A stretch of DNA of 64,000 nucleotides from Patescibacteria group bacterium (lineage in GTDB: Bacteria; Patescibacteriota; Patescibacteriia; Patescibacteriales; Patescibacteriaceae), in assembly GCA_028704945.1 (NCBI GenBank), contig JAQWEL010000003.1, forward strand, positions 72,037 through 136,036. Reading direction: 5' to 3'. Numbering within the stretch: position 1 is the stretch's first letter; each line of letters starts with the position of its first letter. Positions 1 to 64,000 of this stretch are shown one piece after another. Below the pieces are notes generated by a model that was given only the letters and a program-made list of their open reading frames with translations, made no database searches and was not told the origin of the DNA. Both the position numbers and the translations under genes were made by a program.

Positions 1-609
1 GATACTGAAAGCGGCTTAGTTACTTTTGAAACTCCCGGTGACAAAACGGAAAGGCGAGTAACTGTTGATGGCGGCAGATATAATCAATTTACTTTTGTTT
101 CCAAGTCTGGCAGGTTTGCTGACATCGGCTTAGGTAAAAATATCGAATTAATTAATGTCAAAGTTGTTAAGCGTGAAGGCCTGCAAGAAGAAGGCTCCTA
201 TTATATATTGGCAATCGACAATGACGCCAACAAAGAAGATAAATATCTTAAAAAAGGAGCTGACAAAGACTCAAATAAAAAAACCGTTCAAGGTGATAGT
301 TATAATAAGATGGATACGGATTGTGGTGGTTATTTAAATGCCAAATTACCAGGACTATCTCGGCCAGCTAATTACAATAACTATCCCGGCGGTTTCTATT
401 CCTTAAGTTGTTGCGATGTTTATAATTTCGATCCGGCTTTATTCAAAATTTTAATTCGAGTTAATGCTGATGGAACAGCCGCTATCGGTTTTGACAGAGC
501 TACTAACAGAAATCAAAGCACAGTCGTTATTGGTTTAACAGAATTCCAAAAATATTGCACCTCCATTCAATTGAAGACTAAGTACAGCAGTTCACTGCAA
601 GCGCCGTAA
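1..609 (+). CDS. C-terminal part of an unknown, probably surface, protein
   Basis: The frame is open from the first base, so the N-terminus lies outside the window and 202 codons are visible. I recognise no family. The visible part has no membrane segment, is rich in Asn, Lys, Tyr and Gly, and carries four cysteines including a CC pair near residue 139. Composition and the nearby surface-polysaccharide genes make an exported or pilin-associated protein plausible, but that is inference. A good terminator follows the TAA stop. Confidence 0.6.
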   Translation, partial: DTESGLVTFETPGDKTERRVTVDGGRYNQFTFVSKSGRFADIGLGKNIELINVKVVKREGLQEEGSYYILAIDNDANKEDKYLKKGADKDSNKKTVQGDSYNKMDTDCGGYLNAKLPGLSRPANYNNYPGGFYSLSCCDVYNFDPALFKILIRVNADGTAAIGFDRATNRNQSTVVIGLTEFQKYCTSIQLKTKYSSSLQAP

Positions 610-636
610 AAGAGCAAATATTGTTTCACTTAATAT

Positions 637-669
637 AGCGTTTGACCTAAAAAATCAAGCGCTTTTTTA
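637..669 (+). terminator. Rho-independent terminator
   Basis: Arms AGCGTTTGA (637-645) and TCAAGCGCT (655-663) pair over nine positions with one G-U, followed directly by a run of six T. It ends the partial gene at 1-609. Confidence 0.8.
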
Positions 670-710
670 TTAAGAAATGCTTTTTAATTTGTTTTTTATA
701 AAGAGCTTTT

Positions 711-817
711 GTTTTAGAATATTTATAATAATATATCGGCAACTATTTTCGTGTCATATCTAAAGATGCGGACACGAAAATTTTAATGCCTCTCTATTAT
801 TATAAATATTCTAAAAC
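711..817. repeat. Nested inverted-repeat element, copy A
   Basis: A perfect 23-bp outer inverted repeat (711-733 with 795-817) encloses a second perfect 11-bp inverted repeat (745-755 with 771-781). The left spacer is 734-744, the right spacer 782-794 and the central loop 756-770. The fold is a hairpin on top of a hairpin. There is no T-run, no ORF and no transposase. A second copy with the same layout but different stem sequences lies at 10510-10609. Function unknown. Confidence 0.75.
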
Positions 818-826
818 TATACTTGT

Positions 827-883
827 ATTGTCATTCCGAACGAAACGATCCGCCGGCTGACGGAGAAATGAGGAATCGCTTTT
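827..883. repeat. Dispersed intergenic repeat of the GTCATTCCGAACG...GAGGAATC type
   Basis: The stretch begins TTGTCATTCCGAACGAAAC and ends ATGAGGAATCGC. In reverse it reads as the peptide-like RNDN string often mis-annotated as small proteins. A GC-rich block with arms TCCG (849-852) and CGGA (861-864) interrupts the middle and looks like a secondary palindromic insertion. I know this as a common kind of dispersed repeat in CPR and other bacterial genomes. No second copy was noticed in this window. Confidence 0.5.
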
Positions 884-897
884 AATACAGAAAGTAT

Positions 898-937
898 AAA
901 AACAAGCTGCAGTCTTTGCAGCTTGTTTTTGTTTTTT
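898..937 (+). terminator. Rho-independent terminator-like hairpin
   Basis: Perfect 14-bp arms AAAAACAAGCTGCA (898-911) and TGCAGCTTGTTTTT (917-930) around a 5-nt loop, followed by GTTTTTT. It lies just upstream of the glycan operon promoter and insulates it from the repeats to the left. The upstream A-run means it could work in both directions. Confidence 0.8.
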
Positions 938-943
938 ATCGCT

Positions 944-972
944 TTGACGGCAACTTAAAAATGAGTTAAAAT
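944..972 (+). promoter_or_regulatory. Promoter of the first glycan operon
   Basis: TTGACG (944-949), a 17-bp spacer, then TAAAAT (967-972). The expected transcription start near 979 leaves only about five bases before the ATG at 984, so the first mRNA would be nearly leaderless. Confidence 0.6.
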
Positions 973-983
973 ATAAGTAAATT

Positions 984-2414
984 ATGAGCTTACTGATAAG
1001 CAAGAATAAGGCTTTTTCCTCAACTCAGGTCGCGGCTATTTTTAGCATTGGCCTGTTTAGTGTTTTGATGCTATTTATTTTTGCTTTTGGCTTTAATTTG
1101 TGGTTTTTTATTTTGGCGGCTATTGCAGGTTTGATTGTTTCTATAATTTGGCCGGCTGCCGGATTGACTTCAATCATTGTTTTAACTTTGATTTTCGCTA
1201 AACAGTTCACTTTACAGCCGATTATTATCGGTCAATCAGTTTATAAGTTTTACCCGATTGATGTCTTGTTGATAGGCACTTATATTGGTATTTTTTTTAG
1301 ATTATTAAAAAAACAAATAAAATGGCAGCTAAATAAGGCTGATATCTTGTTAGCACTATTTATTATCGCCACTTTTATTTATTTTTTGTTAAGTGTCAGT
1401 GTTTGGGGCGGGCAATTTAATTTAGCTTTCAGTTCTTTTAAGAATTATACTTTTTATCCTTTGTTATTTTATACCTTTTATTTGGTTTTTGATTATAAGT
1501 ATAAATTTGATAATTTTAGAAACTTTTGTTTTTTTGCAGTATTGCCGATTATCGGTTTTTTTGCGTATGGACTTATTAATGGACAAGGTTTATGGACGGA
1601 AATTACTCCGCTTTCAACCGAAGGTTCAAGATTTTTAGATTTTGACCATGCTTTTTATTTGTCTTTAGCTATCTTGGCTGGTTTAGCTGTTCAATTTTTT
1701 TCCAAAAAAGATAATCGCGTTTGGTTTTGGCTTACCCCGATTTATATTTTTGGCGTAATTGGTTCAATGATGCGGCATTTATGGATTGCCGGCATCATCG
1801 CGGGCATTTATCTTTTTTTAGCCAGTTATCCAAACAATAGCCGTTCAATAAAAAAACTATTAACTGGATATTTATTGATTTTTTTGTCAGGTATCTTTAC
1901 TGTTTTTTTGATTGTTAATTTATTTCCCAAAGCTTCTTTTAGTGAAAAAATAATCAACGAACAAAATAATATTATCCAAAGAGCTTATTCTCTTTCAGAT
2001 TCCAATGACTCAAGCATTGCCTGGCGTAATTTCGTCTGGTCAAGCGTTTGGAAAGAGGGTAGTGACCGCTTATTTTTTGGGCTTGGTTTTGGACAAAAAG
2101 TTTTTATCGAGATGCCGGGTTATTTAGACTATGTTGAAGTCCGCAATATGCATAATTCTTTTTTGGCAATCCTGATGCAAATGGGCGTTATTCCTTTTGC
2201 TATCTTGGCTTTGTTTATCGGCAATATTTTTATAAATTTGAAAAAAGTTAAAGATATTGCGGTTAAATATTATTTTAAAGCAGCGATTATTTTTTGTTTG
2301 ATAGCTTTTATGTTTCAGCCCTATCTGGAAGCTAATTTTTTCAATATTTTCTTTTGGGCAATTTTAGGCTTATCAAGACGTTTCTATGAAGGTTTTGCAA
2401 ATCAACAAATTTAA
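984..2414 (+). CDS. O-antigen ligase/polymerase-like membrane protein (Wzy/WaaL type)
   Basis: A 476-residue protein made almost wholly of hydrophobic helices (about a dozen), with one long hydrophilic loop around residues 330-400. That loop, and the segment NMHNSFLAILMQMG after it, match the O-antigen ligase/polymerase family, which joins lipid-linked glycan repeat units to each other or to an acceptor on the outer face of the membrane. It is the first gene of an operon with two glycosyltransferases. The next gene starts 29 bases before this stop, so translation is coupled. There is no Shine-Dalgarno before the ATG. Whether it is ligase or polymerase cannot be told from sequence alone. Confidence 0.8.
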   Translation: MSLLISKNKAFSSTQVAAIFSIGLFSVLMLFIFAFGFNLWFFILAAIAGLIVSIIWPAAGLTSIIVLTLIFAKQFTLQPIIIGQSVYKFYPIDVLLIGTYIGIFFRLLKKQIKWQLNKADILLALFIIATFIYFLLSVSVWGGQFNLAFSSFKNYTFYPLLFYTFYLVFDYKYKFDNFRNFCFFAVLPIIGFFAYGLINGQGLWTEITPLSTEGSRFLDFDHAFYLSLAILAGLAVQFFSKKDNRVWFWLTPIYIFGVIGSMMRHLWIAGIIAGIYLFLASYPNNSRSIKKLLTGYLLIFLSGIFTVFLIVNLFPKASFSEKIINEQNNIIQRAYSLSDSNDSSIAWRNFVWSSVWKEGSDRLFFGLGFGQKVFIEMPGYLDYVEVRNMHNSFLAILMQMGVIPFAILALFIGNIFINLKKVKDIAVKYYFKAAIIFCLIAFMFQPYLEANFFNIFFWAILGLSRRFYEGFANQQI

Positions 2415-3639
2415 TTATCTTAAAGGAGGGGCAGACAGCTACTTCATCGAACTTTCCAAATTATTAGAGAAAGGCGGTCTTAGTGTTGCTAAATTCGCTA
2501 TGGACAGTAAAGAAAATATGCCAAGCGATTGGGATGATTATTTCGTCAGCCACATTGATGTCCGTTCCCATAAAGCTGTTGAACAATTACGCTCAGCCGG
2601 CCGAGCTATTTGGAGTTTTGAAGCAGCGAAAAAAATAGATCATTTGGTTTGCAATTTTAAGCCTGATATCGCCCATGTCCATAATATTTATCATCAGATT
2701 TCCCCATCTATTTTACCGATTTTGACTAAGCACAATATCCCAACCATCATGCATCTGCATGATTGGAAATTGTTGAGTCCAGATTATAAAATGTTCTCTA
2801 GGGGTAAAATAGACACGTCCGGTGCCGATGCTTATTGGCGTTCAGCTGTAAATAGGTCGGTTAAAGGGTCTTTTACCAAGAGTTTTTTGGCGGCAACAGA
2901 AATGTATTGGCATCATAAAATATTAAAGGTCTATGAGAAAAACATCAGCCTTTATGTCGCTCCGTCCGAATTTGCCAAAAAGACTTTTGTTGAATTTGGC
3001 TTTAAGGCTGATCAAATTAAAGTTATCAAACCTTTTATCAATGCTTTTGATTATCGACCTAATTTTCGTCCTGGCAAATATGTTTTGTTTTTTGGGCGCT
3101 TAGAACCGGAAAAAGGTGTTGATCTTTTGATCAAGGCTTTCGCTCGCTTAAGGAATAAAAGTTACAAGCTGCTGATTGTTGGTTCTGGCTCTGACTATTA
3201 TGATTTAAAAAAACTTGTTCGTATGCTTAATTTAAAAGACAGGGTAGAGTTTGTCGGCCCTAAGCATGGCGATGATCTCAAGAGAATTATTAGCGAAGCT
3301 TATTTAGTGGTTGTGCCCTCGGTTTGGTTGGAAATTTTCGGTTTAGTCAATTTAGAGGCTGGTGTGTTAGGTAAACCGGTTTTGGCGGCCGATGTTGGCG
3401 GTATTCCCGAGGCTATTAAAAATAATCAAACCGGTTTATTATTCAAGCACGGTTCAATTGAGGATTTAGCCACTAAGCTTGATTGGTGTTTAAATTCACC
3501 TAAAACAATGGCGGAAATGGGAGAGGAGGCCAGGAATTTTGTGGCCAATAATTTTCGCCCCAAAGACCATCTCCATCAAATAATTTCTCTTTATAATTCC
3601 GTAATTGAAAAGAATAAATATGGCCAAAAAAATATTTAA
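2386..3639 (+). CDS. GT4-family glycosyltransferase
   Basis: 417 residues with the two Rossmann domains of GT-B enzymes. The N-terminal acceptor domain begins MKVLQINKFNYLKGGADSYF, a typical glycine-rich loop. The C-terminal domain carries GRLEPEKGVDLLIKAF and the donor-binding stretch EIFGLVNLEAGVLGKPV with the paired glutamates of GT4 retaining enzymes. It should transfer a sugar from a nucleotide donor to a growing lipid-linked glycan on the cytoplasmic face. Donor and acceptor are not predictable. The start overlaps the upstream ligase-like gene by 29 bases. Confidence 0.88.
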   Translation: MKVLQINKFNYLKGGADSYFIELSKLLEKGGLSVAKFAMDSKENMPSDWDDYFVSHIDVRSHKAVEQLRSAGRAIWSFEAAKKIDHLVCNFKPDIAHVHNIYHQISPSILPILTKHNIPTIMHLHDWKLLSPDYKMFSRGKIDTSGADAYWRSAVNRSVKGSFTKSFLAATEMYWHHKILKVYEKNISLYVAPSEFAKKTFVEFGFKADQIKVIKPFINAFDYRPNFRPGKYVLFFGRLEPEKGVDLLIKAFARLRNKSYKLLIVGSGSDYYDLKKLVRMLNLKDRVEFVGPKHGDDLKRIISEAYLVVVPSVWLEIFGLVNLEAGVLGKPVLAADVGGIPEAIKNNQTGLLFKHGSIEDLATKLDWCLNSPKTMAEMGEEARNFVANNFRPKDHLHQIISLYNSVIEKNKYGQKNI

Positions 3640-4795
3640 AATAGGTATTGATGCTAGATTCTATGGCCCCTTAGGTAAGGGGTTAGGGCGTTATACTCAA
3701 GAAGTGGTTGATAATATTTTAAGATTGGACACCCAGAACGATTATGTTATTTTTTTGAATAAAGAAAATTTTTCTTATTTTAAAACTGATAACAAAAGAG
3801 TTAAAAAAGTTTTAGCTGATGTTCGTTGGTATACTTTTCGCGAACAGATAGTAATGCCTTGGCTTATTTTTAAAGAAAAAATAGATTTAATGCATTATCC
3901 GCATTTTAATGTCCCAATCTTTGCTTGGACTAAATTTATTGTTACTATCCATGATTTAATATTATTCCGTTATCCAACTGCTCGAGCCACGACGCTAAGC
4001 CCTTTGGTTTATAAATTAAAGAATTTAGCTTATCGGTTCGTTATTAATATTGCTGTTAAAAAATCACTAAAAGTCATAGCTGTCTCAAAATTTACCAAGC
4101 AAGATATTTTGTCAGAATTTAATATACCGGCCCATAAGATTATTGTTATCTATGAAGGAGTGACTAATTTTGACAAAAAAATTACAAAAGATATCAGCAA
4201 CTTAGATTGGCGTGAAAAATACGGCATCGTTAACAAATTCTTTTTATATGTTGGCAATGCTTATCCGCATAAGAATTTAGAACAGCTTTTGAAGACTTTC
4301 GCTAAGTTTAGTGCCAAAGAAAAAGATATCCAATTAGTTTTAGTTGGTAAAAAGGATTATTTTTATAATCGTCTGAAGGAACAAGCTATAAAATTAAAAT
4401 TATGGGAAGACGATTTATCTGCTTCCAATAAAGTTGTTTTTCCAGGCTATGTGCCTGACGCCGAGTTAAATTTTTTGTATACCGATGCTTTGGCTTATAT
4501 TTTTCCATCGCTTTATGAAGGTTTTGGTTTGCCACCCTTAGAAGCGATGGCTAAAGGTTGCCCAGTGATATCATCCGATAAAAGTTCTATGCCGGAAGTG
4601 TTGGAATCGGCCGCTTTATATTTTAATCCGGAAAGTTCAGCTGAAATTTTGAAAGCGATGGAAGAAATAAAAAATAATAGCGCCTTAAGACAGGCGCAAA
4701 TTGACTTAGGTTTTAAGCAAGCCGAAAAGTTTGACTGGCAAAAATGTGCGTTAGAAACCTATAAAGTTTATTCGCAGTATGTGGACAATAAATAA
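3620..4795 (+). CDS. GT4-family glycosyltransferase (mannosyltransferase-like)
   Basis: I place the start at the ATG at 3620 (MAKKIFKIGIDARF) rather than an in-frame TTG 15 bases earlier, because the conserved N-terminal strand of these enzymes begins there. It overlaps the previous gene by 20 bases. GT-B fold: GKGLGRYTQEV in the N-domain, then VGNAYPHKNLEQLL and the donor motif PSLYEGFGLPPLEAMAKGCP with both conserved glutamates. The IDAR..GxGRY start resembles WbaZ-like mannosyltransferases, but the sugar is uncertain. 391 residues. Confidence 0.87.
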   Translation: MAKKIFKIGIDARFYGPLGKGLGRYTQEVVDNILRLDTQNDYVIFLNKENFSYFKTDNKRVKKVLADVRWYTFREQIVMPWLIFKEKIDLMHYPHFNVPIFAWTKFIVTIHDLILFRYPTARATTLSPLVYKLKNLAYRFVINIAVKKSLKVIAVSKFTKQDILSEFNIPAHKIIVIYEGVTNFDKKITKDISNLDWREKYGIVNKFFLYVGNAYPHKNLEQLLKTFAKFSAKEKDIQLVLVGKKDYFYNRLKEQAIKLKLWEDDLSASNKVVFPGYVPDAELNFLYTDALAYIFPSLYEGFGLPPLEAMAKGCPVISSDKSSMPEVLESAALYFNPESSAEILKAMEEIKNNSALRQAQIDLGFKQAEKFDWQKCALETYKVYSQYVDNK

Positions 4796-7208
4796 ACAAT
4801 TTAATCGGCGTAAAAAAAATCAATCAAGCTTGATAAAATTTTTTATTGCTTTAGGCTACAATGAAATACGGATTATTAAAAAAGTTTGTCAGCCGTTGAT
4901 TAATTTTTTTATTACAATCGGCCAATTGTCTGAAAGAATTCTGACTGGATTTTGGCGCGTAATCGTTTTTACTATATTGTTGCCAGTCAATACTTTCCGT
5001 TTTTCGGTTCATATCGTTGAAATAACTTTTTTTAGGATAACAAAAGGCGTTAATAAAATAAGCAGTCATACTAAAAAGTCAGCTCAGGCCGCAGCTAAAA
5101 ACACTGGCAAGAAGTTGACTTATTGGCAGAAGCTTTTGGATTTTAAATTTAAGACGACTATTCTTCAGACCAAAAGAATTATTAAAGATAATAAAGATAA
5201 TTTATCAGCTGTTAAACTAAAACCGCAAAAATCATTGTTGCGTCCAGCGCTTTCTTTTGCTTTGCTTTTGATCATCTTGTTTTCGCCAGTTATCGGCTAT
5301 AGGAATTATCGTTTTTTTGTATCTTTAAAAGACAAGATCATTAGTCATGCCAATATCGCTTTAGCCGAAGCTTTTGATGCTAAAAGTTCTATCGAAAATC
5401 AGCAATTTGAGTCAGCTGGCAATAAATTTAACAAGGCTGGACAAAATTTACTTTCAGTTGAACAAAATTTAAGCGAGGTTAATGGTTTTATTTTTAAGAT
5501 AGCCAGCTTGATGCCAAACGAAAAAATGAAATTAGCTGGCGAGAGTCAAAACTTGGTCGAGTTAGGACAGTTAGGAGTCGCTATGGCTTCTGACATTAGT
5601 TTAGCAATAGATAATCTTTTTAGCCAAACAAAACCTAATCTAACCAGCCGTTTACGCGGATTTTTACCGCCAGCCGAAGAAGCTGCTAATAAGGCCGAAA
5701 AAATAGAAAAAATAATTTTGACGCTTAACGAAAAATCAATTCCAGCTGAATATCGAGAACAATTTAAAGTCTTGAAAGACAAGATACATTTTATTTCTTC
5801 AAGTATGAATGAGTTGACTGATTTAGCCGAGAAATTAGAAATATTTTTAGGTGGCCAAACAGACAAGCGTTATTTGATGGTTTTTCAAAATAATACTGAA
5901 ATGAGGGGGTCGGGCGGATTTATGGGAAGCTTCGCAGTAGTTGATTTTAGTAATGGCGCTATCAAATCAATCAAGACGCCTGGCGGTGGAACTTATGATA
6001 CTGAAGCTGGTTTAAGGCGTATTATTGCCGCACCAGAACCATTAAGGCTGCTTAATCCTTCTTGGCATCTGTGGGACGCTAATTGGTGGCCGGATTGGCC
6101 GACTAGCGCTCGTAAAATAATGTGGTTTTATGAAAAGTCAGACGGTTCCTCGGTTGATGGTGTGATTGCTATCACGCCTAATGTTATTATTGATTTGTTG
6201 AAATTAACCGGCCCGATTAATATGCCAGATTATAATGAAGTTGTCAGTGCTGATAACTTCATGGATGTCGTCCAAGCTATTGCCGAGCAAAAAACAGGCA
6301 AGACAGATACGCCAAAGAAAATTATTGGCGATCTGACTAATATTTTAATTGATAAATTGACCAAAGAATCAAATAAAGAACAATCAATTAAGCTTTTGGA
6401 TTTGATTGAAAATAATTTGACTCAAAAATATATCATTACTTATTTTAAAGATAATGATTTGCAAAAAAAGGTTATTGAAGAAGATTGGGGCGGAGCGATT
6501 AAAGAAACAAACGGAGACTACTTAATGATTGCTAATGCTAATATTGGCGGACAGAAGTCTGATAAAAAAATGTTCCAAACTGTTGAGCATGTGGCTTCAA
6601 TTGACAGAGAGGGTAATATTATCGATACGATTTACATTAAGCGCGACCATCGCGCCATCAAGGGCGAAGAATTTTGTGGCGTTTTGAATGTTAATTGGAT
6701 GAGAATTTATACTCCGCTCGGTTCTAAATTGATTGAAGCCGAAGGTTTTAAAGCGCCTGATCCGAAGTTAATAGAAAAGGTTCCGGATAATGCCGAGATT
6801 GATCCGTTAATAGTCAATGAACTTTCAGCCGAAGTTGATCCTTTAAGCGGGGTCAAGACTTATCGAGAAAACAACAAAACGGTTTTTGCCGGTTGGACGC
6901 AAGTAAATGCCGGACAAGCCTTTGATACGGTTATTAGTTATCGTTTGCCTTTTAAAGTTGAAAATATTAAAAACGATGCTAACGGTTTTGATAAGTTGCG
7001 ATCAACACTTTTAAATGAAAAACAGAACGAATTGGCTCGCTATACTTTATTAATTCAAAAACAACCAGGCAGCCAAAATGTTAGAGTTGTATCAAGATTG
7101 ATTCCGCCTGATTATTCCAGAATTTTATGGCAATATCCGAAAAAAGAAAATGGCGATTATTTCGCTCTCGACTCGGATCAGCTTTGGGCTTATTTATTAG
7201 TTAAATAG
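4779..7208 (+). CDS. DUF4012-domain membrane protein
   Basis: 809 residues. A basic N-terminal region with amphipathic or hydrophobic stretches precedes a clear membrane helix at about residues 152-172. A helical region follows (about 185-350). The DUF4012 core carries the signature QNNTEMRGSGGFMGSF near residue 370. The C-terminus is a large extracytoplasmic beta-rich domain. DUF4012 proteins are widespread in CPR and some Gram-positive genomes beside glycan genes; their function is unknown. The adjacent ligase and glycosyltransferases suggest an exported role in attaching or assembling surface polymer. The start overlaps the previous stop by 17 bases. Confidence 0.85.
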   Translation: MWTINKQFNRRKKNQSSLIKFFIALGYNEIRIIKKVCQPLINFFITIGQLSERILTGFWRVIVFTILLPVNTFRFSVHIVEITFFRITKGVNKISSHTKKSAQAAAKNTGKKLTYWQKLLDFKFKTTILQTKRIIKDNKDNLSAVKLKPQKSLLRPALSFALLLIILFSPVIGYRNYRFFVSLKDKIISHANIALAEAFDAKSSIENQQFESAGNKFNKAGQNLLSVEQNLSEVNGFIFKIASLMPNEKMKLAGESQNLVELGQLGVAMASDISLAIDNLFSQTKPNLTSRLRGFLPPAEEAANKAEKIEKIILTLNEKSIPAEYREQFKVLKDKIHFISSSMNELTDLAEKLEIFLGGQTDKRYLMVFQNNTEMRGSGGFMGSFAVVDFSNGAIKSIKTPGGGTYDTEAGLRRIIAAPEPLRLLNPSWHLWDANWWPDWPTSARKIMWFYEKSDGSSVDGVIAITPNVIIDLLKLTGPINMPDYNEVVSADNFMDVVQAIAEQKTGKTDTPKKIIGDLTNILIDKLTKESNKEQSIKLLDLIENNLTQKYIITYFKDNDLQKKVIEEDWGGAIKETNGDYLMIANANIGGQKSDKKMFQTVEHVASIDREGNIIDTIYIKRDHRAIKGEEFCGVLNVNWMRIYTPLGSKLIEAEGFKAPDPKLIEKVPDNAEIDPLIVNELSAEVDPLSGVKTYRENNKTVFAGWTQVNAGQAFDTVISYRLPFKVENIKNDANGFDKLRSTLLNEKQNELARYTLLIQKQPGSQNVRVVSRLIPPDYSRILWQYPKKENGDYFALDSDQLWAYLLVK

Positions 7209-7221
7209 TAAATATTTATAT

Positions 7222-9339
7222 ATGGCAAGAAATAAAAAAATTGAACAGATTGCTGATTTAGCCGTCTATGAGAACAAGAATAAATCAATTGAAGACGGAT
7301 TGTCTGAAATATATCAAGATGATAAAGGCCGTTCAGTCGATGTAAAACGTTTCAAGATAAAAAGACATCAGAAAAGTTTTTTATTTAAGTTGAGCAGTTT
7401 TTTTGCTATCTTGGCTATTGTGGCTGGTTTGGTTTGGATTGCTTATTATTATTTGACTTCAGGAGCTGATTTGACTGATGTTCAAGCAACTGTTGAAGCG
7501 CCAAAATCGGTTAATGCGGGTGAAGAAAATTTTATTGTTTTTCGGATAAAGAATAATGGCCGTATCGGCGCTAAAAATGTCCAAGCTAGAATTGTTTTGC
7601 CGCCTAATTTTATTTTGACTGAATCAAATGTAACTTTAGTCGGAGATTTTAAAGATACTTGGGATATTGGTCGATTAGCTAATAAGGAAACAAGAGAGTT
7701 GACTTTAAAGGGGCGTTTTTATGGTGCAGCTGGTACGACTAATTTGGTTACCGCTGACATAGCGTATCGGCCGGAAAATTTTTCTAGCGATTTCAAAAAA
7801 GCAGCGTCCGCCGAAATCGCCATCGGTAGTTCTGGCATTAATATTTTTGTAGTGAAACCAGCGAGCGTCTTAACTAATCAAAAAGAAACAATCATTATAA
7901 AATATAAAGCCAATCAAGCTTCAAAAATAGATAATTTTCGTCTGACTGTCGAACCGCAAAATCCATCCAATATAGAGTTTATTCAAAATGCTGCCCCTTT
8001 GAATAATGCTAAACAGCTTAAGCCTTGGGTTTGGCAAGTTTATAATCTCGATACGCAGGAAAGGGAAATTAGGATAGACTTTAAAATATTAGATAAAGTA
8101 GCTGACAAAGAATTATTTAAGATAAAAACTGAATATTGGTTGCCGGAAAAGCCTGAAGATTTAAAACAGATTGCCGCTACCTCAACTTCTTTGTCTGATT
8201 CGAGGTTGGGAATTATGATGCCGATGGTTACTTCTAGCAGCACCTCTAGTCTTGACGTTGTGCCCTCAGGCGATAAATATTTTTCTTTGGATGAACAAAC
8301 TTTTGAAATTGAAATAGTTAAGAATGATCTGAATATGATTATGATTTTGAATGGATCAGATAAAGATATATCAGCCGACTTCGGACAAGCTTTGCGTTAT
8401 TCGATTAATTATGAAAATAAAGGCCAATCAGCGCTTGAGGACGTAGTTATTATGGCAACGCTTGACGGTAATTTGGTTAATTGGGCTAGTCTACAGGATA
8501 AATATCGTGGCACTCTATCAGGCAACACTATTACTTGGACTAAAAGCAATTTGCCTGAATTAACCAGTATCGGTAAAGGCGAGAAGGGCGTGATTGATTT
8601 TTCGGTTAATTTGATTAATGAGAATAATTTTAAAAGCGAGTATGCTCCGCAAATGACATCGGTAGCCAAATTTCAGACTAGAAAGATTGGCGACATTTCA
8701 GCGGTTATGGGTGACATTAAGAAACGCGATGAAGTGGCGATGCAATTGGATGATCCCAACGCCTTGGTTTCCACTTCAAGTAGTAGCCCCGAGTTGAGTA
8801 TCGATTCAAATAATTTTAGCAATACCATTATTTGTAAATTAAATTCTGATTTGCGTCTTGATGAAAAGATTCGTTATTTTGATAATGATAATATTCCGGT
8901 CGGTTCCGGGCCAATACCTTTTGAAGTCGGTAAGACTACTAATTTGCGTGTCTATTGGCAACTGTCTAACACTTTGCACGATTTGAGCAATGTCCGTATA
9001 TCAGTTGATTTGCCACCTTATGTTAAGATGAGCGGTAAAGAAAGAGCTGATTTCGGCAATATTACTTACGATGTCGCCAGTAATCGAGTTGTCTGGGAAA
9101 TGAATAAATTTAGTAAATTATCCAAAGATATTAAAGCTGAATTCAATATCGCTTTGACGCCGACAGAAGATCAACGAAATCAAATTTTAATACTTTTGCC
9201 TAAGACGAAAGTAATCGCCACTGACGATGAAGTCGGAGCGCAGATGAATAAAGAAATGAAAGCCAAAACTACTAAATTAGAAGATGATGATATTATTAAG
9301 ACGGTTAATATTGATTTGAATGGAGGCTTAGTCAAGTAA
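7222..9339 (+). CDS. Large single-pass membrane protein with extracellular Ig-like/DUF11-type domains
   Basis: 705 residues. A charged cytoplasmic N-terminus of about 50 residues is followed by one membrane helix (about 52-75). Several beta-sandwich modules with DUF11/CARDB character follow, such as NAGEENFIVFRIKNNGRIG near residue 95 and repeats of the same style near 390 and 580. The start is 13 bases after the DUF4012 stop, so the two are co-expressed. No catalytic motif is visible. It is most likely a membrane-anchored surface or scaffold protein of the glycan machinery. Confidence 0.75.
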   Translation: MARNKKIEQIADLAVYENKNKSIEDGLSEIYQDDKGRSVDVKRFKIKRHQKSFLFKLSSFFAILAIVAGLVWIAYYYLTSGADLTDVQATVEAPKSVNAGEENFIVFRIKNNGRIGAKNVQARIVLPPNFILTESNVTLVGDFKDTWDIGRLANKETRELTLKGRFYGAAGTTNLVTADIAYRPENFSSDFKKAASAEIAIGSSGINIFVVKPASVLTNQKETIIIKYKANQASKIDNFRLTVEPQNPSNIEFIQNAAPLNNAKQLKPWVWQVYNLDTQEREIRIDFKILDKVADKELFKIKTEYWLPEKPEDLKQIAATSTSLSDSRLGIMMPMVTSSSTSSLDVVPSGDKYFSLDEQTFEIEIVKNDLNMIMILNGSDKDISADFGQALRYSINYENKGQSALEDVVIMATLDGNLVNWASLQDKYRGTLSGNTITWTKSNLPELTSIGKGEKGVIDFSVNLINENNFKSEYAPQMTSVAKFQTRKIGDISAVMGDIKKRDEVAMQLDDPNALVSTSSSSPELSIDSNNFSNTIICKLNSDLRLDEKIRYFDNDNIPVGSGPIPFEVGKTTNLRVYWQLSNTLHDLSNVRISVDLPPYVKMSGKERADFGNITYDVASNRVVWEMNKFSKLSKDIKAEFNIALTPTEDQRNQILILLPKTKVIATDDEVGAQMNKEMKAKTTKLEDDDIIKTVNIDLNGGLVK

Positions 9340-9343
9340 AATT

Positions 9344-10486
9344 ATGTATAAAATAGTTAAACGAAGTAAAGCAAGTCAAGCCAGAAAAGGTAAATTGCAA
9401 ACCGCTCATGGTATTTTGGAAACACCCTTTTTTATGCCGGTGGCTACTCAAGGCACAGTCAAATTTATTAGTACCGAAGATGTCCGTGATTTAGGTTCTA
9501 AAATAATTTTATCCAACACTTATCATTTGATGCTTCGTCCGGGTGAAAAGTATTTAAAGAAATTTGGTGGCTTACATAAATTTGCCGATTGGCACGGATC
9601 GATTTTGACTGATTCGGGTGGCTTTCAAATTTTTTCTTTAGCTGGTCAAAAGAATAAATCAGAAAAGATGGTTAAGTTGTCCGAAGAAGGTGTGGAATTC
9701 AAATCTTATGTAGACGGTTCCAAACATTTTCTTACGCCAGAGCGTTGCGTTGATATCCAGCGTGATTTTGGCGTTGATATTGCTGTAGTTTTAGATGAAT
9801 GCGTGGCTTTGCCGGCTGCCAGAAAATATGTTGAGGAGTCAGTTGAGTTAACTACTCGCTGGGCTAATCGAGCCAAAAAATATCATCAGAAAATAAAAGG
9901 CAAAAAACCTTTATTGTTTTGTGTAGTGCAGGGTGGTCTGGAAAAAGATTTGCGTTTAAAGAGCGCTAAAGATTTAAGCGCTTTGGATTTTGATGGTTAC
10001 AATATTGGAGGTTTGTCAGTCGGAGAATCAAACGAGGAGATGTATCAAGTTTTAGATTACCTACTACCGGCTATGCCTGATTTAAAGCCGCGTTATTTGA
10101 TGGGTGTTGGTTATCCGGAAAACATCATTGAAGCAGTTAAGCGAGGTGTTGATATGTTTGATTGTGTTATCCCGACTCGTGAAGGCAGGCATGGACGCTT
10201 GTTTGCTTTTAAAAAGGGTCACGAAGTTAAAATTGCTAAGGCTTTGGTGAGTAAAAAAATCAATCAAGGTGATTTTTATGAATGTTTAAATATTAATAAT
10301 GCTAAGTTTGCTAATGATAAAACGCCGATTAACCCCAATTCGAAAATTCCCGAATTAAAAAATTTAAGCAAAGCTTATTTATATTATTTGATTAAAATCG
10401 GTGAACCGCTTGGATTGCGTTTGGCTAGTTTGAATAATTTAGAATTTTATCTAAATTTAATGACTTGTATTCGCAAAAGTATCTAA
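9344..10486 (+). CDS. tgt: tRNA-guanine transglycosylase
   Basis: 380 residues across the bacterial TGT family. It exchanges G34 of GUN-anticodon tRNAs for preQ1. Seen: DSGGFQ with the general-base Asp, LDECVALP with Asp and Cys of the preQ1 pocket, CVVQGG, GGLSVGE, and DCVIPTREGRHG with the nucleophilic Asp. Unusual: the C-terminal zinc site is gone. Where the family has C-x-C-x2-C followed 26 residues later by His, this protein reads NSKIPEL and then SLNNL, so all four ligands are replaced. The fold around it (SKAYLYYL, LGLRLASLNNLEFY) is kept. It starts 4 bases after the previous stop. No queuosine synthesis genes are in the window. Confidence 0.93.
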   Translation: MYKIVKRSKASQARKGKLQTAHGILETPFFMPVATQGTVKFISTEDVRDLGSKIILSNTYHLMLRPGEKYLKKFGGLHKFADWHGSILTDSGGFQIFSLAGQKNKSEKMVKLSEEGVEFKSYVDGSKHFLTPERCVDIQRDFGVDIAVVLDECVALPAARKYVEESVELTTRWANRAKKYHQKIKGKKPLLFCVVQGGLEKDLRLKSAKDLSALDFDGYNIGGLSVGESNEEMYQVLDYLLPAMPDLKPRYLMGVGYPENIIEAVKRGVDMFDCVIPTREGRHGRLFAFKKGHEVKIAKALVSKKINQGDFYECLNINNAKFANDKTPINPNSKIPELKNLSKAYLYYLIKIGEPLGLRLASLNNLEFYLNLMTCIRKSI

Positions 10487-10509
10487 GATTTTTTTATAAT
10501 TTATAAAAT

Positions 10510-10609
10510 AATAATGATTATAGTATAGGGATTCGTTCAAATTATCCCGCAGAACTGAAGTCCTGCGGGATAATTCAATCCACTCTATCCCTATACTATA
10601 GTCATTATT
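10510..10609. repeat. Nested inverted-repeat element, copy B
   Basis: The outer inverted repeat has 22-bp arms (10510-10531 with 10588-10609, one mismatch that would be a G-T pair). It encloses a perfect 12-bp inner repeat, ATTATCCCGCAG (10541-10552) with CTGCGGGATAAT (10563-10574). The left spacer has 9 nt, the loop 10 nt and the right spacer 13 nt, the same layout as 711-817. The right spacers resemble each other (AATGCCTCTC in A, AATCCACTCT in B) while all stems differ. It lies between tgt and the alaS promoter. Confidence 0.75.
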
Positions 10610-10636
10610 GCTGAATCACTTCTCTAAATTTTAACC

Positions 10637-10665
10637 TTGTCAAAACAAGCTTTATGGTTTATATT
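10637..10665 (+). promoter_or_regulatory. Probable alaS promoter
   Basis: TTGTCA (10637-10642), 17-bp spacer, TATATT (10660-10665). Expected start near 10672, about 27 bases before the alaS ATG. Confidence 0.55.
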
Positions 10666-10698
10666 AGTATTAATTTATAATATTTTTATAGTAATAAC

Positions 10699-12483
10699 AT
10701 GATAAACGCGCAAACAATAAGAAATAAATTCCTTGATTTTTTCAAGACTAAGGGCCATAGCATTATCCCAGGCGCTTCATTGATTCCAGAAAATGATCCG
10801 ACGGTTTTGTTTACTACTGCTGGTATGCATCCTTTAGTGCCTTATTTATTGGGTGAAAAACATCCAGCCGGCACTCGTTTAGCAGATGTTCAAAAATGTA
10901 TTCGCACTGGCGATATTGACGAAGTTGGTGACAAGACTCACTTAACTTGTTTTGAAATGCTTGGTAACTGGTCTTTGGGTGATTATTTTAAAGACGACTC
11001 CATTGCTTGGAGTTGGGAATTTTTGACTGAAGAAAAATGGCTAAATTTAGATAAAAATAGATTGGCAGTTAGTGTTTTTGAAGGTGATGAAAACGTGCCG
11101 TTTGACCAAGAATCTTATGATCTTTGGTTAAAAATTGGTGTTAAATCGGAAAGAATCGTTAGATTAGGTAAGGCAGATAATTGGTGGGGTCCAGCTGGAC
11201 AAACCGGACCATGCGGACCAGATACTGAAATTTTTTACTGGACTGGTTCAGAAGCAGCTCCAGAAGTTTATAACCCTGAAGATAAACGCTGGGTAGAAAT
11301 TTGGAACAATGTTTTTATGGCTTATAACAAGACGATCGACGGTAAGTTTGAGCCCTTAAGTCAAAAAAACGTTGATACCGGCATGGGTTTAGAGCGTATT
11401 TTGTGCATGGTAAATAATATTAATGATGTTTATGCAACTGATTTATTCAGCGATGCCATTAAAAAAATAGCTGAACTTTCCGGTAAAACTTACTCGGATA
11501 ATGAAAAAGCTTTTAGAATTGTGGCTGATCATATTAAGGCCGCCACCATGATTATCGGCGACCCTAAAGGTGTTAGCCCATCTAACACTGATCAAGGCTA
11601 TGTTGTTCGTAAGCTTATTAGAAGGGCTGTTCGCTTTAGCCTGATGCTGGAAATTAATTCAAAAATAGATATTACTACCGAATTAGCTAATATTTATATT
11701 GATAACAATAAAGAACAATATCCAGAATTAGAGAAAAACAAAGATTATATTTTAAGAGAGCTTAAGAAAGAAGAATATAAGTTTAAAGAGACCTTGGAAA
11801 AAGGTTTAAGAATTTTTGCCAAAGTTACTGAAAATTTATCAGATAAACTAATTCCAGCTGTGAGCGCCTTTGATTTATACCAAACTTACGGCTTTCCTTT
11901 AGAAATGACCTTAGAGTTAGCCAAGGAAAGAGGTTTTGAGGTTGATGCTAAGGGTTTTGAGGAAGAATTAGTCAAACATCAAGAGCTTTCCAGAACAGCC
12001 AGCGCCGGTAAATTCAAGGGCGGTTTAGCTGATAATTCAGAAGAAACCACCAAATTACATACTGCCACCCATTTATTATTAGCTGCTTTAAGAACAGTTT
12101 TGGGCGACCACGTTTATCAGAAAGGCTCTAATATTACAGCTGATAGGTTAAGGTTAGATTTTTCTCATGCTCAAAAAATGACTGATGAAGAAAAGCAAAA
12201 AGTAGAAGATTTAGTAAATCATGCTATTAAGGCTGAATTACCAATTATTTGTCAATTGACCAGCTTAGACGTTGCTAAAAAGTCCGGTGCTATGGGTGTT
12301 TTTGACTCAAAATACCAAGATCAAGTAAAAGTTTATACAGTCGGCCAAGGAGATCAAATCTTTAGTTCAGAAATATGTGGCGGACCTCATGTAGATAACA
12401 CTAAAGAACTCAAAAGCTTTAAGATATTAAAAGAGGAAGCTTCATCGGCCGGAGTTAGACGTATAAAAGCCATTATTGGCTAA
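10699..12483 (+). CDS. alaS: Alanyl-tRNA synthetase, short form without the C-terminal domain
   Basis: Charges tRNA-Ala with alanine. The class II catalytic core is intact (motif 1 region FFKTKGHSIIPGASL, motif 2 TCFEMLGNWSLGDYF, motif 3 VDTGMGLERI). The tRNA-binding middle domain and the editing domain follow, with zinc/catalytic motifs HTATHLL and SSEICGGPH. The protein stops right after SAGVRRIKAI at 594 residues, whereas usual bacterial AlaRS has about 870. The oligomerisation helix and C-Ala (DHHA1-like) domain are therefore absent. The next base-paired feature is a promoter, so this is a natural end and not a frameshift. Confidence 0.93.
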   Translation: MINAQTIRNKFLDFFKTKGHSIIPGASLIPENDPTVLFTTAGMHPLVPYLLGEKHPAGTRLADVQKCIRTGDIDEVGDKTHLTCFEMLGNWSLGDYFKDDSIAWSWEFLTEEKWLNLDKNRLAVSVFEGDENVPFDQESYDLWLKIGVKSERIVRLGKADNWWGPAGQTGPCGPDTEIFYWTGSEAAPEVYNPEDKRWVEIWNNVFMAYNKTIDGKFEPLSQKNVDTGMGLERILCMVNNINDVYATDLFSDAIKKIAELSGKTYSDNEKAFRIVADHIKAATMIIGDPKGVSPSNTDQGYVVRKLIRRAVRFSLMLEINSKIDITTELANIYIDNNKEQYPELEKNKDYILRELKKEEYKFKETLEKGLRIFAKVTENLSDKLIPAVSAFDLYQTYGFPLEMTLELAKERGFEVDAKGFEEELVKHQELSRTASAGKFKGGLADNSEETTKLHTATHLLLAALRTVLGDHVYQKGSNITADRLRLDFSHAQKMTDEEKQKVEDLVNHAIKAELPIICQLTSLDVAKKSGAMGVFDSKYQDQVKVYTVGQGDQIFSSEICGGPHVDNTKELKSFKILKEEASSAGVRRIKAIIG

Positions 12484-12526
12484 TCTTAGTTAAAATTTAT
12501 TATTTATTAAATATTAGCTAAAATAC

Positions 12527-12555
12527 TTGACAATTACTGAGATTAACTATATAAT
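12527..12555 (+). promoter_or_regulatory. Consensus promoter of the infA-rpsI operon
   Basis: TTGACA (12527-12532), exactly 17 bp, TATAAT (12550-12555): a perfect sigma-70-type promoter. The start is expected near 12562, giving a leader of about 90 bases before infA. Confidence 0.85.
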
Positions 12556-12599
12556 TAGCAAAGACAATAAATTATTTTAAGTAATAATTTGTTCGTTTT

Positions 12600-12640
12600 G
12601 TTAGTTTTGGTAACTAACTTTATCTTACCAAAATTTTTTT
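12600..12640 (+). promoter_or_regulatory. Candidate attenuator in the infA operon leader
   Basis: Two mutually exclusive hairpins. The first pairs GTTAGTT (12600-12606) with AACTAAC (12612-12618). The second pairs TTTTGGTAA (12605-12613) with TTACCAAAA (12625-12633) and is followed at once by seven T (12634-12640), a textbook terminator. The first uses the 5' arm of the second, so it can act as an antiterminator. Both lie between the consensus promoter and infA. Confidence 0.55.
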
Positions 12641-12653
12641 AGTTCTAAAATTA

Positions 12654-12881
12654 ATGTTAGAAAACAGCAATTCAAAAGAATTTATCGAAGTGGTCGGTGA
12701 AATCGTTGAAATGATGCCCGGCACATCTTTTAAGGTGCGTTTGGCCAACGACCATGAAATTCTGGCCCATTTATCGGGCAAAATGCGAATGAATAAAATC
12801 CGGCTCACTTATGGTGACAAAGTTAAGGTTCAAATGAGTCCTTACGATTTGACCAAGGGACGGATTATATTCAGACTATAA
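12654..12881 (+). CDS. infA: Translation initiation factor IF-1
   Basis: 75 residues, one OB-fold. It has the family motifs [31 protein letters not shown] and the C-terminal [13 protein letters not shown]. It binds the 30S A site during initiation. First gene of the core operon. The ATG is preceded only by A/T-rich sequence, with no Shine-Dalgarno. The N-terminus carries a few residues more than E. coli IF-1. Confidence 0.96.
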
Positions 12882-12916
12882 TCAATTTTATTTTTTATTT
12901 ATTTTAAATTTATATT

Positions 12917-13030
12917 ATGAAGGTTAGAGCTAGCGTGAAAAAAATCTGCAAAGATTGCAAAGTCCTTCGCAGAAAAGGCCGCGTCTGTGTCATCTGCATC
13001 AACCCGAAGCATAAACAAAGACAAGGTTAA
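12917..13030 (+). CDS. rpmJ: Large ribosomal subunit protein bL36
   Basis: 37 residues: [20 protein letters not shown], then the rest of the L36 zinc ribbon, with ligands CKDC near residue 11 and C-x4-H (CINPKH) near residues 27-32. It binds 23S rRNA in the large subunit. The place between infA and rpsM is the standard bacterial gene order, which makes the call secure despite its length. Confidence 0.95.
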
Positions 13031-13050
13031 CCTTTAATTAATTAAAAATT

Positions 13051-13443
13051 ATGGCAGTACGTATTTCCGGCGTTGTTATTCCCAACGACAAAAGGGTAGA
13101 GATCTCGTTGACCTACATTTTTGGTATCGGATTGAAAGTTTCTCAGCGAACATTAGCTGAATTAAAGATCAATCCAGACACCAGAGTTAAGGATTTAACC
13201 GAAGAAGAAGTCAACAAGCTTAGATCCCACATTGAAAAGAATTTAAAAGTTGAAGGAGATTTAAGGAGAGAAGTCTCAAGCAACATTAAGCGTTTAAAGG
13301 AAATAGGAACTTTCCGCGGATCCAGGCATGCTAAAAAGTTGCCAGCTCGCGGACAGCGCACTAAGACCAATAACCGCACTGTCAGAGGAAATGTCCGCAG
13401 AACCATGGGTTCGGGCAAAAAACCGATAGGACAGAAAACCTAA
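13051..13443 (+). CDS. rpsM: Small ribosomal subunit protein uS13
   Basis: 130 residues. The helix-two-turn-helix part reads [19 protein letters not shown]; the basic tail contains [20 protein letters not shown], the conserved head-of-30S contact region. Usual length is about 120. It follows rpmJ by 20 bases in the core operon, without a visible Shine-Dalgarno. Confidence 0.97.
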
Positions 13444-13490
13444 AGATTGGTAAAATCTTATAACTAAAAAGTTAAAGTCAACTAATTATT

Positions 13491-14066
13491 ATGTCAGAAG
13501 AAAAAAAGACCAAAACTGAAGAAGTGAAGTTGACCGAAACCGTCCAGGCGGACGATGTTTTTAACATCGATGACGCGCCGGTTGAAAAAACCGTTGTCAA
13601 AAAAGACGATATGGACGATTTGCCGGAAGACATCAAGAAGAAATTGGAAAAAAATAAAATTGCTCGCAATGCTAAGGCAAAAAAGAGCAAATCAAAAAAA
13701 GCCAAAAAAGCCGACAGAAAGGTGACTATTGGAAAAGTTTTTATTAATTCCACTTATAACAATACCATTATTACCATTACTGATTTAGAAGGTAATGTTA
13801 TTTCTTGGGCCAACGCCGGTTTAGCCGGATTTAAGGGACCGAAAAAATCAACTCCTTACGCTGCTCAAATCATCACTAAAATTGCCTGTATCCGCGCCAA
13901 GGAAATGGGCCTCACTGAAGTTAGCGTTTTTATTAAAGGTGTCGGAACTGGTCGCGAATCAGCTGTCCGCGCTTTAAACGCCAACGGATTGAATGTTACT
14001 TATATTAAGGATATTACTCCTATCCCGCATAATGGCTGTCGCGCCAGAAAGCCGCGCAGAGTTTAA
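13491..14066 (+). CDS. rpsK: Small ribosomal subunit protein uS11 with a long charged N-terminal extension
   Basis: The S11 core begins near residue 73 ([20 protein letters not shown]) and contains [13 protein letters not shown] and the C-terminal [13 protein letters not shown], which binds 16S rRNA at the platform. The 191-residue length exceeds the usual 125-130 because of an N-terminal extension of about 70 residues. It is first acidic and Thr/Val-rich, then Lys/Ala-rich ([17 protein letters not shown]), so probably disordered. The ATG at 13491 is the only plausible start before the extension, though internal initiation cannot be excluded. Confidence 0.95.
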
Positions 14067-14087
14067 TTAAGCATTTAGATTAAAGAT

Positions 14088-14711
14088 ATGAACAATACAG
14101 AAGCAAAATGCAAATTGTGCCGTGCGGCCGGTAAAAAGTTAATGCTCAAAGGCATTAAATGTACTTCCGGAAAATGTGTTTTAAACTCCCGCAATTACGG
14201 CCCAGGCATCCATGGTCATAAGAGAAAAAATAAAGTCAGTCAATATGGCCAACAACTCGCTGAAAAGCAAAAAGCTAAAAGAATGTATGGTATGCGCGAA
14301 AAGCAGTTCAGAATTTTCTTTGAACGCGCTCAGAAACGTGGCGATGCCGGTGAGAATTTCTTAAGAATGTTAGAAATGCGCCTTGACAATGTCATCTATC
14401 GTTTTGGTTTGGCCTCTTCCCGAGCTCAAGCCAGACAGATGGTTAGCCATGGCATGTTTACCGTTAATAAAATTAAGGTTAATATCGCTTCCTATCTGGT
14501 TAAGCCAAGCGATGTAATCGAGGTTCGCACCAACAAGCGTAATAAAAAACTTTTCACCGATATGGCTGAAAAGGTTAAAAAATCTCAGGTTCCTGGTTGG
14601 CTCAATTTTGATGCCAAAGAAGATACTTTTAAGATTTTACATGCTCCTAAAGCAGATGATCTTGATAAATCTATCAATAGCCAGGCTATCGTCGAATTTT
14701 ATTCTAAATAA
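14088..14711 (+). CDS. rpsD: Small ribosomal subunit protein uS4, zinc-binding type
   Basis: 207 residues. The N-terminal zinc motif CKLC followed by C..GKC (residues 8-31) marks the C+ form of S4. The S4 RNA-binding domain holds RLDNVIYRFGLASSRAQARQ and VSHGMFTVNKIKVN. It nucleates 30S assembly. In many bacteria S4 represses its own operon, which makes the leader and the rpoA Shine-Dalgarno hairpin downstream worth attention. Standard position between rpsK and rpoA. Confidence 0.97.
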   Translation: MNNTEAKCKLCRAAGKKLMLKGIKCTSGKCVLNSRNYGPGIHGHKRKNKVSQYGQQLAEKQKAKRMYGMREKQFRIFFERAQKRGDAGENFLRMLEMRLDNVIYRFGLASSRAQARQMVSHGMFTVNKIKVNIASYLVKPSDVIEVRTNKRNKKLFTDMAEKVKKSQVPGWLNFDAKEDTFKILHAPKADDLDKSINSQAIVEFYSK

Positions 14712-14720
14712 TAAATAGCG

Positions 14721-14746
14721 CCTAAGCGCGCCAGCTCTTAGGAGGT
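14721..14746 (+). promoter_or_regulatory. Strong Shine-Dalgarno of rpoA partly sequestered in a hairpin
   Basis: CCTAAG (14721-14726) pairs with CTTAGG (14737-14742), whose end is part of TTAGGAGGT (14738-14746). This is one of the few near-perfect Shine-Dalgarno sequences in the operon, 11 bases before the rpoA ATG. The stem could lower rpoA translation until it is opened. Confidence 0.45.
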
Positions 14747-14757
14747 AGGAAATTTAT

Positions 14758-15471
14758 ATGAGCAACATAGCTTTACCTAAGAAAATTGAGTTTGTCGAAG
14801 GTGACAAACCAAATCACAAAAAGGTCGTCATTGATCCGCTTTTTCCGGGTTATGGCGTTACTTTGGGCAACTCTCTCAGAAGAGTTCTGTTGTCTTCTTT
14901 ACACGGCACAGCTGTTGTCGGCGTAAAGATTAAGGGGGCTGATCATGAGTTTATGGCTTTACCAAACGTCAAAGAAGATGTTTTGGAAATCGCCTTAAAC
15001 TTAAAGCAGCTTATCATGAAAATTCATACTGATGAGCCGGTTCGTTTATTTTTGAATGTTAAGGGAGAAAAAGTTGTTACCGCTAAAGACATTGAGAAAA
15101 ATAGTGATGTTGAGATTTTAAATACTGATTTAGTCTTGGCTCATATCACTGATATGGCTGGCAGTTTAGAAATGGAAATAGTGGCTCATCGCGGCATGGG
15201 TTATGAAAGTATTGAAAGCCGTGAAGATCGCAAAAAAGAAATAGGCTACATTGAAATTGATTCGATTTACTCCCCGGTAAGATCAGTCGGCATCAATGTC
15301 GAATATACCCGTGTTGGTAAAATGACCAACTGGGACAAATTAACTTTAGATATTGTTACTAACGGCACCATTACTCCGGAAGAAGCCTTTGATCAATCAG
15401 TTAAGATTTTAATTGATCAGTTCAATGCTTTGACTAAAGAAGGTGGCGCCAAAGAATCCGAAGAGGAGTAA
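14758..15471 (+). CDS. rpoA: RNA polymerase alpha subunit lacking the C-terminal domain
   Basis: 237 residues: the complete N-terminal assembly domain (FPGYGVTLGNSLRRVLLSSL; GYIEIDSIYSPVRSV; the insert domain with VLEIALNLKQL), which dimerises and binds beta and beta'. The protein ends at SVKILIDQFNALTKEG. The linker and alpha-CTD, which bring normal bacterial alpha to about 310-330 residues, are missing, and rplQ begins 11 bases after the stop, so there is no room for them. The polymerase should therefore not read UP elements or contact activators through alpha-CTD. Confidence 0.95.
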   Translation: MSNIALPKKIEFVEGDKPNHKKVVIDPLFPGYGVTLGNSLRRVLLSSLHGTAVVGVKIKGADHEFMALPNVKEDVLEIALNLKQLIMKIHTDEPVRLFLNVKGEKVVTAKDIEKNSDVEILNTDLVLAHITDMAGSLEMEIVAHRGMGYESIESREDRKKEIGYIEIDSIYSPVRSVGINVEYTRVGKMTNWDKLTLDIVTNGTITPEEAFDQSVKILIDQFNALTKEGGAKESEEE

Positions 15472-15482
15472 TATTAAATTTT

Positions 15483-15833
15483 ATGCGTCACAGAATTAAA
15501 GGAAAAACTTTGGGCCGCGAGAAACAACCTCGTGAATTAATGCTCAGGAACTTAGCCTCAAGCATTGTTATGTATGAAAAGGTTAAGACTACTGAAGCTA
15601 AGGCCAAAACCGTGAAGCCGCTCGTGGAGCATTATATCACTGTTTCTAAGAAAGGTGATTTAGCAGCTCGCAGACAGCTTTTAGCCGCTTTACCCCAAGA
15701 ATTAGCCGTTAAGAAATTAATGGAAGTCCTTGGTGCTCGTTATAAAGAACGCGCTGGCGGTTATACCCGCATTGTTAAGCTCGGCGTCAGAGAAGGCGAC
15801 GGCGCTTCAATGGTGCAAATTGAATTAGTCTAA
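15483..15833 (+). CDS. rplQ: Large ribosomal subunit protein bL17
   Basis: 116 residues with the family start MRHRIKGKTLGREKQPREL, LMLRNLASSIVMYEKVKTTE and the C-terminal GGYTRIVKLGVREGDGASM. It is part of the large subunit near the tunnel exit. It follows rpoA in the usual alpha-operon order. Confidence 0.97.
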   Translation: MRHRIKGKTLGREKQPRELMLRNLASSIVMYEKVKTTEAKAKTVKPLVEHYITVSKKGDLAARRQLLAALPQELAVKKLMEVLGARYKERAGGYTRIVKLGVREGDGASMVQIELV

Positions 15834-15844
15834 AAGATAAGAAT

Positions 15845-16204
15845 ATGAATAAAGGCTTTATAAGAACAGTCCAAAAATTTGATGCCACCGGAGAAAGTCT
15901 TGGCCGATTAGCAACTAAAATCGCCATCGCTCTTCGCGGCAAAGATCAGGCTGAATATCAGCCACATTTGGACAGAGGCAGCATCGTTGAAGTTACTAAC
16001 ATCGATCAAGTCAAAATTACCGGTAAGAAATTAGATCAAAAGGTATATCACAGTTTTTCTGGTTATCCAGGCGGTCTAAAGACAAGAAAAATGTCTAAGA
16101 TTTTTTCAGAAAATCCGGCCGATGTCTTGGTTCGCGCTGTTCGTGAAATGCTTCCAGATACTCGTCTCCGCAAAGGTATGATGAAAAGATTAAATATCAA
16201 ATAA
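15845..16204 (+). CDS. rplM: Large ribosomal subunit protein uL13, short form
   Basis: 119 residues against the usual 140 or so. Core motifs present: DATGESLGRLATKIAIALRG, the strand VTNIDQVKITGKK, YHSFSGYPGGLKT, and VRAVREMLPDTRLRKGMMKR. The C-terminal tail after this helix is trimmed. It forms the usual L13-S9 pair with the next gene, one base apart. Confidence 0.95.
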   Translation: MNKGFIRTVQKFDATGESLGRLATKIAIALRGKDQAEYQPHLDRGSIVEVTNIDQVKITGKKLDQKVYHSFSGYPGGLKTRKMSKIFSENPADVLVRAVREMLPDTRLRKGMMKRLNIK

Positions 16205-16205
16205 T

Positions 16206-16664
16206 ATGGCGACTATAGAAAACAAAAAACCTACAGCCAAAGCGCCAGCCAAGGCTAAACCGGCTAAAGCTAATGCCGGAAAATTTACTGCAGTCGTCGG
16301 CAAAAGAAAAAGAGCCGCCGCTCAGATTCGTCTTTTCCAGACCGGTAGCGGTAAAATCATCGTTAACGACAAAGAAGCTAAGACTTATTACTCTGAATCT
16401 GAATTTAACTTGATTGTTACTCCTTTAAAGGAAGCTGGTGTTGAAGAAACTACTGATGTTTCTGTTAAAATTACTGGTGGTGGTAAAAAAGGACAGGCTG
16501 AAGCTATCCGCCATGGCATTGCCAAGGCTTTAGTGGAAATCAACCCAGAACTTCGCCCAGTAATGCGCGCTAAAGGTTGGTTGACTCGTGATGCCCGTAT
16601 TAAAGAGCGCAAAAAACCTGGTTTGCGTAAAGCCAGACGCGCCCCACAATGGAGCAAACGTTAA
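16206..16664 (+). CDS. rpsI: Small ribosomal subunit protein uS9
   Basis: 152 residues. An Ala/Lys/Pro-rich N-terminal extension of about 27 residues precedes the S9 core (AVVGKRKRAAAQIRLFQTG; GGGKKGQAEAIRHGIAKAL). The tail GLRKARRAPQWSKR ends in the conserved Lys-Arg that touches P-site tRNA. Last gene of the core operon, followed by a strong terminator. Confidence 0.97.
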   Translation: MATIENKKPTAKAPAKAKPAKANAGKFTAVVGKRKRAAAQIRLFQTGSGKIIVNDKEAKTYYSESEFNLIVTPLKEAGVEETTDVSVKITGGGKKGQAEAIRHGIAKALVEINPELRPVMRAKGWLTRDARIKERKKPGLRKARRAPQWSKR

Positions 16665-16680
16665 TCATCGAATACTATAT

Positions 16681-16716
16681 AAAAAACCGTTTCAACTGCT
16701 TGTTGAGGCGGTTTTT
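16681..16716 (+). terminator. Terminator of the infA-rpsI operon
   Basis: Arms 16682-16696 and 16702-16716 pair over 15 positions with a few G-U pairs, contain a CCG/CGG core and end in five T. Confidence 0.85.
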
Positions 16717-16734
16717 GCTTACCTTTAATCGTTG

Positions 16735-16763
16735 TTGACATATAGTTATTTTTTATGTATAGT
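16735..16763 (+). promoter_or_regulatory. Promoter of the DMT transporter gene
   Basis: TTGACA (16735-16740), 17 bp, TATAGT (16758-16763). It lies right after the ribosomal-protein terminator. Confidence 0.75.
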
Positions 16764-16809
16764 TAGCCATTAACTAGTTCATTTAAATCATTATAACAGG
16801 GGCAAGCTT

Positions 16810-17745
16810 ATGTTTTTGGGAATATTAATATCCCTACTTAATCCCTTTTTTGCTTCTTTGCAAAATGTTTTTGCTCAGATTGGCTTAAAAGACAAAAAAA
16901 TAGACGACTTAGCGGTTGTCTTCGCCAGGCTTTTTTATGTTGTGCCTATTTTATTGGTTTTCTTTCTAATAGTTGGAGCACCAAGTCAAATTAATCCTAA
17001 TTTCTTTTGGATTATGATGATTATGGTTCTTTTAGAAATACCAAGCCAATGGTTTTTTCATCAATCCATAAAGATGGGTCAATTAAGTGTGGTTATGCCT
17101 ATATCTACTCTTATAGCCATACCAATGCTAAGTTCTTTTTGGTTTTTTGGCGGTTGGAGCTGGTTGGGTTTATTTGGAGCTTTATTTATTACCGTTGGCA
17201 TTTATGTCTTGCAGGCGAGTAAATTGAAAGAAGGAGATGATATTAAATATGTTTTTTCTTGGTCTAATTTAATTAAACCAATCAAATCATTATTTAAAGA
17301 AAAATCTTCTCGTTTTATGCTCATTACTATTGTTTTGTGGAGCATAACGACTCCTTTGCAAAAATTAGCTTCCAGCGTTCCCGGAACAACTGAAACGCCC
17401 TTGAGCAATGTGGCTTTTATGGGTGTTGTCTATTTATCGCTGTGTTCTTTAGGAGTTGTTTTTTGGAGCAAAATAAAGTCGAAAAAAATTAAATCGATTA
17501 TTTATCCTCCACAAAAATTATCCTTAATGCCAATCGGTGGTTTTGCCGGATTTGGAGCCATAGCTCAATATTGGGCCTTGTCTATCTTGAATCCTGTTTA
17601 TGTAATTGCCTTAAAAGAAACAATCTTGATTTGGACTGTTATTTGGGATGTGCTTATTTTTAAACAAAAAATCAGCGTAGTCCAATTAATTTCCATTGTT
17701 ATAGTGATGATTGGCGCCGCGCTTATTAGCGTGACAATAATTTAA
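16810..17745 (+). CDS. DMT-superfamily (EamA-like) membrane transporter
   Basis: 311 residues, about ten membrane helices, arranged as two halves of the drug/metabolite transporter fold. The C-terminal half ends with the typical pattern GAIAQYWALSILNPVYVIAL, then ALKETILIWTVIWDVLIFKQ, and a last helix VQLISIVIVMIGAALISV. The substrate cannot be predicted; relatives export amino acids, nucleosides or sugars. A Shine-Dalgarno-like AGGGG sits about nine bases before the ATG. It is a single-gene unit with its own promoter and terminator. Confidence 0.8.
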   Translation: MFLGILISLLNPFFASLQNVFAQIGLKDKKIDDLAVVFARLFYVVPILLVFFLIVGAPSQINPNFFWIMMIMVLLEIPSQWFFHQSIKMGQLSVVMPISTLIAIPMLSSFWFFGGWSWLGLFGALFITVGIYVLQASKLKEGDDIKYVFSWSNLIKPIKSLFKEKSSRFMLITIVLWSITTPLQKLASSVPGTTETPLSNVAFMGVVYLSLCSLGVVFWSKIKSKKIKSIIYPPQKLSLMPIGGFAGFGAIAQYWALSILNPVYVIALKETILIWTVIWDVLIFKQKISVVQLISIVIVMIGAALISVTII

Positions 17746-17761
17746 CTATTTATTTAGTGTT

Positions 17762-17794
17762 AAAGTCTTGGTACATAAGTATTAAGACTTTTTT
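17762..17794 (+). terminator. Terminator of the DMT transporter gene
   Basis: AAAGTCTT (17762-17769) pairs with AAGACTTT (17784-17791), followed by more T. Confidence 0.7.
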
Positions 17795-17820
17795 GTTTGT
17801 TTTAGATAATTAGAATAAGA

Positions 17821-17849
17821 AAAAAGAATAAGTAATACTTATTCTTTTT
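17821..17849. terminator. Bidirectional terminator between convergent genes
   Basis: Perfect 14-bp arms AAAAAGAATAAGTA (17821-17834) and TACTTATTCTTTTT (17836-17849). The A-run and T-run at its ends let it stop transcription from both sides. The 48-residue minus-strand gene ends just to its right. Confidence 0.7.
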
Positions 17850-17862
17850 AGTTTGTAGACTG

Positions 17863-18009
17863 TTATTTTTTAGCAGTCTTTTTTCGATTAACTAATGTAG
17901 CCGCTGCAAGTTTTTTAGTTGTTGGGCTAGAAGTTTTGTTAGTCAAAGCTTCGGAAGCCGTTTTGGCAACTGACTTACTCGTGCGAACCGAATTTTTTTT
18001 ATTAACCAT
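17863..18009 (-). CDS. Small basic protein of unknown function
   Basis: 48 codons from the ATG at 18009 to TAA. The sequence starts MVNKKNSVRTSKSVAKTASE and is rich in Lys, Thr, Ser and Ala, with no membrane segment. The pattern of repeated S/T-K-x-V/L-A blocks resembles a family of small uncharacterised proteins seen in many bacteria with VAS.AAK.L-type motifs; that link is from memory and not tested. It reads divergently from the defence operon and ends at a bidirectional terminator. The rest of the 17746-18212 gap holds only that terminator and the promoter on its right. Confidence 0.5.
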   Translation of the reverse strand: MVNKKNSVRTSKSVAKTASEALTNKTSSPTTKKLAAATLVNRKKTAKK

Positions 18010-18171
18010 ATTTTGCTTATTTTCTAAAAAGCAGTATAATTAAAATATACCTGTTGATAGACGTTCGACCTTTAACTCCACTACGAGTTGCGTCAAAATA
18101 TATTGTGGTAATACCGCCACACTTTATTTTAGCATAAATGTTCAGTTTAAGTCAACTATGTTCCGCTTTAC

Positions 18172-18210
18172 TTGACATTATTTTTTATGAGATTTATCAT
18201 ATGTAGATAA
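18172..18210 (+). promoter_or_regulatory. Defence-operon promoter with overlapping operator
   Basis: TTGACA (18172-18177), 17 bp, TATCAT (18195-18200). An inverted repeat TTATC (18194-18198) and GATAA (18206-18210), seven bases apart, covers the -10 box and the expected start near 18207. It is a likely binding site for the XRE protein encoded just downstream. The transcript would begin about six bases before the first ATG. Confidence 0.65.
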
Positions 18211-18212
18211 TA

Positions 18213-18521
18213 ATGGTTAAAAATATGTTAGATAAATCAAATTTTTACATGAGTTTAGGGAAAAATATTGAAATAGCGAGAAAAGAGAAGGGTTATTCGA
18301 TGGATAAATTTATAGAAGTGGCAAATTTAGGTATGAGTAAAAGCACTTTGTCGGCTATTGAGAATGGTAAACAACAAATTTCAGCCTTTCAGTTATATTT
18401 AGTTACAGAAGCCTTGGACTTAAAATTATCTGAATTATTAAGGGGCTTAGAAGCTATGGGCCATCATGATTATGCTAATTTGCTCAACAAAAATGATTTA
18501 AATAAATTAGAAAGTTTGTAA
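18213..18521 (+). CDS. XRE-family helix-turn-helix regulator
   Basis: 102 residues. The HTH covers about residues 17-72: IEIARKEKGYSMDKFIEVAN, then MSKSTLSAIENGKQQISAF with the recognition helix, and LDLKLSELL. The ATG at 18225 is an alternative start. It is the first gene of a nine-gene defence operon, five bases before an ImmA/IrrE protease. XRE-ImmA/IrrE pairs are known repressor and cleaving-protease modules (DdrO/IrrE, ImmR/ImmA). By inference it represses the whole operon through the repeat over its own -10. Confidence 0.85.
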   Translation: MVKNMLDKSNFYMSLGKNIEIARKEKGYSMDKFIEVANLGMSKSTLSAIENGKQQISAFQLYLVTEALDLKLSELLRGLEAMGHHDYANLLNKNDLNKLESL

Positions 18522-18526
18522 TAAAT

Positions 18527-19072
18527 ATGCCAGATTTTATAGGTCAAAAAATTAAATTAGCAGTTGATAAAGCGGAAAAGATTTTGAGTGATCAAAAGAT
18601 TGTCAAGGTTCCTGTTGATATAGAAAGCATTGCTAAGTCTATGGGGATAGACGTGACAAAAATTGAATTTTCTAAGGACGAAATTTCAGGCGCTATCAAA
18701 ATGAAGGGTAAACAGGGTAATCCAATTATTGCCATTAACCAAAATCATTGTATTGAACGTCAAAGATTTACTATAGCCCATGAGATTGGGCATTTTGTGT
18801 TACATAGCATAGATAATATGCATATTGATTCCGCAGGTGTGTATTTTAGAGATTCAAACGCATCATCTTCAACGACAAATTTAAAAGAGGCGCAAGCAAA
18901 TCAATTCGCAGCTGAAATATTAATGCCACGAGGTCTTGTTATAAAAGATTTACAAGGAGATTTTAAATTAAAAAATAACAATGAGGATATTATGACAATT
19001 GCTAAGTTGGCTAAGAAATACAACGTCAGTCAACAAGCAATGATGATTCGCATTGGTGGATTAGTTATATAG
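18527..19072 (+). CDS. ImmA/IrrE-family zinc metallopeptidase
   Basis: 181 residues. The catalytic HExxH is FTIAHEIGHFVLH (H85, E86, H89). The second conserved block, EAQANQFAAEILMP (about 121-134), supplies the third zinc ligand. Members cleave XRE-type repressors after a stress signal. Here it follows the XRE gene by five bases, so it should relieve repression of the restriction and CBASS-like genes. The signal is unknown. The C-terminal part, with KKYNVSQQAMMIRIG, is the usual winged-helix-like tail. Confidence 0.88.
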   Translation: MPDFIGQKIKLAVDKAEKILSDQKIVKVPVDIESIAKSMGIDVTKIEFSKDEISGAIKMKGKQGNPIIAINQNHCIERQRFTIAHEIGHFVLHSIDNMHIDSAGVYFRDSNASSSTTNLKEAQANQFAAEILMPRGLVIKDLQGDFKLKNNNEDIMTIAKLAKKYNVSQQAMMIRIGGLVI

Positions 19073-19079
19073 AAAAAAT

Positions 19080-21590
19080 ATGCAAAAAGAAGCTAATGCA
19101 AGAATTAAAATAAATAATTTGCTCCAAGATGCTGGTTGGAGATTTTTTGATGATAAAAAAGGTCAAGCAAATATTTCGCTTGAACCAAATGTAAAAATTA
19201 CAAAAAAAGATATAGATGCTTTTGGTGAAGATTTTGAAACTACTAAAAATGGTTTTATAGATTTTTTATTACTTGATGATAATGGTTTTCCTCTTGTGAT
19301 TTTAGAAGCAAAAAGAGAAGATAAAAATCCTCTGGACGGCAAAGAGCAAGCAAGGAAATATGCACATACCGAGAATGTTCGTTTTGTTATTTTATCAAAC
19401 GGTAATTTGCATTATTTTTGGGATTTAGAGAGAGGTGATCCAGAAGTCATTACTGAATTTCCATCACAAGAGTCGTTAAAACATAGGCAAGGGTTCAAGC
19501 CTGACAACAAGAGACTGGCCGATGAAGTTGTTGAATTGGACTATATAGCTTTGACTCAAAATCCAAATTTTAAGGGAGACCCACGTTATATTAATAAGGA
19601 GACACGAGAGCAGTTTTTGTGGGATGAAAATTTACGTATATTAAGACCATATCAGTTAAAAGCTATACATGCCTTGCAGAAATCAGCGGAAGCTGGAAAT
19701 GATAGATTTCTTTTTGAAATGGCTACTGGCACTGGAAAAACTTTAATTTCTGCCGCAGTTATAAAGTTATTTTTACGTACCGGAAATGCAAAAAGAATAT
19801 TATTTTTAGTAGATCGGTTGGAATTGGAGGATCAGGCTCATAAGAATTTCGTTCGCTATTTAAATAATGATTTTTCCTCTGTTATTTATAAACAAAATCG
19901 TGATGATTGGAAGAAAGCAGAAGTGGTGATTTCTACCGTTCAAAGTCTTTCGGCTCAGGACAAATACAAAAAACTTTTTTCTCCTACAGACTTTGATTTA
20001 ATTATTGCTGATGAGTCACATCGAGCTATAGGAGGTAATTCAAGGGCTGTTTTTGAGTATTTTATTGGGTACAAGCTTGGACTAACTGCTACACCAAAGG
20101 ATTACTTAAAAAATGTTGATCTTCAAAAGTTATCGTATAAAGATCAAAGATCTTGGGAGCGACGACAGTTGTTAGATACTTACACTACTTTTGGTTGTAA
20201 AAATGGTGAACCAACATTTCGCTTTAGTTTATTAGATGGTGTTAAAGATGGTTTTTTAATTAATCCAATTGTTTCTGATGCACGAACAGATATAACAACA
20301 GAATTATTGTCGGAAAAAGGGTATGCTGTCATGATTGAAAAAAATGAAGGGGGTGAAGACGAGGAGACTTTTTTCCATAAGGATTTTGAAAAAAAGTTTT
20401 TTTCGGAAAAAACTAACCATGTGTTTTGCCAAACATTTATTGAAAATGCATTTAGAGATCCTATAAGTGGCGAAATCGGTAAAAGTATTATATTTTGTGT
20501 TAGTCAAAATCATGCATCAAAAATAACACAAATACTTAATCAGATGGCAAGTAAATTGTGGCCTGAAAAATATAATTCAGATTTTGCCATGCAAGTAACA
20601 TCAAATATTTCTGATAGTCAGCAGTTTACTATTAATTTTGCGAATAATAATCTTCATGGACATACAAAGTTTTTAGAAAATTATAAATCAAGCAAAACGA
20701 GAGTTTGTGTAACGGTAGGTATGATGACTACTGGTTATGACTGTGAAGATATATTAAATCTCGCTCTTATGCGTCCAGTTTTTTCACCTACAGATTTTAT
20801 TCAAATAAAAGGACGAGGCACGAGAAAGCATGTTTTTGATTACACTGACGAATATGGCGAAAGACATAAAATACCAAAGGATAATTTTAAGTTTTTTGAT
20901 TTTTTTGCGAATTGTGAGTATTTTGAGGAGAAATTTGACTATGATGAGATTTTACGGCTACCTATTAAGCAAAAGGAGGGTAAGGGGGGCGATTCTGTCG
21001 GAGTAGAAGTTTCTGAGATAGAGGTATTTAATCCCGATAAAGTTAAAACACTTACCGAGACAGCTGTGGGGATAGATGGAATGAAAGTTGACAGAAAGCT
21101 TTTTGAAAAAGCAAAAGAAGAATTGCAAAAAGATTCAGATGTTAAAACGGCTGTTGAAAATGAGCAGTGGGATAGAGCTATTCAGATAATGCGTGATAAG
21201 TATGAAGACAAACCACAATTGTTTATAAATCTTGAAAAAATAAGAAAAAGTGAAAATCTTGATCGCAGAATTTCTTGGCGAGAGTTTTTGGAGCGTGCGT
21301 TTGGTATTATTGATGGTTTTAAATCTAAGGACGAGAAACTTGAAGAAGAGTGTGAAAAATTTATATCAATTTACAAGCCTGAAAGTAAATATGTTACTCA
21401 TATTAAGAATTATTTGAAGGCATATGTAACAGACGAAAAATTTAGAGATATAATTAATAATAAACAGTATGCGGAGCTGAATGTCTATGCAGGTTTTACT
21501 ATGCCTGAATTTAAAGAATTAAATGGTTGGCGCGAGGTAGTTCCTGAATATGTAAAGGATTATGTTCCAGTTAATGTTTATATGAAATAA
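19080..21590 (+). CDS. hsdR: Type I restriction endonuclease, R subunit (EcoEI-like)
   Basis: 836 residues. The N-terminal nuclease domain has GFIDFLLLDD and VILEAKRE, giving D61 and E76-x-K78 of the PD-(D/E)xK site, and EQARKYA with the Q motif. The SF2 translocase follows: Walker A MATGTGKT (about 215), IIADESH (about 310), GLTATPK and QIKGRGTRKHVFD. An EcoEI-type C-terminal region (about 690-830) binds the methylase complex. It cuts unmodified DNA after ATP-driven translocation. All motors and nuclease residues are present, so it is probably active. Codon usage looks different from the flanking housekeeping genes (more ATA, ACA, AGA). Confidence 0.92.
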   Translation: MQKEANARIKINNLLQDAGWRFFDDKKGQANISLEPNVKITKKDIDAFGEDFETTKNGFIDFLLLDDNGFPLVILEAKREDKNPLDGKEQARKYAHTENVRFVILSNGNLHYFWDLERGDPEVITEFPSQESLKHRQGFKPDNKRLADEVVELDYIALTQNPNFKGDPRYINKETREQFLWDENLRILRPYQLKAIHALQKSAEAGNDRFLFEMATGTGKTLISAAVIKLFLRTGNAKRILFLVDRLELEDQAHKNFVRYLNNDFSSVIYKQNRDDWKKAEVVISTVQSLSAQDKYKKLFSPTDFDLIIADESHRAIGGNSRAVFEYFIGYKLGLTATPKDYLKNVDLQKLSYKDQRSWERRQLLDTYTTFGCKNGEPTFRFSLLDGVKDGFLINPIVSDARTDITTELLSEKGYAVMIEKNEGGEDEETFFHKDFEKKFFSEKTNHVFCQTFIENAFRDPISGEIGKSIIFCVSQNHASKITQILNQMASKLWPEKYNSDFAMQVTSNISDSQQFTINFANNNLHGHTKFLENYKSSKTRVCVTVGMMTTGYDCEDILNLALMRPVFSPTDFIQIKGRGTRKHVFDYTDEYGERHKIPKDNFKFFDFFANCEYFEEKFDYDEILRLPIKQKEGKGGDSVGVEVSEIEVFNPDKVKTLTETAVGIDGMKVDRKLFEKAKEELQKDSDVKTAVENEQWDRAIQIMRDKYEDKPQLFINLEKIRKSENLDRRISWREFLERAFGIIDGFKSKDEKLEEECEKFISIYKPESKYVTHIKNYLKAYVTDEKFRDIINNKQYAELNVYAGFTMPEFKELNGWREVVPEYVKDYVPVNVYMK

Positions 21591-21600
21591 TAAAAAAATT

Positions 21601-23508
21601 ATGCTCGATCAAATTACAAAAAGAAAAATAGACTCTGCTAGGCAGATTCTTGTTGGTAAAGTGCCTGATCCAAAAGCTCAAGTTGAACAAATTACAACGG
21701 CGCTTGTTTACAAGTTTATGGATGATATGGACAAGGAATCCGAGGAACTTGGTGGAGAGGCTAAATTTTTTGCAAATGAATTTAGTCATTACTCTTGGAC
21801 AAAGCTTTTGGATAGCAAACTTTCTGGTCAGGAAAGGCTTGATTTGTATGATCAGGCAATCTCAAATATGCCAAAAAATCCTAATATACCACAACTTTTT
21901 AGGGATATTTTTAAGGGGGCATTTTTGCCATACAGAGACACACGAACATTGTCATTGTTTTTAAAAGAGATAAATGAATTTACATACGAGCATAGTGAAA
22001 ATTTAGGTAATGCTTTTGAATACCTTCTTTCAATACTTGGAAGTCAAGGTGACGCCGGTCAATTTCGAACCCCTCGTCATGTAATTGATTTTATTGTTGA
22101 TGTTGTTAATCCCACAAAAAAAGACAAGATACTTGATCCAGCTTGTGGAACAGCAGGTTTTTTAATATCTGCTTACAAGCACATATTGAAACAAAATAAA
22201 GAGAAAGCACTTACCCCTGACGAAAAACTACGTTTAATGAACAATTTGGCTGGATATGATATATCGCCGGACATGGTAAAGCTTGCACTTGTTAATATGT
22301 ATTTGCATGGCTTTCCTGAGCCAAAGATCCATGAATACGATTCTCTTACTAGTGAAAAACGTTGGGACGAAAATTATGATGTAATACTTGCCAACCCTCC
22401 ATTTATGACTCCTAAAGGTGGCATTAATCCGCATAAAAGATTTTCAGTTCAATCTAGTAGAGCCGAGGTTCTTTTTGTTGATTACATAATAGAGCATTTG
22501 ACTATAAATGGTAGGGCTGGCATCGTTGTGCCAGAAGGAGTTCTTGGAAATTCTAATGCATCATATTTTAAAAAGATTAGAGAATTAATCTTGGATAATG
22601 TATGGGCGATAGCATCTCTACATCCATTTACATTTGCCCCTTATGCTGAAGTAAACACGTATATTTTATTTTTAGATAAAACTTTGGCAAAAAAAGCAAA
22701 TGATGTGCTTTTTGTAGATATTAATAATGATGGATTTGATAAAAGTTCTCAAAGAAGAGAGATTGCTTTAAACGATCTTCCGTCTGCAGTGGAATTGCTT
22801 GATGATTTCAGACAGTCGATTATTAACGATAAATTATTTACATCAAAAAATAGTATAGGACATAAAGTTGTTTCTAAGAAAAAAATAAAGAACAACTCGG
22901 AATATTATTTATTAGTTAAAAAGTATTCTGATCTTGAAATGCCTGACACAAAACATGCGGTTTCGCTTCTTGGAGATTTGATTACAGAAAAAAAGGAAAA
23001 GGCAAAAAATAATAATTATACAGTGTGGTCGGTGTCAAATAAGTATGGGTTTATAAATTCTGAAGATTATTTTGATAAAAAAATAGCATCAGTAAATACA
23101 AGCAACTATAAAGTTATTAAGCCTTATTATTTTGCTTTTAATCCATCACGTATAAACGTTGGATCAATTGCTTGTAATTTTTCAGAAAAAATTGGAATAG
23201 TAAGTCCGATGTACACTCTTTTTGAAATAAAAGATACAAACAGAATTGTGCCAGATTTTTTATTAATGTATTTAAAAAGTGATTTATGTAAAGAGCATAT
23301 AAATCATAAAATACAAGGTGCGACTAGAAAAGTTTTAAAAAAAGATGACTTGTTTTCGTTGAAGATACCAGTGCCGAGCAAAGATAAGCAGATTGAGATA
23401 TTAAATTTGGTAAAAAAAGAGCAGGATGCGATTAATGATCTGGATGAAACAATTAAAAAGCATAAAAAGTTAATTAATGGTTATATTGAAAATATTTGGG
23501 CTTCCTAA
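21601..23508 (+). CDS. hsdM: Type I methyltransferase fused to a one-TRD specificity domain (HsdM-S)
   Basis: 635 residues. The N-terminal helical domain is followed by the N6-adenine methylase core with motif I DPACGTAGFLISAYKH (about 179) and motif IV NPPF (about 264). From about residue 455 the protein continues as an HsdS-like unit: one target-recognition domain (SLLGDLITEKKEKAKNN onward) and a C-terminal coiled coil (EILNLVKKEQDAINDLDE). No separate hsdS exists in the operon. A single TRD per chain suggests that two copies dimerise and read a symmetric bipartite site. It protects host DNA and directs the R subunit. Confidence 0.9.
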   Translation: MLDQITKRKIDSARQILVGKVPDPKAQVEQITTALVYKFMDDMDKESEELGGEAKFFANEFSHYSWTKLLDSKLSGQERLDLYDQAISNMPKNPNIPQLFRDIFKGAFLPYRDTRTLSLFLKEINEFTYEHSENLGNAFEYLLSILGSQGDAGQFRTPRHVIDFIVDVVNPTKKDKILDPACGTAGFLISAYKHILKQNKEKALTPDEKLRLMNNLAGYDISPDMVKLALVNMYLHGFPEPKIHEYDSLTSEKRWDENYDVILANPPFMTPKGGINPHKRFSVQSSRAEVLFVDYIIEHLTINGRAGIVVPEGVLGNSNASYFKKIRELILDNVWAIASLHPFTFAPYAEVNTYILFLDKTLAKKANDVLFVDINNDGFDKSSQRREIALNDLPSAVELLDDFRQSIINDKLFTSKNSIGHKVVSKKKIKNNSEYYLLVKKYSDLEMPDTKHAVSLLGDLITEKKEKAKNNNYTVWSVSNKYGFINSEDYFDKKIASVNTSNYKVIKPYYFAFNPSRINVGSIACNFSEKIGIVSPMYTLFEIKDTNRIVPDFLLMYLKSDLCKEHINHKIQGATRKVLKKDDLFSLKIPVPSKDKQIEILNLVKKEQDAINDLDETIKKHKKLINGYIENIWAS

Positions 23509-23515
23509 CACATTT

Positions 23516-23713
23516 ATGCTTAGTAAATTAATTATTGTACTAATAGTTTTGCTTGCAGTTTGGGGTATCTCTATTGTATTTTCAAAGAATTTTTGGAGAT
23601 CAGTGGGTGGGCATGTGAAAGATGGCATAGCAAAGAAAATTAGCAAGGTCATTATTAGTCTAATAATTTTTTCAATTATAGTGTTGGTGGCTTCAATAAT
23701 GCAAAAGAAATAA
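23516..23713 (+). CDS. Two-helix micro-membrane protein in the defence operon
   Basis: 65 codons from the ATG at 23516, seven bases after the hsdM stop. An in-frame ATG at 23477 would overlap hsdM and add 13 non-hydrophobic residues, so I prefer the shorter form. Two hydrophobic helices (about 3-20 and 42-60) flank a basic loop, WRSVGGHVKDGIAKKISK. No family recognised. It sits 13 bases before the CD-NTase gene. By position it may belong to the CBASS-like unit as an extra membrane component; this is inference. Confidence 0.6.
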   Translation: MLSKLIIVLIVLLAVWGISIVFSKNFWRSVGGHVKDGIAKKISKVIISLIIFSIIVLVASIMQKK

Positions 23714-23726
23714 TTATAAATTTGTT

Positions 23727-24707
23727 ATGTCTATTATTGAATCAAAATTACAGAGCTTATTAGATGGCGAGATAAATTTAACGCAAACTCATGTCATGCA
23801 AGGCTCTACCAGCCATACATATATTCGAAATTTATTAGCCAATAGAAGACGAACGGATTCATCATTTCCATGGTTGCTTGATGGTGATTTTTTGACTGGA
23901 TCATATGCCAGAGGAACAAAGCTACATCCGCTTGATGACATTGATGTTATGATAGTTTTAGATGGTGCTGGCTTAGTGCCAACCGGAATAGAGGATACGC
24001 ATTACGTTGAGGGCAATACTGACGGCATACATAGCCCTATTCATAATCATATTAATCAAGATAATACACTAGATTCACATGCCGTTTTACATGCTTTTCA
24101 TAAAACTTTAAATCAATCACATCCAGAATCTAAGATTAAAAAAGATGGACAATCTGTTAACGTGCAACTTAAATCAAGTAATCTCGGTATTGATATAGTC
24201 CCATGCTTTCATATAATTCCCTTTGAGATTGGACAGCAAGATTTTTATTATATCCCAATGGGTAATAATAACCCGTCTTGGTTGAAAACTAATCCAAAAA
24301 TTGATCAAAATATTTCAAAAAACTTGCACGATAGACATAATAAAAAATTAAAAAGTGTTATCAAGCTTGTTAAATATTGGAACAGAATAAAAAACAATGA
24401 AAGGTTGAGATCATATCACTTAGAAACGATTGCATGGTATGTATTCCATAATCATCCATCGGCCATAGCAACAATATCGGATGGTGTTAGATATTTTTTT
24501 AGTCATGCAAATGATTATCTTGTAGGACAATTATATGAAGCTACCGGTTTTGGTGGCATGGTAGATTCTTATCTTTCAAGTGATGATCGTCAACTATCAA
24601 TTAATGCAGTTGATTCGGCGAAAAAGGCTCTTCAGCCTCAGGCGTTACTACCCTCGCTAAATGCCCAAGCAGGCTATTGGCAGTCGGTATTTGGTGATAA
24701 ATTTTAA
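23727..24707 (+). CDS. CD-NTase (SMODS-type cyclic oligonucleotide synthase)
   Basis: 326 residues. The nucleotidyltransferase core reads LTGSYARGTKLHPLDDIDVM: the GS loop at 58-59 and the metal-binding D71-x-D73. The third carboxylate is D156 in LGIDIVPCF. The helical C-terminal half has WLKTNPKIDQNISKNLH and LVKYWNRIKNNERLRSYHLE, as in DncV/CdnA-like enzymes. Such enzymes make cyclic di- or trinucleotides when phage infection is sensed, and these switch on a killer effector. The next gene is a SLATT membrane protein, so the pair is a minimal CBASS-like system. The exact nucleotide product cannot be read from the sequence. It is not a CCA-adding enzyme or a poly(A) polymerase. Confidence 0.85.
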   Translation: MSIIESKLQSLLDGEINLTQTHVMQGSTSHTYIRNLLANRRRTDSSFPWLLDGDFLTGSYARGTKLHPLDDIDVMIVLDGAGLVPTGIEDTHYVEGNTDGIHSPIHNHINQDNTLDSHAVLHAFHKTLNQSHPESKIKKDGQSVNVQLKSSNLGIDIVPCFHIIPFEIGQQDFYYIPMGNNNPSWLKTNPKIDQNISKNLHDRHNKKLKSVIKLVKYWNRIKNNERLRSYHLETIAWYVFHNHPSAIATISDGVRYFFSHANDYLVGQLYEATGFGGMVDSYLSSDDRQLSINAVDSAKKALQPQALLPSLNAQAGYWQSVFGDKF

Positions 24708-24711
24708 TTAT

Positions 24712-25194
24712 ATGGATAATAGACAAAATTTAATGAAATACGCAGAAGAGTCGGCCTATTCTTCAAAAGGTCATTTTAGAACTGCAGATTGGACAAAGTC
24801 TTCTTTGAAGTTATATATTGGTTTACCGATTATTTTGTCTATTTTTATCATTATTTTTCCAGACATGCCAATATGGTTAAGTAGAATTTTAAGTTTTTTA
24901 AGTATTGGTTCTTCAATAATGGCTTTAATTTCACCTGCAATAAGTAATCAAGATAGTGCACTAAAAAATGTTAACGACCATATGTCGTTGGGAAACGAGT
25001 ATTTAGCTTTGCATAAAGATATAAGAAATATTTCGACTTCAATAACAATTTCAGATGATCAAATAAAAGAAGTTTCTCGGAGAATAAAATTGCTAGATGA
25101 TAAAACAAATGTTTTGCAAATTAGTTTTGCAGGGAGAATATGGTCGAAATGGAGAATTGAAAGGGAAATGGATCTTGATTGGATAAAAAAATAA
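24712..25194 (+). CDS. SLATT-domain two-helix membrane effector
   Basis: 160 residues from the ATG at 24712, four bases after the synthase stop. A short cytoplasmic N-terminus (YAEESAYSSKGHF) is followed by two membrane helices (about 34-52 and 57-78). A long helical tail with HMSLGNEYLALHKDIRNI follows, the layout of SLATT proteins (SMODS- and SLOG-associating two-TM effectors). SLATT proteins are thought to form membrane pores or disrupt membranes when a nucleotide signal arrives. Direct linkage to a CD-NTase supports that role. The family call rests on layout and context; the sequence is divergent. Confidence 0.72.
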   Translation: MDNRQNLMKYAEESAYSSKGHFRTADWTKSSLKLYIGLPIILSIFIIIFPDMPIWLSRILSFLSIGSSIMALISPAISNQDSALKNVNDHMSLGNEYLALHKDIRNISTSITISDDQIKEVSRRIKLLDDKTNVLQISFAGRIWSKWRIEREMDLDWIKK

Positions 25195-25197
25195 CAT

Positions 25198-25947
25198 ATG
25201 TCAGAGTATTATAACCCCAAAAGAACAAAAAATATCTTTGATCCAAGATCAAAAGAGCCGTTCAAAATCAGTCGATCTAAGATTGATATGTTTTTGAATT
25301 GTCCGAGATGTTTTTATGTTGACCGTCGCTTAGGCGTTGGCACACCTCCCGGATTTCCATTTAATTTAAACTCAGCAGTCGATGCTTTATTGAAGAAAGA
25401 ATTTGATATTCACCGAGCGAAAAATACCGCTCATCCATTAATGAGGGCCTATGGCTTAGATCTTGTGCCATTTGATCATGAAAAAATTAATGAGTGGCGT
25501 GAGAATTTTGTCGGTGTGCAATATTTGCATAAACCAACTAATTTTTTAGTTACTGGTGCAGTGGATGATTTATGGGTGGATAAAGACGGCGTAGTTTATG
25601 TCGTTGATTATAAATCAACCAGCAAATCAACCGAAGTTAACTTGGATGCCGATTGGCAGATTGGTTATAAGAGGCAAATGGAATTTTATCAGTGGCTGAT
25701 GCGAAGAAATGATTTTAAAGTATCTGATACCGGTTATTTTGTTTATTGTAATGGGCAAAAAGATCGAGAAGCATTTGATGCTAAACTCGAATTTGATATT
25801 AAAATCATCCCATACACCGGCAATGATTCTTGGGTAGAGACAGAATTGATTAATGCTCATAATTGCTTGATGAGCATTGAAATTCCAAAAGCTGGGGCTA
25901 ATTGTGATTTTTGTAATTATTTTGAAGCAAGGAAAAAGTTTGATTAA
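25198..25947 (+). CDS. PD-(D/E)xK nuclease with a four-cysteine site (Cas4/RecB-like)
   Basis: 249 residues. The RecB-type nuclease core carries TGAVDDLWVD (D123/D124), VVDYKST (D137-Y-K139) and the QxxxY motif QMEFY (160-164). Cysteines C35 and C38 near the N-terminus and C236 and C239 near the C-terminus frame the nuclease as in Cas4 and AddB, where they hold an iron-sulfur cluster. It starts three bases after the SLATT stop and one base before the macro-domain gene. There are no cas genes or CRISPR repeats in the window, so a Cas4 role in spacer acquisition is unlikely. It could be a defence or repair nuclease. Confidence 0.85.
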   Translation: MSEYYNPKRTKNIFDPRSKEPFKISRSKIDMFLNCPRCFYVDRRLGVGTPPGFPFNLNSAVDALLKKEFDIHRAKNTAHPLMRAYGLDLVPFDHEKINEWRENFVGVQYLHKPTNFLVTGAVDDLWVDKDGVVYVVDYKSTSKSTEVNLDADWQIGYKRQMEFYQWLMRRNDFKVSDTGYFVYCNGQKDREAFDAKLEFDIKIIPYTGNDSWVETELINAHNCLMSIEIPKAGANCDFCNYFEARKKFD

Positions 25948-25948
25948 T

Positions 25949-26467
25949 ATGGCAAGGATTACAATAATTAAAGCTGATATAACCCAATTAAATGTTGATG
26001 CCATAGTTAACTCAGCTCATCCATCATTGATGGCTGGAAGTGGTTTGTGTGGCGTTATTCATAAAATGGCTGGCAAAGAGCTTGAGCGGGAGTGTGCGTC
26101 TTTGGGTGGTTGCGAGAAAGGACAAGCAAAGATTATTGGCGGATACAATCTTAAAGCTGGCCAGATTATTCATACCGTTGGGCCACATTATTTTTTTGAC
26201 AACGAAAAAGCGCCGGAATTATTGGAAAGTTGTTATTTAAGTATTTTAAGGGTAGCTAATGAGAACGAGTTGAAATCAATAGCAATACCATCCATATCAA
26301 CTAATATTTACAAATATCCAATTAATGAGGCCGCATCTATCGCATTAAAAACGGTTAGTAATTTTTTGGAAAACGAGAATCAGCATTTAGAAGATATTGT
26401 GTTTGTACTAAATTCAGACGATCACAGGCTTATCTATGATGAGTTATTTAAGATTTATTTTAAGTAA
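25949..26467 (+). CDS. Macro-domain (ADP-ribose-binding) protein
   Basis: 172 residues, start at the ATG at 25949, one base after the previous stop. Macro-domain landmarks: KADITQLNVDAIVNSAHPSL (D10 binds adenine, N21 the ribose), GSGLCGVIHKMAGKEL, GGCEKGQAKIIGGYNL and IIHTVGPH. Family members bind ADP-ribose or hydrolyse ADP-ribosyl or O-acetyl-ADP-ribose groups. It is the last gene of the defence operon. It may remove ADP-ribose marks or bind a nucleotide product, but nothing in the sequence settles that. Confidence 0.87.
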   Translation: MARITIIKADITQLNVDAIVNSAHPSLMAGSGLCGVIHKMAGKELERECASLGGCEKGQAKIIGGYNLKAGQIIHTVGPHYFFDNEKAPELLESCYLSILRVANENELKSIAIPSISTNIYKYPINEAASIALKTVSNFLENENQHLEDIVFVLNSDDHRLIYDELFKIYFK

Positions 26468-26476
26468 TTATTAAAT

Positions 26477-26518
26477 AAAAATCGTTTTAATTATCTATTG
26501 AAGCGGTTTTTTGTTTGT
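26477..26518 (+). terminator. Terminator of the defence operon
   Basis: Fifteen-base arms 26477-26491 and 26497-26511 pair along their whole length (with some G-U) around a 5-nt loop and end in T-rich sequence. This marks the 3' limit of the nine-gene unit. Confidence 0.85.
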
Positions 26519-26564
26519 TTTTTGCTTATTTTTGTGCTAAAGTGTTTGAAATAAGTTGGATTTT

Positions 26565-28982
26565 ATGGAATTTAATAAAGAGCAAACAGACATAATTAAT
26601 AATCTTGAAGGAGCGCTTTTAGTGTCGGCTCCGGTTGGCACCGGCAAGACAACTGTCTTAACAGAAAGAGTGGTTAAAGCGATTGAGGAGGGTATCGAAC
26701 CCGCCTCAATTTTGTGTTTGACTTTTACTAATCGCGCGGCCGAAGAAATGAAAAGTCGCATCAAAGCTCGTTTAAATAATCCAGATAAATACTCTGATTT
26801 AACAATCAGCACTTTCCATGGCTTTTGCGCTAAATTCTTAAGAGAAGAGGCCAAAGAAATTGGCTTGGCTCATGATTTTGTTATCGCTGACGATGTGGAG
26901 CAGTTAGAAATATTAGATAGAATCTTAGCTAATCATCCTAAGATTTTAGAATTAGAATTGAATCGTTCTGATATCTTAGAAAAATTTTATAAAGATCGTC
27001 TGTATAATATTTATTATCGTTATAATTTTATAAACTCTAAACCAACCGAATTGCCAGCCCCATGGCCGGAAATAATGGAGGATTATTATCAAGCTTTGCA
27101 CAGCGCCAATGCGGTTGATTTTAATGAGTTGGTCATTTTAACTATCAGCGCCTTATATGAAAATGCTAATGTTTCTAAACGCTGGCAAAATCGTTTTAAA
27201 TTTATTGAATTAGACGAATTTCAAGATACCCACTTATCAGAGTATTTGGTTATTAAAGAGTTAGCCAAACAATGTAAAAATATAACCTTGGTCGGTGATT
27301 TAGATCAGACTATTTATGGCTGGCGAGGCTCGCAACCGCAAAAGATTGCCAAACTCTTTAAGAGCCATTTTGCGCCGGTAACTGAGTTTGCTTTAAAAGA
27401 AAATTATCGTTCCGACCCTAATTTATTGCCTTTATTTAACAAAATTTCATCTGATATTAATGGCGAGTATAATGTTGAAAATATTATTAACAGTAATATT
27501 GAGGTTAAGGAATATTACAATAACGAAGAGGAAATAAATAGCTTAACAGTTAAAATAAAAGAATTAAAAAAGCTTGAACCAAAAGCCAAGGTGGCTGTTT
27601 TAGTCCGCAATAATTTTCAAGTCAATAAGATAGCTGAGATTTTAGCGCTCAATAATATTGAACACATCACTGTTGACCAATATAATTTTTTCCGCCGCCA
27701 AGAGGTTCGTGACGCTTTTGCTTGGTTAAAGATTATTTTTAATAAATTAGATTTAGAATCAATCAGACGGGTAGTGGAACGGCCAGGCAAAAAAATAGAT
27801 CGCCAAATTGTTGAGCAAGTTAATTCCGAGGGCAAACACATCGGTTTTAAAATGTCTGATTTTTTAAATTTTTCCAATTATCGCCAAGCCGAACCATTTG
27901 CTGATTTATTAGCTGTCTTAAAGAATGGCCGAGCCGTGGTAATTGATACGGAAACAACCGGCGTTGATGTCAGCAAGGACGAAATTGTCCAAGCCTTTGC
28001 TATGGAGATTATCAATGGCAAAGTCGGTGAGAGAAAAGAATGGCTTTTAAAAAATAATAAACCGGTTGGCAGCTCATATCATATCCATCGTTTAACTGAC
28101 GAATATTTGGCTAAAAATGGTCAGGAACCCAAAAAAGCATTAGAGGAATTTATTAATTTTATCGGTTCTGATATTGTCATCGGTCATAATGTTAATTTTG
28201 ATTTAAGCATTTTAGAAGAAAATGCTGTTAGGGCTGGCTTGAAATTTGTTAACACTAGATATTACGACACTTTAGATATTGCCCGCCGTTATGTCGAGGC
28301 GCCAAATTATAAATTAGAGACTTTATCTCGGCTTCTAAATGTGCATCAAGCCTCTCACAATGCCGAGGACGACGTTTTAGCTTGCTGGGGCTTACTTGAT
28401 TACTTGAAAAATGATTTAGCGGCTGGAGCGAATTCAAGAGCCAAACTTTTTTCCGCCTTTAGTAAAAATTTTATTTCATTAGCTTCTGATTTAGCTCGTT
28501 GGCAACTTATTGCTAAAGTTAAAAGGCCGGCAGAATTATTAGAGGATATTTTGAATGAATCCGGCTTAATGGATTATTACAGCCAAGACGCTGGCGCAGA
28601 TAAAAGATTAAAGTCATTAGATATTTTAAAAAAATTATTTATTGATTTAGACGATCAAACATTAATGCCTAAAGAAAATCTATTAAAGATTCTATCTTAT
28701 GGATCATTGGTTAAAAATATTGATTTCTTAGGCTTAGACGAGGGCAAAGTGCCGATAGTTACTATTCATCAAGTGAAAGGACTTGAATTTGATTATGTTT
28801 TTATGCCTTTTTTAAATGAAGGCAGCTTCCCAAGCCGTCGAAAAAATGTTGATATTGAGGAAGAAAAAAGAGTTTTTTATGTGGGTGTTACCAGAGCCAA
28901 AAAAAGTTTATACTTAAGCTATAGCCAATTTAATAATTACGGTTACGGACAAGCTAAAAGCCAGTTTCTTGCTTATTTTTAA
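26565..28982 (+). CDS. UvrD/PcrA-type helicase with an inserted DEDDh exonuclease
   Basis: 805 residues from the ATG at 26565 (a TTG nine bases earlier is less likely). SF1A motifs: PVGTGKTTVLTERV, LTFTNRAAEEMKSRI, STFHGFC, IELDEFQDT, VGDLDQTIYGWRG, ENYRSDPNLL, then TIHQVKGLEFDYVF and EEKRVFYVGVTRAKK near the C-terminus. Between motif IV and motif V, about residues 455-615, sits a complete DnaQ-like 3'-5' exonuclease: VIDTETTG, GHNVNFDLSIL and HNAEDDVLACW give the D, E, D, D and H residues. One chain could unwind DNA and digest a 3' end. It probably works in repair. Confidence 0.9.
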   Translation: MEFNKEQTDIINNLEGALLVSAPVGTGKTTVLTERVVKAIEEGIEPASILCLTFTNRAAEEMKSRIKARLNNPDKYSDLTISTFHGFCAKFLREEAKEIGLAHDFVIADDVEQLEILDRILANHPKILELELNRSDILEKFYKDRLYNIYYRYNFINSKPTELPAPWPEIMEDYYQALHSANAVDFNELVILTISALYENANVSKRWQNRFKFIELDEFQDTHLSEYLVIKELAKQCKNITLVGDLDQTIYGWRGSQPQKIAKLFKSHFAPVTEFALKENYRSDPNLLPLFNKISSDINGEYNVENIINSNIEVKEYYNNEEEINSLTVKIKELKKLEPKAKVAVLVRNNFQVNKIAEILALNNIEHITVDQYNFFRRQEVRDAFAWLKIIFNKLDLESIRRVVERPGKKIDRQIVEQVNSEGKHIGFKMSDFLNFSNYRQAEPFADLLAVLKNGRAVVIDTETTGVDVSKDEIVQAFAMEIINGKVGERKEWLLKNNKPVGSSYHIHRLTDEYLAKNGQEPKKALEEFINFIGSDIVIGHNVNFDLSILEENAVRAGLKFVNTRYYDTLDIARRYVEAPNYKLETLSRLLNVHQASHNAEDDVLACWGLLDYLKNDLAAGANSRAKLFSAFSKNFISLASDLARWQLIAKVKRPAELLEDILNESGLMDYYSQDAGADKRLKSLDILKKLFIDLDDQTLMPKENLLKILSYGSLVKNIDFLGLDEGKVPIVTIHQVKGLEFDYVFMPFLNEGSFPSRRKNVDIEEEKRVFYVGVTRAKKSLYLSYSQFNNYGYGQAKSQFLAYF

Positions 28983-29008
28983 GTTTTAGGCTAAAATTAA
29001 ATATATTT

Positions 29009-30445
29009 ATGGGTCAAAAAGTGGCTAATATTGCAAAAAATACTTCTTATTTTACCTTGGCATTAATCCTGCAAAAGGTGATTTCTTTTACTTATTTTAC
29101 TATTTATGCTCGCCAGCTTGGCCCAGCTGATTTAGGAAAATATTATTATGCCTTATCTTTTACTACCATTATTTCAGTAGTAATGGATTTAGGCATTGTT
29201 AATTATTTTATTAAAGCCGCTTCAGGGGAACAGGAAAATAAGAATAATTTATTCCGTAGCGCGTTTGGCGCTAAAATAATTTTAATCTTGCCAGCTTTTT
29301 TGATTATTGCAGCGAAACTATTTTTTAGCGGTAGTGATCCTTTGATTACGGCTTTGATTTATGTAGCCATGGCCAGTATGATTATGGACGCCTTTACGTC
29401 GTTATTTTTTGCGGTCAGTCGTTCTTATCACAACTTAAAATATGAAAGTATTGTTGCTGTGCTTTCTCAGGCCACTACTTTGATAGTTAGCTTATATGTT
29501 TTAAAAAATAATTTAGGTTTAGTAGCTTTAATGTGGGCGCAAGTTGCTTCCAGTCTGCTTAGCTTAATAATCGCCTTAAGCGTTATTCATTTTAAGTGGA
29601 AAATCAGCTTAAGCCCGATTTTTAATTTTAAAAAAATAAAATTAATTTTTGCTTTGAGTTTATCTTTTGGCTTATATGCTATTTTTCAACGTTTTTACAC
29701 TTATATCGATTCAGTCTTATTATTTCAATTAGCAGGCGATAGGGCGGTCGGTATTTATCAAGTACCTTTTAAAATTACTAACGCCTTGCAATTCTTGCCA
29801 ATGGCTTTTGTGGCTTCTCTTTACCCCGCGCTAAGCGCTTATTGGAAAAATAATCGTGAACAACTTAATATCACTTTTGAGCGAGCCATGAATTATTCAA
29901 CAATTATTGCTTTGCCGATTTCAGTTGGTATCATCGCTTTAACCGAACCGATTATCGCCTTGATGAAAAGCGGTTATGGCGAAGCGGCTTGGCCGATGCG
30001 TTTAGCCGCTGCTTCAACTTTTTTCGTCTTTATCAATTATCCAGTCGGCGCCTTATTAAATGCTTGTGATAGACAAAAAATAAATACTCGCAACATGGGT
30101 ATTACAGCGGTAATGGCTTTAATTTTTAACTCGCTTTTAATACCAAAGTTAGGTGTAACTGGCGCGGCGCTAACCTTAATTATCTCTAACGCCTTAATGT
30201 TTGTTTTAAACTGGCAAGCCTCTAAAGCAATAATTAACGCTAAGTCGAAAAAAATTGTCAGGGTGTTTTGGCAATCAATTTTATCAAGCTTGCTTATGTT
30301 TTTTATCGTATTTTTCGCCAAAGAAAAACTTGGTTTAGCTTTAGTTATCTTAGTTGGCGGAATGGCTTATTTTACTATGCTGTTAGCTTTTGGCGCTTTT
30401 AAAAAAGCTGATATGCTTAGCATTATTAAATCTTTTAAGAAATAA
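29009..30445 (+). CDS. Polysaccharide flippase (Wzx/MATE-like)
   Basis: 478 residues with about 12-14 membrane helices. Family features are VANIAKNTSYFTLALILQKV at the start, FTIYARQLGPADLGKYYYAL, and the middle block YTYIDSVLLFQLAGDRAVG. Such proteins move lipid-linked oligosaccharides across the cytoplasmic membrane. It opens a second glycan cluster whose other members are GT4, GT2 and a ligase-like protein. The gap to the helicase gene is 26 bases, with no clear promoter. Confidence 0.85.
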   Translation: MGQKVANIAKNTSYFTLALILQKVISFTYFTIYARQLGPADLGKYYYALSFTTIISVVMDLGIVNYFIKAASGEQENKNNLFRSAFGAKIILILPAFLIIAAKLFFSGSDPLITALIYVAMASMIMDAFTSLFFAVSRSYHNLKYESIVAVLSQATTLIVSLYVLKNNLGLVALMWAQVASSLLSLIIALSVIHFKWKISLSPIFNFKKIKLIFALSLSFGLYAIFQRFYTYIDSVLLFQLAGDRAVGIYQVPFKITNALQFLPMAFVASLYPALSAYWKNNREQLNITFERAMNYSTIIALPISVGIIALTEPIIALMKSGYGEAAWPMRLAAASTFFVFINYPVGALLNACDRQKINTRNMGITAVMALIFNSLLIPKLGVTGAALTLIISNALMFVLNWQASKAIINAKSKKIVRVFWQSILSSLLMFFIVFFAKEKLGLALVILVGGMAYFTMLLAFGAFKKADMLSIIKSFKK

Positions 30446-30446
30446 T

Positions 30447-31559
30447 ATGAAATTTTTGTTAGTAACAATGGAATACGCGCCTTTTTACGGAGGAGTGGCT
30501 CATTACTATGAACATTTATTTAAATATGCTGATGGTCAAATAGTTGTTTTAGCTCATAATGAAGAAAAATCAGATGAATTAAATGTATATCGCCGACCGC
30601 TGCTTAATAAAAATTTACCCTGCTTTAAGTGGCTGCCGTCTTTTAAAGCCATCATTGAAGTTATTAAAAAAGAAAAAATAGACACAATTATTGTTGGCAA
30701 TATTTTACCTTTGGGCTTGCCAGTTTTTATTTTAGCTAAGTTATTCAGAAAAAAAACAGCTATCATTCTCCATGGTTTAGACTATGGTATTACTCGAGGC
30801 AACCAAAGAAAAGAACGCTTGGCTGATTGTTTATTAAAAAAAGCTGATAAAATCATTTGCGCTAATCATTATGTTGCCGAATTAATAAAAGAAAATTTAA
30901 GCTCAAAAGAAATCGCTAAAATACACATTATCAATCCAGGTATCGAGCCAATTATTCCGGCTTTTGATGAAATTAAAATTAAAGCATTTAAAGAAAAAAA
31001 CAACTTAACCGACAAAACAGTCTTTTTATTTGTTGGACGTCTGGTTAAAAGGAAGGGGGCTGATATGGTTATTTCTGCTTTGAGCGAAGCTTTAAAGAAA
31101 CAAACTAATCTTTTTTTAGCGATTATCGGCAACGGTCCAGAACAGGAAAATTTGGAGAAGCAAATCGCTGTTTTAAAGTTGCAAAAAAATATTAAAATTT
31201 TTAACAACGCCGATGAGGTCGAGAAGGATGCTTGGTTTCGCGCTTGTGATGTTTTTATTATGACCGCTCGTCAAATTGGGCATGATTTTGAAGGTTTTGG
31301 TATCGTTTATCTGGAAGCCGGGCTTTACGGTAAGCCGGTTATTGCCGGTAAAGCCGGTGGCGTGACTGACGCAGTTATTGATAATGTTACTGGCTTGATG
31401 GTTGATCCGGAATCAGTTGATGATATTGCTGGTGCCATTATTAAGTTGGCCGAATATGAAAATTTAAGAAATAAATTAGGTTTTGCCGGGCGAGAGCGAG
31501 CCATAAAAGATTTTAATTGGCAAAAACTATCTCATAAGTTTATTAATTTATTTGAATAA
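30447..31559 (+). CDS. GT4-family glycosyltransferase
   Basis: 370 residues. The ATG at 30447, one base after the flippase stop, gives the expected first strand MKFLLVTMEYAPFYGGVAHY. The GT-B C-domain has FVGRLVKRKGADMVISALSE and the donor motif DFEGFGIVYLEAGLYGKPV with both glutamates, then GGVTDAVIDNVTGLMVDPE. It should add a sugar to the lipid-linked glycan flipped by the preceding gene's product. Sugar unknown. Confidence 0.88.
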   Translation: MKFLLVTMEYAPFYGGVAHYYEHLFKYADGQIVVLAHNEEKSDELNVYRRPLLNKNLPCFKWLPSFKAIIEVIKKEKIDTIIVGNILPLGLPVFILAKLFRKKTAIILHGLDYGITRGNQRKERLADCLLKKADKIICANHYVAELIKENLSSKEIAKIHIINPGIEPIIPAFDEIKIKAFKEKNNLTDKTVFLFVGRLVKRKGADMVISALSEALKKQTNLFLAIIGNGPEQENLEKQIAVLKLQKNIKIFNNADEVEKDAWFRACDVFIMTARQIGHDFEGFGIVYLEAGLYGKPVIAGKAGGVTDAVIDNVTGLMVDPESVDDIAGAIIKLAEYENLRNKLGFAGRERAIKDFNWQKLSHKFINLFE

Positions 31560-31560
31560 T

Positions 31561-32250
31561 ATGATTTCTGTAATTATCCCTTTGTATAATCATGCTGACA
31601 GTATTTTAAAGACCTTAATCAGTTTGACTCGCCAGAGCTATCAAGATTTTGAAGTAATTATTGTTAACGATGGCTCAACTGATAATCCGCAAAGCATTAT
31701 TCAAGCTTTTCAAGCTCACAATCCAAACATAAAATTAAAATATATAGAACAAAGCAATCAAGGTTCTAATCCGGCCCGAAATAACGGTTTTAAAGAAGCT
31801 TCAGGCGATTTTTTGTTATTTTGTGATGCTGATGTTGTTTTAAGAAAAGACGCTTTAAAAGATATGTTAGAGGCTTTATTAAGATATCCAGAGGCTTCGT
31901 ATTCTTATGGTTCATTCCGACTCGGTTTTAAAACCTTTAAGGGGCGAGCCTTTAGTGAAGATTTATTAAAAAAAGAACCGTATATTCATACTACCGCTTT
32001 AATAAGGACTAAAGATTTCCCTGGCTTCGATAACGAAATTAAGCGTTTCCAGGATTGGGATTTATGGTTGACTATGCTTGAAAATAATAAAAAAGGCATC
32101 TTTATTGATAAAATTTTAATGGATATCGGTGAGAGTAGACATATCAGTGTTTGGCTGCCAAGTTTTTTTTATAAATTATTTCCCAATAACGAAAAAGTGA
32201 TAAAATACAATCAAGCTAAAGAAATTATTTTTAAAAAACATCATTTATAA
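31561..32250 (+). CDS. GT2-family glycosyltransferase
   Basis: 230 residues from the ATG at 31561, one base after the GT4 stop. GT-A fold: the start MISVIIPLYNHADSILKTL, nucleotide site VNDGSTDN, ARNNGFKEASGDFLLFCDAD with the DxD metal motif, and the late RFQDWDLWLTML in place of the usual ED...W acid. It should be an inverting transferase at the cytoplasmic face. At 230 residues it is a bare catalytic domain with no membrane anchor. Confidence 0.88.
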   Translation: MISVIIPLYNHADSILKTLISLTRQSYQDFEVIIVNDGSTDNPQSIIQAFQAHNPNIKLKYIEQSNQGSNPARNNGFKEASGDFLLFCDADVVLRKDALKDMLEALLRYPEASYSYGSFRLGFKTFKGRAFSEDLLKKEPYIHTTALIRTKDFPGFDNEIKRFQDWDLWLTMLENNKKGIFIDKILMDIGESRHISVWLPSFFYKLFPNNEKVIKYNQAKEIIFKKHHL

Positions 32251-32262
32251 CAAAAGTAATTT

Positions 32263-33735
32263 ATGTTTAAAAAATTTCCTAAAAAATATTTATTATATGC
32301 GGCCGTGATTCTGGCTTTTAATATATTGTCATATATGGCCATAGTTTGGCCGATGTTAAACAATGTCTGTTTTATTTTGATTGCTGTTACTTGCTTGATT
32401 TTAGCTTTAAAAAATTTATTTTGGGGATATTTATTTTTATTAGCAGAACTGATTTCTAATTCCATGGGTTATTTATTTGCCTGGAATTTTGGTGGGTTTT
32501 CTTTGTCGCTGCGGATAGTTTTGTGGGCGGTTGTCATGTCAGTTTGGTTGCTAAGCTTTTCAAAAGATTTTAAAACAATAAATTTTAAGGCTCTTGTTAA
32601 AGACAAAATCTACTTATTGGTCGGCGTTTTGATTGTATTTATGTTGTTTGGTTTAATTGTGGCTAAATTGAACGGCAATAATTTGGATAATATTTTTTTT
32701 GATGCCAACAATTGGCTTTATTGGTCATTGTTGTTGCCAGCCATAAAAAGTTTTAACAAATCAAATATCGGCCAAGCAATTGAAGTTGTTGTCGGGGCCA
32801 TGATTGTTTCTTTTACTCAATCTGTTTGGCTGCTATATGCTTTTTCTCATAATATATTAGATGAAAATTCTTTGTTGTATGCCTGGGTCAGGGATACTCG
32901 TTTGGGTGAAATAACTTTAATGGCTAATAACTATTATCGCGTATTCATTCAGGCTCAAGTTTTTTTATTGCCAGCTTTTTTCTTTATTTTTGCTCATTGT
33001 CTTAATAAAAAAGAAGTGAGTAAACGAAATATTATAGCTTATATCTTAATTGGTTCTTTGGCTTTATCACCCTTAATTATTGGCTTATCAAGAAGTTTTT
33101 GGTTTGGGTTATTTGGGGCTTGGATAGCTTTTAATTTGATTTTTAAATTTTACCAAAAGATTAATTGGAAAAAAATCATTTCCGTTAATTTTATGATGTT
33201 AGGTTCTTTGGCTGTCAGCGTGGTTATTTTGGTGGGAGCCGTCAAATTTCCTTATCCTAAATCATTAGCCGATGTTTCAGCCGGCGCTATGCTTACTGAA
33301 AGAGCTGGGGCGGTTAAAAATGAAGCTGGAGCATCTTCCCGTTGGACGTTGTTGGCTGAATTAAAAAAGGAAATAGCTAAAGCGCCAATTTTAGGTGAAG
33401 GTTTTGGCAAAACAGTGACTTACATTTCAAGTGATCAACGTATTTTAGAAAAAACAGCTAAGGGGGAATACACTACTTTTGCCTTTGAGTGGGGTTGGCT
33501 AGATATTTGGCTTAAAATTGGCTTAGGTGGGTTATTGGTTTATTTGCTGTTATTGTTTTATATCATTAAAGATTTATTAAAGACTAAAAAAGTTTTGCAA
33601 CTATCATTGGCAATCGGTGTTGTGGCGATTATTTTTGTAAATATGTTTAGTCCTTATTTAAATCATCCGTTGGGCATTGGTTTTTTGATTTTTTGCATTG
33701 CAATCTTAAAATCAGAAAAATTGGTAGCCATTTAA
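32263..33735 (+). CDS. O-antigen ligase-like membrane protein (second copy)
   Basis: 490 residues and about 12 membrane helices. A periplasm-side loop near residues 340-410 has AGASSRWTLLAELKKEIAK and LGEGFGKTVTY, the Arg/Trp-rich segment typical of Wzy/WaaL proteins. It closes the second glycan cluster, 12 bases after GT2. It is not a recent duplicate of the protein at 984-2414: helices and loop match only in style. The two clusters probably build different polymers or separate parts of one polymer. Confidence 0.78.
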   Translation: MFKKFPKKYLLYAAVILAFNILSYMAIVWPMLNNVCFILIAVTCLILALKNLFWGYLFLLAELISNSMGYLFAWNFGGFSLSLRIVLWAVVMSVWLLSFSKDFKTINFKALVKDKIYLLVGVLIVFMLFGLIVAKLNGNNLDNIFFDANNWLYWSLLLPAIKSFNKSNIGQAIEVVVGAMIVSFTQSVWLLYAFSHNILDENSLLYAWVRDTRLGEITLMANNYYRVFIQAQVFLLPAFFFIFAHCLNKKEVSKRNIIAYILIGSLALSPLIIGLSRSFWFGLFGAWIAFNLIFKFYQKINWKKIISVNFMMLGSLAVSVVILVGAVKFPYPKSLADVSAGAMLTERAGAVKNEAGASSRWTLLAELKKEIAKAPILGEGFGKTVTYISSDQRILEKTAKGEYTTFAFEWGWLDIWLKIGLGGLLVYLLLLFYIIKDLLKTKKVLQLSLAIGVVAIIFVNMFSPYLNHPLGIGFLIFCIAILKSEKLVAI

Positions 33736-33750
33736 TTTTTTTGCTATAAT
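33721..33750 (+). promoter_or_regulatory. Possible promoter of the cysteine-rich prepilin gene
   Basis: TTGGTA (33721-33726), 18 bp, TATAAT (33745-33750), about 25 bases before the ATG. The -35 box is weak and lies inside the upstream gene. Confidence 0.45.
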
Positions 33751-33775
33751 TATAATAAATAATTTTTAAGCATTT

Positions 33776-35719
33776 ATGCCCCAAGCATTTTCAAAAAAAG
33801 GTTTTACCCTAATAGAGCTATTAGTGGTTATTGTCGTTATCGGTATTTTAGCAACCTTAGCGACTGTGGGCATGAAGAGCGCTCGCTCTAAGGCAACTGA
33901 CTCTAAAAAGGTGAGTGAAGTCAGGTCTGTTTCCACTGCTTTGGAAATGTATATGATGGACGAAGGCCAATATCCACCCGATATCCAAAATAAGTGGGGC
34001 CAACCTTTAGTTGGACCCACTTCAGGCAAAACCTATATGACTTTGCCCAAACAATTATCTGGCAGTTCCTATGGTAGCTATTGTCGTGGCAATGATTCTA
34101 TCTACATCTACAATTGGATTAATAACGGCACTTCCTATACCTTGAGCTATTGTTTAGATAATCCTATGAATAGTTGTCCGCCAGGACCTAAAACAGCTAG
34201 ACCTAATTTAGTAATGGATTGTGATAATCAAACTTCGGCTTGTTTGCCTGATTGTACCAATACTGATGGTACAACTAGAAGCTGTGGTGATAACGGTTGC
34301 GGTGGTTCCTGTGGAAGCTGTGGTGGCTCATTAGTCTGTAAAGAAGATACTGGCAGCTGTGTTGCTTGTGTCGGTGATGGTGATTGTAGCGGCTCAGGCC
34401 AGCATTGCATCGGTAATGCTTGTTTACCTTGTCGAATAGGCGTTCCAGCTGATTGTAGTTTATGCCAAACTTGTAATGCTTCTAATACTTGTGAGCCCGT
34501 AGCAGTGGATACTGTTGAAGGACGCTGTTCTACTGTCGGCTGTGGTACTGGTAAATGTACTGCCACTCAAACCTGCGGTTTTAATAATAATTTTGAAACA
34601 TGTACTGGCGGTTTCTGCATTGCTGACGGCAGTTGTTGCACCCCGGAAACTTGTGCTAGCCGAGGTTTTAATTGCGGTACTTTTAATAGCACTAATTGTC
34701 CCGGTGTTGTTGTCCCTAGCTGCGGCACCTGCGCTACTGGTTCTTGCACCAATAATCAATGTTGCACACCACAGACAGCGGCTGAGGTTTGTGGTAATCA
34801 ATGTAGTGGAACAGTTACAGAAGCTAATTGCGGATCAACGGTTACTTGCGATAGTTCTGTTTGTGCAAGCAATTCTTGCGTTGATGGTACTTGTTGTGTA
34901 TCAGAATCATTAGCAACTACTTGTGCTGGCAATAAATGCGGTATGGTTACTAATAATTGTGGCCAAAGTATTGATTGCGGCACAAGCCAATGTAATGATT
35001 CTAATCCTTGTACTGATGATATTTGTTCGGCTACCACTCATAGTTGTACCAATCCAACTAAAAATTGCGGTTCGCAAATTTGTCGTCCAAGTGACGGAGT
35101 CTGCGTCGGATGTTTAACGGATGCAAATTGCAGTGGTACTCCAGCTACTCCAAAGTGCAAAACCAGCACTGGTACTTGCGTACAATGTTTGGATAATACT
35201 CATTGCGCTTCATATACTTGTCTAAAATGTTCAGCCTCAACTAATACTTGCGTACCCCAGTCTAATATCGAAGATATTAATGACCAATGTACTGCAAGTA
35301 CTTGTTACACTGGTAACTGTAGTGGTAGCGGTGCCTCATGTGGTTATTTTGCCTCAGGCAGCAGAGGTTATTGTCCGAGCTGTCAACAATGCACTGGTGG
35401 ACCGAGTTGTAGTTCCTGTACGGTTTGTTGTAAATCAGATGGTAGCGGTAATTGCGGGAGTACAATTACCAGATTAGGATGGTTGTCTTACGGTTATACT
35501 ACTGGAAATTGTAGTGGTTCTTTGTATGTTTCAAAAGATGGTCTTTGTTTTAATGCTACAACTTACCCATATACAGCCAATTGTTCTTGGAATAATTGGA
35601 ATTTTTTGAATTCCTATAATGGTTCTTTGAGTAGTTGCCAGGTAGGAGGAAATACTATCGCATGTCCAGGCATAACTCTTGGTAGCACTAAACAAATGGA
35701 GTGTCTTGTCTGCCAATAA
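33776..35719 (+). CDS. Type IV prepilin-like protein with a very long cysteine-rich domain
   Basis: 647 residues. The N-terminus carries a class III signal, KKGFTLIELLVVIVV, with prepilin peptidase cleavage after the Gly, then the long pilin helix and a short pilin head up to about residue 150. The rest, some 500 residues, is cysteine-rich: I count 84 Cys in the whole protein, arranged in short irregular modules such as CGDNGCGGSCGSCGG and CCTPETC. No catalytic motif. The product should be assembled in or beside a type IV pilus as a disulfide- or metal-stabilised tip, stalk or adhesin. A shorter relative lies at 43904-45301. Many overlapping frames here are shadows. Confidence 0.85.
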   Translation: MPQAFSKKGFTLIELLVVIVVIGILATLATVGMKSARSKATDSKKVSEVRSVSTALEMYMMDEGQYPPDIQNKWGQPLVGPTSGKTYMTLPKQLSGSSYGSYCRGNDSIYIYNWINNGTSYTLSYCLDNPMNSCPPGPKTARPNLVMDCDNQTSACLPDCTNTDGTTRSCGDNGCGGSCGSCGGSLVCKEDTGSCVACVGDGDCSGSGQHCIGNACLPCRIGVPADCSLCQTCNASNTCEPVAVDTVEGRCSTVGCGTGKCTATQTCGFNNNFETCTGGFCIADGSCCTPETCASRGFNCGTFNSTNCPGVVVPSCGTCATGSCTNNQCCTPQTAAEVCGNQCSGTVTEANCGSTVTCDSSVCASNSCVDGTCCVSESLATTCAGNKCGMVTNNCGQSIDCGTSQCNDSNPCTDDICSATTHSCTNPTKNCGSQICRPSDGVCVGCLTDANCSGTPATPKCKTSTGTCVQCLDNTHCASYTCLKCSASTNTCVPQSNIEDINDQCTASTCYTGNCSGSGASCGYFASGSRGYCPSCQQCTGGPSCSSCTVCCKSDGSGNCGSTITRLGWLSYGYTTGNCSGSLYVSKDGLCFNATTYPYTANCSWNNWNFLNSYNGSLSSCQVGGNTIACPGITLGSTKQMECLVCQ

Positions 35720-35736
35720 TTATAAATATTTTTTAC

Positions 35737-35765
35737 TTGCTAAAAATTTAATAATAGTGTATATT
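35737..35765 (+). promoter_or_regulatory. greA promoter
   Basis: TTGCTA (35737-35742), 17 bp, TATATT (35760-35765). Expected start about 35772, roughly 60 bases before the greA ATG. Confidence 0.6.
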
Positions 35766-35787
35766 AAATTGCAAAATTAGAAAAAAT

Positions 35788-35822
35788 AAAAATCTGGTTC
35801 TATTTTAAGGAACCAATTTTTA
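35788..35822 (+). promoter_or_regulatory. Terminator-like hairpin in the greA leader
   Basis: TGGTTC (35795-35800) pairs with GAACCA (35810-35815). Flanking A-rich and T-rich sequence extends the stem, which ends in a run of T just before greA. It lies inside the predicted leader, at about +17 to +50. Such a hairpin would release a short RNA and cut greA expression, as described for the E. coli greA leader. Confidence 0.5.
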
Positions 35823-35832
35823 ATAAATATTT

Positions 35833-36288
35833 ATGACCAGTCAAATTATTTCACCAGAGGGTTTTAAAAAATTACAAGAAGAATATGACAATTTAACTAC
35901 GCTTAAACGTCGTGAAATTGCTAATCGCATTGAATCAGCTAAAGAATTGGGTGATTTAAGCGAAAATGCCGAATATGCCGATGCTAAAGAAGCTCAAGCT
36001 TTTAACGAAGGGCGCATATCCGAACTAACCGGGCTTTTAAAGAATTTAACCGTAGTTGAAAATGACGGTTCCGGCCTTATCGGTATGGGTTCACACGTTA
36101 AGGCAGAGACAAACGGCGTTAAAAAAGAATTTACTATCGTTAGTTTTAATGAAGCCGATCCATTTAGTGGAAAAATATCAAATGAATCACCTTTAGGTAT
36201 AGCCTTATTAGGCAGGAAGAAAAATGATAAAGTAATAGTTAAAACACCAAAGGGCGAAATTGAATACAAGATTATTGACGTTAAATAG
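35833..36288 (+). CDS. greA: Transcription elongation factor GreA
   Basis: 151 residues. The N-terminal coiled coil carries GFKKLQEEYDNLTTLKRREI, then AKELGDLSENAEYADAKEAQ with the acidic tip residues that reach the polymerase active site. The C-terminal FKBP-like domain has SPLGIALLGRKKNDKVIVKT. It rescues backtracked RNA polymerase by stimulating transcript cleavage. Single-gene unit with its own promoter, leader hairpin and terminator. Confidence 0.96.
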   Translation: MTSQIISPEGFKKLQEEYDNLTTLKRREIANRIESAKELGDLSENAEYADAKEAQAFNEGRISELTGLLKNLTVVENDGSGLIGMGSHVKAETNGVKKEFTIVSFNEADPFSGKISNESPLGIALLGRKKNDKVIVKTPKGEIEYKIIDVK

Positions 36289-36305
36289 ACAATATCTATA
36301 CTGAT

Positions 36306-36340
36306 AAAAATGTAAGGTTTAAAGCCTTACATTTTTGTTT
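36306..36340 (+). terminator. greA terminator
   Basis: AAAAATGTAAGG (36306-36317) pairs with CCTTACATTTTT (36325-36336), then GTTTT. Confidence 0.85.
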
Positions 36341-36371
36341 TACTTAAAGCAAAAAATATATAATTAATTTT

Positions 36372-36400
36372 TTGACTTTTATCATTTTTTTTCTTATAAT
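36372..36400 (+). promoter_or_regulatory. lysS promoter
   Basis: TTGACT (36372-36377), 17 bp, TATAAT (36395-36400). The roughly 100-base leader that follows contains a small perfect hairpin, GGCTTA (36426-36431) with TAAGCC (36433-36438), and no visible terminator. Confidence 0.75.
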
Positions 36401-36505
36401 TAAACAAATATTATAGTGTGTAATAGGCTTATTAAGCCATATTATGTTATCCGCACAATTTTTTAGCTAAGTGGGGATATTTTAGGATTAATTTATTATT
36501 TATAT

Positions 36506-38623
36506 ATGGACAAAACTGCACATCAAACTGAACGCGACGACCGCATCAAGAAATTGTCAACTCTGCGTGAGCAAGGTATAAACCCTTATCCAGCCAAAGC
36601 TAAACGAACTCACCAAACGTTTGAAATTATAGAAAAATTTGATGAATTATCAGAGAATCATCAAGAAGTTTTTTTGACTGGGCGTTTAAGAAGTTTGCGT
36701 GTCCACGGTAATATTTGTTTTACTGATTTAGAAGATTTTTCCGAACGCTTACAGTTAGTTCTGTCTAAAAATGAAATAGGCGCTGACGAATATAAACGTT
36801 TTGTAAAATTGATTGATAATTCTGATTTTATCCAAGTCTCAGGGACTGTTTTTATTACCCAAGCTGGCGAAAAAAGTTTAATGGTTAAATCATATAAGCT
36901 ATTGTCAAAAGCTTTGCAGTCAATTCCTAATGAACATTTTGGTTTAGAAGATCCAGAAGAAAAATTGCGCAAACGCTATTTGGATATTATTTTAAATCCT
37001 GAATTGAAAGAAATGATTATCCGCCGTGATAAATTTTGGAACGCTATCCGTTTGTTTTTAAAATCTCGTGGCTTCATTGAAGTTGAAACCCCGGTGTTGG
37101 AGACGACTGCCGGCGGAGCTGACGCTAAGCCGTTTGAGACACACCACAATGCTTTGGATATAGATGTTTTTTTAAGAATTTCTATGGGCGAACTGTGGCA
37201 GAAAAAATTAATGGTGGCCGGTTTAGAAAAAACTTTTGAAATTGGACGTCAATTCAGAAACGAAGGTATGGATGCCGAGCATTTGCAAGATTACACCCAA
37301 ATGGAATTTTATATGGCCTATGCCGACTATGAAGACGGGATGAAATTGGTTGAAGAAATGTATAAATATGTGGCCTTAGAAACTTTTGGAACTTTAAAAT
37401 TTAATATTGGAAAATTTGAAGTAGATCTTGGCAACACTTGGGAAAAATATGATTATCGCGATACTGTGTTAAAACATACCGGTATAGATATTTTGAAAGC
37501 TGGGCAAGCTGAAATGGAGGCCAAATTAAAGGAGCTAAAAATTGATTATGATAAAGAAGGTTTTAATATTACCAGAGCAATTGATAATCTTTGGAAATAT
37601 TGCCGTAAACAAATCGGCGGACCTGGATTTTTAATTAATGTGCCGGTTACAGTTTCCCCACTGGCTAAGCGTGATGATCAAGAACCAAATATAGCTCAGC
37701 GTTTTCAACCGATTATTGCCGGCTCAGAGCTTGGTAATGGTTATTCAGAACTTAATGACCCGATTGATCAGTTAGAAAGATTTAATGAACAAGCTAAACT
37801 AAGAGAAGCAGGGGACGATGAAGCGCAAATGAAGGATGAAGAATTCGTTGAAGCTTTAGAATATGGCATGCCACCGACCTGTGGTTTTGGCTTATCTGAA
37901 AGGGTATTTTCATTCTTGAATAATAAATCAGCCAGAGAGTGCCAGATTTTTCCATTAATGCGTCCTAAGATAAATAAAAAGAAACCGGCCATTAAGGTTA
38001 ACGATATCACGGCTGATCTGCCATCAGTTTCCGAGGAGACTGTTATCGGTTTAAACTACACCCAAGCTAAAGAACTTTTAAAAGAATATATTACTGATTC
38101 GATAATTTTAAACCATTCAATTGAGACAGAGGCTATTATGCGAGCTGTGGCTAAAGAGTTAGGTGAAGACGAAGAAAAATGGGGAATTGTCGGGTTGCTA
38201 CATGATATTGATTGGCAATTAACCAAAAACGATCAAGCTAATCATTGTATTAAAGCAATCAATATTTTACGAGAAGCCGGAGCTGAGCAATTTTTAATAA
38301 ATACTATTATCTCTCACTGCTATGGCAATTCAAAGTGTGGAACTTATTCAACTTTAAAAAGAACGAGCGCGATTGAACATGCTTTAGCAGCCTCAGAGAC
38401 TTTAACCGGATTAATTACTGCCGCTGCTTTAATCAGGCCTGATAAAAGCTTGTCTGGTTTAGAGATTGATAGTTTAAAGAAAAAATACAAAAATAAAGCC
38501 TTTGCTGTTAATTGCGATCGGCAGATTATTGCAGAATGCCAAGAAGCCGGAATCGAGTTGGATAATTTTTTAGCAATCGGTTTAGAAGCTTTAAAGAAAA
38601 TTTCTAACAAAATTGGATTATAA
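36506..38623 (+). CDS. lysS: Lysyl-tRNA synthetase (class II) fused to an HD-domain hydrolase
   Basis: 705 residues against about 500 for usual LysRS. Residues 1-500: the OB-fold anticodon domain (EVFLTGRLRSLRVHGNICFT), class II motif 2 around FEIGRQFRNEGMDAEHLQDY, and motif 3 as CGFGLSERVFSFL with its Arg. From about 510 to the end an HD-type domain is appended: NHSIETEAIMRAVAKELGED, GIVGLLHDIDW with the His-Asp pair, and a later ISHCYG histidine. HD domains hydrolyse phosphate esters, often of nucleotides or RNA. The frame runs across the join without a break, so it is a real fusion. Substrate of the HD part unknown. Confidence 0.93.
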   Translation: MDKTAHQTERDDRIKKLSTLREQGINPYPAKAKRTHQTFEIIEKFDELSENHQEVFLTGRLRSLRVHGNICFTDLEDFSERLQLVLSKNEIGADEYKRFVKLIDNSDFIQVSGTVFITQAGEKSLMVKSYKLLSKALQSIPNEHFGLEDPEEKLRKRYLDIILNPELKEMIIRRDKFWNAIRLFLKSRGFIEVETPVLETTAGGADAKPFETHHNALDIDVFLRISMGELWQKKLMVAGLEKTFEIGRQFRNEGMDAEHLQDYTQMEFYMAYADYEDGMKLVEEMYKYVALETFGTLKFNIGKFEVDLGNTWEKYDYRDTVLKHTGIDILKAGQAEMEAKLKELKIDYDKEGFNITRAIDNLWKYCRKQIGGPGFLINVPVTVSPLAKRDDQEPNIAQRFQPIIAGSELGNGYSELNDPIDQLERFNEQAKLREAGDDEAQMKDEEFVEALEYGMPPTCGFGLSERVFSFLNNKSARECQIFPLMRPKINKKKPAIKVNDITADLPSVSEETVIGLNYTQAKELLKEYITDSIILNHSIETEAIMRAVAKELGEDEEKWGIVGLLHDIDWQLTKNDQANHCIKAINILREAGAEQFLINTIISHCYGNSKCGTYSTLKRTSAIEHALAASETLTGLITAAALIRPDKSLSGLEIDSLKKKYKNKAFAVNCDRQIIAECQEAGIELDNFLAIGLEALKKISNKIGL

Positions 38624-38649
38624 TTGCAATAAAAAATAATATATAACAT

Positions 38650-39921
38650 ATGTTGGACATAAAATTTATTCGCGAAAATGTCGCGGCCATAAAAGAAAAT
38701 GTTAAAAATCGTCAAAGCGATGCTGATATTGATTTAATTTTAAAATTAGACAATGATCGACGTGAATTTTTAGCAGATATTCAGGAACTAAGAACTATTC
38801 GCAACGGCCGTTCAAAATCTAAACCAACTGAGGAGGAAATCGCTAAAATGAAATCAATCGGTGATACTATCCAAGTAAAAGAAGGTGAGCTGAGAGCATT
38901 GGAAGAAAAATTAAATGAATTAATTTTAGCAGTGCCTAACATGACTCATCCACAAGTAAGAATTAGCCTGGACGAAGAAGATAACCACATTGTTGAACAG
39001 ATTGGAAAGCCGCCTGTTTTTGATTTTGAACCTAAGGATCACGTTGAGTTATGTGTTGCTTTGGGTATAATTGATTTTGAAAGAGCCAACAAGGTGTCAG
39101 GGGCTAAATTTTATTATTTAAAAGGAGATTTGGTTCGTCTTGAGCAAGCTTTAATTTTATATGCCATGGATATCGTTACGAACCATGGTTTTGAAATGAT
39201 TGCAACACCGGATTTAGCTAAGACAGAAATTATTTCCAAGCTTGGTTTTAATCCGAGAGGTGAATCTACCCAGGTTTATAATATTGAAAATTCTGACTTA
39301 TCTTTAATCGGCACAGCCGAAATAACTTTAGGTGGTTTGCATGCTGAAGAAGTTTTGCCTGTGGCCGAATTACCTAAAAAATATGTCGGCATATCACATT
39401 GTTATCGTACGGAGGCCGGCAGTTATTCCAAATTTTCTAAAGGTTTATTTCGAGTTCATCAATTCACGAAAGTAGAAATGTTTGTTTACACTACGCCTGA
39501 GCAAAGCGAGGCGATGCATTATGAAATATTAGCAATTGAAAAGGAAATATTTTCTAAACTTAATTTAGCCTTTCAAGTTGTTGATCATTCAACTGCTGAC
39601 TTAGGAAATCCTAGTCACCGCACCTTTGATTTAGAAGCTTGGTTGCCGGGTAAACCGAATAAAGAAAATAAATTAGGCGATTGGGCAGAAATTACTTCCA
39701 CCTCAAACTGCACAGATTTTCAAGCCAGAGGCCTTAATATAAAATATAAGAATGATCAAGGTGAGAAAAATTATGTGCATACGCTTAATGGCACCGCTAT
39801 TGCCCTCTCAAGAGCGCTTATTGCTGTTATTGAAAATGGCCAGCAAGCAGATGGTTCTATCTTAATTCCCGAGGCATTACGTGTTTACATGAAAAATCAA
39901 AAATATATTTTAAAAGTTTAG
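38650..39921 (+). CDS. serS: Seryl-tRNA synthetase
   Basis: 423 residues. The N-terminal tRNA-binding coiled coil (about 1-105) begins MLDIKFIRENVAAIKENVKN. The class II core has FNPRGESTQVYNIENSDLSL, motif 2 HCYRTEAGSYSKFSKGLFRV and motif 3 LNGTAIALSRALIAVIENGQ. It charges tRNA-Ser. It follows lysS by 26 bases, probably in the same transcript. Normal length, nothing missing. Confidence 0.97.
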   Translation: MLDIKFIRENVAAIKENVKNRQSDADIDLILKLDNDRREFLADIQELRTIRNGRSKSKPTEEEIAKMKSIGDTIQVKEGELRALEEKLNELILAVPNMTHPQVRISLDEEDNHIVEQIGKPPVFDFEPKDHVELCVALGIIDFERANKVSGAKFYYLKGDLVRLEQALILYAMDIVTNHGFEMIATPDLAKTEIISKLGFNPRGESTQVYNIENSDLSLIGTAEITLGGLHAEEVLPVAELPKKYVGISHCYRTEAGSYSKFSKGLFRVHQFTKVEMFVYTTPEQSEAMHYEILAIEKEIFSKLNLAFQVVDHSTADLGNPSHRTFDLEAWLPGKPNKENKLGDWAEITSTSNCTDFQARGLNIKYKNDQGEKNYVHTLNGTAIALSRALIAVIENGQQADGSILIPEALRVYMKNQKYILKV

Positions 39922-39928
39922 CCTGATT

Positions 39929-40831
39929 ATGTATCCAGTCCGTTCAAAATTTTCAGATCAAAAATTTCGAGAAAAAACAACCTTTAGAAATAAATCAGCT
40001 TTTATTTTTAAAAATAGGGGAACAAGCCAGTCCGACAGGCCTAAGAATAAAATTAGGTCTTTTGCGGGACGAAATACCAGCAAGCTGATTGCCCAAAAAA
40101 TACTTTTTATTAGTTTTTTTGTAGCTCTTGGCGCTCTGATTTGGATTTTCTTTTATTCAGATATTTTTAAGATCAAAATAATAGATGTGTCGCAAAATAT
40201 TAACATAAGCACCGAAGACGTTAGGGGAATAGTTGAAGATCAAATGCAAGATTATAAGTATTTAGTTTTGCCACAAGCCAATCTGTTTGTATTTGACACA
40301 GCTGAATTTAAAGAAAAAGCTTTTGAAAAATATCAACTGTATAGCATTGATATTAAAAAGAATATCTTTAGCCAAAGAGTTGTTATCAAATTAGCTGAAA
40401 AGGATTATAATTATATTTGGCGAGAAGGTAATGATTTTTATTATATAAACAATCTGGGAGAAATAATCTTAACAAAAACTACTGGTGATAATAACCTAAT
40501 AACAATTGACAATACCACCAGTTCTCTGAGAGAAAATAAGCTTATAAAAATTGATCAAAAATATTTAAGTTATATCAAAGAGTTAGATGCTGTTTTAAGG
40601 AAAAATAATCACAATTTAGGTGATCGACAGTTTATTTATGATGGAGCTATTAGTGGTCTTAAAATACAATTAATTAATGGCCCACAATTATTTTTTAACA
40701 TTGATCGATCAATTGACGAACAACTTAATAAATTAGATAATTTAAGACGGGTAGAGTTTAGAGATGGCACAAAATTAAATAATCTTAATTATATTGACTT
40801 ACGATTTGGAGATAAAATTTTTTATCGGTAA
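39929..40831 (+). CDS. FtsQ/DivIB-like cell-division protein
   Basis: 300 residues with the FtsQ layout. A basic cytoplasmic tail of about 50 residues is followed by one membrane helix (about 53-72). A POTRA-like domain starts at FKIKIIDVSQNINISTEDVR. A beta domain then ends with NLNYIDLRFGDKIFYR, as in FtsQ proteins (the last strand YIDLRF is typical). It should help recruit the FtsBL/FtsWI division complex. The usual dcw neighbours (murC, ftsA, ftsZ) are not here; it sits seven bases after serS. Confidence 0.8.
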   Translation: MYPVRSKFSDQKFREKTTFRNKSAFIFKNRGTSQSDRPKNKIRSFAGRNTSKLIAQKILFISFFVALGALIWIFFYSDIFKIKIIDVSQNINISTEDVRGIVEDQMQDYKYLVLPQANLFVFDTAEFKEKAFEKYQLYSIDIKKNIFSQRVVIKLAEKDYNYIWREGNDFYYINNLGEIILTKTTGDNNLITIDNTTSSLRENKLIKIDQKYLSYIKELDAVLRKNNHNLGDRQFIYDGAISGLKIQLINGPQLFFNIDRSIDEQLNKLDNLRRVEFRDGTKLNNLNYIDLRFGDKIFYR

Positions 40832-40924
40832 ATATTTTACGACACATTAAAATTTATAGTTAAAGTGATAGGTTGGTGCATTAATAAATATTTAATATTA
40901 GCCAAAAATTAACATTTAGGAGGT

Positions 40925-41101
40925 ATGAGTCAAGATTTTGTTTTTAAATTTGTTTTTTTCTTTGCGGTTGTAGTATTTTGTATTGTAATCGTCGGATTTT
41001 TTTTATTGGGTGTAAAAATCTTATTATTATTTAACCCGGAAATAAGAATGATGGGTTTAATAATAAAGAGCGCAGCTATTAATGTGGGTAGTTTCCAATA
41101 A
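40925..41101 (+). CDS. Small single-helix membrane protein
   Basis: 58 codons, starting MSQDFVFKFVFFFAVVVF. One long hydrophobic helix covers about residues 7-36, followed by a short tail. No family recognised. The perfect Shine-Dalgarno TTTAGGAGGT ends directly at the ATG, far closer than the usual 5-9 base gap, as also seen for the M23 peptidase gene. The rest of the 40832-41316 gap holds only hairpins. Confidence 0.5.
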   Translation: MSQDFVFKFVFFFAVVVFCIVIVGFFLLGVKILLLFNPEIRMMGLIIKSAAINVGSFQ

Positions 41102-41143
41102 TAAATAAAGCTTTAAACACAGTAAGATTAAGTTGATTTTTAT

Positions 41144-41181
41144 ATCTTGTGTCGCATAAGTTATATTGTGCGACACAAGAT
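41144..41181. repeat. Long perfect inverted repeat without T-run
   Basis: ATCTTGTGTCGCA (41144-41156) pairs with TGCGACACAAGAT (41169-41181); four more pairs (one G-U) extend the stem and leave a 6-nt loop. No T-tract follows on either strand, so it does not look like an ordinary terminator. Confidence 0.6.
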
Positions 41182-41249
41182 AATAAAGCCAAATAATTTA
41201 GTCTTTTTACAAAGTTATTAATATTCTCCACATATATTTACACTAATTT

Positions 41250-41291
41250 AAAACCACCCCTGTTATATTATATAACTCTTGAGGTGGTTTT
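41250..41291. terminator. Bidirectional terminator between convergent genes
   Basis: AAAACCACC (41250-41258) pairs with GGTGGTTTT (41283-41291) and encloses a second stem, GTTATA with TATAAC. It separates the plus-strand genes from the minus-strand block that ends at 41317. Confidence 0.7.
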
Positions 41292-41316
41292 GTTGATTTT
41301 AATCATTAATATGAAA

Positions 41317-41493
41317 CTAACTATGTCTTAGCCAGGCAGAAATACCCTTTCGGTTAAGCATTAACGTGGCCAAGACCGACACTATTATTGATGGGATTAA
41401 ACCGCTAATACCTAAAGCGTTCATTGCAACATTTAAGATAATTATTATTAGTATTGTCTTGGCAATACATTTAATATTATAATAGCTAATCAT
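41317..41493 (-). CDS. Small two-helix membrane protein, unknown
   Basis: 58 codons from the ATG at 41493, chosen because AGGGGAAG sits just upstream; longer in-frame starts would overlap the neighbouring gene. After MISYYNIKCIAKT come two hydrophobic segments (about 11-30 and 32-46) and a basic tail, RKGISAWLRHS. No family recognised. It is 13 bases downstream of the 118-residue ORF and probably shares its promoter. Confidence 0.6.
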   Translation of the reverse strand: MISYYNIKCIAKTILIIIILNVAMNALGISGLIPSIIVSVLATLMLNRKGISAWLRHS

Positions 41494-41506
41494 TTTGCTT
41501 CCCCTA

Positions 41507-41863
41507 TTATTTTGATAATATTTTTTTAATCTTAGGCCAATCTGCTTGATCAATTTCCTTCCGAGTGTTTAAGCGCTGTTGTAAGTTTTCAACAGCCTCA
41601 ATAAAACCCAACAAAGTCATTCTAAGTCTTTCTTTAACCTCAAGATTTGTCGGTACCAATCGATATAGCTTATACAAGTATATTCTTATCACTTGGCAAT
41701 TAATAAGCATGGCCATGTGGTTGTCCCCGCTCATTTCGTAGCGATAAATACTTGGCTTGTAATTTTTGCATCGCTGCTTAAGCTGCATAATCATTGACTT
41801 TCTGTCATCCGGTATGTTAACTTCGGCAAGTTCGATTAATGATTTTAATTGTAAAGGATCCAT
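41507..41863 (-). CDS. Hypothetical helical protein
   Basis: 118 residues, all predicted helix and no membrane segment, starting MDPLQLKSLIELAEVNIPDD and ending in a basic stretch, WPKIKKILSK. I do not recognise a family. An AGGGGT Shine-Dalgarno-like sequence lies 6-7 bases before the ATG, and a perfect consensus promoter lies 45 bases further up. With the small membrane protein downstream it forms a two-gene unit. Confidence 0.65.
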   Translation of the reverse strand: MDPLQLKSLIELAEVNIPDDRKSMIMQLKQRCKNYKPSIYRYEMSGDNHMAMLINCQVIRIYLYKLYRLVPTNLEVKERLRMTLLGFIEAVENLQQRLNTRKEIDQADWPKIKKILSK

Positions 41864-41907
41864 TTAAATTACCCCTGAGTTAATTTCTGAGTTTTAGTAA
41901 TTACTAT

Positions 41908-41936
41908 ATTATATCATATATATAATATATTGTCAA
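41908..41936 (-). promoter_or_regulatory. Perfect consensus promoter of the small two-gene unit
   Basis: On the minus strand: TTGACA (41936-41931), 17 bp, TATAAT (41913-41908). Confidence 0.85.
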
Positions 41937-41939
41937 TAT

Positions 41940-41978
41940 AAATAAAAACCGCTAATTTTAAACAAAATAGCGGTTTTT
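41940..41978. terminator. Terminator of the GtrA-like gene, probably bidirectional
   Basis: AAAAACCGCTA (41944-41954) pairs with TAGCGGTTTTT (41968-41978). On the minus strand a T-rich run follows. It touches the stop codon at 41979. Confidence 0.8.
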
Positions 41979-42440
41979 TTATTTTTTGGGCTTAAATTTG
42001 TATTTCTTTAATATTGCCCAATCGGAGAATAAAAATAGCTTTTTAGCCAAAAAATTCCAAAATATTACTATGGCAGAAGCTATTATTTTAGAAGACAGAT
42101 AATACCAGCCAAAGCCCTCAGTAAGTCGAAACATAATAGCTTCGTTAATAAGCAAGCCGACGCCAGTTATAACAAGAAACACCACATAAAGGCGCAATTT
42201 GATGATGCTGTCATAATAACCTTTAAAGACATGCCTCATGTTAAAGTAATAGCTTATTGATGTGGCAATAAGAAAGGAAATAGCAGCCGCTACAAGATAA
42301 TGGCTAAATAATAATAACTCTTTTAAGATAAAAAGCAGTATAAAGTCTATGGCTGTAACAATTAAGCCAAAAATAACATAACGCTTCCCCTCGCCTACTA
42401 CCTTATTTTTAGTAGCTTTCTCGAAAGATATTTTTTTCAT
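41979..42440 (-). CDS. GtrA-family membrane protein
   Basis: 153 residues, four membrane helices. Typical GtrA start: VGEGKRYVIFGLIVTAIDFI, then AISFLIATSISYYFNMRHVF, and FWNFLAKKLFLF near the end. GtrA proteins are thought to flip or hand over lipid-linked sugars for glycan modification. A promoter and a CGGAG Shine-Dalgarno precede it, and it stands alone between two terminators. It may serve the polysaccharide pathways seen elsewhere in the window. Confidence 0.88.
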   Translation of the reverse strand: MKKISFEKATKNKVVGEGKRYVIFGLIVTAIDFILLFILKELLLFSHYLVAAAISFLIATSISYYFNMRHVFKGYYDSIIKLRLYVVFLVITGVGLLINEAIMFRLTEGFGWYYLSSKIIASAIVIFWNFLAKKLFLFSDWAILKKYKFKPKK

Positions 42441-42472
42441 TACTTATCTCCGTTTTAAAGAACATTATTTTT

Positions 42473-42501
42473 ATTTAATGCTAAAAAACCAACTCTGTCA
42501 A
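42473..42501 (-). promoter_or_regulatory. Promoter of the GtrA-like gene
   Basis: Minus strand TTGACA (42501-42496), 17 bp, TTAAAT (42478-42473). Confidence 0.6.
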
Positions 42502-42505
42502 TCTT

Positions 42506-42536
42506 TTAAAAACAGCCTTTATAAAGACTGTTTTTT
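42506..42536. terminator. Terminator after the M23 peptidase gene
   Basis: The inverted repeat AAAACAGCCTTTAT / ATAAAGACTGTTTT (one G-T pair) is flanked by A- and T-runs. It serves the minus-strand gene ending at 42558. Confidence 0.75.
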
Positions 42537-42557
42537 GATTTAAATACTTCTATAAAT

Positions 42558-43820
42558 TTATGGTAAATATTCTAATGGATCAACAGGAATACCATTTAAA
42601 CGGACTTCAAAGTGCATATGCGGCCCAGTAGTCATATTGCCAGCACCATTAGTACCGGGGGTGCCACCTGATTTACCGATTATTTGTCCTTGATTAACAA
42701 ATTGTTCTTCTTCAACCGCTATACTGGACACATGCCCATAAACTGTAGATAAACCATTAGCATGAACTAACATGATGTAAGCATAGGCTCCATTAGCACC
42801 TGATTTCGCCCTAGCTACATAACCTGAGGCAGCTGCTCTTACGGTTGTTCCCTGTGCTGCTCTAATATCAATAGCAGGATGTTCAAAAACATTTCTAAAA
42901 GGATAATCAGGATCATGAAAATAAGCGTTAACTCTATTTTTAGGAACTGGCCAAATTAATTCACCGCTTGATTCATTTAAATTTTTAAATTTGGCGTTAG
43001 CAGACATCTTGTCACGCATTCTTTTCTCTAAGCTGGTAATATCTGCTGCTGCATCTTGTTGCTCTTTTCTGGCTTTAGCTAACAAAGATTGATATTCTGA
43101 CTCGGATTGTTTAGTTTCGTCTAATATAACCACCTTACCCTGCTTTTCTTCTTGCAGCGTAGTCATTTTATCAAGCAAATCTTCATTCAACTTTACCAAG
43201 CTTAAGCGCTTAATATCCATGTCTTTCTTGTCTTGGTCTAAACGTTCTTTAGTGTTCTTTAAATTTTCTAAATTTTCTTGTATGCCAGTATTTATATTCT
43301 TAAGATGCTCTACTTGATCTATGTAGGTAGAAAGATTGTCGTTTAAAAGCATTACTTCTAAGTCGCTCTTGGAACCCTCCTGATATAAGAGTCCTAAAGC
43401 AGTGCCTATCTGCTCTTTATTTTTGTCTATCTCTTTATTTTTTAAAGCAATTTCTAAATCTATTTTTCTTATTTCAAGTTCGGTTTTAGCAATATTTTCT
43501 TTAACATCTTCAATGTTGATTTCCATAGCGGCAATACGGTTGTCAAAAATAGCTAATTGATTTTCTAAGTCAGATTTTTCCGATTGTTTTTGACGAAGCA
43601 TCCGCCGGTACTCTTCTTCTCGCGCTTTTAATGCGTCAATAGAATTTTTCTTATCCTGAATGTTCCTATTTAATTCATCGATTTCTGGTGTGGTTTGATT
43701 TTGGCTACCAGTGGTGGTATTGCTCAGTTCAGCTTTAGCAACCAAAATTTGATGTACTAAAAATATAACGCTAACGAAACCGGCAATTATTAAGATAGTT
43801 AAAATTTTATTAGATTTCAT
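42558..43820 (-). CDS. M23-family peptidoglycan hydrolase with coiled coil (EnvC-like)
   Basis: 420 residues. A signal or anchor helix (about 7-28) precedes a coiled coil from about residue 45 to 260 (for example RQKQSEKSDLENQLAIFDNR). The C-terminal LytM/M23 domain follows: EHPAIDI supplies His and Asp, TVYGHVS and GPHMHFEV supply the other zinc-site histidines. The full metal site makes it probably active. EnvC/NlpD-like proteins act in daughter-cell separation. The Shine-Dalgarno AAGGAGGT touches the ATG with no spacer, as in the gene at 40925. Neighbours: GtrA gene and a prepilin. Confidence 0.9.
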   Translation of the reverse strand: MKSNKILTILIIAGFVSVIFLVHQILVAKAELSNTTTGSQNQTTPEIDELNRNIQDKKNSIDALKAREEEYRRMLRQKQSEKSDLENQLAIFDNRIAAMEINIEDVKENIAKTELEIRKIDLEIALKNKEIDKNKEQIGTALGLLYQEGSKSDLEVMLLNDNLSTYIDQVEHLKNINTGIQENLENLKNTKERLDQDKKDMDIKRLSLVKLNEDLLDKMTTLQEEKQGKVVILDETKQSESEYQSLLAKARKEQQDAAADITSLEKRMRDKMSANAKFKNLNESSGELIWPVPKNRVNAYFHDPDYPFRNVFEHPAIDIRAAQGTTVRAAASGYVARAKSGANGAYAYIMLVHANGLSTVYGHVSSIAVEEEQFVNQGQIIGKSGGTPGTNGAGNMTTGPHMHFEVRLNGIPVDPLEYLP

Positions 43821-43903
43821 ACCTCCTTAGTATACCAAATTTTTAAAAACACAACAAAATGTATTAATCCACATTGTTTTGAATAAATAATTATTCTTAT
43901 TTT

Positions 43904-45301
43904 TTAAAATCTCCGAACACAGCGGATATTATTTCCGACACCATTTTTAACAGAGCCGTATTGATTACCGTTGCTGGCATACTGGGACCAAACACCTATA
44001 GCGCTGTACTCAGTCGATGATAAATAAGCTGAGCCGTTCAAACCAAACGCTCGAGAATTAACTGAAGTAGTGATTAAGGCTATGGTGTCATTGTGTTGGA
44101 CTGTTGTCCCATTATTAGCTGTTTTTAAAGTAGCGCTAGTAGTATTTTCTCCATAATAGGCATTACTTGCATATTTAGTGCCGATAAAACTATAAAAAGG
44201 CTCACTGCTTTTAATGATAGCAGTTAATTCTTTAGCAGCTGGTAAATACCAATCACTATAAGGGACACCATTAATAGTAATACTTAAATCTAAACAATAT
44301 TTAGCAGCGGCATAATTGGCATTAGTATTGTTCTTAGCTGGGTAATCAGAATCAGCACCATCGCTGAAGTTATTACGCCCATCAACCGCATCATCGAGAT
44401 TCATATCAGTAGTGCCAACAGTATCCCAAGCTTTATTATTAGTATTGGCATCTGTGGTACAGGTGCAGACCGAAGCAATATCGCCAGAAATATTAGTACA
44501 ATTAGACGGAGCGGCTACTAAATTAATATTACCGCAGTTACTATCACCAGATTTACAAACTAAATAACCACCACCACAGATAGCGCCATAGGTGCTAGAG
44601 TTAGTACACTCCGTTGCAGCATTAGCCGTGTCAGAACAAGGTGTAGGTCTAGTGGCGCTACAAGCATTAGCATTACAATACGGCGTAGTTGGTGTACTAG
44701 AACAATCACTGTTAGTATTACAAGCAACACAGGCAGTGCCATCAGCCTTGCAATATGGTGTTGCCCCGCTACAACTATTAGGAGAACAAGTTTGGCCGCA
44801 ACCATCATTACCGCAAATCTTACCGCTGCAATTAGGCGTGCATTTAACGTTAGAAGAATTATTACTAGTGTTTATTATTTCTCCCAATTCTGCTAGAGGA
44901 GCATAGACTACTGGGCGACCGGAAACTGTTTTGTAGGCCATATAACCAGTACTGTTAAGAGAAGAAACACTAGGATCTGTTGGTAGAGCAGTTAAATATT
45001 CAGCATTGTTAGATAAGACTGATAAATCAAGCAAACCAGTACAATCAGTCGCATTACTGCGACATATTTCCATTGAGCTAGTACCGACCATAGTTGTTGG
45101 TAAAGAACCATGAGCAACTGTATATTGCAGAAGTGCTTTATGGATAGCATTAATATTCATAGCGCGCTGAGCATTTCTAGCTGCAGCTAATTGGCGTAAA
45201 GGGTTAATAGCTATAATTACTACACTGGCTAAAATAGCAATGATACCAATTACTAATAAAACTTCTATTAAAGTAAAGCCTTTGTTAGTCTTAAGCTTCA
45301 T
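43904..45301 (-). CDS. Type IV prepilin-like protein with cysteine-rich middle and lectin-like C-terminus
   Basis: 465 residues. The prepilin signal KGFTLIEVLLVIGIIAIL is followed by a pilin helix and head (to about 155). A cysteine-rich spacer (about 155-270) with CSGKICGNDGCGQTC follows, the same style as the 647-residue prepilin. The C-terminal domain of about 190 residues carries YSDWYLPAAKELTAI, AYLSSTEYSAIGVW and a final NNIRCVRRF, as in DUF1566/Lcl-like domains with a C-type-lectin or sulfatase-modifying-factor type fold. Likely a pilus-borne adhesin. It is followed by the M23 gene and preceded by galE on the same strand. Confidence 0.87.
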   Translation of the reverse strand: MKLKTNKGFTLIEVLLVIGIIAILASVVIIAINPLRQLAAARNAQRAMNINAIHKALLQYTVAHGSLPTTMVGTSSMEICRSNATDCTGLLDLSVLSNNAEYLTALPTDPSVSSLNSTGYMAYKTVSGRPVVYAPLAELGEIINTSNNSSNVKCTPNCSGKICGNDGCGQTCSPNSCSGATPYCKADGTACVACNTNSDCSSTPTTPYCNANACSATRPTPCSDTANAATECTNSSTYGAICGGGYLVCKSGDSNCGNINLVAAPSNCTNISGDIASVCTCTTDANTNNKAWDTVGTTDMNLDDAVDGRNNFSDGADSDYPAKNNTNANYAAAKYCLDLSITINGVPYSDWYLPAAKELTAIIKSSEPFYSFIGTKYASNAYYGENTTSATLKTANNGTTVQHNDTIALITTSVNSRAFGLNGSAYLSSTEYSAIGVWSQYASNGNQYGSVKNGVGNNIRCVRRF

Positions 45302-45370
45302 ATAATTAATAATTTAAGTTTAAAATTTATATTTATTATACTCTACAATGTTTTTCTCAACAAGTTTTTA

Positions 45371-45407
45371 GAAAAATAAAAAACAAAGGCTTGTCAGACT
45401 TTGTTTT
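45371..45407 (-). terminator. galE terminator
   Basis: Minus strand AAAACAAAG (45407-45399) pairs with CTTTGTTTT (45388-45380), followed by a T-rich run. Confidence 0.75.
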
Positions 45408-45418
45408 GCTTCTTGATA

Positions 45419-46435
45419 TTAATAATCGTAGCCGTTGGGTTTATTTTTATACCATTCTATTAGGCTCTGAATACTTTCTTCTAGTGTTTTTTTTGGTTTC
45501 CAGCCTAATACGTTTTCCATCTTATTGGTTTTGGCATACATAATAGCTATCTCACCTTGCCTTATTTCCCCGATATTTTTTTCTATTTTAGTATTTAATA
45601 TTTTTTCTATAGTATTAATAATTTCATGCACAGAATAACCTGCCCCGCTACCAATATTAAAAACATCGCTCCGATTATGTGTCTTTAAGTAATTAATCGA
45701 ATGGACAATTGCATCAACCAAGTCTTCAATATCAATAAAATCTCTAATTGGTGATTTATCTGGCGTGTCTACTTCAGAAAAAGTTAAACTAAATGGTTCT
45801 ATACCCATGGCTCCCCTGACAGCGTTTGGCATTAGCAATGATGAAGGCTTTTTACTATCACCGATTACGCCAGTGGTTGAGGCTCCACAAGCATTAAAAA
45901 ATCTAAGGATAATATAGTTAATATTATGAACCTGATTATACCAATAAATTTTTTTCTCTGCCATTAATTTAGCTTCTGCATAAACGCTCAGTGGAACAGT
46001 GGGATGATCTTCATCTACCGGTAAATACTGAGAATCACCGTAAACAGCGCAGGTTGATGAAAAAATAATCTTATCAGCCCCAAAATCTTTCATTACTTCT
46101 AATAAATTAAGAGTACCATCAACATTTTTTTTAAAATAATAAGCCGGCTTCTTCATTGATTCATCAACAATACATGGTGCGGCTAAATGAATAACTGTTT
46201 TAATATCTTCTCCTTCAAAAGCATTTTTTAAGCTATCTATGTCTGATAAATCTCCTTCAGCTACCCTTAATTCTCCATATTTAGCTAATATATCAACGAC
46301 TTCTTTGTGTCCCTTGCTAAAATTATCAAAAAGCACCACACGATAACCGTCTTCCAAAAAACGTTTTACCGCATGGCTACCAATATAGCCGGCTCCACCC
46401 GTTATTAATATGGTTTTTGTTTCTTCTTTTTCCAT
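45419..46435 (-). CDS. galE: UDP-glucose 4-epimerase
   Basis: 338 residues, extended SDR family. NAD site ITGGAGYIGSHAVKRF; VIHLAAPCIVDESMKKP; catalytic Ser-Tyr-Lys in FSSTCAVYG and VYAEAKLMAEK; then FFNACGAS and an SPIRDFIDIEDLVDAI block. It interconverts UDP-glucose and UDP-galactose and so feeds the glycosyltransferases of the two glycan clusters. Normal length. Own terminator downstream; no clear promoter found. Confidence 0.93.
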   Translation of the reverse strand: MEKEETKTILITGGAGYIGSHAVKRFLEDGYRVVLFDNFSKGHKEVVDILAKYGELRVAEGDLSDIDSLKNAFEGEDIKTVIHLAAPCIVDESMKKPAYYFKKNVDGTLNLLEVMKDFGADKIIFSSTCAVYGDSQYLPVDEDHPTVPLSVYAEAKLMAEKKIYWYNQVHNINYIILRFFNACGASTTGVIGDSKKPSSLLMPNAVRGAMGIEPFSLTFSEVDTPDKSPIRDFIDIEDLVDAIVHSINYLKTHNRSDVFNIGSGAGYSVHEIINTIEKILNTKIEKNIGEIRQGEIAIMYAKTNKMENVLGWKPKKTLEESIQSLIEWYKNKPNGYDY

Positions 46436-46518
46436 ATTTAATCTTTTATTTTTTAATTAAACAATGTTTTAACAAAAATAGCAATTTTTCTATAGTTTCA
46501 CTATATTTAATTTATTTT

Positions 46519-46558
46519 GTCAAAAAAATAGCTTGTTTTAGCAAGCTATTTTTTTGAC
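46519..46558. terminator. Bidirectional terminator
   Basis: Perfect 17-bp inverted repeat (46519-46535 with 46542-46558) with core ATAGCTTG/CAAGCTAT and A7/T7 runs. It follows the minus-strand gene ending at 46577. Confidence 0.85.
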
Positions 46559-46576
46559 TTCTATAGGCCTAATTTT

Positions 46577-48949
46577 TTAATAACAACCTTCATCAATTTG
46601 ACCATCGCAATTATCATCTTTTTTGTTTCCGCAAATTTCTATTGCCCCGGGCTTAATTTTAGAATTACTGTCATTACAGTCACCAGGAATTTCGGAGGAT
46701 GAAGCTGGGCAAGTTGCTGTTGGAGCAACTGCCTTAGTTCTGGTAGCTATACCATAACCATCTCTATCCCAATCATAATAACAAATTTTGCAACCTTCAT
46801 CTTTTTGACCATTGCAATTATCATCAATATTGTTACCACAAATTTCCGTTGCACCTGGTTTAACATTCTTATTGCTATTATTACAATCACCAATTTTATC
46901 TGAATAACCAACAGCACAGCTGGCGGTAAAAGGAACGGTTACTTGTCTGGAGGCAACTCCATAGTTATCTCTATCAGCATCATAATAGCAAGCTTTGCAA
47001 CCTTCATCTTTTTGACCATTGCAATTATCATCAATATTGTTACCACAAATTTCCATAGCACCCGGCTTGATTTTAGCACTATTATCGTTACAATCGCCCG
47101 ATGTTTCCGTGTATTTATTAGGGCAAGCAAGACTAATATTTACTTTGGTAGTTTTTGTTAACAAGCCATAATTATCTTTGTCACCATCGTAATAACAAGT
47201 TTTACAATTTTCATCTATCTGTCCATTGCAATTATCATCAATATTATTACCGCAAACTTCAGCTATGCCTGGCTTGATTTTGACATTATTGTCGTTGCAA
47301 TCGCCTGATGTTTCCGTGTATTTATTAGGGCAAGCGAGGCTAACATTAATACTTGTTGTTCTGGTAGAAATTCCATAGCGATCTCCGTCACCATCATAAT
47401 AACAGATTTTTTTAGCATCATTGCTGCCATTATTATTACTATTATCACTACTGTCACTACCACTGGAAACATAGTCTTTTATACAACGAAGCGGTAAATA
47501 AATATAGCCGGTATCACTATCCCAAGATCTTCTAACTATATCCGTATAAAAATAATTATTATATTCGGAATTTGTTAAATTCATCATGAAAGCAAACTGA
47601 ATGTAATCAATATTGTTATCATCAGTAGCGTAGGATGATGACCAATATTTAGCCGAATTTTGCCATAAAATATTTGGTCCGCTTTTTTGTCCATAACGAA
47701 AAACATTAATATCTAAATCAGATTTTAAGTATTGTCCTGCGGTGCTGCAAAAAGTTGTTTGCCAAACGTCATCAATAACTTGGCAAGTTGAATTGCTGGC
47801 TGCCTCAGCTGCCACAACCCATTCAGCTGACGTTGGGATATGCCAACCGGCTGGACAAATTCCTCTAGCGCCAGCGGAGCTATTGTTTGCCATGGCATCG
47901 TGCCAGGTATAATATTTTTTACCGTTATTAGTTTGGACATTAGAAACACCTGTCTGAAATAAAAGATCGTCTTTCATCCAACACTTTGAACCGATTTGAA
48001 CGGTTCGATAAATATTATTATCACGCTGATCAGTAAAACTATATGGACAATCATTGTTATCCGTAGTGCAACCTTCATTAATTTGTCCATTGCAATTATC
48101 GTCAACATTATTAGGACATGATTCTGCCATTCCTGGGTTAATTTCGCCATTGTTATCATTACAATCACCTGCTTGAGCTGAATAACCTGATGGGCAAACA
48201 TGAGCATCATTAATAGTCTGAATTGAACCACTACCATAACCATCACCATCATTATCAGCATAACATTGGACGGAATAAGAAGTGTCGGTTGAACCTGTAC
48301 CTTGAACACAACGCGCTAAACGATAATTATTATGAACAGCGTCTGAATTATAATAAAAAACATCAGTTGAGAAAAAATTAGGCAAGCTATAGGACGTAGG
48401 GTTACTTATTAAAGCAACCTTGATTAATAATCCAGCAATATCACTGGGGGCATCCGATGCCCAATAGTTAACGCTATTTTGAAAAGAAAAAGAATATGAC
48501 CCGCCATAAACTTTAACAAATTCACCGAACTTATTAATATTTAAAATATCTCTGAGTTGAGCGCCGGCACTTAAGGAATAAATTGATCCAAAAGCGTCGC
48601 CCAACTCACCGCAACTATTACTGCTCACAGCATTGGCGGCCTCTACCCATTCAGCAGAAGTGGCAATATGCCAACCGCTTGGACACAAACCTTGCGCTCC
48701 GGTTTGGGTTGAGTTATTCATTACATCGTGCCAAGTGTAATAAATATAGCCGTTTGCTTCTTTCGTGTCAGCCACGTTTTGAGTATAGGCTAAGTCAGAC
48801 CTAAACCAACACTTAGAACCAACTTGGATGGTTGGATAAATTTTGTTGTCGCGGCTGTCAGTCACATTGTCGCCACAAACAGCTTTTACTTCCAAGACGC
48901 TTATAGTAAAAGCGAAAAAAAGTAAAAACAAAAAACCAATTTTTTTCAT
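46577..48949 (-). CDS. Secreted protein with two FISUMP domains and five MopE-type metal-binding repeats
   Basis: 790 residues. The signal peptide covers about 1-23 (KKIGFLFLLFFAFTISVLEV). Two FISUMP domains (about 24-215 and 295-480) share SKCWFRSDL / SKCWMKDDL, YYTWHDVM / YYTWHDAM and CPSGWHIATSAEW / CPAGWHIPTSAEW. One MopE-type repeat lies between them and four follow at the C-terminus, each like CYYDGDGDRYG, GDCNDNN and CGNNIDDNCNGQIDEGC: acidic DxDxDG loops with six or so cysteines, suited to calcium or metal binding. Probably a surface adhesin or metal-stabilised envelope protein. The near-identical repeats invite recombination. Confidence 0.88.
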   Translation of the reverse strand: MKKIGFLFLLFFAFTISVLEVKAVCGDNVTDSRDNKIYPTIQVGSKCWFRSDLAYTQNVADTKEANGYIYYTWHDVMNNSTQTGAQGLCPSGWHIATSAEWVEAANAVSSNSCGELGDAFGSIYSLSAGAQLRDILNINKFGEFVKVYGGSYSFSFQNSVNYWASDAPSDIAGLLIKVALISNPTSYSLPNFFSTDVFYYNSDAVHNNYRLARCVQGTGSTDTSYSVQCYADNDGDGYGSGSIQTINDAHVCPSGYSAQAGDCNDNNGEINPGMAESCPNNVDDNCNGQINEGCTTDNNDCPYSFTDQRDNNIYRTVQIGSKCWMKDDLLFQTGVSNVQTNNGKKYYTWHDAMANNSSAGARGICPAGWHIPTSAEWVVAAEAASNSTCQVIDDVWQTTFCSTAGQYLKSDLDINVFRYGQKSGPNILWQNSAKYWSSSYATDDNNIDYIQFAFMMNLTNSEYNNYFYTDIVRRSWDSDTGYIYLPLRCIKDYVSSGSDSSDNSNNNGSNDAKKICYYDGDGDRYGISTRTTSINVSLACPNKYTETSGDCNDNNVKIKPGIAEVCGNNIDDNCNGQIDENCKTCYYDGDKDNYGLLTKTTKVNISLACPNKYTETSGDCNDNSAKIKPGAMEICGNNIDDNCNGQKDEGCKACYYDADRDNYGVASRQVTVPFTASCAVGYSDKIGDCNNSNKNVKPGATEICGNNIDDNCNGQKDEGCKICYYDWDRDGYGIATRTKAVAPTATCPASSSEIPGDCNDSNSKIKPGAIEICGNKKDDNCDGQIDEGCY

Positions 48950-49027
48950 AATTTTTTGTTAATTAAATTGTTTATTCAATTATAACATATTTTTTACAAA
49001 TTCAATAGTTTTTCTGTTTATAACAAT

Positions 49028-49060
49028 TTGACAGATTAATAGTTTATGTATAAACTATTA
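49028..49060 (+). promoter_or_regulatory. Promoter and palindromic operator of the marR-efflux operon
   Basis: TTGACA (49028-49033), 17 bp, TAAACT (49051-49056). A perfect inverted repeat TAATAGTTTA (49037-49046) / TAAACTATTA (49051-49060), four bases apart, fills the spacer and the -10 box. This is the classic size and place for a MarR dimer to bind and block transcription. Confidence 0.75.
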
Positions 49061-49085
49061 TGGTTAACCAATAAACTAAATAATT

Positions 49086-49544
49086 ATGAACTTAATTGAA
49101 GAAAATGAGATCGTAAAACCGATTATGCTTGCCTCAATAAAAATTGAAGCAATCGCTTATCGTTATTGTCTGCATCCTTTGGGTTTAAGTTGGCCGGCTG
49201 TCCAAATAATGAAAATTATTGAGATGTTTAAGGAAATAAAACCGTCAGCTATCTGCCATGCTATCGGTTCCAGTAAATCTAATGTAACGCAAAGACTGCA
49301 GTGGTTGGAAAAACAAGGTTTAATTGAAAAATCAATTTGCACAGAAGGTGATAAACGGCAAGTAGCCATTAGTTTATCAGACGAAGGAAAAAGGAAATTA
49401 AAGTCTCTTAATAAAACTTTAAAAGATTCCGAGGTCCATTTAGAAAAATTTTTTACCAAAGAAGAATTATCTAATCATATCATTTTTTTCAATAAATTTA
49501 TGGCTATGCTTGACCAATGGGAAAAATGTGAAAAATATCATTAA
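49086..49544 (+). CDS. MarR-family repressor
   Basis: 152 residues. The winged helix holds KPSAICHAIGSSKSNVTQRL and QWLEKQGLIEKSI, then the wing with EGDKRQVAISLSDEGKRKL. N- and C-terminal helices form the dimer. It is the first gene of an operon with an RND adaptor (gap of four bases) and pump, preceded by a palindrome over its promoter. By family knowledge and layout it should repress the operon and release on binding a pump substrate. Confidence 0.9.
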   Translation: MNLIEENEIVKPIMLASIKIEAIAYRYCLHPLGLSWPAVQIMKIIEMFKEIKPSAICHAIGSSKSNVTQRLQWLEKQGLIEKSICTEGDKRQVAISLSDEGKRKLKSLNKTLKDSEVHLEKFFTKEELSNHIIFFNKFMAMLDQWEKCEKYH

Positions 49545-49548
49545 CTAT

Positions 49549-51462
49549 ATGACTAAAATTCATAAAACAAAAAAATTATTATTAAGCATGGTGGCAATTA
49601 TAGCTCTACCTGCTTTACTTACTGGTTGCGGTAAAAAAGAAGAAGAAGTTAAAACTGAAATACTTCCAGTTGCCGTAAAAACTCAAACAATGGCTAACAG
49701 TAAAGTTGCCCAAAATAATTTAGAATTATCTGGCATGGTTGTAGCTGAAAGTGAGGCTAAAATCATTGCTAAAGCTTCTGGCAATGCTGCCGTCATAAAG
49801 TTTAATGTCGGAGACAAAGTTAATGTCGGCACAGAACTTATGAAAATCGACGATATTAACAGTAGTCTAACTGGAGCCGGCTTTAATTCATCACAAGTAA
49901 AACAAGCAATTGTAGCCGTTAACCAGGCTCAAACCAATTATCAAATGGCTAAAACCAATTATGATAATTTAATACTTTCTTCAGCCAAAGATCTTCGTCA
50001 AGCAGAAATTGGTCGCGATCAGGCTGCTAGCGGCAAGAGCAATACTTCAATTACTACCGCTGAGGCCATCAAGTCGGCCGAATTAGCTCTTGAAACAGCC
50101 AACTTAGGAGTTGAACAAGCTAAAAATAATTTGGATAACAAAAAAAAGCAGTTAAGCCAGTCCAAGACTGATACTTATGACAACGCCAATACCTCAGCTG
50201 AGGCAGTAGCTGCTACCTGTGCCAATGCTATAACAACTGTCAACAACACTACTGGCATTGATGACAAAAATTCAGTTGATATTCCTTATAAAACTAATTT
50301 AGGAGCGATGGATTCATCCTACATGACCAAGCTCAAAGAACAATATTATCAAGCCAAGGCTTCTTATGCCAACTATAATAAAAATAAGAGCGGTAATATT
50401 AACGACAAATTAGCCAGTGTAATTAAATTGGCTGAAGATTGCAAAAATATGGCCGAGACTTATCGTGATTTGCTTGATAAAAGTATTCCTTCTAACACCT
50501 TGTCTCAAACCTCGTTAAGCACTATGCAGTCAAACTCAGCCACTATGGTTAACCAGTTAGTTGCCAGCTTATTGCAAGCGACAGCAGTTAAACAAGGCTT
50601 AACTAATGTAGACTTAAATAATAATTCCGTGTCCGATTCGCTTGATAGAGCTTATGAGTTAGCTAAAAAACAACAAGAACAAGCCAGTCAAGCTTTAAAC
50701 AATCTAAAGGCTGGTAATAATAGCCAATTAGACCAAGCTAATTTTTCAGCCATTTCAGCTGAAAATCAATATGAAAATTTAAAGGTTAAAATAAACACAC
50801 AAATAGCTGTCGCCAAAAATCAACTTGATTTAGCCGAATTGCAATATCAAAATGCCGGCTTAGCCCTTCAAGGATTATATGATAATCGTTTAATTATATC
50901 GCCTATCCAGGGCACAGTTACTAAAAAATTGATTGCTGACGGAGATGCTATTTCCATTGGACAATTATTAGCAACAATCAGCGAAACTACTAATATTAAA
51001 GTTCAGTTTTATGTTGATCAAGACCTGCTCGCCTATCTAATGCCAGGTATGAGTGTTAACTTGGTTAATTCTGATAACAAAGAAATTAACGGAATAATTA
51101 CTGCGATTTCTCCTCAGGCTGATGCTGCCACTAAAAGATTTTTAGTTGAAGTCAAGCCAGCGACAGAAAATGCGAAACCGGAAGAATTGCCAATAGGAAC
51201 CGTTGTCAATGTCAAAATTAATGTTAAAAAAACCGTAGTCGGCAATGGCAATATTATCTTACCCTTATCAGCTGTTAATATCGGTCAAAATGAAAGCTTT
51301 ATTTTTGTAGCCGAGAATGGCATCGCTAAAAAACAAACAGTTTCTTTAGGTGAAGTTCATGGTGAATTTGCTGAAATTAAAGTTGATCTTAATCCGGAAG
51401 CGGCTATTATTATTGATGGCTCACGTCTTTTATCTGATGGACAAAAAATAGAAATTAAATAA
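49549..51462 (+). CDS. RND efflux adaptor (membrane fusion lipoprotein) with a long coiled coil
   Basis: 637 residues from the ATG at 49549; an upstream in-frame start would overlap marR and disturb the signal peptide. Lipobox LLTGC near residue 26 marks a lipoprotein. The biotinyl-lipoyl half-motif VIKFNVGDKVNVGTELMKI (about 80-100) pairs with IISPIQGTVTKKLIADGDAI (about 446). Between them lies a helical hairpin of about 330 residues, roughly twice or more the usual size. Beta-barrel and membrane-proximal domains follow. It links the inner-membrane pump to whatever lies outside. Confidence 0.88.
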   Translation: MTKIHKTKKLLLSMVAIIALPALLTGCGKKEEEVKTEILPVAVKTQTMANSKVAQNNLELSGMVVAESEAKIIAKASGNAAVIKFNVGDKVNVGTELMKIDDINSSLTGAGFNSSQVKQAIVAVNQAQTNYQMAKTNYDNLILSSAKDLRQAEIGRDQAASGKSNTSITTAEAIKSAELALETANLGVEQAKNNLDNKKKQLSQSKTDTYDNANTSAEAVAATCANAITTVNNTTGIDDKNSVDIPYKTNLGAMDSSYMTKLKEQYYQAKASYANYNKNKSGNINDKLASVIKLAEDCKNMAETYRDLLDKSIPSNTLSQTSLSTMQSNSATMVNQLVASLLQATAVKQGLTNVDLNNNSVSDSLDRAYELAKKQQEQASQALNNLKAGNNSQLDQANFSAISAENQYENLKVKINTQIAVAKNQLDLAELQYQNAGLALQGLYDNRLIISPIQGTVTKKLIADGDAISIGQLLATISETTNIKVQFYVDQDLLAYLMPGMSVNLVNSDNKEINGIITAISPQADAATKRFLVEVKPATENAKPEELPIGTVVNVKINVKKTVVGNGNIILPLSAVNIGQNESFIFVAENGIAKKQTVSLGEVHGEFAEIKVDLNPEAAIIIDGSRLLSDGQKIEIK

Positions 51463-51467
51463 CGTCT

Positions 51468-54400
51468 ATGAATGAAGATTTTAAAGAAAAAAACAACGAT
51501 GTCCGTGAGCAAAAGAATTCCGATCATTTATATTTAGAAAAGCTTGAATTCAATCCCGAACTCAGAAAAAATTGGCTAAACTTTTTTATTGTTAATTTTC
51601 GTGTAGTTATTTTGATGATTATATTGTTAACCGGCATTGGCTTATATTCGTTTTTTGTTTTACCCAGAGAATCTAATCCTGAAGTTAAAATTCCGATAGC
51701 CTTAGTGATGACCACTTATCCCGGCGCATCGCCAGCCGATGTAGAAGAATTAGTGACTAAAAAAATCGAAACCGGTATTTCTGGCATTAAAAATATCAAA
51801 AAAGTTACTTCAAAATCAATGAACTCTGTTTCAGCAATTACAGTTGAATTTGATGCTAAGGCCAACTTGGATGACTCGATTAGAAAATTACGCGACCAAG
51901 TTACTACTGTTCAAAAAAATTTACCGGCCGACGCCAACGAACCGTTTGTTAAAGAAATATCTTTAGATGATACACCAATTTGGACAGCTTCTTTAACCGG
52001 ACCTTATGACGGTCTAACTATGAGAAAATTTGCCGAAGATATCCAGGATGAACTGGAAAAAATACCAGGTGTCCGCGAAGTTTTGTTGTCGGGAGGAGAT
52101 GAAACTGAAATTGAAGTAGCTTATGATCCAGAAAAATTAATACAATATAATATTTCAGCTGATAGCGCTAACCAATTAATTAAGGCTTCAAATTTAGCAA
52201 TTCCGGCCGGTTCCTTTGACGGTCAGCAGTTTATTTATCCCATCAGAGTTGATTCTAAAAGTTATACTGCTGAAGATATTGCTAAAATTCCCCTATTCCA
52301 TTCAGATGACGGCGCGATTGTAATACTTAAAGATATTGCCAGTGTTAAAGAGAAGGCTATTAAAAAGACAGTTTATTCCAGATTATCAACCAATGGGCAA
52401 AAACCAAACGATTCTATTACCATTGAAATTGTTAAAAAAACAGGCTCGTCTATTATTGATACTATTGATACTGCGGATAAAAAGGTGGCTGAGATGCTTA
52501 AAACCATGCCTCAAGGGATAGAATATTCAGTTATTACCGATCAAGGAAAAACCATTAATGACGATTTCAATCGCCTAACTCATGATTTTATTCTAACCAT
52601 TGTCTTAGTTGGTCTAATCTTGTTTTTAATAGTTGGTTTTAAAGAAGCTTTGGTAGCTGGTTTAGCTGTGCCTTTAGTATTTTTTGCTACTTTTGGCATT
52701 ATGTTGTCCACTGGTATTTCTTTAAACTTTTTATCAATCTTTTCTTTAATACTCGCTTTAGGCTTATTAGTTGATGATGCTATTGTTGTAGTTAGCGCTA
52801 CTAAGCAGTATTTAAAGACTGGCAAATTTACGCCTGAAGAAGCTGTGCTTTTGGTTCTTAATGATTTTAAAGTCGTTTTAACCACTACCACCTTAACTAC
52901 TGTTTGGGCGTTTTTACCGCTATTAATGTCGACCGGCATTATCGGTGAATATATCAAATCTATTCCAATTACAGTTTCTGTAACTTTATTATCTTCATTG
53001 TTAATTGCTTTGATGATTAATCACCCCTTAGCAGCCGTGTTAGAGCGTATCCGTTTAACTAGAAATATGTTTAGAGGTTATTTGGTAGGAATAATTGTTA
53101 TCACCTCTTTAATTATCAATTTTTCCGGAAATCTGTTTGTCAAAATAATTACTGGAATTATTGCCTTATTCTTAATTTCATTGTTAATTAGATGGTATTT
53201 AAGGTCGGGCAAGCAAAAATTAATCGCTAATGAACAGTTGGTTGAATTGGAATGGCGTGATGATAATCTTATTAAAGAAAAATTAAAAAACCAATCAAGC
53301 CATGAGAATGATAATCTGTGGACAAAATTAATGCATGGCATTATCCATTTTGATGTTTTGCTGCCGATATATGAAAAATATTTAAAAAAAATATTAGCCA
53401 CTAAAAAAACAAGGTTAACTACTATTTTTGTTACGCTTGGTTTGTTTATTTTGGCTATCGCTTTGCCGATAACCGGTATTATTCCAAGTGAGTTTTTTCC
53501 TGCTTCAAATTTAGATTATGTTTACATCAATATCGAAGCTCCGACTGGTTTAAAATTATCAGAGACCGATAAAATTATTAATCAGCTTGAAAATAAGCTA
53601 TTAAAATATAAAGAAATAAAAAATTTCACCACTATAGTAGGCGGCCAGTCAGGTTCAAGCCTTTCCTCCGGTTCTTCGAATTCAACTCACCTGTCGACCA
53701 TTATAGTAAATTTGGTTGATAAAAAAGATCGTCAGATTAAATCCTATGACTTAGCTGAAACATTTAGAAAAGATTTTGCTGACATAACTCAAGCTACGGT
53801 TACTGTTGAAGCACCACGTGGCGGCCCCCCGTCAGGTTCTGCCTTTGAAGCCAGAATTTACGGCGATGACTTGCAACAATTAGATAAAGTTGCTCGAGAT
53901 TTAAAGCCAACCTTAACAACCATACAAGGTGTTACTGATGTTAAAATATCACTTAAGCCTTCACCAGCTGATTATACCTTTACCTTAAATAAAGACAGAT
54001 TGGAGCTTTATAATTTAAATGCTGCCAGCGTTGGCGCTACTTTGCGCATGGCTATTGCCGGACTTGAAACCAGCACTATCTTACGCGATGGCAAAGAAAT
54101 TAAGATTATTGCCCGATTTGACGAATCTAAACTTTCTAATTTAGAAAGTATCCAAAATTTACAAATTCTGAACAACAAAAAGCAACCAGTTTTTATTAAA
54201 GATGTTGCTAAAATTGAATTAAAGCCATCGGTTGATACTATCACTAGAATTGATCAAAAAAGAGTAGTCTTGCTATCAGCTGGTGTTGATGGTAAAACCA
54301 GACCCCAGGCAGTTGTAGATGAATTTGAAAAAAGGATTAAGAAAGATTATAAATTGCCGGAAGGTTACTATATTAAATACGGCGGCGAAAATGAACAAAA

Positions 54401-54896
54401 CACTGAATCAGTTATGTCAATTGTCCGCGCCATGGCCGTGGCCGGTATATTAATCATTGCTACCTTAATTATTCAATTTAATTCATTCAAAAAAGCCTTA
54501 ATTGTTTTAGTCACTATTCCTTTGGCTTTAATCGGTGTATTTTTCGGTATGGCTGTTGCTGGTATAAATCTCAGTTTCCCGGGCCTTATCGGCATCTTAG
54601 CTTTATTCGGTATCGTGGTAAAAAATGCCATCATCTTAGTTGATAAAATAAATCTGAATATTAAATTTGGTATACCATTTAAAGACGCAATCATTGACGC
54701 TGGCAAATCAAGACTTGAAGCTATCTTTATAACTTCCATTTGTACTATTTTAGGTATTATACCAGTAACTTTATCTGACGAAACTTGGCAAGCGCTTGGT
54801 TCGGCGGTAATCTTCGGATTAATGCTTTCTTCTTTCTTTACTTTATTTATTGTACCAACTTTATATATGACTTTAGTTAAAGACAACGAAAGATAG
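51468..54896 (+). CDS. RND-family efflux pump permease (AcrB/MexB-like)
   Basis: 1142 residues. First helix about 41-58, then LPRESNPEVKIPIALVMTTY and YPGASPADVEELVTKKIE, hallmarks of HAE1-type pumps. The proton relay is present: GLLVDDAIVVVSATKQYL (two Asp, TM4) and FGIVVKNAIILVDKIN (Lys, TM10). Residues about 525-575 form an extra hydrophobic segment (LVGIIVITSLIINF) not usual in AcrB, followed by a charged linker. The porter domains are duplicated as expected. It starts five bases after the adaptor. No outer-membrane channel gene is nearby. Substrate unknown. Confidence 0.93.
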   Translation: MNEDFKEKNNDVREQKNSDHLYLEKLEFNPELRKNWLNFFIVNFRVVILMIILLTGIGLYSFFVLPRESNPEVKIPIALVMTTYPGASPADVEELVTKKIETGISGIKNIKKVTSKSMNSVSAITVEFDAKANLDDSIRKLRDQVTTVQKNLPADANEPFVKEISLDDTPIWTASLTGPYDGLTMRKFAEDIQDELEKIPGVREVLLSGGDETEIEVAYDPEKLIQYNISADSANQLIKASNLAIPAGSFDGQQFIYPIRVDSKSYTAEDIAKIPLFHSDDGAIVILKDIASVKEKAIKKTVYSRLSTNGQKPNDSITIEIVKKTGSSIIDTIDTADKKVAEMLKTMPQGIEYSVITDQGKTINDDFNRLTHDFILTIVLVGLILFLIVGFKEALVAGLAVPLVFFATFGIMLSTGISLNFLSIFSLILALGLLVDDAIVVVSATKQYLKTGKFTPEEAVLLVLNDFKVVLTTTTLTTVWAFLPLLMSTGIIGEYIKSIPITVSVTLLSSLLIALMINHPLAAVLERIRLTRNMFRGYLVGIIVITSLIINFSGNLFVKIITGIIALFLISLLIRWYLRSGKQKLIANEQLVELEWRDDNLIKEKLKNQSSHENDNLWTKLMHGIIHFDVLLPIYEKYLKKILATKKTRLTTIFVTLGLFILAIALPITGIIPSEFFPASNLDYVYINIEAPTGLKLSETDKIINQLENKLLKYKEIKNFTTIVGGQSGSSLSSGSSNSTHLSTIIVNLVDKKDRQIKSYDLAETFRKDFADITQATVTVEAPRGGPPSGSAFEARIYGDDLQQLDKVARDLKPTLTTIQGVTDVKISLKPSPADYTFTLNKDRLELYNLNAASVGATLRMAIAGLETSTILRDGKEIKIIARFDESKLSNLESIQNLQILNNKKQPVFIKDVAKIELKPSVDTITRIDQKRVVLLSAGVDGKTRPQAVVDEFEKRIKKDYKLPEGYYIKYGGENEQNTESVMSIVRAMAVAGILIIATLIIQFNSFKKALIVLVTIPLALIGVFFGMAVAGINLSFPGLIGILALFGIVVKNAIILVDKINLNIKFGIPFKDAIIDAGKSRLEAIFITSICTILGIIPVTLSDETWQALGSAVIFGLMLSSFFTLFIVPTLYMTLVKDNER

Positions 54897-54899
54897 TTT

Positions 54900-54941
54900 A
54901 GTAACATAAAACAGGGCCTAAACACCCTGTTTTATGTTACT
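54900..54941 (+). terminator. Terminator-like hairpin of the efflux operon
   Basis: Perfect 17-bp arms (54900-54916 and 54925-54941; core ACAGGG/CCCTGT) with an 8-nt loop. The T-run behind it is weak (CTGTTTTG). It overlaps the last codons of the minus-strand cysteine-rich ORF. Confidence 0.65.
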
Positions 54942-55089
54942 CTGTTTTGTTATCGGCGATTTTTCTTTTCTCAGAACAACCGCATTGACAATCACTTGAG
55001 CATTCGCAGCAATAAACGCAAAGCTCTGGATTGCACTGGCATTTAACGCCATCAGTTAATGGCATGCCGCATTTGCATAAATCATCCAT
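54937..55089 (-). CDS. Metallothionein-like small cysteine-rich protein
   Basis: 50 codons from the ATG at 55089 to TAA. It contains 11 cysteines arranged in CxC and CC pairs (MDDLCKCGMPLTDG; CQC; CVYCCECSSDC; QCGC) and a charged tail. The spacing suits metal thiolate clusters as in metallothioneins; homology is not claimed. It follows dus on the same strand by 48 bases, and a small hairpin (CTTTTAC 55105-55111 / GTAAAAG 55116-55122) sits just upstream of the ATG. It reads convergently with the RND pump. Confidence 0.6.
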   Translation of the reverse strand: MDDLCKCGMPLTDGVKCQCNPELCVYCCECSSDCQCGCSEKRKIADNKTE

Positions 55090-55137
55090 AATTTTACATT
55101 AGTTCTTTTACACAAGTAAAAGATAATAATGATTTTA

Positions 55138-56106
55138 TTATAGCATAAATTGATAATCATGAACAAATTTTAAAACATCTTCGTAATTATTTATTTTAAC
55201 CGCGGCCATTCTCATCTCTTTAGCCTTAGGTAGGCCGCTAACATACCAAGCTAAGTGTTTCCTGAATTCTATAAACCAAGCGTTATCTGCAGCTACTAAT
55301 TGAGCATGTTTTAAAATAGTCTCAAAAATTAATTTTCTATCAATATTAAAATTATCATCCTTTAACATTTTGAAAAGCCATGGCTTACCTAAAATACCTC
55401 GCGCTAAGCCCGCGCCATCCGCATTAGTTTTAGTCATTATTTTATTATAACTATTTTTATCAACAATTCCCCCGTTAGCTATCACTACGCCATTAAAATA
55501 ATCTTTTATTGCTTTAATGGCTTCAAAATCAACCCCACCCATAAAGCCCTCTTTGAGACTGCGGCCATGCACCATAACTGCTTGAATCGGTAAACCTTCC
55601 ATCTCTTTTAAAAAATCAATCGCTTGGATTGCGCCAGCCGATTTTCTAATCTTAATAGAAACCGGCAAATCCGTATTATCGATTACGGCCTTAATACAAT
55701 CTTTAGCTACCTTCACATTTTGAAATAAACCGGCGCCAGAACCAGTGTTTAATACTTTTGAAGCCGGGCAACCCAAATTTATATCAATGCCGGCCGGCTT
55801 ATGATAATTCATTACATCTAATGATGCAGCAAATTTTTCATCGGTTATTCTTTGAATAGCTAGAGCAAAATGTTTTGGTTCGGAACCAAATAATTGAATA
55901 ACTAAATTATTTTCTTGACTATCTGAGCGAACTAATTCCAAAGTTTTTTTAGGTTGATAACTTAAAGCGGCAGCGCTAGCCATTTCACTATAAATTACGT
56001 CAGCGCCAAAATCTTGGCAAATTGAACGAAACGGCATATCAGTAATGCCGGCCAAAGGAGCTAATGCTAAAAAATTTTTATTTAATTTTCGCCAAAAATT
56101 ATTCAT
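55138..56106 (-). CDS. dus: tRNA-dihydrouridine synthase (DusB-like)
   Basis: 322 residues, FMN-binding TIM barrel. Motifs: APLAGITDMPFRSICQDFGA, IDINLGCPASKV with the catalytic Cys, PVSIKIRKSAG, MVHGRSLKEGF, VIANGGI and GAGLARGILGKPWLF. It reduces uridines to dihydrouridine in tRNA D-loops. Length and motifs are normal; the subfamily (DusB) is a best guess. It has its own promoter and may carry the small cysteine-rich gene behind it. Confidence 0.94.
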   Translation of the reverse strand: MNNFWRKLNKNFLALAPLAGITDMPFRSICQDFGADVIYSEMASAAALSYQPKKTLELVRSDSQENNLVIQLFGSEPKHFALAIQRITDEKFAASLDVMNYHKPAGIDINLGCPASKVLNTGSGAGLFQNVKVAKDCIKAVIDNTDLPVSIKIRKSAGAIQAIDFLKEMEGLPIQAVMVHGRSLKEGFMGGVDFEAIKAIKDYFNGVVIANGGIVDKNSYNKIMTKTNADGAGLARGILGKPWLFKMLKDDNFNIDRKLIFETILKHAQLVAADNAWFIEFRKHLAWYVSGLPKAKEMRMAAVKINNYEDVLKFVHDYQFML

Positions 56107-56137
56107 TTACTTGACTTTTTATTAAAAATATGCTAAT

Positions 56138-56166
56138 AATATATACAATATATTATATTTTGTCAA
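56138..56166 (-). promoter_or_regulatory. dus promoter
   Basis: Minus strand TTGACA (56166-56161), 17 bp, TATATT (56143-56138); divergent from the promoter at 56171-56199. Confidence 0.75.
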
Positions 56167-56170
56167 TTAT

Positions 56171-56199
56171 TTGACGTCTAATAAAGAGTATAATAAAAT
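56171..56199 (+). promoter_or_regulatory. Promoter of the 169-residue orphan gene
   Basis: TTGACG (56171-56176), 17 bp, TAAAAT (56194-56199), the same two boxes and spacing as at 944-972. Confidence 0.6.
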
Positions 56200-56237
56200 A
56201 ATTAGGTTCTTTAAACAATTTAAAACAAGGAGTTATA

Positions 56238-56747
56238 ATGACGGCAAAACCAACAGAAACCATTCTCAAATGGCACGGTGACGAGAGCGTGATTGAAGCA
56301 CAAATCGATCAAGGCAGGGTTACTATCAGGAATAAGCAAATGTTTAATATCGACTGCAACATAGCGGGCATTGAACCAGGACCTTATTTTGGACAAGTCA
56401 GGGGTATTGTTGAAAATACTTGTGATATACCCAAAATAGCCAGACGCTTAAGATTAAAAAAGACTGACATACCTGAAGTAGAAGTTATCAATCCTTACTG
56501 CGAGAGCAATAATCTCAAAGAAGCAGATAACAATTCATTTCGTCTAATTGTCTGGATTGGCAAAAAAAATCGTGAATTTGATGAAAACCTTGAAGATGAG
56601 GGTAGCTATTTCGTAGTTTCGCCCTTACTGCTCGTAAGTGAATTATCCATCTTTAACGTTGCTAAGCCAACAGATAATAAACAAGGACCAAAAATCAGTG
56701 AATCAATCAGCACTACTCGATATACTCGAGAAGTAAAAATTGCTTAA
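56238..56747 (+). CDS. Hypothetical soluble protein
   Basis: 169 residues, starting MTAKPTETILKWHGDESVIE. It has no membrane segment and two cysteines near residues 40 and 62, and contains a beta-rich middle (FRLIVWIGKKNREF). I recognise no family. A proper Shine-Dalgarno, AAGGAG, lies seven bases before the ATG. It is a one-gene unit with its own promoter and terminator, like the other orphans at 41317-41863 and 61145-62702. Confidence 0.65.
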   Translation: MTAKPTETILKWHGDESVIEAQIDQGRVTIRNKQMFNIDCNIAGIEPGPYFGQVRGIVENTCDIPKIARRLRLKKTDIPEVEVINPYCESNNLKEADNNSFRLIVWIGKKNREFDENLEDEGSYFVVSPLLLVSELSIFNVAKPTDNKQGPKISESISTTRYTREVKIA

Positions 56748-56764
56748 AAATGACTTCTGTTACA

Positions 56765-56792
56765 AAACCCCGGATTTTATAATTCGGGGTTT
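56765..56792. terminator. Bidirectional terminator
   Basis: AAACCCCG (56765-56772) pairs with CGGGGTTT (56785-56792). It lies between convergent ends of the orphan gene and cysS. Confidence 0.75.
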
Positions 56793-56813
56793 ATTTTAAA
56801 ATATAAACTTTAT

Positions 56814-58202
56814 TTATTTTTTCCTGATTTTAGTAGCTTCTTTACTGTCTTCAACCAAATAGCCAAGCGCTAAGAGCTGGTCACGCAAAGAATCAGACTC
56901 AAGCCAATTCTTATTTTTTCTGGCCTGAAGACGCAATTCAAACACTGTTTTAATCTCTGGCGGTAAATTATTAACATCAATTTCTAAAGAATCTTTGAGT
57001 TTAAGCCCTAAAACTTTATCAAAATCGAACACAGTCGCCAATTTATCGTTATCACTTAAATCTGATTTAAGTAAATCAAATAAAACCGCCAAGCCTTCAG
57101 CTATATTCAGATCATCATTAATCGCTTGTCTAAATTTAGTTTGCCATTCTTCACTTATTTCTCCCTCAGAGAAACTAAGCGCGGCTAATTGGCTTTTAAG
57201 CTTAGCATAGCCTAACGCCGCATTATCAATAATGTCGTCAGAATACTCCATTGGCTTGCGATAATGCACTGATAGGGCGCTAAAACGATAAACCAGGGGG
57301 TCTATTCCCCTTTCAAGTAAAGCTTTTTCCACTGTCAAAAAATTACCCTCAGATTTAGCCATTTTTTTACCGCCGGCAATATTTAAAAATGCGCCATGCA
57401 ACCAATAATTAAAAAACGGTTTGCCAGTGGCTGCCTCAGATTGAGCAATCTCGTTAGTATGATGAATATTAATATGATCAATCCCGCCACAGTGAATATC
57501 TAAATTATCGCCAAGATATTTCATGCTCATGGCCGAACATTCAATGTGCCAGCCCGGGAAACCTTTACCCCACGGGCTATCCCATTCCATCTGCCTTACA
57601 GTATCTTGGGGAGAAAATTTCCATAAAGCAAAATCAGTTATATTTCTTTTTTCATTATTCACTTCCACCCTAGCCCCTTCTCGCAAGTCCTCCAACGGCA
57701 GGTGCGATAACTTATTGTAATGTTCAAATTTAGACGTATCAAAATAAACACCATCAGAAGTATTGTAAGTATAACCCTTAGTTTCTAAAATTTTTATCAA
57801 TTCAATTTGCTCCTTAATATTCTCGGTCGCCTTACACCAAACATCCGGCTCTATAATATTTAAATGTTTTAAATCACTTTTAAAAGCCTGAGTATAATAA
57901 TCAGCAATTTCCCAAGCATTTTTACCTTCACGTTGAGCGCCTTTTTCCATTTTATCTTCGCCATTGTCAGCATCATCAGTCAAATGTCCGACATCAGTAA
58001 TGTTCATAACATGCTTAACCTCAAAGCCATTATAGATCAGCGTTCTTTTCAAAACATCTTCAAAAATATAAGTTCGCAAATTACCCAAGTGGGCAAAATT
58101 ATAAACAGTCGGTCCGCAAGTATAAAGACCGACTTTTTTATTATCGATTGTTTTAAACTCCTCCTTAGTTCTTGTCAGAGTATTATATAAAGATATGTTC
58201 AT
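56814..58202 (-). CDS. cysS: Cysteinyl-tRNA synthetase
   Basis: 462 residues, class I. KKVGLYTCGPTVYNFAHLGN holds the zinc Cys and the HIGH-type motif FAHLGN. GWHIECSAM and CGGIDHINIHHTNEIAQSEA give the other zinc ligands. KKMAKSEGNF is the KMSKS loop (A for S, common). It charges tRNA-Cys. It lies 45 bases after mtaB on the same strand, probably in one transcript. Confidence 0.97.
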   Translation of the reverse strand: MNISLYNTLTRTKEEFKTIDNKKVGLYTCGPTVYNFAHLGNLRTYIFEDVLKRTLIYNGFEVKHVMNITDVGHLTDDADNGEDKMEKGAQREGKNAWEIADYYTQAFKSDLKHLNIIEPDVWCKATENIKEQIELIKILETKGYTYNTSDGVYFDTSKFEHYNKLSHLPLEDLREGARVEVNNEKRNITDFALWKFSPQDTVRQMEWDSPWGKGFPGWHIECSAMSMKYLGDNLDIHCGGIDHINIHHTNEIAQSEAATGKPFFNYWLHGAFLNIAGGKKMAKSEGNFLTVEKALLERGIDPLVYRFSALSVHYRKPMEYSDDIIDNAALGYAKLKSQLAALSFSEGEISEEWQTKFRQAINDDLNIAEGLAVLFDLLKSDLSDNDKLATVFDFDKVLGLKLKDSLEIDVNNLPPEIKTVFELRLQARKNKNWLESDSLRDQLLALGYLVEDSKEATKIRKK

Positions 58203-58247
58203 AGTATTATTTCTTATGATTTAAGTATACCAAGCTTATTTTAAATT

Positions 58248-59465
58248 TTAAAGACTTACTATTATTTTCTCGCCTAAACAGTGATTTTTTTCATCTTTAA
58301 CTTCAACATCAAAAAAATATTCAGTTTTGGCAAAATATTTACCAGCTCTTTTCCCGGTAATAATTCCTGGCAAATTTTTATTTAAAAATTTTTGATAAAA
58401 ATCTTTTTCTAAGCTAACCGATAATTCTCTCAATAATCTTGCTCTTTTCTTAATGACATCGGAACTATTTTGACCTGGCAAAGAAAAAGCCGGGGTTATT
58501 TCATGAGCAGAAAATGGAAAAACGTGAATTTTGCTAAATTTAATTTTTTTAACAAAAGCGCAAGTATCTTCAAAATCCTGATCTGTTTCCCCGGGAAAGC
58601 CGACGATAATATCAGTGGTGATAGCAAAATCAGGCATTAACTTCCTAATTTTATTAATCCTATCTTCAAAATAAGCAATCCGATAAGGCCGATTCATTAA
58701 TCTTAAAATTTTATCAGATCCAGACTGCAAGCTAATATGCAAATGTTTGGCTAATAAAAGATTTTTATAATATAAATCAATTAACTCGTCGCTTACTTCG
58801 GTAATTTCAATAGAACTTAAACGATATGGAATATTACCGCCCAAAGCTAACATTTTTTTTAATAAGCCGCTTAGATTGGTATTTGTTTCTTCGTCCTTAT
58901 ATAAACCAAGATGAATGCCAGTTAAGATGATTTCCGGATATTTTTTATCCACAGCCTTTTGCGTTTCGCCAAGAACCTCGTTCAATGGCCGGCTCCACAA
59001 CTTTCCTCTTGAATAAGGGATAATGCAATAAGAACAAAATTGTTCACAGCCATCTTGGACCTTAATCGTGTAGCGACTCCTATTAGAGGCAACTAATTCG
59101 GTATGCTTAATTAAACTTATTTTTTTTAAACTAAAATATTCAGCAATGGCTTGCGCTAAAATTTCCGGGTTCTTATCTGTTAAAACTAAATCAACTCCAA
59201 AATTTCTAAGATCATTACCATAAATTCTAGCCCAACAGCCAACCAAAATTAGCTTAGCTTTAGGATTATCTTTTTTAGCTAAAGCAAGCATTCTGGAGTT
59301 TTTATGTCCGGTAGCCTTAGTAACACTACAGGTATTAATAATCGCTAAATCGGCTCCGACATTAATTGGACTTAAGCCAAATTCTTTTAAATATATTTTT
59401 AAACGCTCGCTGTCATATTGATTGACTTTACAGCCAAGCGTATATATTTTAAAAGTTTTTATCAT
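58248..59465 (-). CDS. mtaB: tRNA t6A37 methylthiotransferase MtaB
   Basis: 405 residues of the MiaB/RimO/MtaB family. The N-terminal MTTase domain carries TLGCKVNQYDSERLK, IINTCSVTKATGHK and LVGCWAR with the three Cys of the auxiliary cluster. The radical-SAM motif is DGCEQFCSYCIIPYSRG. The C-terminus is a TRAM-like strand set. It turns t6A37 into ms2t6A in ANN-decoding tRNAs. The KVNQYDSE signature and length favour MtaB over MiaB. A terminator-like hairpin lies just upstream, and no promoter was seen between it and the ATG. Confidence 0.9.
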   Translation of the reverse strand: MIKTFKIYTLGCKVNQYDSERLKIYLKEFGLSPINVGADLAIINTCSVTKATGHKNSRMLALAKKDNPKAKLILVGCWARIYGNDLRNFGVDLVLTDKNPEILAQAIAEYFSLKKISLIKHTELVASNRSRYTIKVQDGCEQFCSYCIIPYSRGKLWSRPLNEVLGETQKAVDKKYPEIILTGIHLGLYKDEETNTNLSGLLKKMLALGGNIPYRLSSIEITEVSDELIDLYYKNLLLAKHLHISLQSGSDKILRLMNRPYRIAYFEDRINKIRKLMPDFAITTDIIVGFPGETDQDFEDTCAFVKKIKFSKIHVFPFSAHEITPAFSLPGQNSSDVIKKRARLLRELSVSLEKDFYQKFLNKNLPGIITGKRAGKYFAKTEYFFDVEVKDEKNHCLGEKIIVSL

Positions 59466-59476
59466 AAATTTTTTAT

Positions 59477-59501
59477 AAAAAAAGACGAAATAAATCGTCT
59501 T
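59477..59501 (-). terminator. Terminator downstream of the tRNA genes
   Basis: Minus strand AAGACGA (59501-59495) pairs with TCGTCTT (59488-59482), followed by seven T. It lies between tRNA-Thr and mtaB. Confidence 0.75.
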
Positions 59502-59510
59502 GAAAAAATG

Positions 59511-59583
59511 AGCCGTCTGTCGGGCTCGGACCGACGACCTACGGTTTACAAAACCGTTGCTCTACCAACTGAGCTAAGACGGC
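59511..59583 (-). tRNA. tRNA-Thr (anticodon UGU)
   Basis: 73 bases with full cloverleaf. Acceptor GCCGTCT/AGACGGC, D-arm GCTC...GAGC with GG in the loop, anticodon loop TTTGTAA with UGU at 59550-59548, T-stem GTCGG/CCGAC. No CCA is encoded. Two oddities: the T-loop reads TCCGAGC, so position 55 is C and not the near-universal U, and the discriminator base is U. Confidence 0.93.
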
Positions 59584-59600
59584 AGTAGTGATTATACCAA

Positions 59601-59673
59601 CTGCCTGCCCGCAGTGCTAAGTACACAGCTTATGCAGGCGGGCCTGTCCGCCTCGGGTGGAAGCTAAGACGGC
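59601..59673. repeat. GC-rich palindromic spacer with a tRNA fragment
   Basis: A block much richer in GC than its surroundings, with GCCTGC (59603-59608) and GCAGGC (59634-59639) able to pair. It ends with AGCTAAGACGGC (59662-59673), an exact 12-base copy of the 5' end of the adjacent tRNA-Thr (59572-59583). Confidence 0.5.
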
Positions 59674-59691
59674 TGGTATGTTAAAAATCAG

Positions 59692-59764
59692 TGCGCTGTA
59701 CTGGATTCGAACCAGTGACCTTCTGCTTAAAAGGCAGCTGCTCTACCGACTGAGCTAACAGCGC
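59692..59764 (-). tRNA. tRNA-Lys (anticodon UUU)
   Basis: 73 bases. Acceptor GCGCTGT/ACAGCGC, normal D-arm, anticodon loop CTTTTAA with UUU at 59731-59729, T-arm ACTGG-TTCGAAT-CCAGT, discriminator A. CCA not encoded. It is followed by the tRNA-Thr on the same strand. Confidence 0.95.
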
Positions 59765-59789
59765 AAAATTACCATTTAAAACAAAAATT

Positions 59790-59817
59790 AAAATCGCCAA
59801 AAAATTCAGGCAATTTT
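59790..59817 (-). terminator. Terminator-like hairpin after the pilin pair
   Basis: Minus strand AAAATTGCC (59817-59809) pairs with GGCGATTTT (59798-59790) with one mismatch; a T-rich stretch follows. It lies between the pilin genes and tRNA-Lys. Confidence 0.5.
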
Positions 59818-59908
59818 ACAAAGGTATAATAACATATAACTATATAAATATCAAGACCTTATAAAGACTATTTTTTGTGGCTATTTATTAACTTATTTTA
59901 AACAAATT

Positions 59909-60505
59909 TTAAACATTCAAAACTTCAAAAATAAACTTCACTAAGATATAAGATACGAATACCAGCACCACGCCACCAAAGGCCCAAATTAATATTTTTG
60001 TAGCTTTGGCAATTTTAACATCATTACCTTGAGCCGTCATCCACATCCAACCGCCATAAACCACCATTGCTACTGTTATTGTACCAATAATGGATAGAAA
60101 AATATTAATCACTCTGCCAACTATGGTTGCCAGAGCCTCGGCTGGCCTAGCCGCAGATAATCCTCCTAAAACATCCGGTAAAGACTCAATAACATGCTCT
60201 GCTTCAACTATGCCTATCGGCGATGATGAAGCGACAACTGGAACAGTTGAAGTAACTGCCACAAATTCACAATCATTGCCAGCAGCATTCGCTTTGTAAC
60301 CATCATAATATCGACAATTAACTCCAAAACTATCGATATCGTCACACTCTTGTTTTGTATTAGTTGTTGTGTAATTAGTGGTAGTATACGAGACTGATGG
60401 GTCAGGCGAATAAATACAAGCACAACAACCAATGGCTAAAACAACAACACGTGGTAATAATAGGTTCAAAAAAATAAGACACAAAATAATAATATTTTTT
60501 TTCAT
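59909..60505 (-). CDS. TrbC/VirB2-like pilin-type membrane protein (copy 2)
   Basis: 198 residues. Signal peptide (about 1-23), then a cysteine-bearing exported region starting GCCACIYSPDPS, then a linker. A C-terminal pair of membrane helices (about 127-150 and 167-190) is separated by the short basic loop TAQGNDVKIAKATK. The two-helix unit with GGWMWMTAQGN is the layout of TrbC/VirB2 pilins and their CPR relatives. It is five bases downstream of a paralogue with the same plan. No other type IV secretion gene is in the window. Confidence 0.75.
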   Translation of the reverse strand: MKKNIIILCLIFLNLLLPRVVVLAIGCCACIYSPDPSVSYTTTNYTTTNTKQECDDIDSFGVNCRYYDGYKANAAGNDCEFVAVTSTVPVVASSSPIGIVEAEHVIESLPDVLGGLSAARPAEALATIVGRVINIFLSIIGTITVAMVVYGGWMWMTAQGNDVKIAKATKILIWAFGGVVLVFVSYILVKFIFEVLNV

Positions 60506-60510
60506 ATAAT

Positions 60511-61074
60511 TTAAGCGCCGATGGCTTCAAAGAAAAATTTAACAAATACGTAAGCCAGAAATATAATAGCCAAACCGATAGCAGACCACATGATAATTGC
60601 TTTACCTTGAGCTACTTTTTTATCATTACCAGCCGAAGTTAACCACAGGAATCCGCCATAAACTAACATTAATAAGGTAACTGTGCCAACAATAGATAAA
60701 ATCATAGATATAATCCGGCCGATAATAGTCGGGATGTCAGTTGTTCCGATAGGATTAGTCAAATATATTGCCCCCGGAATTGCATTCACCTTTGCCTTAG
60801 GAGTCGTTGTTGCGGGAGTAATCAAAGGCGTGCTAGTGGACACGCAAGCCATGTTATTTTGCGGGATATAATTATCAAAATACAAACAAATTAAGGTGGG
60901 GTCATGAACAGCTGGCGCTTCGCAGGTATCTTTATCCGGTGAAACAGCTGCTGTTACCTCTTTTATAGTATTGGCAAACGATGTGCAACGGCAACAACCA
61001 TCAGCCAAAGCAAAAAATCTTGGCACCAACAAAACAAATAAACTAATAAATGAAATGGTAAATATTTTTTTCAT
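60511..61074 (-). CDS. TrbC/VirB2-like pilin-type membrane protein (copy 1)
   Basis: 187 residues. Signal peptide, GCCRCTSFANT at the mature start, a Thr/Pro linker, and two C-terminal helices around the loop TSAGNDKKVAQGKA. It is clearly paralogous to the gene five bases downstream: the helical half aligns (GGFLWLTSAGNDKK against GGWMWMTAQGNDVK), while the exported halves differ. Probably polymerised or packed in the membrane as a pilin-like subunit; the function in CPR is not known. Confidence 0.75.
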   Translation of the reverse strand: MKKIFTISFISLFVLLVPRFFALADGCCRCTSFANTIKEVTAAVSPDKDTCEAPAVHDPTLICLYFDNYIPQNNMACVSTSTPLITPATTTPKAKVNAIPGAIYLTNPIGTTDIPTIIGRIISMILSIVGTVTLLMLVYGGFLWLTSAGNDKKVAQGKAIIMWSAIGLAIIFLAYVFVKFFFEAIGA

Positions 61075-61095
61075 ATTGTTTTCTTTTATTATAAC

Positions 61096-61127
61096 AAAAA
61101 AACCGTCACTTTAAAATAGCAACGGTC
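61096..61127 (-). terminator. Terminator after the 330-residue membrane protein gene
   Basis: Minus strand ACCGT (61126-61122) pairs with ACGGT (61106-61102), followed by seven T. The stem is short. Confidence 0.5.
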
Positions 61128-61144
61128 TTGGGGGTAAATATAAG

Positions 61145-62137
61145 TTAAGCTTGGGTGTAAATAAGTTTTTTAGGCTTAGCTGACTGAACGATTAACATTA
61201 TTGTTGATATGATTGCGCCGACAAAAGATCCAATCATTAGCAATATTATCAAACAATAGGCGATATTGGCGCTGAAATTAGCAATAGTATTTTCAAAAAA
61301 ACCTAACCAAGTATTAACGTTGGAAAATAATTCTCTTTGAGAATTGTCATAAATCATCCAAACGAATTTTGTTTCTTGATCGGCGGCAATTTGAAAGTTA
61401 TGGGGAGTCGACACGACTTGATGTTTTTGTTGTTCAATCATATTGATATCAAGCACCTTGTCAAAATCAATTTTACCAAAACCATTTTTGTCGGAATAAT
61501 TGACTGGATTATTAGTCAAAAATACTGACTTAGCATTGCCTTCGATAACGCCCTGATATTTTTCGCCTGATTTTATAATCGCTTTGCTATTAATTGAATA
61601 ACCGCGATTGTAATATTCCATAATTGCTTTATCAAGCAATTCGTCACCGGTTAAGTTTTTGGCTGGCACGGCTTGTTTGTCTTGGAAAGCATTATACAGG
61701 AAAATAATCGAGATGAAGAAGATAGCGGTAAAGACTGCTAATAAAGCAATCAAGGTTTTGTTAATGAATCTTGGCAAATATTGCTTTTCCGGCGGAGGAA
61801 CTTTTTCCTTTTTTTCCGGCTTGTATTCGGGTGTAGGGTGTTGTTGATCAGCCCACTTTTTCAATAATTCTTCATCTGAGTCAGCTTTTACTTCTGGCCC
61901 AAAAAATGGTTCGGGTAATACTGGCCGGGCAACGACGATAGCCTTGGGGGTTGAATCAGGTTTAGGCTCGGATTTAATTTTTTTTGGCGCGTTTAATTTT
62001 GCTTGCGTCCGTCCATTAAGAGTAGCTTCCTCCTCAACAACTCTCCATTCGGCTTCCTCAATAACCCTTTCTTGTGGCAAAGTTCTGTCTTTTTTCACTA
62101 AAGGGTTATTACCATTTCCATCGGTTAGCTTTTTCAT
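61145..62137 (-). CDS. Hypothetical membrane protein with long charged cytoplasmic region
   Basis: 330 residues. A charged, Pro-rich N-terminal half (about 1-125, for example RVIEEAEWRVVEEEATLNG) is probably disordered and cytoplasmic. A membrane helix follows (about 129-150), then an extracytoplasmic domain of about 130 residues and a second helix (about 292-316). No family recognised. It has a perfect consensus promoter and a CTGGAG Shine-Dalgarno, and it stands as its own unit beside the two pilin-like genes. Confidence 0.7.
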   Translation of the reverse strand: MKKLTDGNGNNPLVKKDRTLPQERVIEEAEWRVVEEEATLNGRTQAKLNAPKKIKSEPKPDSTPKAIVVARPVLPEPFFGPEVKADSDEELLKKWADQQHPTPEYKPEKKEKVPPPEKQYLPRFINKTLIALLAVFTAIFFISIIFLYNAFQDKQAVPAKNLTGDELLDKAIMEYYNRGYSINSKAIIKSGEKYQGVIEGNAKSVFLTNNPVNYSDKNGFGKIDFDKVLDINMIEQQKHQVVSTPHNFQIAADQETKFVWMIYDNSQRELFSNVNTWLGFFENTIANFSANIAYCLIILLMIGSFVGAIISTIMLIVQSAKPKKLIYTQA

Positions 62138-62198
62138 TAGAAAACTCCAGTAATTTATTTAACTTATATTATTTTTAATGTACTAATTTAACGACTAA

Positions 62199-62227
62199 AT
62201 TATATCATATTTTATTATAATTGTCAA
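62199..62227 (-). promoter_or_regulatory. Perfect consensus promoter of the 330-residue protein gene
   Basis: Minus strand TTGACA (62227-62222), 17 bp, TATAAT (62204-62199); expected start near 62192. Confidence 0.85.
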
Positions 62228-62261
62228 TATATAAGCTAAATACAGCTAATAATAAATAAAA

Positions 62262-62290
62262 AACTCGATAATACATAGGTAAAATCGAGT
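62262..62290 (-). terminator. Terminator of the 128-residue orphan gene
   Basis: Minus strand ACTCGAT (62290-62284) pairs with ATCGAGT (62279-62273), followed by a run of T. Confidence 0.75.
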
Positions 62291-62315
62291 CTATTTCTTG
62301 TGTTAAAAGGTTATT

Positions 62316-62702
62316 CTATACTTTATTTTCTTGTCTGTCTTTCTTTATTTTTGTGTAATATTCTATGGTTTGAAACAGCTTTACTAAGGCATCATAGTCT
62401 TTTTGTTCGCCGTTCAGGCTTCCTTTCGAGCCAAGTTCAGTTAATTCTTGATACTTTTTTTCAAAAAATAACATCAACTTTCTGTCCGGTTTTACCAGCT
62501 GATCAATGCCTGCCAACTCGTTTAAGTGATAAACTTTATCAAAAAGTTCGATTTGATCTTTTTCTTGCGGACCAATTTTTCTATGGCAAATTGGGCAAAC
62601 AGGGTTACTGAACCCTTTAGTTGATTGTTTACTTGGATATCCACCTCTAAGTCCATAGCCTGTGCCGCTAGCGTGCGTCACGCGTCTGCCTGAATTAGAC
62701 AT
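62316..62702 (-). CDS. Hypothetical protein with a CPxC motif
   Basis: 128 residues from the ATG at 62702, chosen because GGGGGAAT lies right before it; a start nine codons upstream is possible. After a Gly/Ser/Arg-rich head comes NPVCPICHRKIGPQEKDQ, which may bind zinc with the His at VYHLNEL. The C-terminal half is helical and basic. No family recognised. Own promoter and terminator. Confidence 0.6.
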   Translation of the reverse strand: MSNSGRRVTHASGTGYGLRGGYPSKQSTKGFSNPVCPICHRKIGPQEKDQIELFDKVYHLNELAGIDQLVKPDRKLMLFFEKKYQELTELGSKGSLNGEQKDYDALVKLFQTIEYYTKIKKDRQENKV

Positions 62703-62817
62703 TATTCCCCCACTATATTTGTTGAACAATTACTTAACCAAAAATTACTATTAAAAAACAAAGAATGCATAGAATCCTCTTTTCTATTAATTTTTTAAAA
62801 AACTATTATAGAAGTAT

Positions 62818-62845
62818 ATTATAATACTTTTTTATATTTTGTCAA
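62818..62845 (-). promoter_or_regulatory. Promoter of the 128-residue orphan gene
   Basis: Minus strand TTGACA (62845-62840), 16 bp, TATAAT (62823-62818). The expected leader is about 110 bases, with no strong structure seen. Confidence 0.65.
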
Positions 62846-62848
62846 TAT

Positions 62849-64000
62849 CTACTCCAAATGGACGCTGGTTTGATTATTAAGCTTAGCTTTAATAATTTGA
62901 TCTTCTAAGCCAGCTGGATTATTTTTAATAAATTCTTTAGCTGAATCCTTGGCCAATTTCATTAAGTCTAAATCAAATAAATTAGCTAATTTAAGCTCTG
63001 GAAAACCTTTTTGCAAAACACCGAAAACTTCACCCGGTCCTCTGAATTTCAAATCAACCTCCGCTAAATCAAAGCCCGAAGAATATTGTTCCAAACATTT
63101 TAACCTCTCTAAGCTCTTCATCGAGATATCTTCAGCCATTAGCAAGCAATATGATTTGTTCTCACCGCGACCAACTCGACCGCGATACTGATGCAATTGC
63201 GCCAAACCGAAACGTTCAGCCGATTCAATCATCATCACAGTGGCGTTAGGAATATCAACGCCCACTTCAACCACGGCCGTGGAAACTAATACTTTTATCT
63301 GGCCTGATACAAAATCGGACATTATTCTTTCTTTTTCTTTGGCAGAAAGTTTGCCGTGCAAAAGCCCAACTTCGTAATCAGAAAAAATCTCTTTATTCAG
63401 TCGTTCATATTCCTCCTTGGCTGACTTGGCGCCAAATTTATCCGAGGGGTCAATCAACGGACAAATTATAAAAACCTGATGATTAGCTTTAAGTTCATTA
63501 ATGATTAAATCATAAGCCTTGGGTCGCTCTGAACTAGTGATAATTTTAGTTTCAACCGGTTGGCGGCCCACTGGCGACTGCTTGATTATTGAAATTGATA
63601 ATTCATCATATAACGCCAAAGCCATCGTCCGCGGAATTGGTGTTGCTGTCATGGATAATAAATGCGGAACAATGTTTTCTTGGTTGCCTTTCTTGATAAT
63701 CAGCTCACCTCTTTGCAAAACGCCAAAACGATGTTGTTCGTCAATTATGGTTAAAGCTAAGTCTCTAAAAGTTATTTTTTCTTGAATTAAAGCATGCGTC
63801 CCGATAATAATGTCGGCTGCTTCGGTTATTTCATTAACTTTCAAGCGTTTGCTATCGGAGCGGCTTGATAATTTTTTTTCTGAAGCAGTAATCAGACCGA
63901 TTTTAATCGGCCAATCAGCTAAAAATTTAACAAAGGTGTTGTAATGCTGTTTAGCTAATATTTCTGTCGGCGCCATTACAGCCGTTTGATTAAAATTCAA
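62849..64000 (-). CDS. recG: ATP-dependent DNA helicase RecG, C-terminal part
   Basis: The gene runs off the right end of the window, so only the last 383 codons are visible. Seen: APTEILAKQHY (motif Ia), GTHALIQEKI, IIDEQHRFGVLQRGEL (DEQH box), SMTATPIPRTMAL, VEVGVDIPNATVM, and LHQYRGRVGRG with the arginine finger, then GPGEVFGVLQKGFPELKLAN, the RecG C-terminal signature. The wedge domain and Walker A lie outside. It remodels stalled forks and Holliday junctions. Confidence 0.95.
   Translation of the reverse strand: MNFNQTAVMAPTEILAKQHYNTFVKFLADWPIKIGLITASEKKLSSRSDSKRLKVNEITEAADIIIGTHALIQEKITFRDLALTIIDEQHRFGVLQRGELIIKKGNQENIVPHLLSMTATPIPRTMALALYDELSISIIKQSPVGRQPVETKIITSSERPKAYDLIINELKANHQVFIICPLIDPSDKFGAKSAKEEYERLNKEIFSDYEVGLLHGKLSAKEKERIMSDFVSGQIKVLVSTAVVEVGVDIPNATVMMIESAERFGLAQLHQYRGRVGRGENKSYCLLMAEDISMKSLERLKCLEQYSSGFDLAEVDLKFRGPGEVFGVLQKGFPELKLANLFDLDLMKLAKDSAKEFIKNNPAGLEDQIIKAKLNNQTSVHLE

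Follow-up and report, generated by a model that had tools for sequence, protein, structure and literature searches.

The two nested hairpins in the window (the whole 64-kb stretch of DNA that was analysed) are members of a single superfamily of intergenic palindromic repeats, with at least 26 copies of three types, A, B and C, in the host genome. The copies share a conserved core, their outer arms carry base changes that mostly come in pairs, the distal parts of these arms are specific to each locus, and the palindrome is absent from corresponding sites in a sister species. Our preferred explanation, which we judge to be about equally balanced between right and wrong, is that the family consists of non-autonomous intergenic repeats of a REP/MITE-like kind, restricted to this species, in which template switching rewrites the arms.

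Both hairpins lie where the first-pass annotation had placed them (Table 1). Copy A (711-817) pairs at 23/23 bp in its outer stem and 11/11 bp in its inner stem, and copy B (10510-10609) repeats the same nested order with a 23-bp outer stem containing one mismatch and a perfect inner stem of 13 bp (10540-10552 with 10563-10575). A further element absent from that annotation is a 4-bp middle stem in copy A, formed between the two spacers by GGCA and TGCC. The folding energies of A and B over both strands correspond to z scores of -9.5 to -11.7, and none of 200 shuffles folded as well. Likewise, no comparable arm pair (18 bp, at most one mismatch, interval of 45 to 75 nt) appeared in 60 first-order Markov versions of the 64-kb window. 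A chance origin of the two copies is ruled out by these shuffles and simulations.

Table 1. Coordinates of the parts of copies A and B in the window.
Feature	Position	Strand	Description
Copy A outer stem, left arm	711..733	+	23 bp; perfect pairing with 795-817
Copy A left spacer TATCGGCAACT	734..744	+	GGCA (738-741) pairs with 787-790
Copy A inner hairpin	745..781	+	11-bp stem 745-755/771-781 plus short apical stem; conserved among A-type copies
Copy A right spacer TTTAATGCCTCTC	782..794	+	
Copy A outer stem, right arm	795..817	+	
Copy B outer stem, left arm	10510..10532	+	23 bp; pairs with 10587-10609, save for a single T.G mismatch
Copy B left spacer TCGTTCAA	10533..10540	+	family consensus TCGYTCAA
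Copy B inner hairpin	10541..10574	+	34 nt; conserved across the family
Copy B right spacer TCAATCCACTCT	10575..10586	+	family consensus YAATCCRCTC; its R pairs with the left-spacer Y
Copy B outer stem, right arm	10587..10609	+	

From these two copies the first-pass annotation had proposed a family with changing stems around conserved single-stranded parts, and covariance-model searches bore this out by turning up further copies (14 B, 8 A and 4 C). The host genome is 984 kb long and 97.6% complete, and stretches amounting to about 451 kb, window included, were taken for direct examination. Relatives of both A and B can be found by within-genome BLAST. Covariance models were made for each type separately, since MAFFT misaligned the stems when given the two copies alone. 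The model built from B-type copies found 14 in the host genome. The A-type model found the 8 A copies and one C-type core, and a tenth place overlaps another C copy; a structure scan added one further C-type copy, and the C-type model recovered 4 C copies while also picking up A copies. Care must be taken with this last result, which is weak alone, as an unrelated long hairpin in G005 scores at a similar level. The link between A and C depends more on the match of the A model to L053 (E 7e-9; the 39 other genomes gave no match) and on the visible resemblance between the L051 and L054 cores. Fragments of the A type are also present at L009 and L014. Near-identical recent copies were not found, except for L035/L036 and a set of A copies linked to pilin genes. 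The similarity between A and B spacers pointed out in the first-pass annotation was marginal when copies A and B were compared by themselves (p about 0.02-0.03) and stood once all copies were included, the match then being far above that of column-permuted spacers (0/400 permutations). A similarity between C and B spacers was not supported in the column-permutation test.

Members of one type have conserved spacers and a conserved inner hairpin; in B, where this holds for 14 copies, the outer stems range from similar to unrelated. In the family as a whole, the outer stems are about 17-28 bp long and differ between most copies, with arms that match within each copy. The earlier claim that every set of stem base pairs differs between A and B holds for the outer stems, residual outer-stem homology having been tested within types only. 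The middle stem covaries in both types: in B, the Y of TCGYTCAA changes with the R of CCRCTC, and in A, GGCA/TGCC alternates with ACCA/TGGT. When eight B copies were aligned, pairing held in 96.6% of the stem cells, and changes on both sides were counted in 46 cells, versus 0-4 in a control in which the 3' partner was slid by 1-3 columns. Minimum spanning trees were used to count the paired changes, giving 14 transversions and 11 transitions for the inner stem and 40 transversions and 13 transitions for the outer stem, where register shifts may inflate the counts; among C-type outer stems, the paired changes are transitions only (7). Mismatches in the outer stems of all copies comprise 9 G.U and 12 A.C on the plus strand, so the excess of wobble pairs that RNA selection should leave is seen on neither strand. 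An exception is the inner hairpin of B, which shows a wobble-like, strand-specific bias (11 A.C vs 3 G.U on the plus strand), and the B core folds more stably on the minus strand in 13 of 14 copies, a bias that A does not share. It is possible that the B core has a strand-specific role.

How much of the outer arm is inherited depends on the distance from the core. B left arms resemble one another more than shuffled arms do (0.466 vs 0.357, 0/1000), and among nine of the more distinct B copies arm similarity falls from 0.56 at 1-7 bp from the core to 0.49 at 8-14 bp and to chance at 15-20 bp. The proximal part is therefore inherited with the core, which rules out for that part the idea that the whole outer stem is an inverted duplication derived from the target. 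The clearest case is L049, whose core is 0.90-0.97 identical to those of L006, L008, L011 and L012 and whose proximal 7 bp are identical to theirs, whereas its distal arms are at chance (0.42-0.55, null mean 0.53), all of these arms being palindromic. Compared with one another, the other four copies have cores that are 0.90-0.97 identical and distal arms that are 0.85-0.92 identical. The comparison with L049 marks the distal arms as locus-specific, and gradual paired drift at one rate would not give both patterns. A smaller difference can be seen between the near-twins L035 and L036, whose left arms are distinguished by an AG that matches the right arm in L035.

The paired changes, the many transversions among them and the lack of a G-U excess in the outer stems suggest arm-to-arm DNA copying over stepwise RNA compensation. 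Template switching is known to yield paired multi-base changes: microbes provide documented cases, and RNA genes inferred ones (PMC8794818). Because it can pair changes in one step (PMC8794818), kept pairing is not by itself proof of selection on structure, as the first-pass annotation had taken it to be. In the mechanism we favour as the most economical one, the inherited unit would be a core of about 54-61 bp, consisting of two asymmetric spacers, a 2-4 bp middle stem and the inner hairpin, together with a short proximal outer stem. The remaining outer stem, to a total of roughly 17-28 bp, would be largely locus-specific. The palindrome may extrude as a hairpin in replication, and template switching between its arms could then make them match, lengthen them outward and alter both sides of a pair in one event. 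Conservation of the spacers falls outside the template-switching account and would imply recognition by something, for spread or for a host role; the most fitting reading of the spacers is as the part recognised by a putative trans-acting protein that spreads or uses the element. We infer template switching as the cause, mobility and the recognising protein alike, spread being deduced from the dispersed copies and from their absence in the sister species.

Every one of the 26 copies is intergenic, and the copies are dispersed. Where neighbouring genes are codirectional, the orientation of the element follows the direction of transcription in 14 of 18 pairs (14 to 4; two-sided p about 0.03, by hand), which, together with the minus-strand stability of the B core, hints at a strand-specific role. 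At least three copies (L042, L044 and L011) lie between divergent genes, and gene 3' ends are not clearly preferred (by hand count, the upstream stop is the nearer one for about 10 of 16 codirectional copies). The homology of the copies frequently stops close to the ends of the stem, the C type being the clearest case, whereas the four pilin-linked A copies have longer flanks in common. A check for target-site duplications, proposed in the first-pass annotation, gave flanking direct repeats barely above chance (12/300 shuffles) at inconsistent distances, and no consistent duplication was found around the copies.

Other repeats and hairpins were also noticed. After copy A, at 830-890 of the window, there is a repeat, GTCATTCCGAACG..GAGGAATCGCT, with other copies in the genome, several of which adjoin pilin genes or copies of the A type. 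Upstream of paralogous type IV pilin genes (MKFKDQKGFTLIELLVVIVIIG...) at L008, L012, L015 and L018 there are A-type copies, fragments or the associated repeat, an arrangement that suggests that pilin cassettes were duplicated whole, upstream repeats included. The window also holds simple, near-perfect intergenic hairpins of 16-19 bp at 896-932, 41138-41187, 46519-46558 and 54900-54941. They are of a type common in the host genome, which has many simple perfect hairpins of 15-29 bp, and are probably long or bidirectional terminators.

The family appears to be restricted to its host. Related genomes, where the first-pass annotation had advised searching for further copies, yielded none with the B model (60 relatives, under stricter filters) or with the A model (39 genomes). 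Exact core patterns had no match in about 85,000 species genomes or viral contigs, collections in which the source genome itself may not be included. BLAST found no match for B in phages or for A in plasmids. Models R1 and R2 had no match in other genomes, and the matches of model R3 there proved on inspection to be unrelated long hairpins or weak matches. The nearest genome, that of a sister species (G001), has roughly 70-73% identity in gene DNA. At six syntenic sites with conserved neighbours (L035, L042, L043, L044, L049 and L051) it lacks the palindrome, G001 being too distant for a base-level reading of the empty sites. In G001, a gap of only about 6 bp separates the two genes at L049. 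Some of the six sites have a clearly shorter intergenic stretch in G001, though L044 and L051 do not. Insertion at these sites is likely, though not proven at each.

At a seventh syntenic site, G001 has a different palindrome, a repeat of its own. This 28-bp repeat, TAGTTCAGTATACTAGTATACTGAACTA, occurs in four copies in 265 kb (L081:14490; L085:2032, 2923 and 18064); its flanks are unpaired in three copies, and one copy has a 9-bp locus-specific paired extension. Palindromes of another kind, GTAGAGAC..CCGCCGA, are found in G008, a genome of the same taxonomic family as the host (L096:136 and L098:1870), and resemble GTAG-tagged REPs. A bolder form of our explanation, which we regard as rather unlikely, is that the elements represent a novel class of small mobile palindromes: each copy would inherit only its centre and a few proximal bp, and would gain its distal arms anew where it lands, through copying of flanking DNA in inverted orientation, thereby building matching ends of its own. 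Such per-site writing of arms may be general in the clade, as the paired extension in G001 would illustrate.

Candidate enzymes were sought in the same 97.6% complete genome. The Y1 (RAYT) transposase, PF01797, was not found there, with control genomes positive in 10 of 14 cases, and the IS110-type Transposase_20 (PF02371) is also absent from the genome. There is one tyrosine recombinase, an Xer-like protein of 307 aa, and no integron integrase. Given these results, the standard REP and attC explanations fail. Two reverse transcriptases were considered as the trans-acting enzyme and rejected, there being no link between them and the elements. One, of 527 aa (L132:1174-2757, C7), matches the Drt2 anti-phage defence model (E 4e-130). 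The other is a broken fragment in L133 (C11 near 33 kb, the window's contig) and adjoins a protein with, by eye, a DGR-like variable region.

The first-pass annotation had offered three readings, namely a mobile palindromic element, a structured RNA and an attC-like site. The first fits best, given the wholly intergenic placement (26/26), homology that in many cases ends near the stem ends and sister sites without the element. A structured RNA element, such as a 3'-end protector, a processing site or a protein-binding hairpin, with stems under ordinary compensatory selection, drew only weak support, and we consider it unlikely. It would account for the strong covariation surrounding conserved spacers, for an orientation that tracks transcription and for the wobble bias and better minus-strand fold of the B inner hairpin, but the strand favoured by this bias is antisense to the usual gene direction. 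The outer stems have no G.U excess on either strand, transversional pair changes are many, some copies sit between divergent genes and relatives lack the element. Rfam gave no match at the gathering threshold for the window, or at E up to 1 for four elements, which also counts against a structured RNA.

The locus-specific distal arms and the abundance of simple perfect hairpins could alternatively mean that a mobile core inserted itself into the apex of long, terminator-like hairpins already present in the host, to which the outer stem would then belong. This is quite unlikely, because the core is inherited together with the 7-14 bp of outer stem next to it, the A-run/T-run and G+C-rich apex seen in simple hairpins are usually missing from the outer stems, and the distant genome G001 has no hairpin at the six syntenic sites. 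Size, dispersal and intergenic placement would all suit a conventional REP/REPIN or MITE whose transposase was lost or is missing from the assembly, with old arms that drifted by mutation and gene conversion, and an enzyme could be missed at this level of completeness. We consider this very unlikely in view of the missing Y1 and IS110 transposases, the step-like arm replacement at L049 and the ends, which are least conserved here and most conserved in REP and MITE (PMC3116915). Scattered integron attC-like sites would share imperfect nested hairpins with conserved unpaired parts, yet have next to no chance of being correct and are already nearly refuted: the sole tyrosine recombinase is Xer-like, the copies are dispersed without cassette arrays and have core genes such as tgt and alaS among their flanking genes, and RYYYAAC/GTTRRRY (R/L) boxes are absent from the conserved columns.

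Paired base changes are normally read as proof of selection on RNA structure. The present family suggests arm-to-arm copying at the DNA level as a way for long stems to remain paired and even to be replaced. If true, the family would offer a natural replicated system, with one core and many arms, in which to measure template-switch evolution, and would call for caution when covariation is used to discover RNAs in AT-rich genomes. It is also an example of dispersed repeats in a reduced genome where no REP-type or IS110-type transposase was found that would explain its spread.

Among known systems, the family is filed with the dispersed bacterial palindromic repeats, and not as a member of REP/REPIN or MITE, since it has no tag, no Y1 gene that could be found and no conserved ends. 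Like REPINs and the GTAG/CGTC-tagged REPs associated with RAYTs (PMC3116915, PMC3733652), it consists of short, dispersed, non-autonomous intergenic hairpins with several types per genome, and compensatory stem changes are likewise seen in REPINs (PMC3116915). However, REPINs have conserved ends and a free centre, while the present copies conserve the centre and leave the ends free. The unpaired GTAG or CGTC tag at one end that defines REPs and REPINs (PMC3733652) is not shared at the ends of the 26 copies. MITEs and other small bacterial mobile repeats are similar in being about 100 bp long, non-coding and dispersed, with terminal inverted repeats, but those of MITEs are conserved between copies, whereas the distal arms here are at chance similarity, and no consistent target-site duplication was found. 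The repetitive hairpin and double-hairpin elements of mitochondria (PMC2800124) are also small, scattered and intergenic, in an AT-rich genome and with an unknown mobiliser; in the sponge mitochondrial repeats the stems are conserved and the loops vary (PMC2800124), whereas here the stems vary and the spacers are conserved. Template-switch mutation at quasi-palindromes (PMC8794818) resembles what we propose in that a single event, the copying of one arm onto the other, yields perfect stems and multi-base changes that are paired. It has been described as a mutation process in RNA genes and at single loci (PMC8794818), whereas our proposal would have it work throughout a dispersed family of repeats and lengthen the arms outward.

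Follow-up and report, generated by a model that had tools for sequence, protein, structure and literature searches.

A candidate layered defence operon with a repressor–protease head, type I-like restriction, CBASS genes and a Cas4-fold nuclease in an ultra-small bacterium

Defence genes are known to cluster in genomes. Abortive genes embedded in type I RM loci are exemplified by PrrC/EcoprrI and the rlo genes, and ImmR/ImmA pairs control integrative elements. In CapH+CapP-regulated CBASS, an HTH repressor beside an M78 protease is reported to head a CD-NTase operon (Lau et al., 2022), an arrangement shared by the locus reported below. PprI senses ssDNA via its GAF domain, and GAF-less PprI neither binds ssDNA nor is stimulated by it (PMC10904395). 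CapK+CapS loci have been described with RM on one side and CBASS or another immune operon on the other; 88 of 443 CapK/CapS pairs were placed directly downstream of an RM system, and coordination of these layers was proposed (PMC13373217).

Content and order of the gene string

Nine intact, co-directional genes were found at 18225–26467 on the + strand of the window (the whole stretch of 64,000 nucleotides analysed), with intervening gaps of 5, 7, 10, 7, 13, 4, 3, and 1 bases in order (Table 1). The host is an ultra-small, uncultured bacterium. The ORF list with refined starts confirmed the preliminary description of nine same-strand genes separated by 1–13 bases, and profile matches upheld its order of restriction first and CBASS second behind a repressor–protease head, an order recurring in a genome of another family. 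Catalytic motifs were searched by pattern, and all those sought were present.

Table 1. Coordinates of the gene string and its flanking features in the window
Feature	Position	Strand	Basis
Small divergent gene upstream of the operon, 48 aa, Lys/Ala-rich	17863..18009	-	Translation, alignment, ORF list
Candidate outer promoter P1, TTGCTT-16-TATAAT	18013..18040	+	Alignments; promoter reading by eye
Conserved leader, two predicted hairpins in each of four genomes	18049..18142	+	Folding, genome search
Dyad TGTGG-N8-CCACA	18104..18121	+	Scan, alignment; TGTGA...TCACA in two relatives
Conserved box GTCAACTATGTT	18151..18162	+	Alignment; AACASTGTT in the other three genomes
Operon promoter P2, TTGACA-17-TATCAT	18172..18200	+	Scan, alignment
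XRE/HTH repressor, CapH-like	18225..18521	+	Profile matches; ATG set by comparison with relatives, start MLDK common to four genomes
M78/ImmA-IrrE metallopeptidase, 181 aa, HEIGH motif, CapP-like, short	18527..19072	+	Profile and motif
HsdR, EcoAI-like, 836 aa	19080..21590	+	Profile and motifs
HsdM fused to one specificity (TRD) domain	21601..23508	+	Profile matches
Micro-protein, 65 aa, two hydrophobic stretches	23516..23713	+	69% identical in G096; start read off the DNA
CD-NTase (CBASS cyclase)	23727..24707	+	Profiles, motif; 87% identical in G096
SLATT/2TM effector	24712..25194	+	Profiles; 89% identical in G096; start read off the DNA
PD-(D/E)XK protein, Cas4/AdnA/Exo5 fold, constant tail	25198..25947	+	Profiles, predicted structure
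Macro-domain protein, final gene of the string	25949..26467	+	Profile; outside the conserved unit; start read off the DNA
Terminator hairpin with U-tract	26477..26511	+	Folding

At the operon head, the HTH repressor (HTH_3, 2.5e-9; PADLOC capH, 5e-7) is directly followed by an HExxH M78 protease (Peptidase_M78, 9e-22; PADLOC capP, 1e-32), which CapP of PDB 7t5t matches weakly (3.9e-4). The M78 model spans residues 36–175 of the protease, and the capP model was matched at 7–150 of 242. At 181 residues, versus 291 in CapP 7t5t, the protease leaves no space for a GAF-like C-terminal sensor as in proteins of the PprI/CapP size class, and the pair is named CapH/CapP-like for this reason.

HsdR matched ResIII (5e-39), HSDR_N, and the NCBIfam EcoAI type (5e-72), yet the last at 243 bits, below the cut-off of 550; its nuclease and translocase motifs are EAK, GTGKT, DESH, and QIKGRGTR. 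HsdM (N6_Mtase, 8e-47) contains DPACGT and NPPF motifs. In place of a separate HsdS with two TRDs, one Methylase_S domain is fused to HsdM in a half-S architecture, and we therefore term the protein a type I-like M-S fusion. The following 65-residue micro-protein yielded no family match.

The CD-NTase exceeded the cut-off of Pfam SMODS (3.5e-17) and matched the PADLOC Cyclase model (6e-55), with 143.5 bits against NCBIfam CBASS_cyclase_b (cut-off 200), and contains the nucleotidyltransferase motif GSYARGT...DID...IDIVP of a CBASS cyclase. Four bases beyond it, as expected of an adjacent CBASS effector, lies the SLATT/2TM gene (SLATT_4, 42.7 bits, below the cut-off of 55; PADLOC 2TM effector, 6e-11). 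Compared with their counterparts in G096, a Ca. Falkowbacteria genome of another family, the two genes showed a dN/dS of ~0.06 with silent sites near saturation, and this comparison indicates purifying selection on the CBASS genes.

The tail protein matched PDDEXK_1 (8e-12) and scored 25.3 bits against Cas4 model TIGR00372, below its curated cut-off of 65. Its predicted structure (pLDDT 80.5) gave best VIA-align Z values of 11.4 with Cas4 7mi5, 10.6 with AdnA 7sjr, and 10.4 with RecE 3h4r, followed by 10.0 with Exo5 7lw8 and 8.7 with ACE1 9iac, all at an rmsd of 4–6 Å. The model thus assigns it a Cas4/RecB-type PD-(D/E)XK exonuclease fold, a shared fold being no proof of function. The predicted fold and the D124, VDYK, and Q160 motifs are those of the Cas4/AdnA/Exo5 family, including the Argonaute-associated Cas4 (ACE1). 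Cas4 has a one-plus-three Cys arrangement, whereas the tail protein has two CxxC pairs (35/38 and 236/239), and it is linked to RM rather than to CRISPR as Cas4 is; no cas genes were found among the operon proteins scanned.

Regulatory region and insertion site

The promoter proposed at 18172 in the preliminary description was located as P2, which has the same position and spacer length in four genomes, all of them with TTGACA-17-TATnnT. GTATAAT of the candidate P1 is likewise kept in the alignment of the four genomes, and relatives carry a different small gene at the place of the divergent 48-residue gene. The leader and the repressor–protease head were found together in just four of the 111 genomes of the order, the leader being strongly matched in the same four. 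A known RNA was rejected as its identity, as the Rfam search gave no match and consensus folding (RNAalifold) gave weak support; single folds reached z −1.9 to −3.3 against simple shuffles, which is just suggestive. The dyad is a candidate operator or terminator-like hairpin, and the conserved box, judged from the alignment, is a candidate operator.

The proposed terminator at 26477 gave no entry in a simple terminator scan and folded far better than shuffles (z −4.8, 0/200), which supports it. Within 17500–27500, promoter-like sites numbered 42 (46.6 expected), one of them, with 11/12 positions, at 24190 within the CD-NTase gene, and terminator-like sites numbered 13 (5.4 expected), some lying within + strand coding sequence (18776, 19122, and 21634). 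Internal promoters may occur within the string.

In G001, of the same genus, rpsI and uvrD are ~430 bp apart and the sole nuclease gene lies ~22 kb from this site on the same contig. By sequence comparison, the island in the window occupies a site that is empty in G001. In G005 and G006, where rpsI and uvrD are separated by 4.5 kb and 1.5 kb, respectively, no island query gene was found in the interval either, and no convincing attachment repeats were found around the island. The nuclease and macro genes had been suggested to be older residents on the basis of their codon use; the G001 site led us to reject this, and the codon evidence is weak, mixed, and insufficient. The macro gene (Pfam Macro, 2e-34) had no match in G096 or in any of the 12 other family genomes, and we rejected it as a member of the unit, to which it had been assigned; its five distant matches all fall within one family of the order.

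Recurrence and exchange of modules

G096 contains the same eight genes, from the XRE repressor to the PD-(D/E)XK protein, in the same order. Of nine families whose conserved adjacency had been put forward for checking, eight are adjacent there, the macro gene being the exception. From this comparison, we consider the conserved unit to be these first eight genes, and the full set was found in 2 of the 111 order genomes, the window included. HsdR is 88% identical to that of G096 and the protease 67%, with RpoA at just 64%, and HsdM-S differs beyond residue 300, the specificity part having been exchanged between G000 and G096. In G050 and G074, the same head (leader, promoter, repressor, and protease) and the same PD-(D/E)XK tail gene enclose an unrelated type I system together with other genes. 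Comparison of these loci demonstrates the content and order of the string and a kept head and tail with an exchanged interior. RM, a second gene, and the nuclease were also found in G026 and G017 (in the latter as a nuclease fragment), with no match to the repressor–protease head.

Restriction followed by a second system recurs ahead of the nuclease in other loci with different second systems, namely an unrelated CBASS, Gabija, SIR2+HerA, PDC-S06+AbiV, and a UG13b reverse transcriptase. The proteins filling the second slot in G050 (227 and 321 aa) and G074 (232 and 231 aa) could not be assigned to a family with confidence, nor could proteins of L178 (488 aa), L157 (344 aa), and L155 (344 aa). 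In 14 of the 74 loci examined, restriction genes precede the nuclease gene on its own strand at a distance of up to 4 kb, and in 0 of 74 do they follow it (Fisher p 3e-5), counted by leave-one-out, the restriction queries having come from those loci themselves; with self-matches retained, the upstream count was 16/74, and in three loci the upstream restriction genes lie on the other strand. Among the 74, L029 holds a nuclease fragment and the gene of L027 is truncated at the end of its contig; L027 and L171 were kept in this count while having no gene call in the gap and strand survey. The census shares are not unbiased, because 58 class loci were hand-picked from the upper part of a 130-genome list, with several genes near contig ends skipped. 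PADLOC matched 297 families with 90 upstream proteins and 42 with 81 downstream proteins, figures that count models rather than loci.

Scanning GTDB contigs with the protease alignment recovered three loci, all already known, and only two others of 379 phylum genomes passed 1e-25 (G308 and G330, ~38% identical); an HTH gene adjoins the protease gene in G308, where the other island queries found no match. Viral contigs yielded 80 distant loci for the protease alignment, at 26–45% identity, and no relative of the repressor or of the CD-NTase alignment. Five of the 40 plasmid matches listed were examined (two cyclase and three protease neighbourhoods): neither cyclase neighbourhood has RM in the same operon, a Nostoc plasmid having a type I RM ~3 kb from the cyclase on the other strand, and a ThiF-family gene is close by in two of the three protease neighbourhoods.

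These data also bear on an alternative in which mobile elements collected RM and CBASS into a defence island, with the nuclease as a landmark or hitch-hiker and without joint control or action. Such clustering is established for defence genes, in G096 and G074 a putative tyrosine recombinase gene, by our reading, is close to the string, and most genes of the string have their own history, as the HsdR and protease identities illustrate. The nuclease, moreover, is often apart from RM: in 58 of the 74 loci, no RM was found on its strand over the ~9 kb upstream, many of these having neighbours that look ordinary in our own reading of their N-termini, from which we conclude that it also exists apart from RM. 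Against this stand the ordered arrangement on one strand with just a few bases between genes, the strictly upstream position of restriction, and the conservation of leader and promoter ahead of differing cargo, and we consider mere clustering unlikely. In a further alternative, the switch would govern a mobile element in the manner of ImmR/ImmA, or a selfish, addiction-like unit, and the enzymes would mainly secure the upkeep of the element rather than defend the host. This fits the size of the short M78 protease and HTH repressor and the recombinase-like genes near the two copies, but is improbable given that no gene between rpsI and uvrD in the window reads as a recombinase, that the promoter region is what regulation of the operon itself would require, and that exchanged specificity domains fit selection by foreign DNA.

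Proposed function and comparison with known systems

Layered defence under one repressor–protease switch is the best reading of the sequences, and the string is probably a mobile, modular, layered anti-phage operon. The layered operon proposed earlier stands as a recurring, co-directional RM-then-CBASS string behind a repressor–protease pair, and falls as regards macro membership and older residents. In the mechanism that we infer, the XRE repressor would hold its own promoter low until a signal activated the M78 protease, which would cut the adjacent repressor and allow the whole string to be expressed as a co-transcribed unit. Restriction would act first; in the second layer, CBASS, the cyclic nucleotide made by the CD-NTase would open the SLATT membrane effector and so stop the cell where restriction fails. 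The PD-(D/E)XK protein would most likely trim or destroy DNA ends left by restriction. The head, made up of leader, promoter, repressor, and protease, and the PD-(D/E)XK tail are constant, and the restriction and second-line modules that they enclose are exchanged; such swapped defences between a kept switch and the last enzyme suggest a plug-in design for layered antiviral protection.

More tentatively, Paceibacteria might share a general cassette of restriction, an exchangeable second-line system, and one conserved exonuclease-type restriction partner cleaning cut phage DNA, with a conserved leader and GAF-less switch controlling both layers in a subfamily. The tail protein represents an uncharacterised, strongly conserved nuclease family in Patescibacteria that is a likely restriction partner, and the second slots are places to seek unknown second-line systems. 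Because the second slot is refilled with different systems before the same tail gene, the layering idea is directly testable by module swap.

Like PrrC/EcoprrI and the rlo genes, the string combines a restriction system with a back-up killer in one locus; unlike in those loci, whole known systems occupy the back-up slot, and one conserved nuclease comes after them. It differs from the CapH+CapP operons in placing a type I RM between switch and CBASS (Lau et al., 2022). With the CapK+CapS loci it shares the placing of RM and a later-acting immune system around a damage-type regulator; there the regulator is a different one and follows RM, whereas the switch in the window precedes both RM and CBASS and a conserved nuclease ends the string (PMC13373217). 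The string is a variation on the known theme of CapH/CapP and CapK/CapS, in which RM and a later abortive system stand in one string behind one switch, where coordination had been proposed for CapK/CapS loci.

The gene string and its counterpart in another family

Nine genes follow one another on one strand with intergenic gaps of 1-13 bases, bracketed by a promoter and a terminator hairpin (folding z -4.8). Profiles assigned them, in order, to an XRE repressor, an M78 peptidase, HsdR, HsdM fused to a single specificity domain, a 65-aa protein, a CD-NTase, a SLATT/2TM effector, a PD-(D/E)XK protein, and a macro-domain protein, and the expected motifs were found by pattern search. The co-directional string of the preliminary description was thus confirmed. 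A family match sought for the 65-aa protein was not obtained. The helicase beyond the string has full-length homologues in three comparison genomes (G001, G005, and G006; 49-53%).

CD-NTase matches at E <= 0.001 occurred in 4 of 98 genomes, namely the window's own, a genome of another family (G096; 87% identity), and two distant ones. In G096, the repressor, protease, HsdR, HsdM-S, micro-protein, CD-NTase, SLATT, and nuclease genes stand in the window order. HsdR and SLATT are 88% and 89% identical between the two, whereas RpoA reaches just 64%; on this sequence comparison, operon proteins closer than RpoA point to movement of the operon between families. The dN/dS of CD-NTase and SLATT was ~0.06, with silent sites near saturation. 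In 50-residue blocks, HsdM-S was 82-98% identical up to residue 300 and 22-45% thereafter, indicating that the specificity part differs. The window belongs to a Patescibacteria genome; the closest named relatives of its operon head were a GW2011 genome of the Parcubacteria and two MAGs, one of Ca. Falkowbacteria and one of Paceibacterota. Two genes downstream of the G096 operon (locus L018, see the table) have homologues likewise trailing the operon of G074.

In the same-genus genome G001, rpsI and uvrD are ~430 bp apart, with a ~50-codon ORF as sole content; in the window, the interval holds the complete string and the EamA-type gene, the latter missing from it in G001. The nuclease gene of G001 is on the same contig as its rpsI, ~22 kb off, and the macro gene had no match in the 12 other family genomes. 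The short G001 interval and the unmatched macro gene argue against the earlier proposal that restriction/CBASS genes were inserted before older nuclease and macro genes. The accompanying claim that these two genes are nearer the chromosome in codon use held for GC3 (nuclease, 0.30; macro, 0.31; host mean over 29 window genes, 0.31; other seven, 0.22-0.29); by a codon-choice score, however, the macro gene (z -2.1) ranked with the genes least like the host, and SLATT resembled the host.

Features of the window and of loci around nuclease genes
Feature	Location	Remark
EamA-type transporter-like gene	16810-17745	between rpsI and island; identified by reading of sequence
Conserved leader	18049-18142	between candidate outer promoter and operon promoter
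Nine-gene string	18225-26467	
Two-helix micro-protein, 65 aa	23516-23713	between RM and CBASS; 69% identical to G096 counterpart
UvrD/PcrA-like helicase	26565-28982	RNase_T domain (DnaQ-type exonuclease) at residues 461-610, within UvrD_C region
Tyrosine recombinase-like gene	L018 2467-3372 (-)	by reading
PDC-S18 candidate defence gene	L018 5472-6365 (-)	2.6e-60
Unrelated CBASS	L141	between RM and nuclease; cyclase 2e-104, 2TM 6e-60
GajA, GajB	L146	between RM and nuclease
SIR2, HerA	L160	between type III restriction gene and nuclease
PDC-S06, AbiV	L162	between type III RM and nuclease
HerA-like gene	L174	between type III-like restriction gene and nuclease
UG13b reverse transcriptase	L023	between RM and nuclease
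AbiP2 and UG13a reverse transcriptases	L152, L157	precede nuclease; RM not found
RM	L142, L154, L168, L172, L200, L203, L207	directly or almost directly before nuclease
Second-slot-area proteins	L019 6775-8425; L025 10244-11621 (-); L155 7023-8054; L178 4385-5848	in or near slot between RM and nuclease

Head, exchanged middle, and nuclease tail

The repressor-protease head also occurs in G050 and G074 (protease identity, 75% and 68%), as does the nuclease tail (78% and 63%). Their type I system is unrelated to that of the window (HsdR 24-25% to the window, 71% mutually), and the remaining middle genes encode TspO and proteins of 227 and 321 aa in G050 and proteins of 232 and 231 aa in G074. 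Across all four head genomes, ~220 bp ahead of the start codon can be aligned, including TTGACA-17-TATnnT and a GTCAAC..TGTT box; farther upstream, the window diverges from the other three and carries a different small divergent gene. One regulatory head, its leader and promoter kept, thus precedes differing cargo. A sequence-only leader model of 95 positions, run against 111 genomes under stricter filters, recovered the four head genomes at E <= 1e-21 and one other weakly (0.007), with no further match. Two hairpins were predicted for each leader, and the window leader had no Rfam match; short RNA, attenuator, and operator DNA are candidate identities.

Order genomes with a match to the PD-(D/E)XK alignment at 1e-6 numbered 17 of 111, including one fragment and one weak match in a long ORF; at 1e-10, the alignment matched 130 of 380 class genomes, 105 of these with E < 1e-60 (hand-counted rows). 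Neighbours were examined, self-matches left out, at 74 loci (58 hand-chosen class loci and 2 more from the order, added to the first 13 and the window). Restriction genes lay within 4 kb upstream on the nuclease strand at 14 loci (order, 6/16; class, 8/58), upstream on the opposite strand at 3, and downstream on either strand at none of the 74 (14 vs 0; Fisher p 3e-5). Widening the same-strand upstream range to ~9 kb gave restriction genes at 16 loci; RM was not found in it at 58 of the 74. Seven additional IMG/VR loci, whose contigs may be host pieces, had restriction genes in 2 cases within 4 kb and in 3 over 9 kb.

In G026, the order is HsdR, HsdM-S, UG13b reverse transcriptase, and nuclease; in G017, it is HsdR broken in frame, DUF3800, HsdM-S, a 548-aa nucleotidyltransferase-like protein, and a nuclease fragment. 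No head was detected in either, though both follow the tail rule. The G017 locus (L029) is a decaying relative, with HsdR over two frames and a nuclease match to the first 33 residues only. The second-slot-area proteins of four loci had no confident family match and are candidates for unknown second-line systems. The nuclease structure model (pLDDT 80.5) matched Cas4, AdnA, RecE, MGME1, and Exo5, nucleases acting on DNA ends.

Putative control and relation to known systems

On our best reading, the repressor would be on and the protease idle in a quiet cell; some signal would activate the protease, restriction would act first and CBASS second, and the nuclease would work on DNA ends. Control of immune operons through CapP cleavage of CapH is described in PMC13373217 and PMC12255303. 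According to PMC10904395, ssDNA sensing by PprI requires its GAF-like domain; the window protease, in contrast, has 181 aa, without room for such a domain. ThiF-family genes lay near short protease-repressor pairs in 2 of the 3 plasmid neighbourhoods opened, in line with such pairs serving as local switches.

High densities of defence systems are reported for CPR genomes, Paceibacteria being among those with the greatest diversity (PMC12259885). A search of open-licence papers turned up neither an RM-CBASS-nuclease operon nor the PD-(D/E)XK nuclease as a recurrent tail. The layering of RM with a later immune system is already in print, 88 of 443 CapK/CapS pairs being directly downstream of an RM system in PMC13373217; the nuclease tail rule could amount to more than a variant of this known theme.
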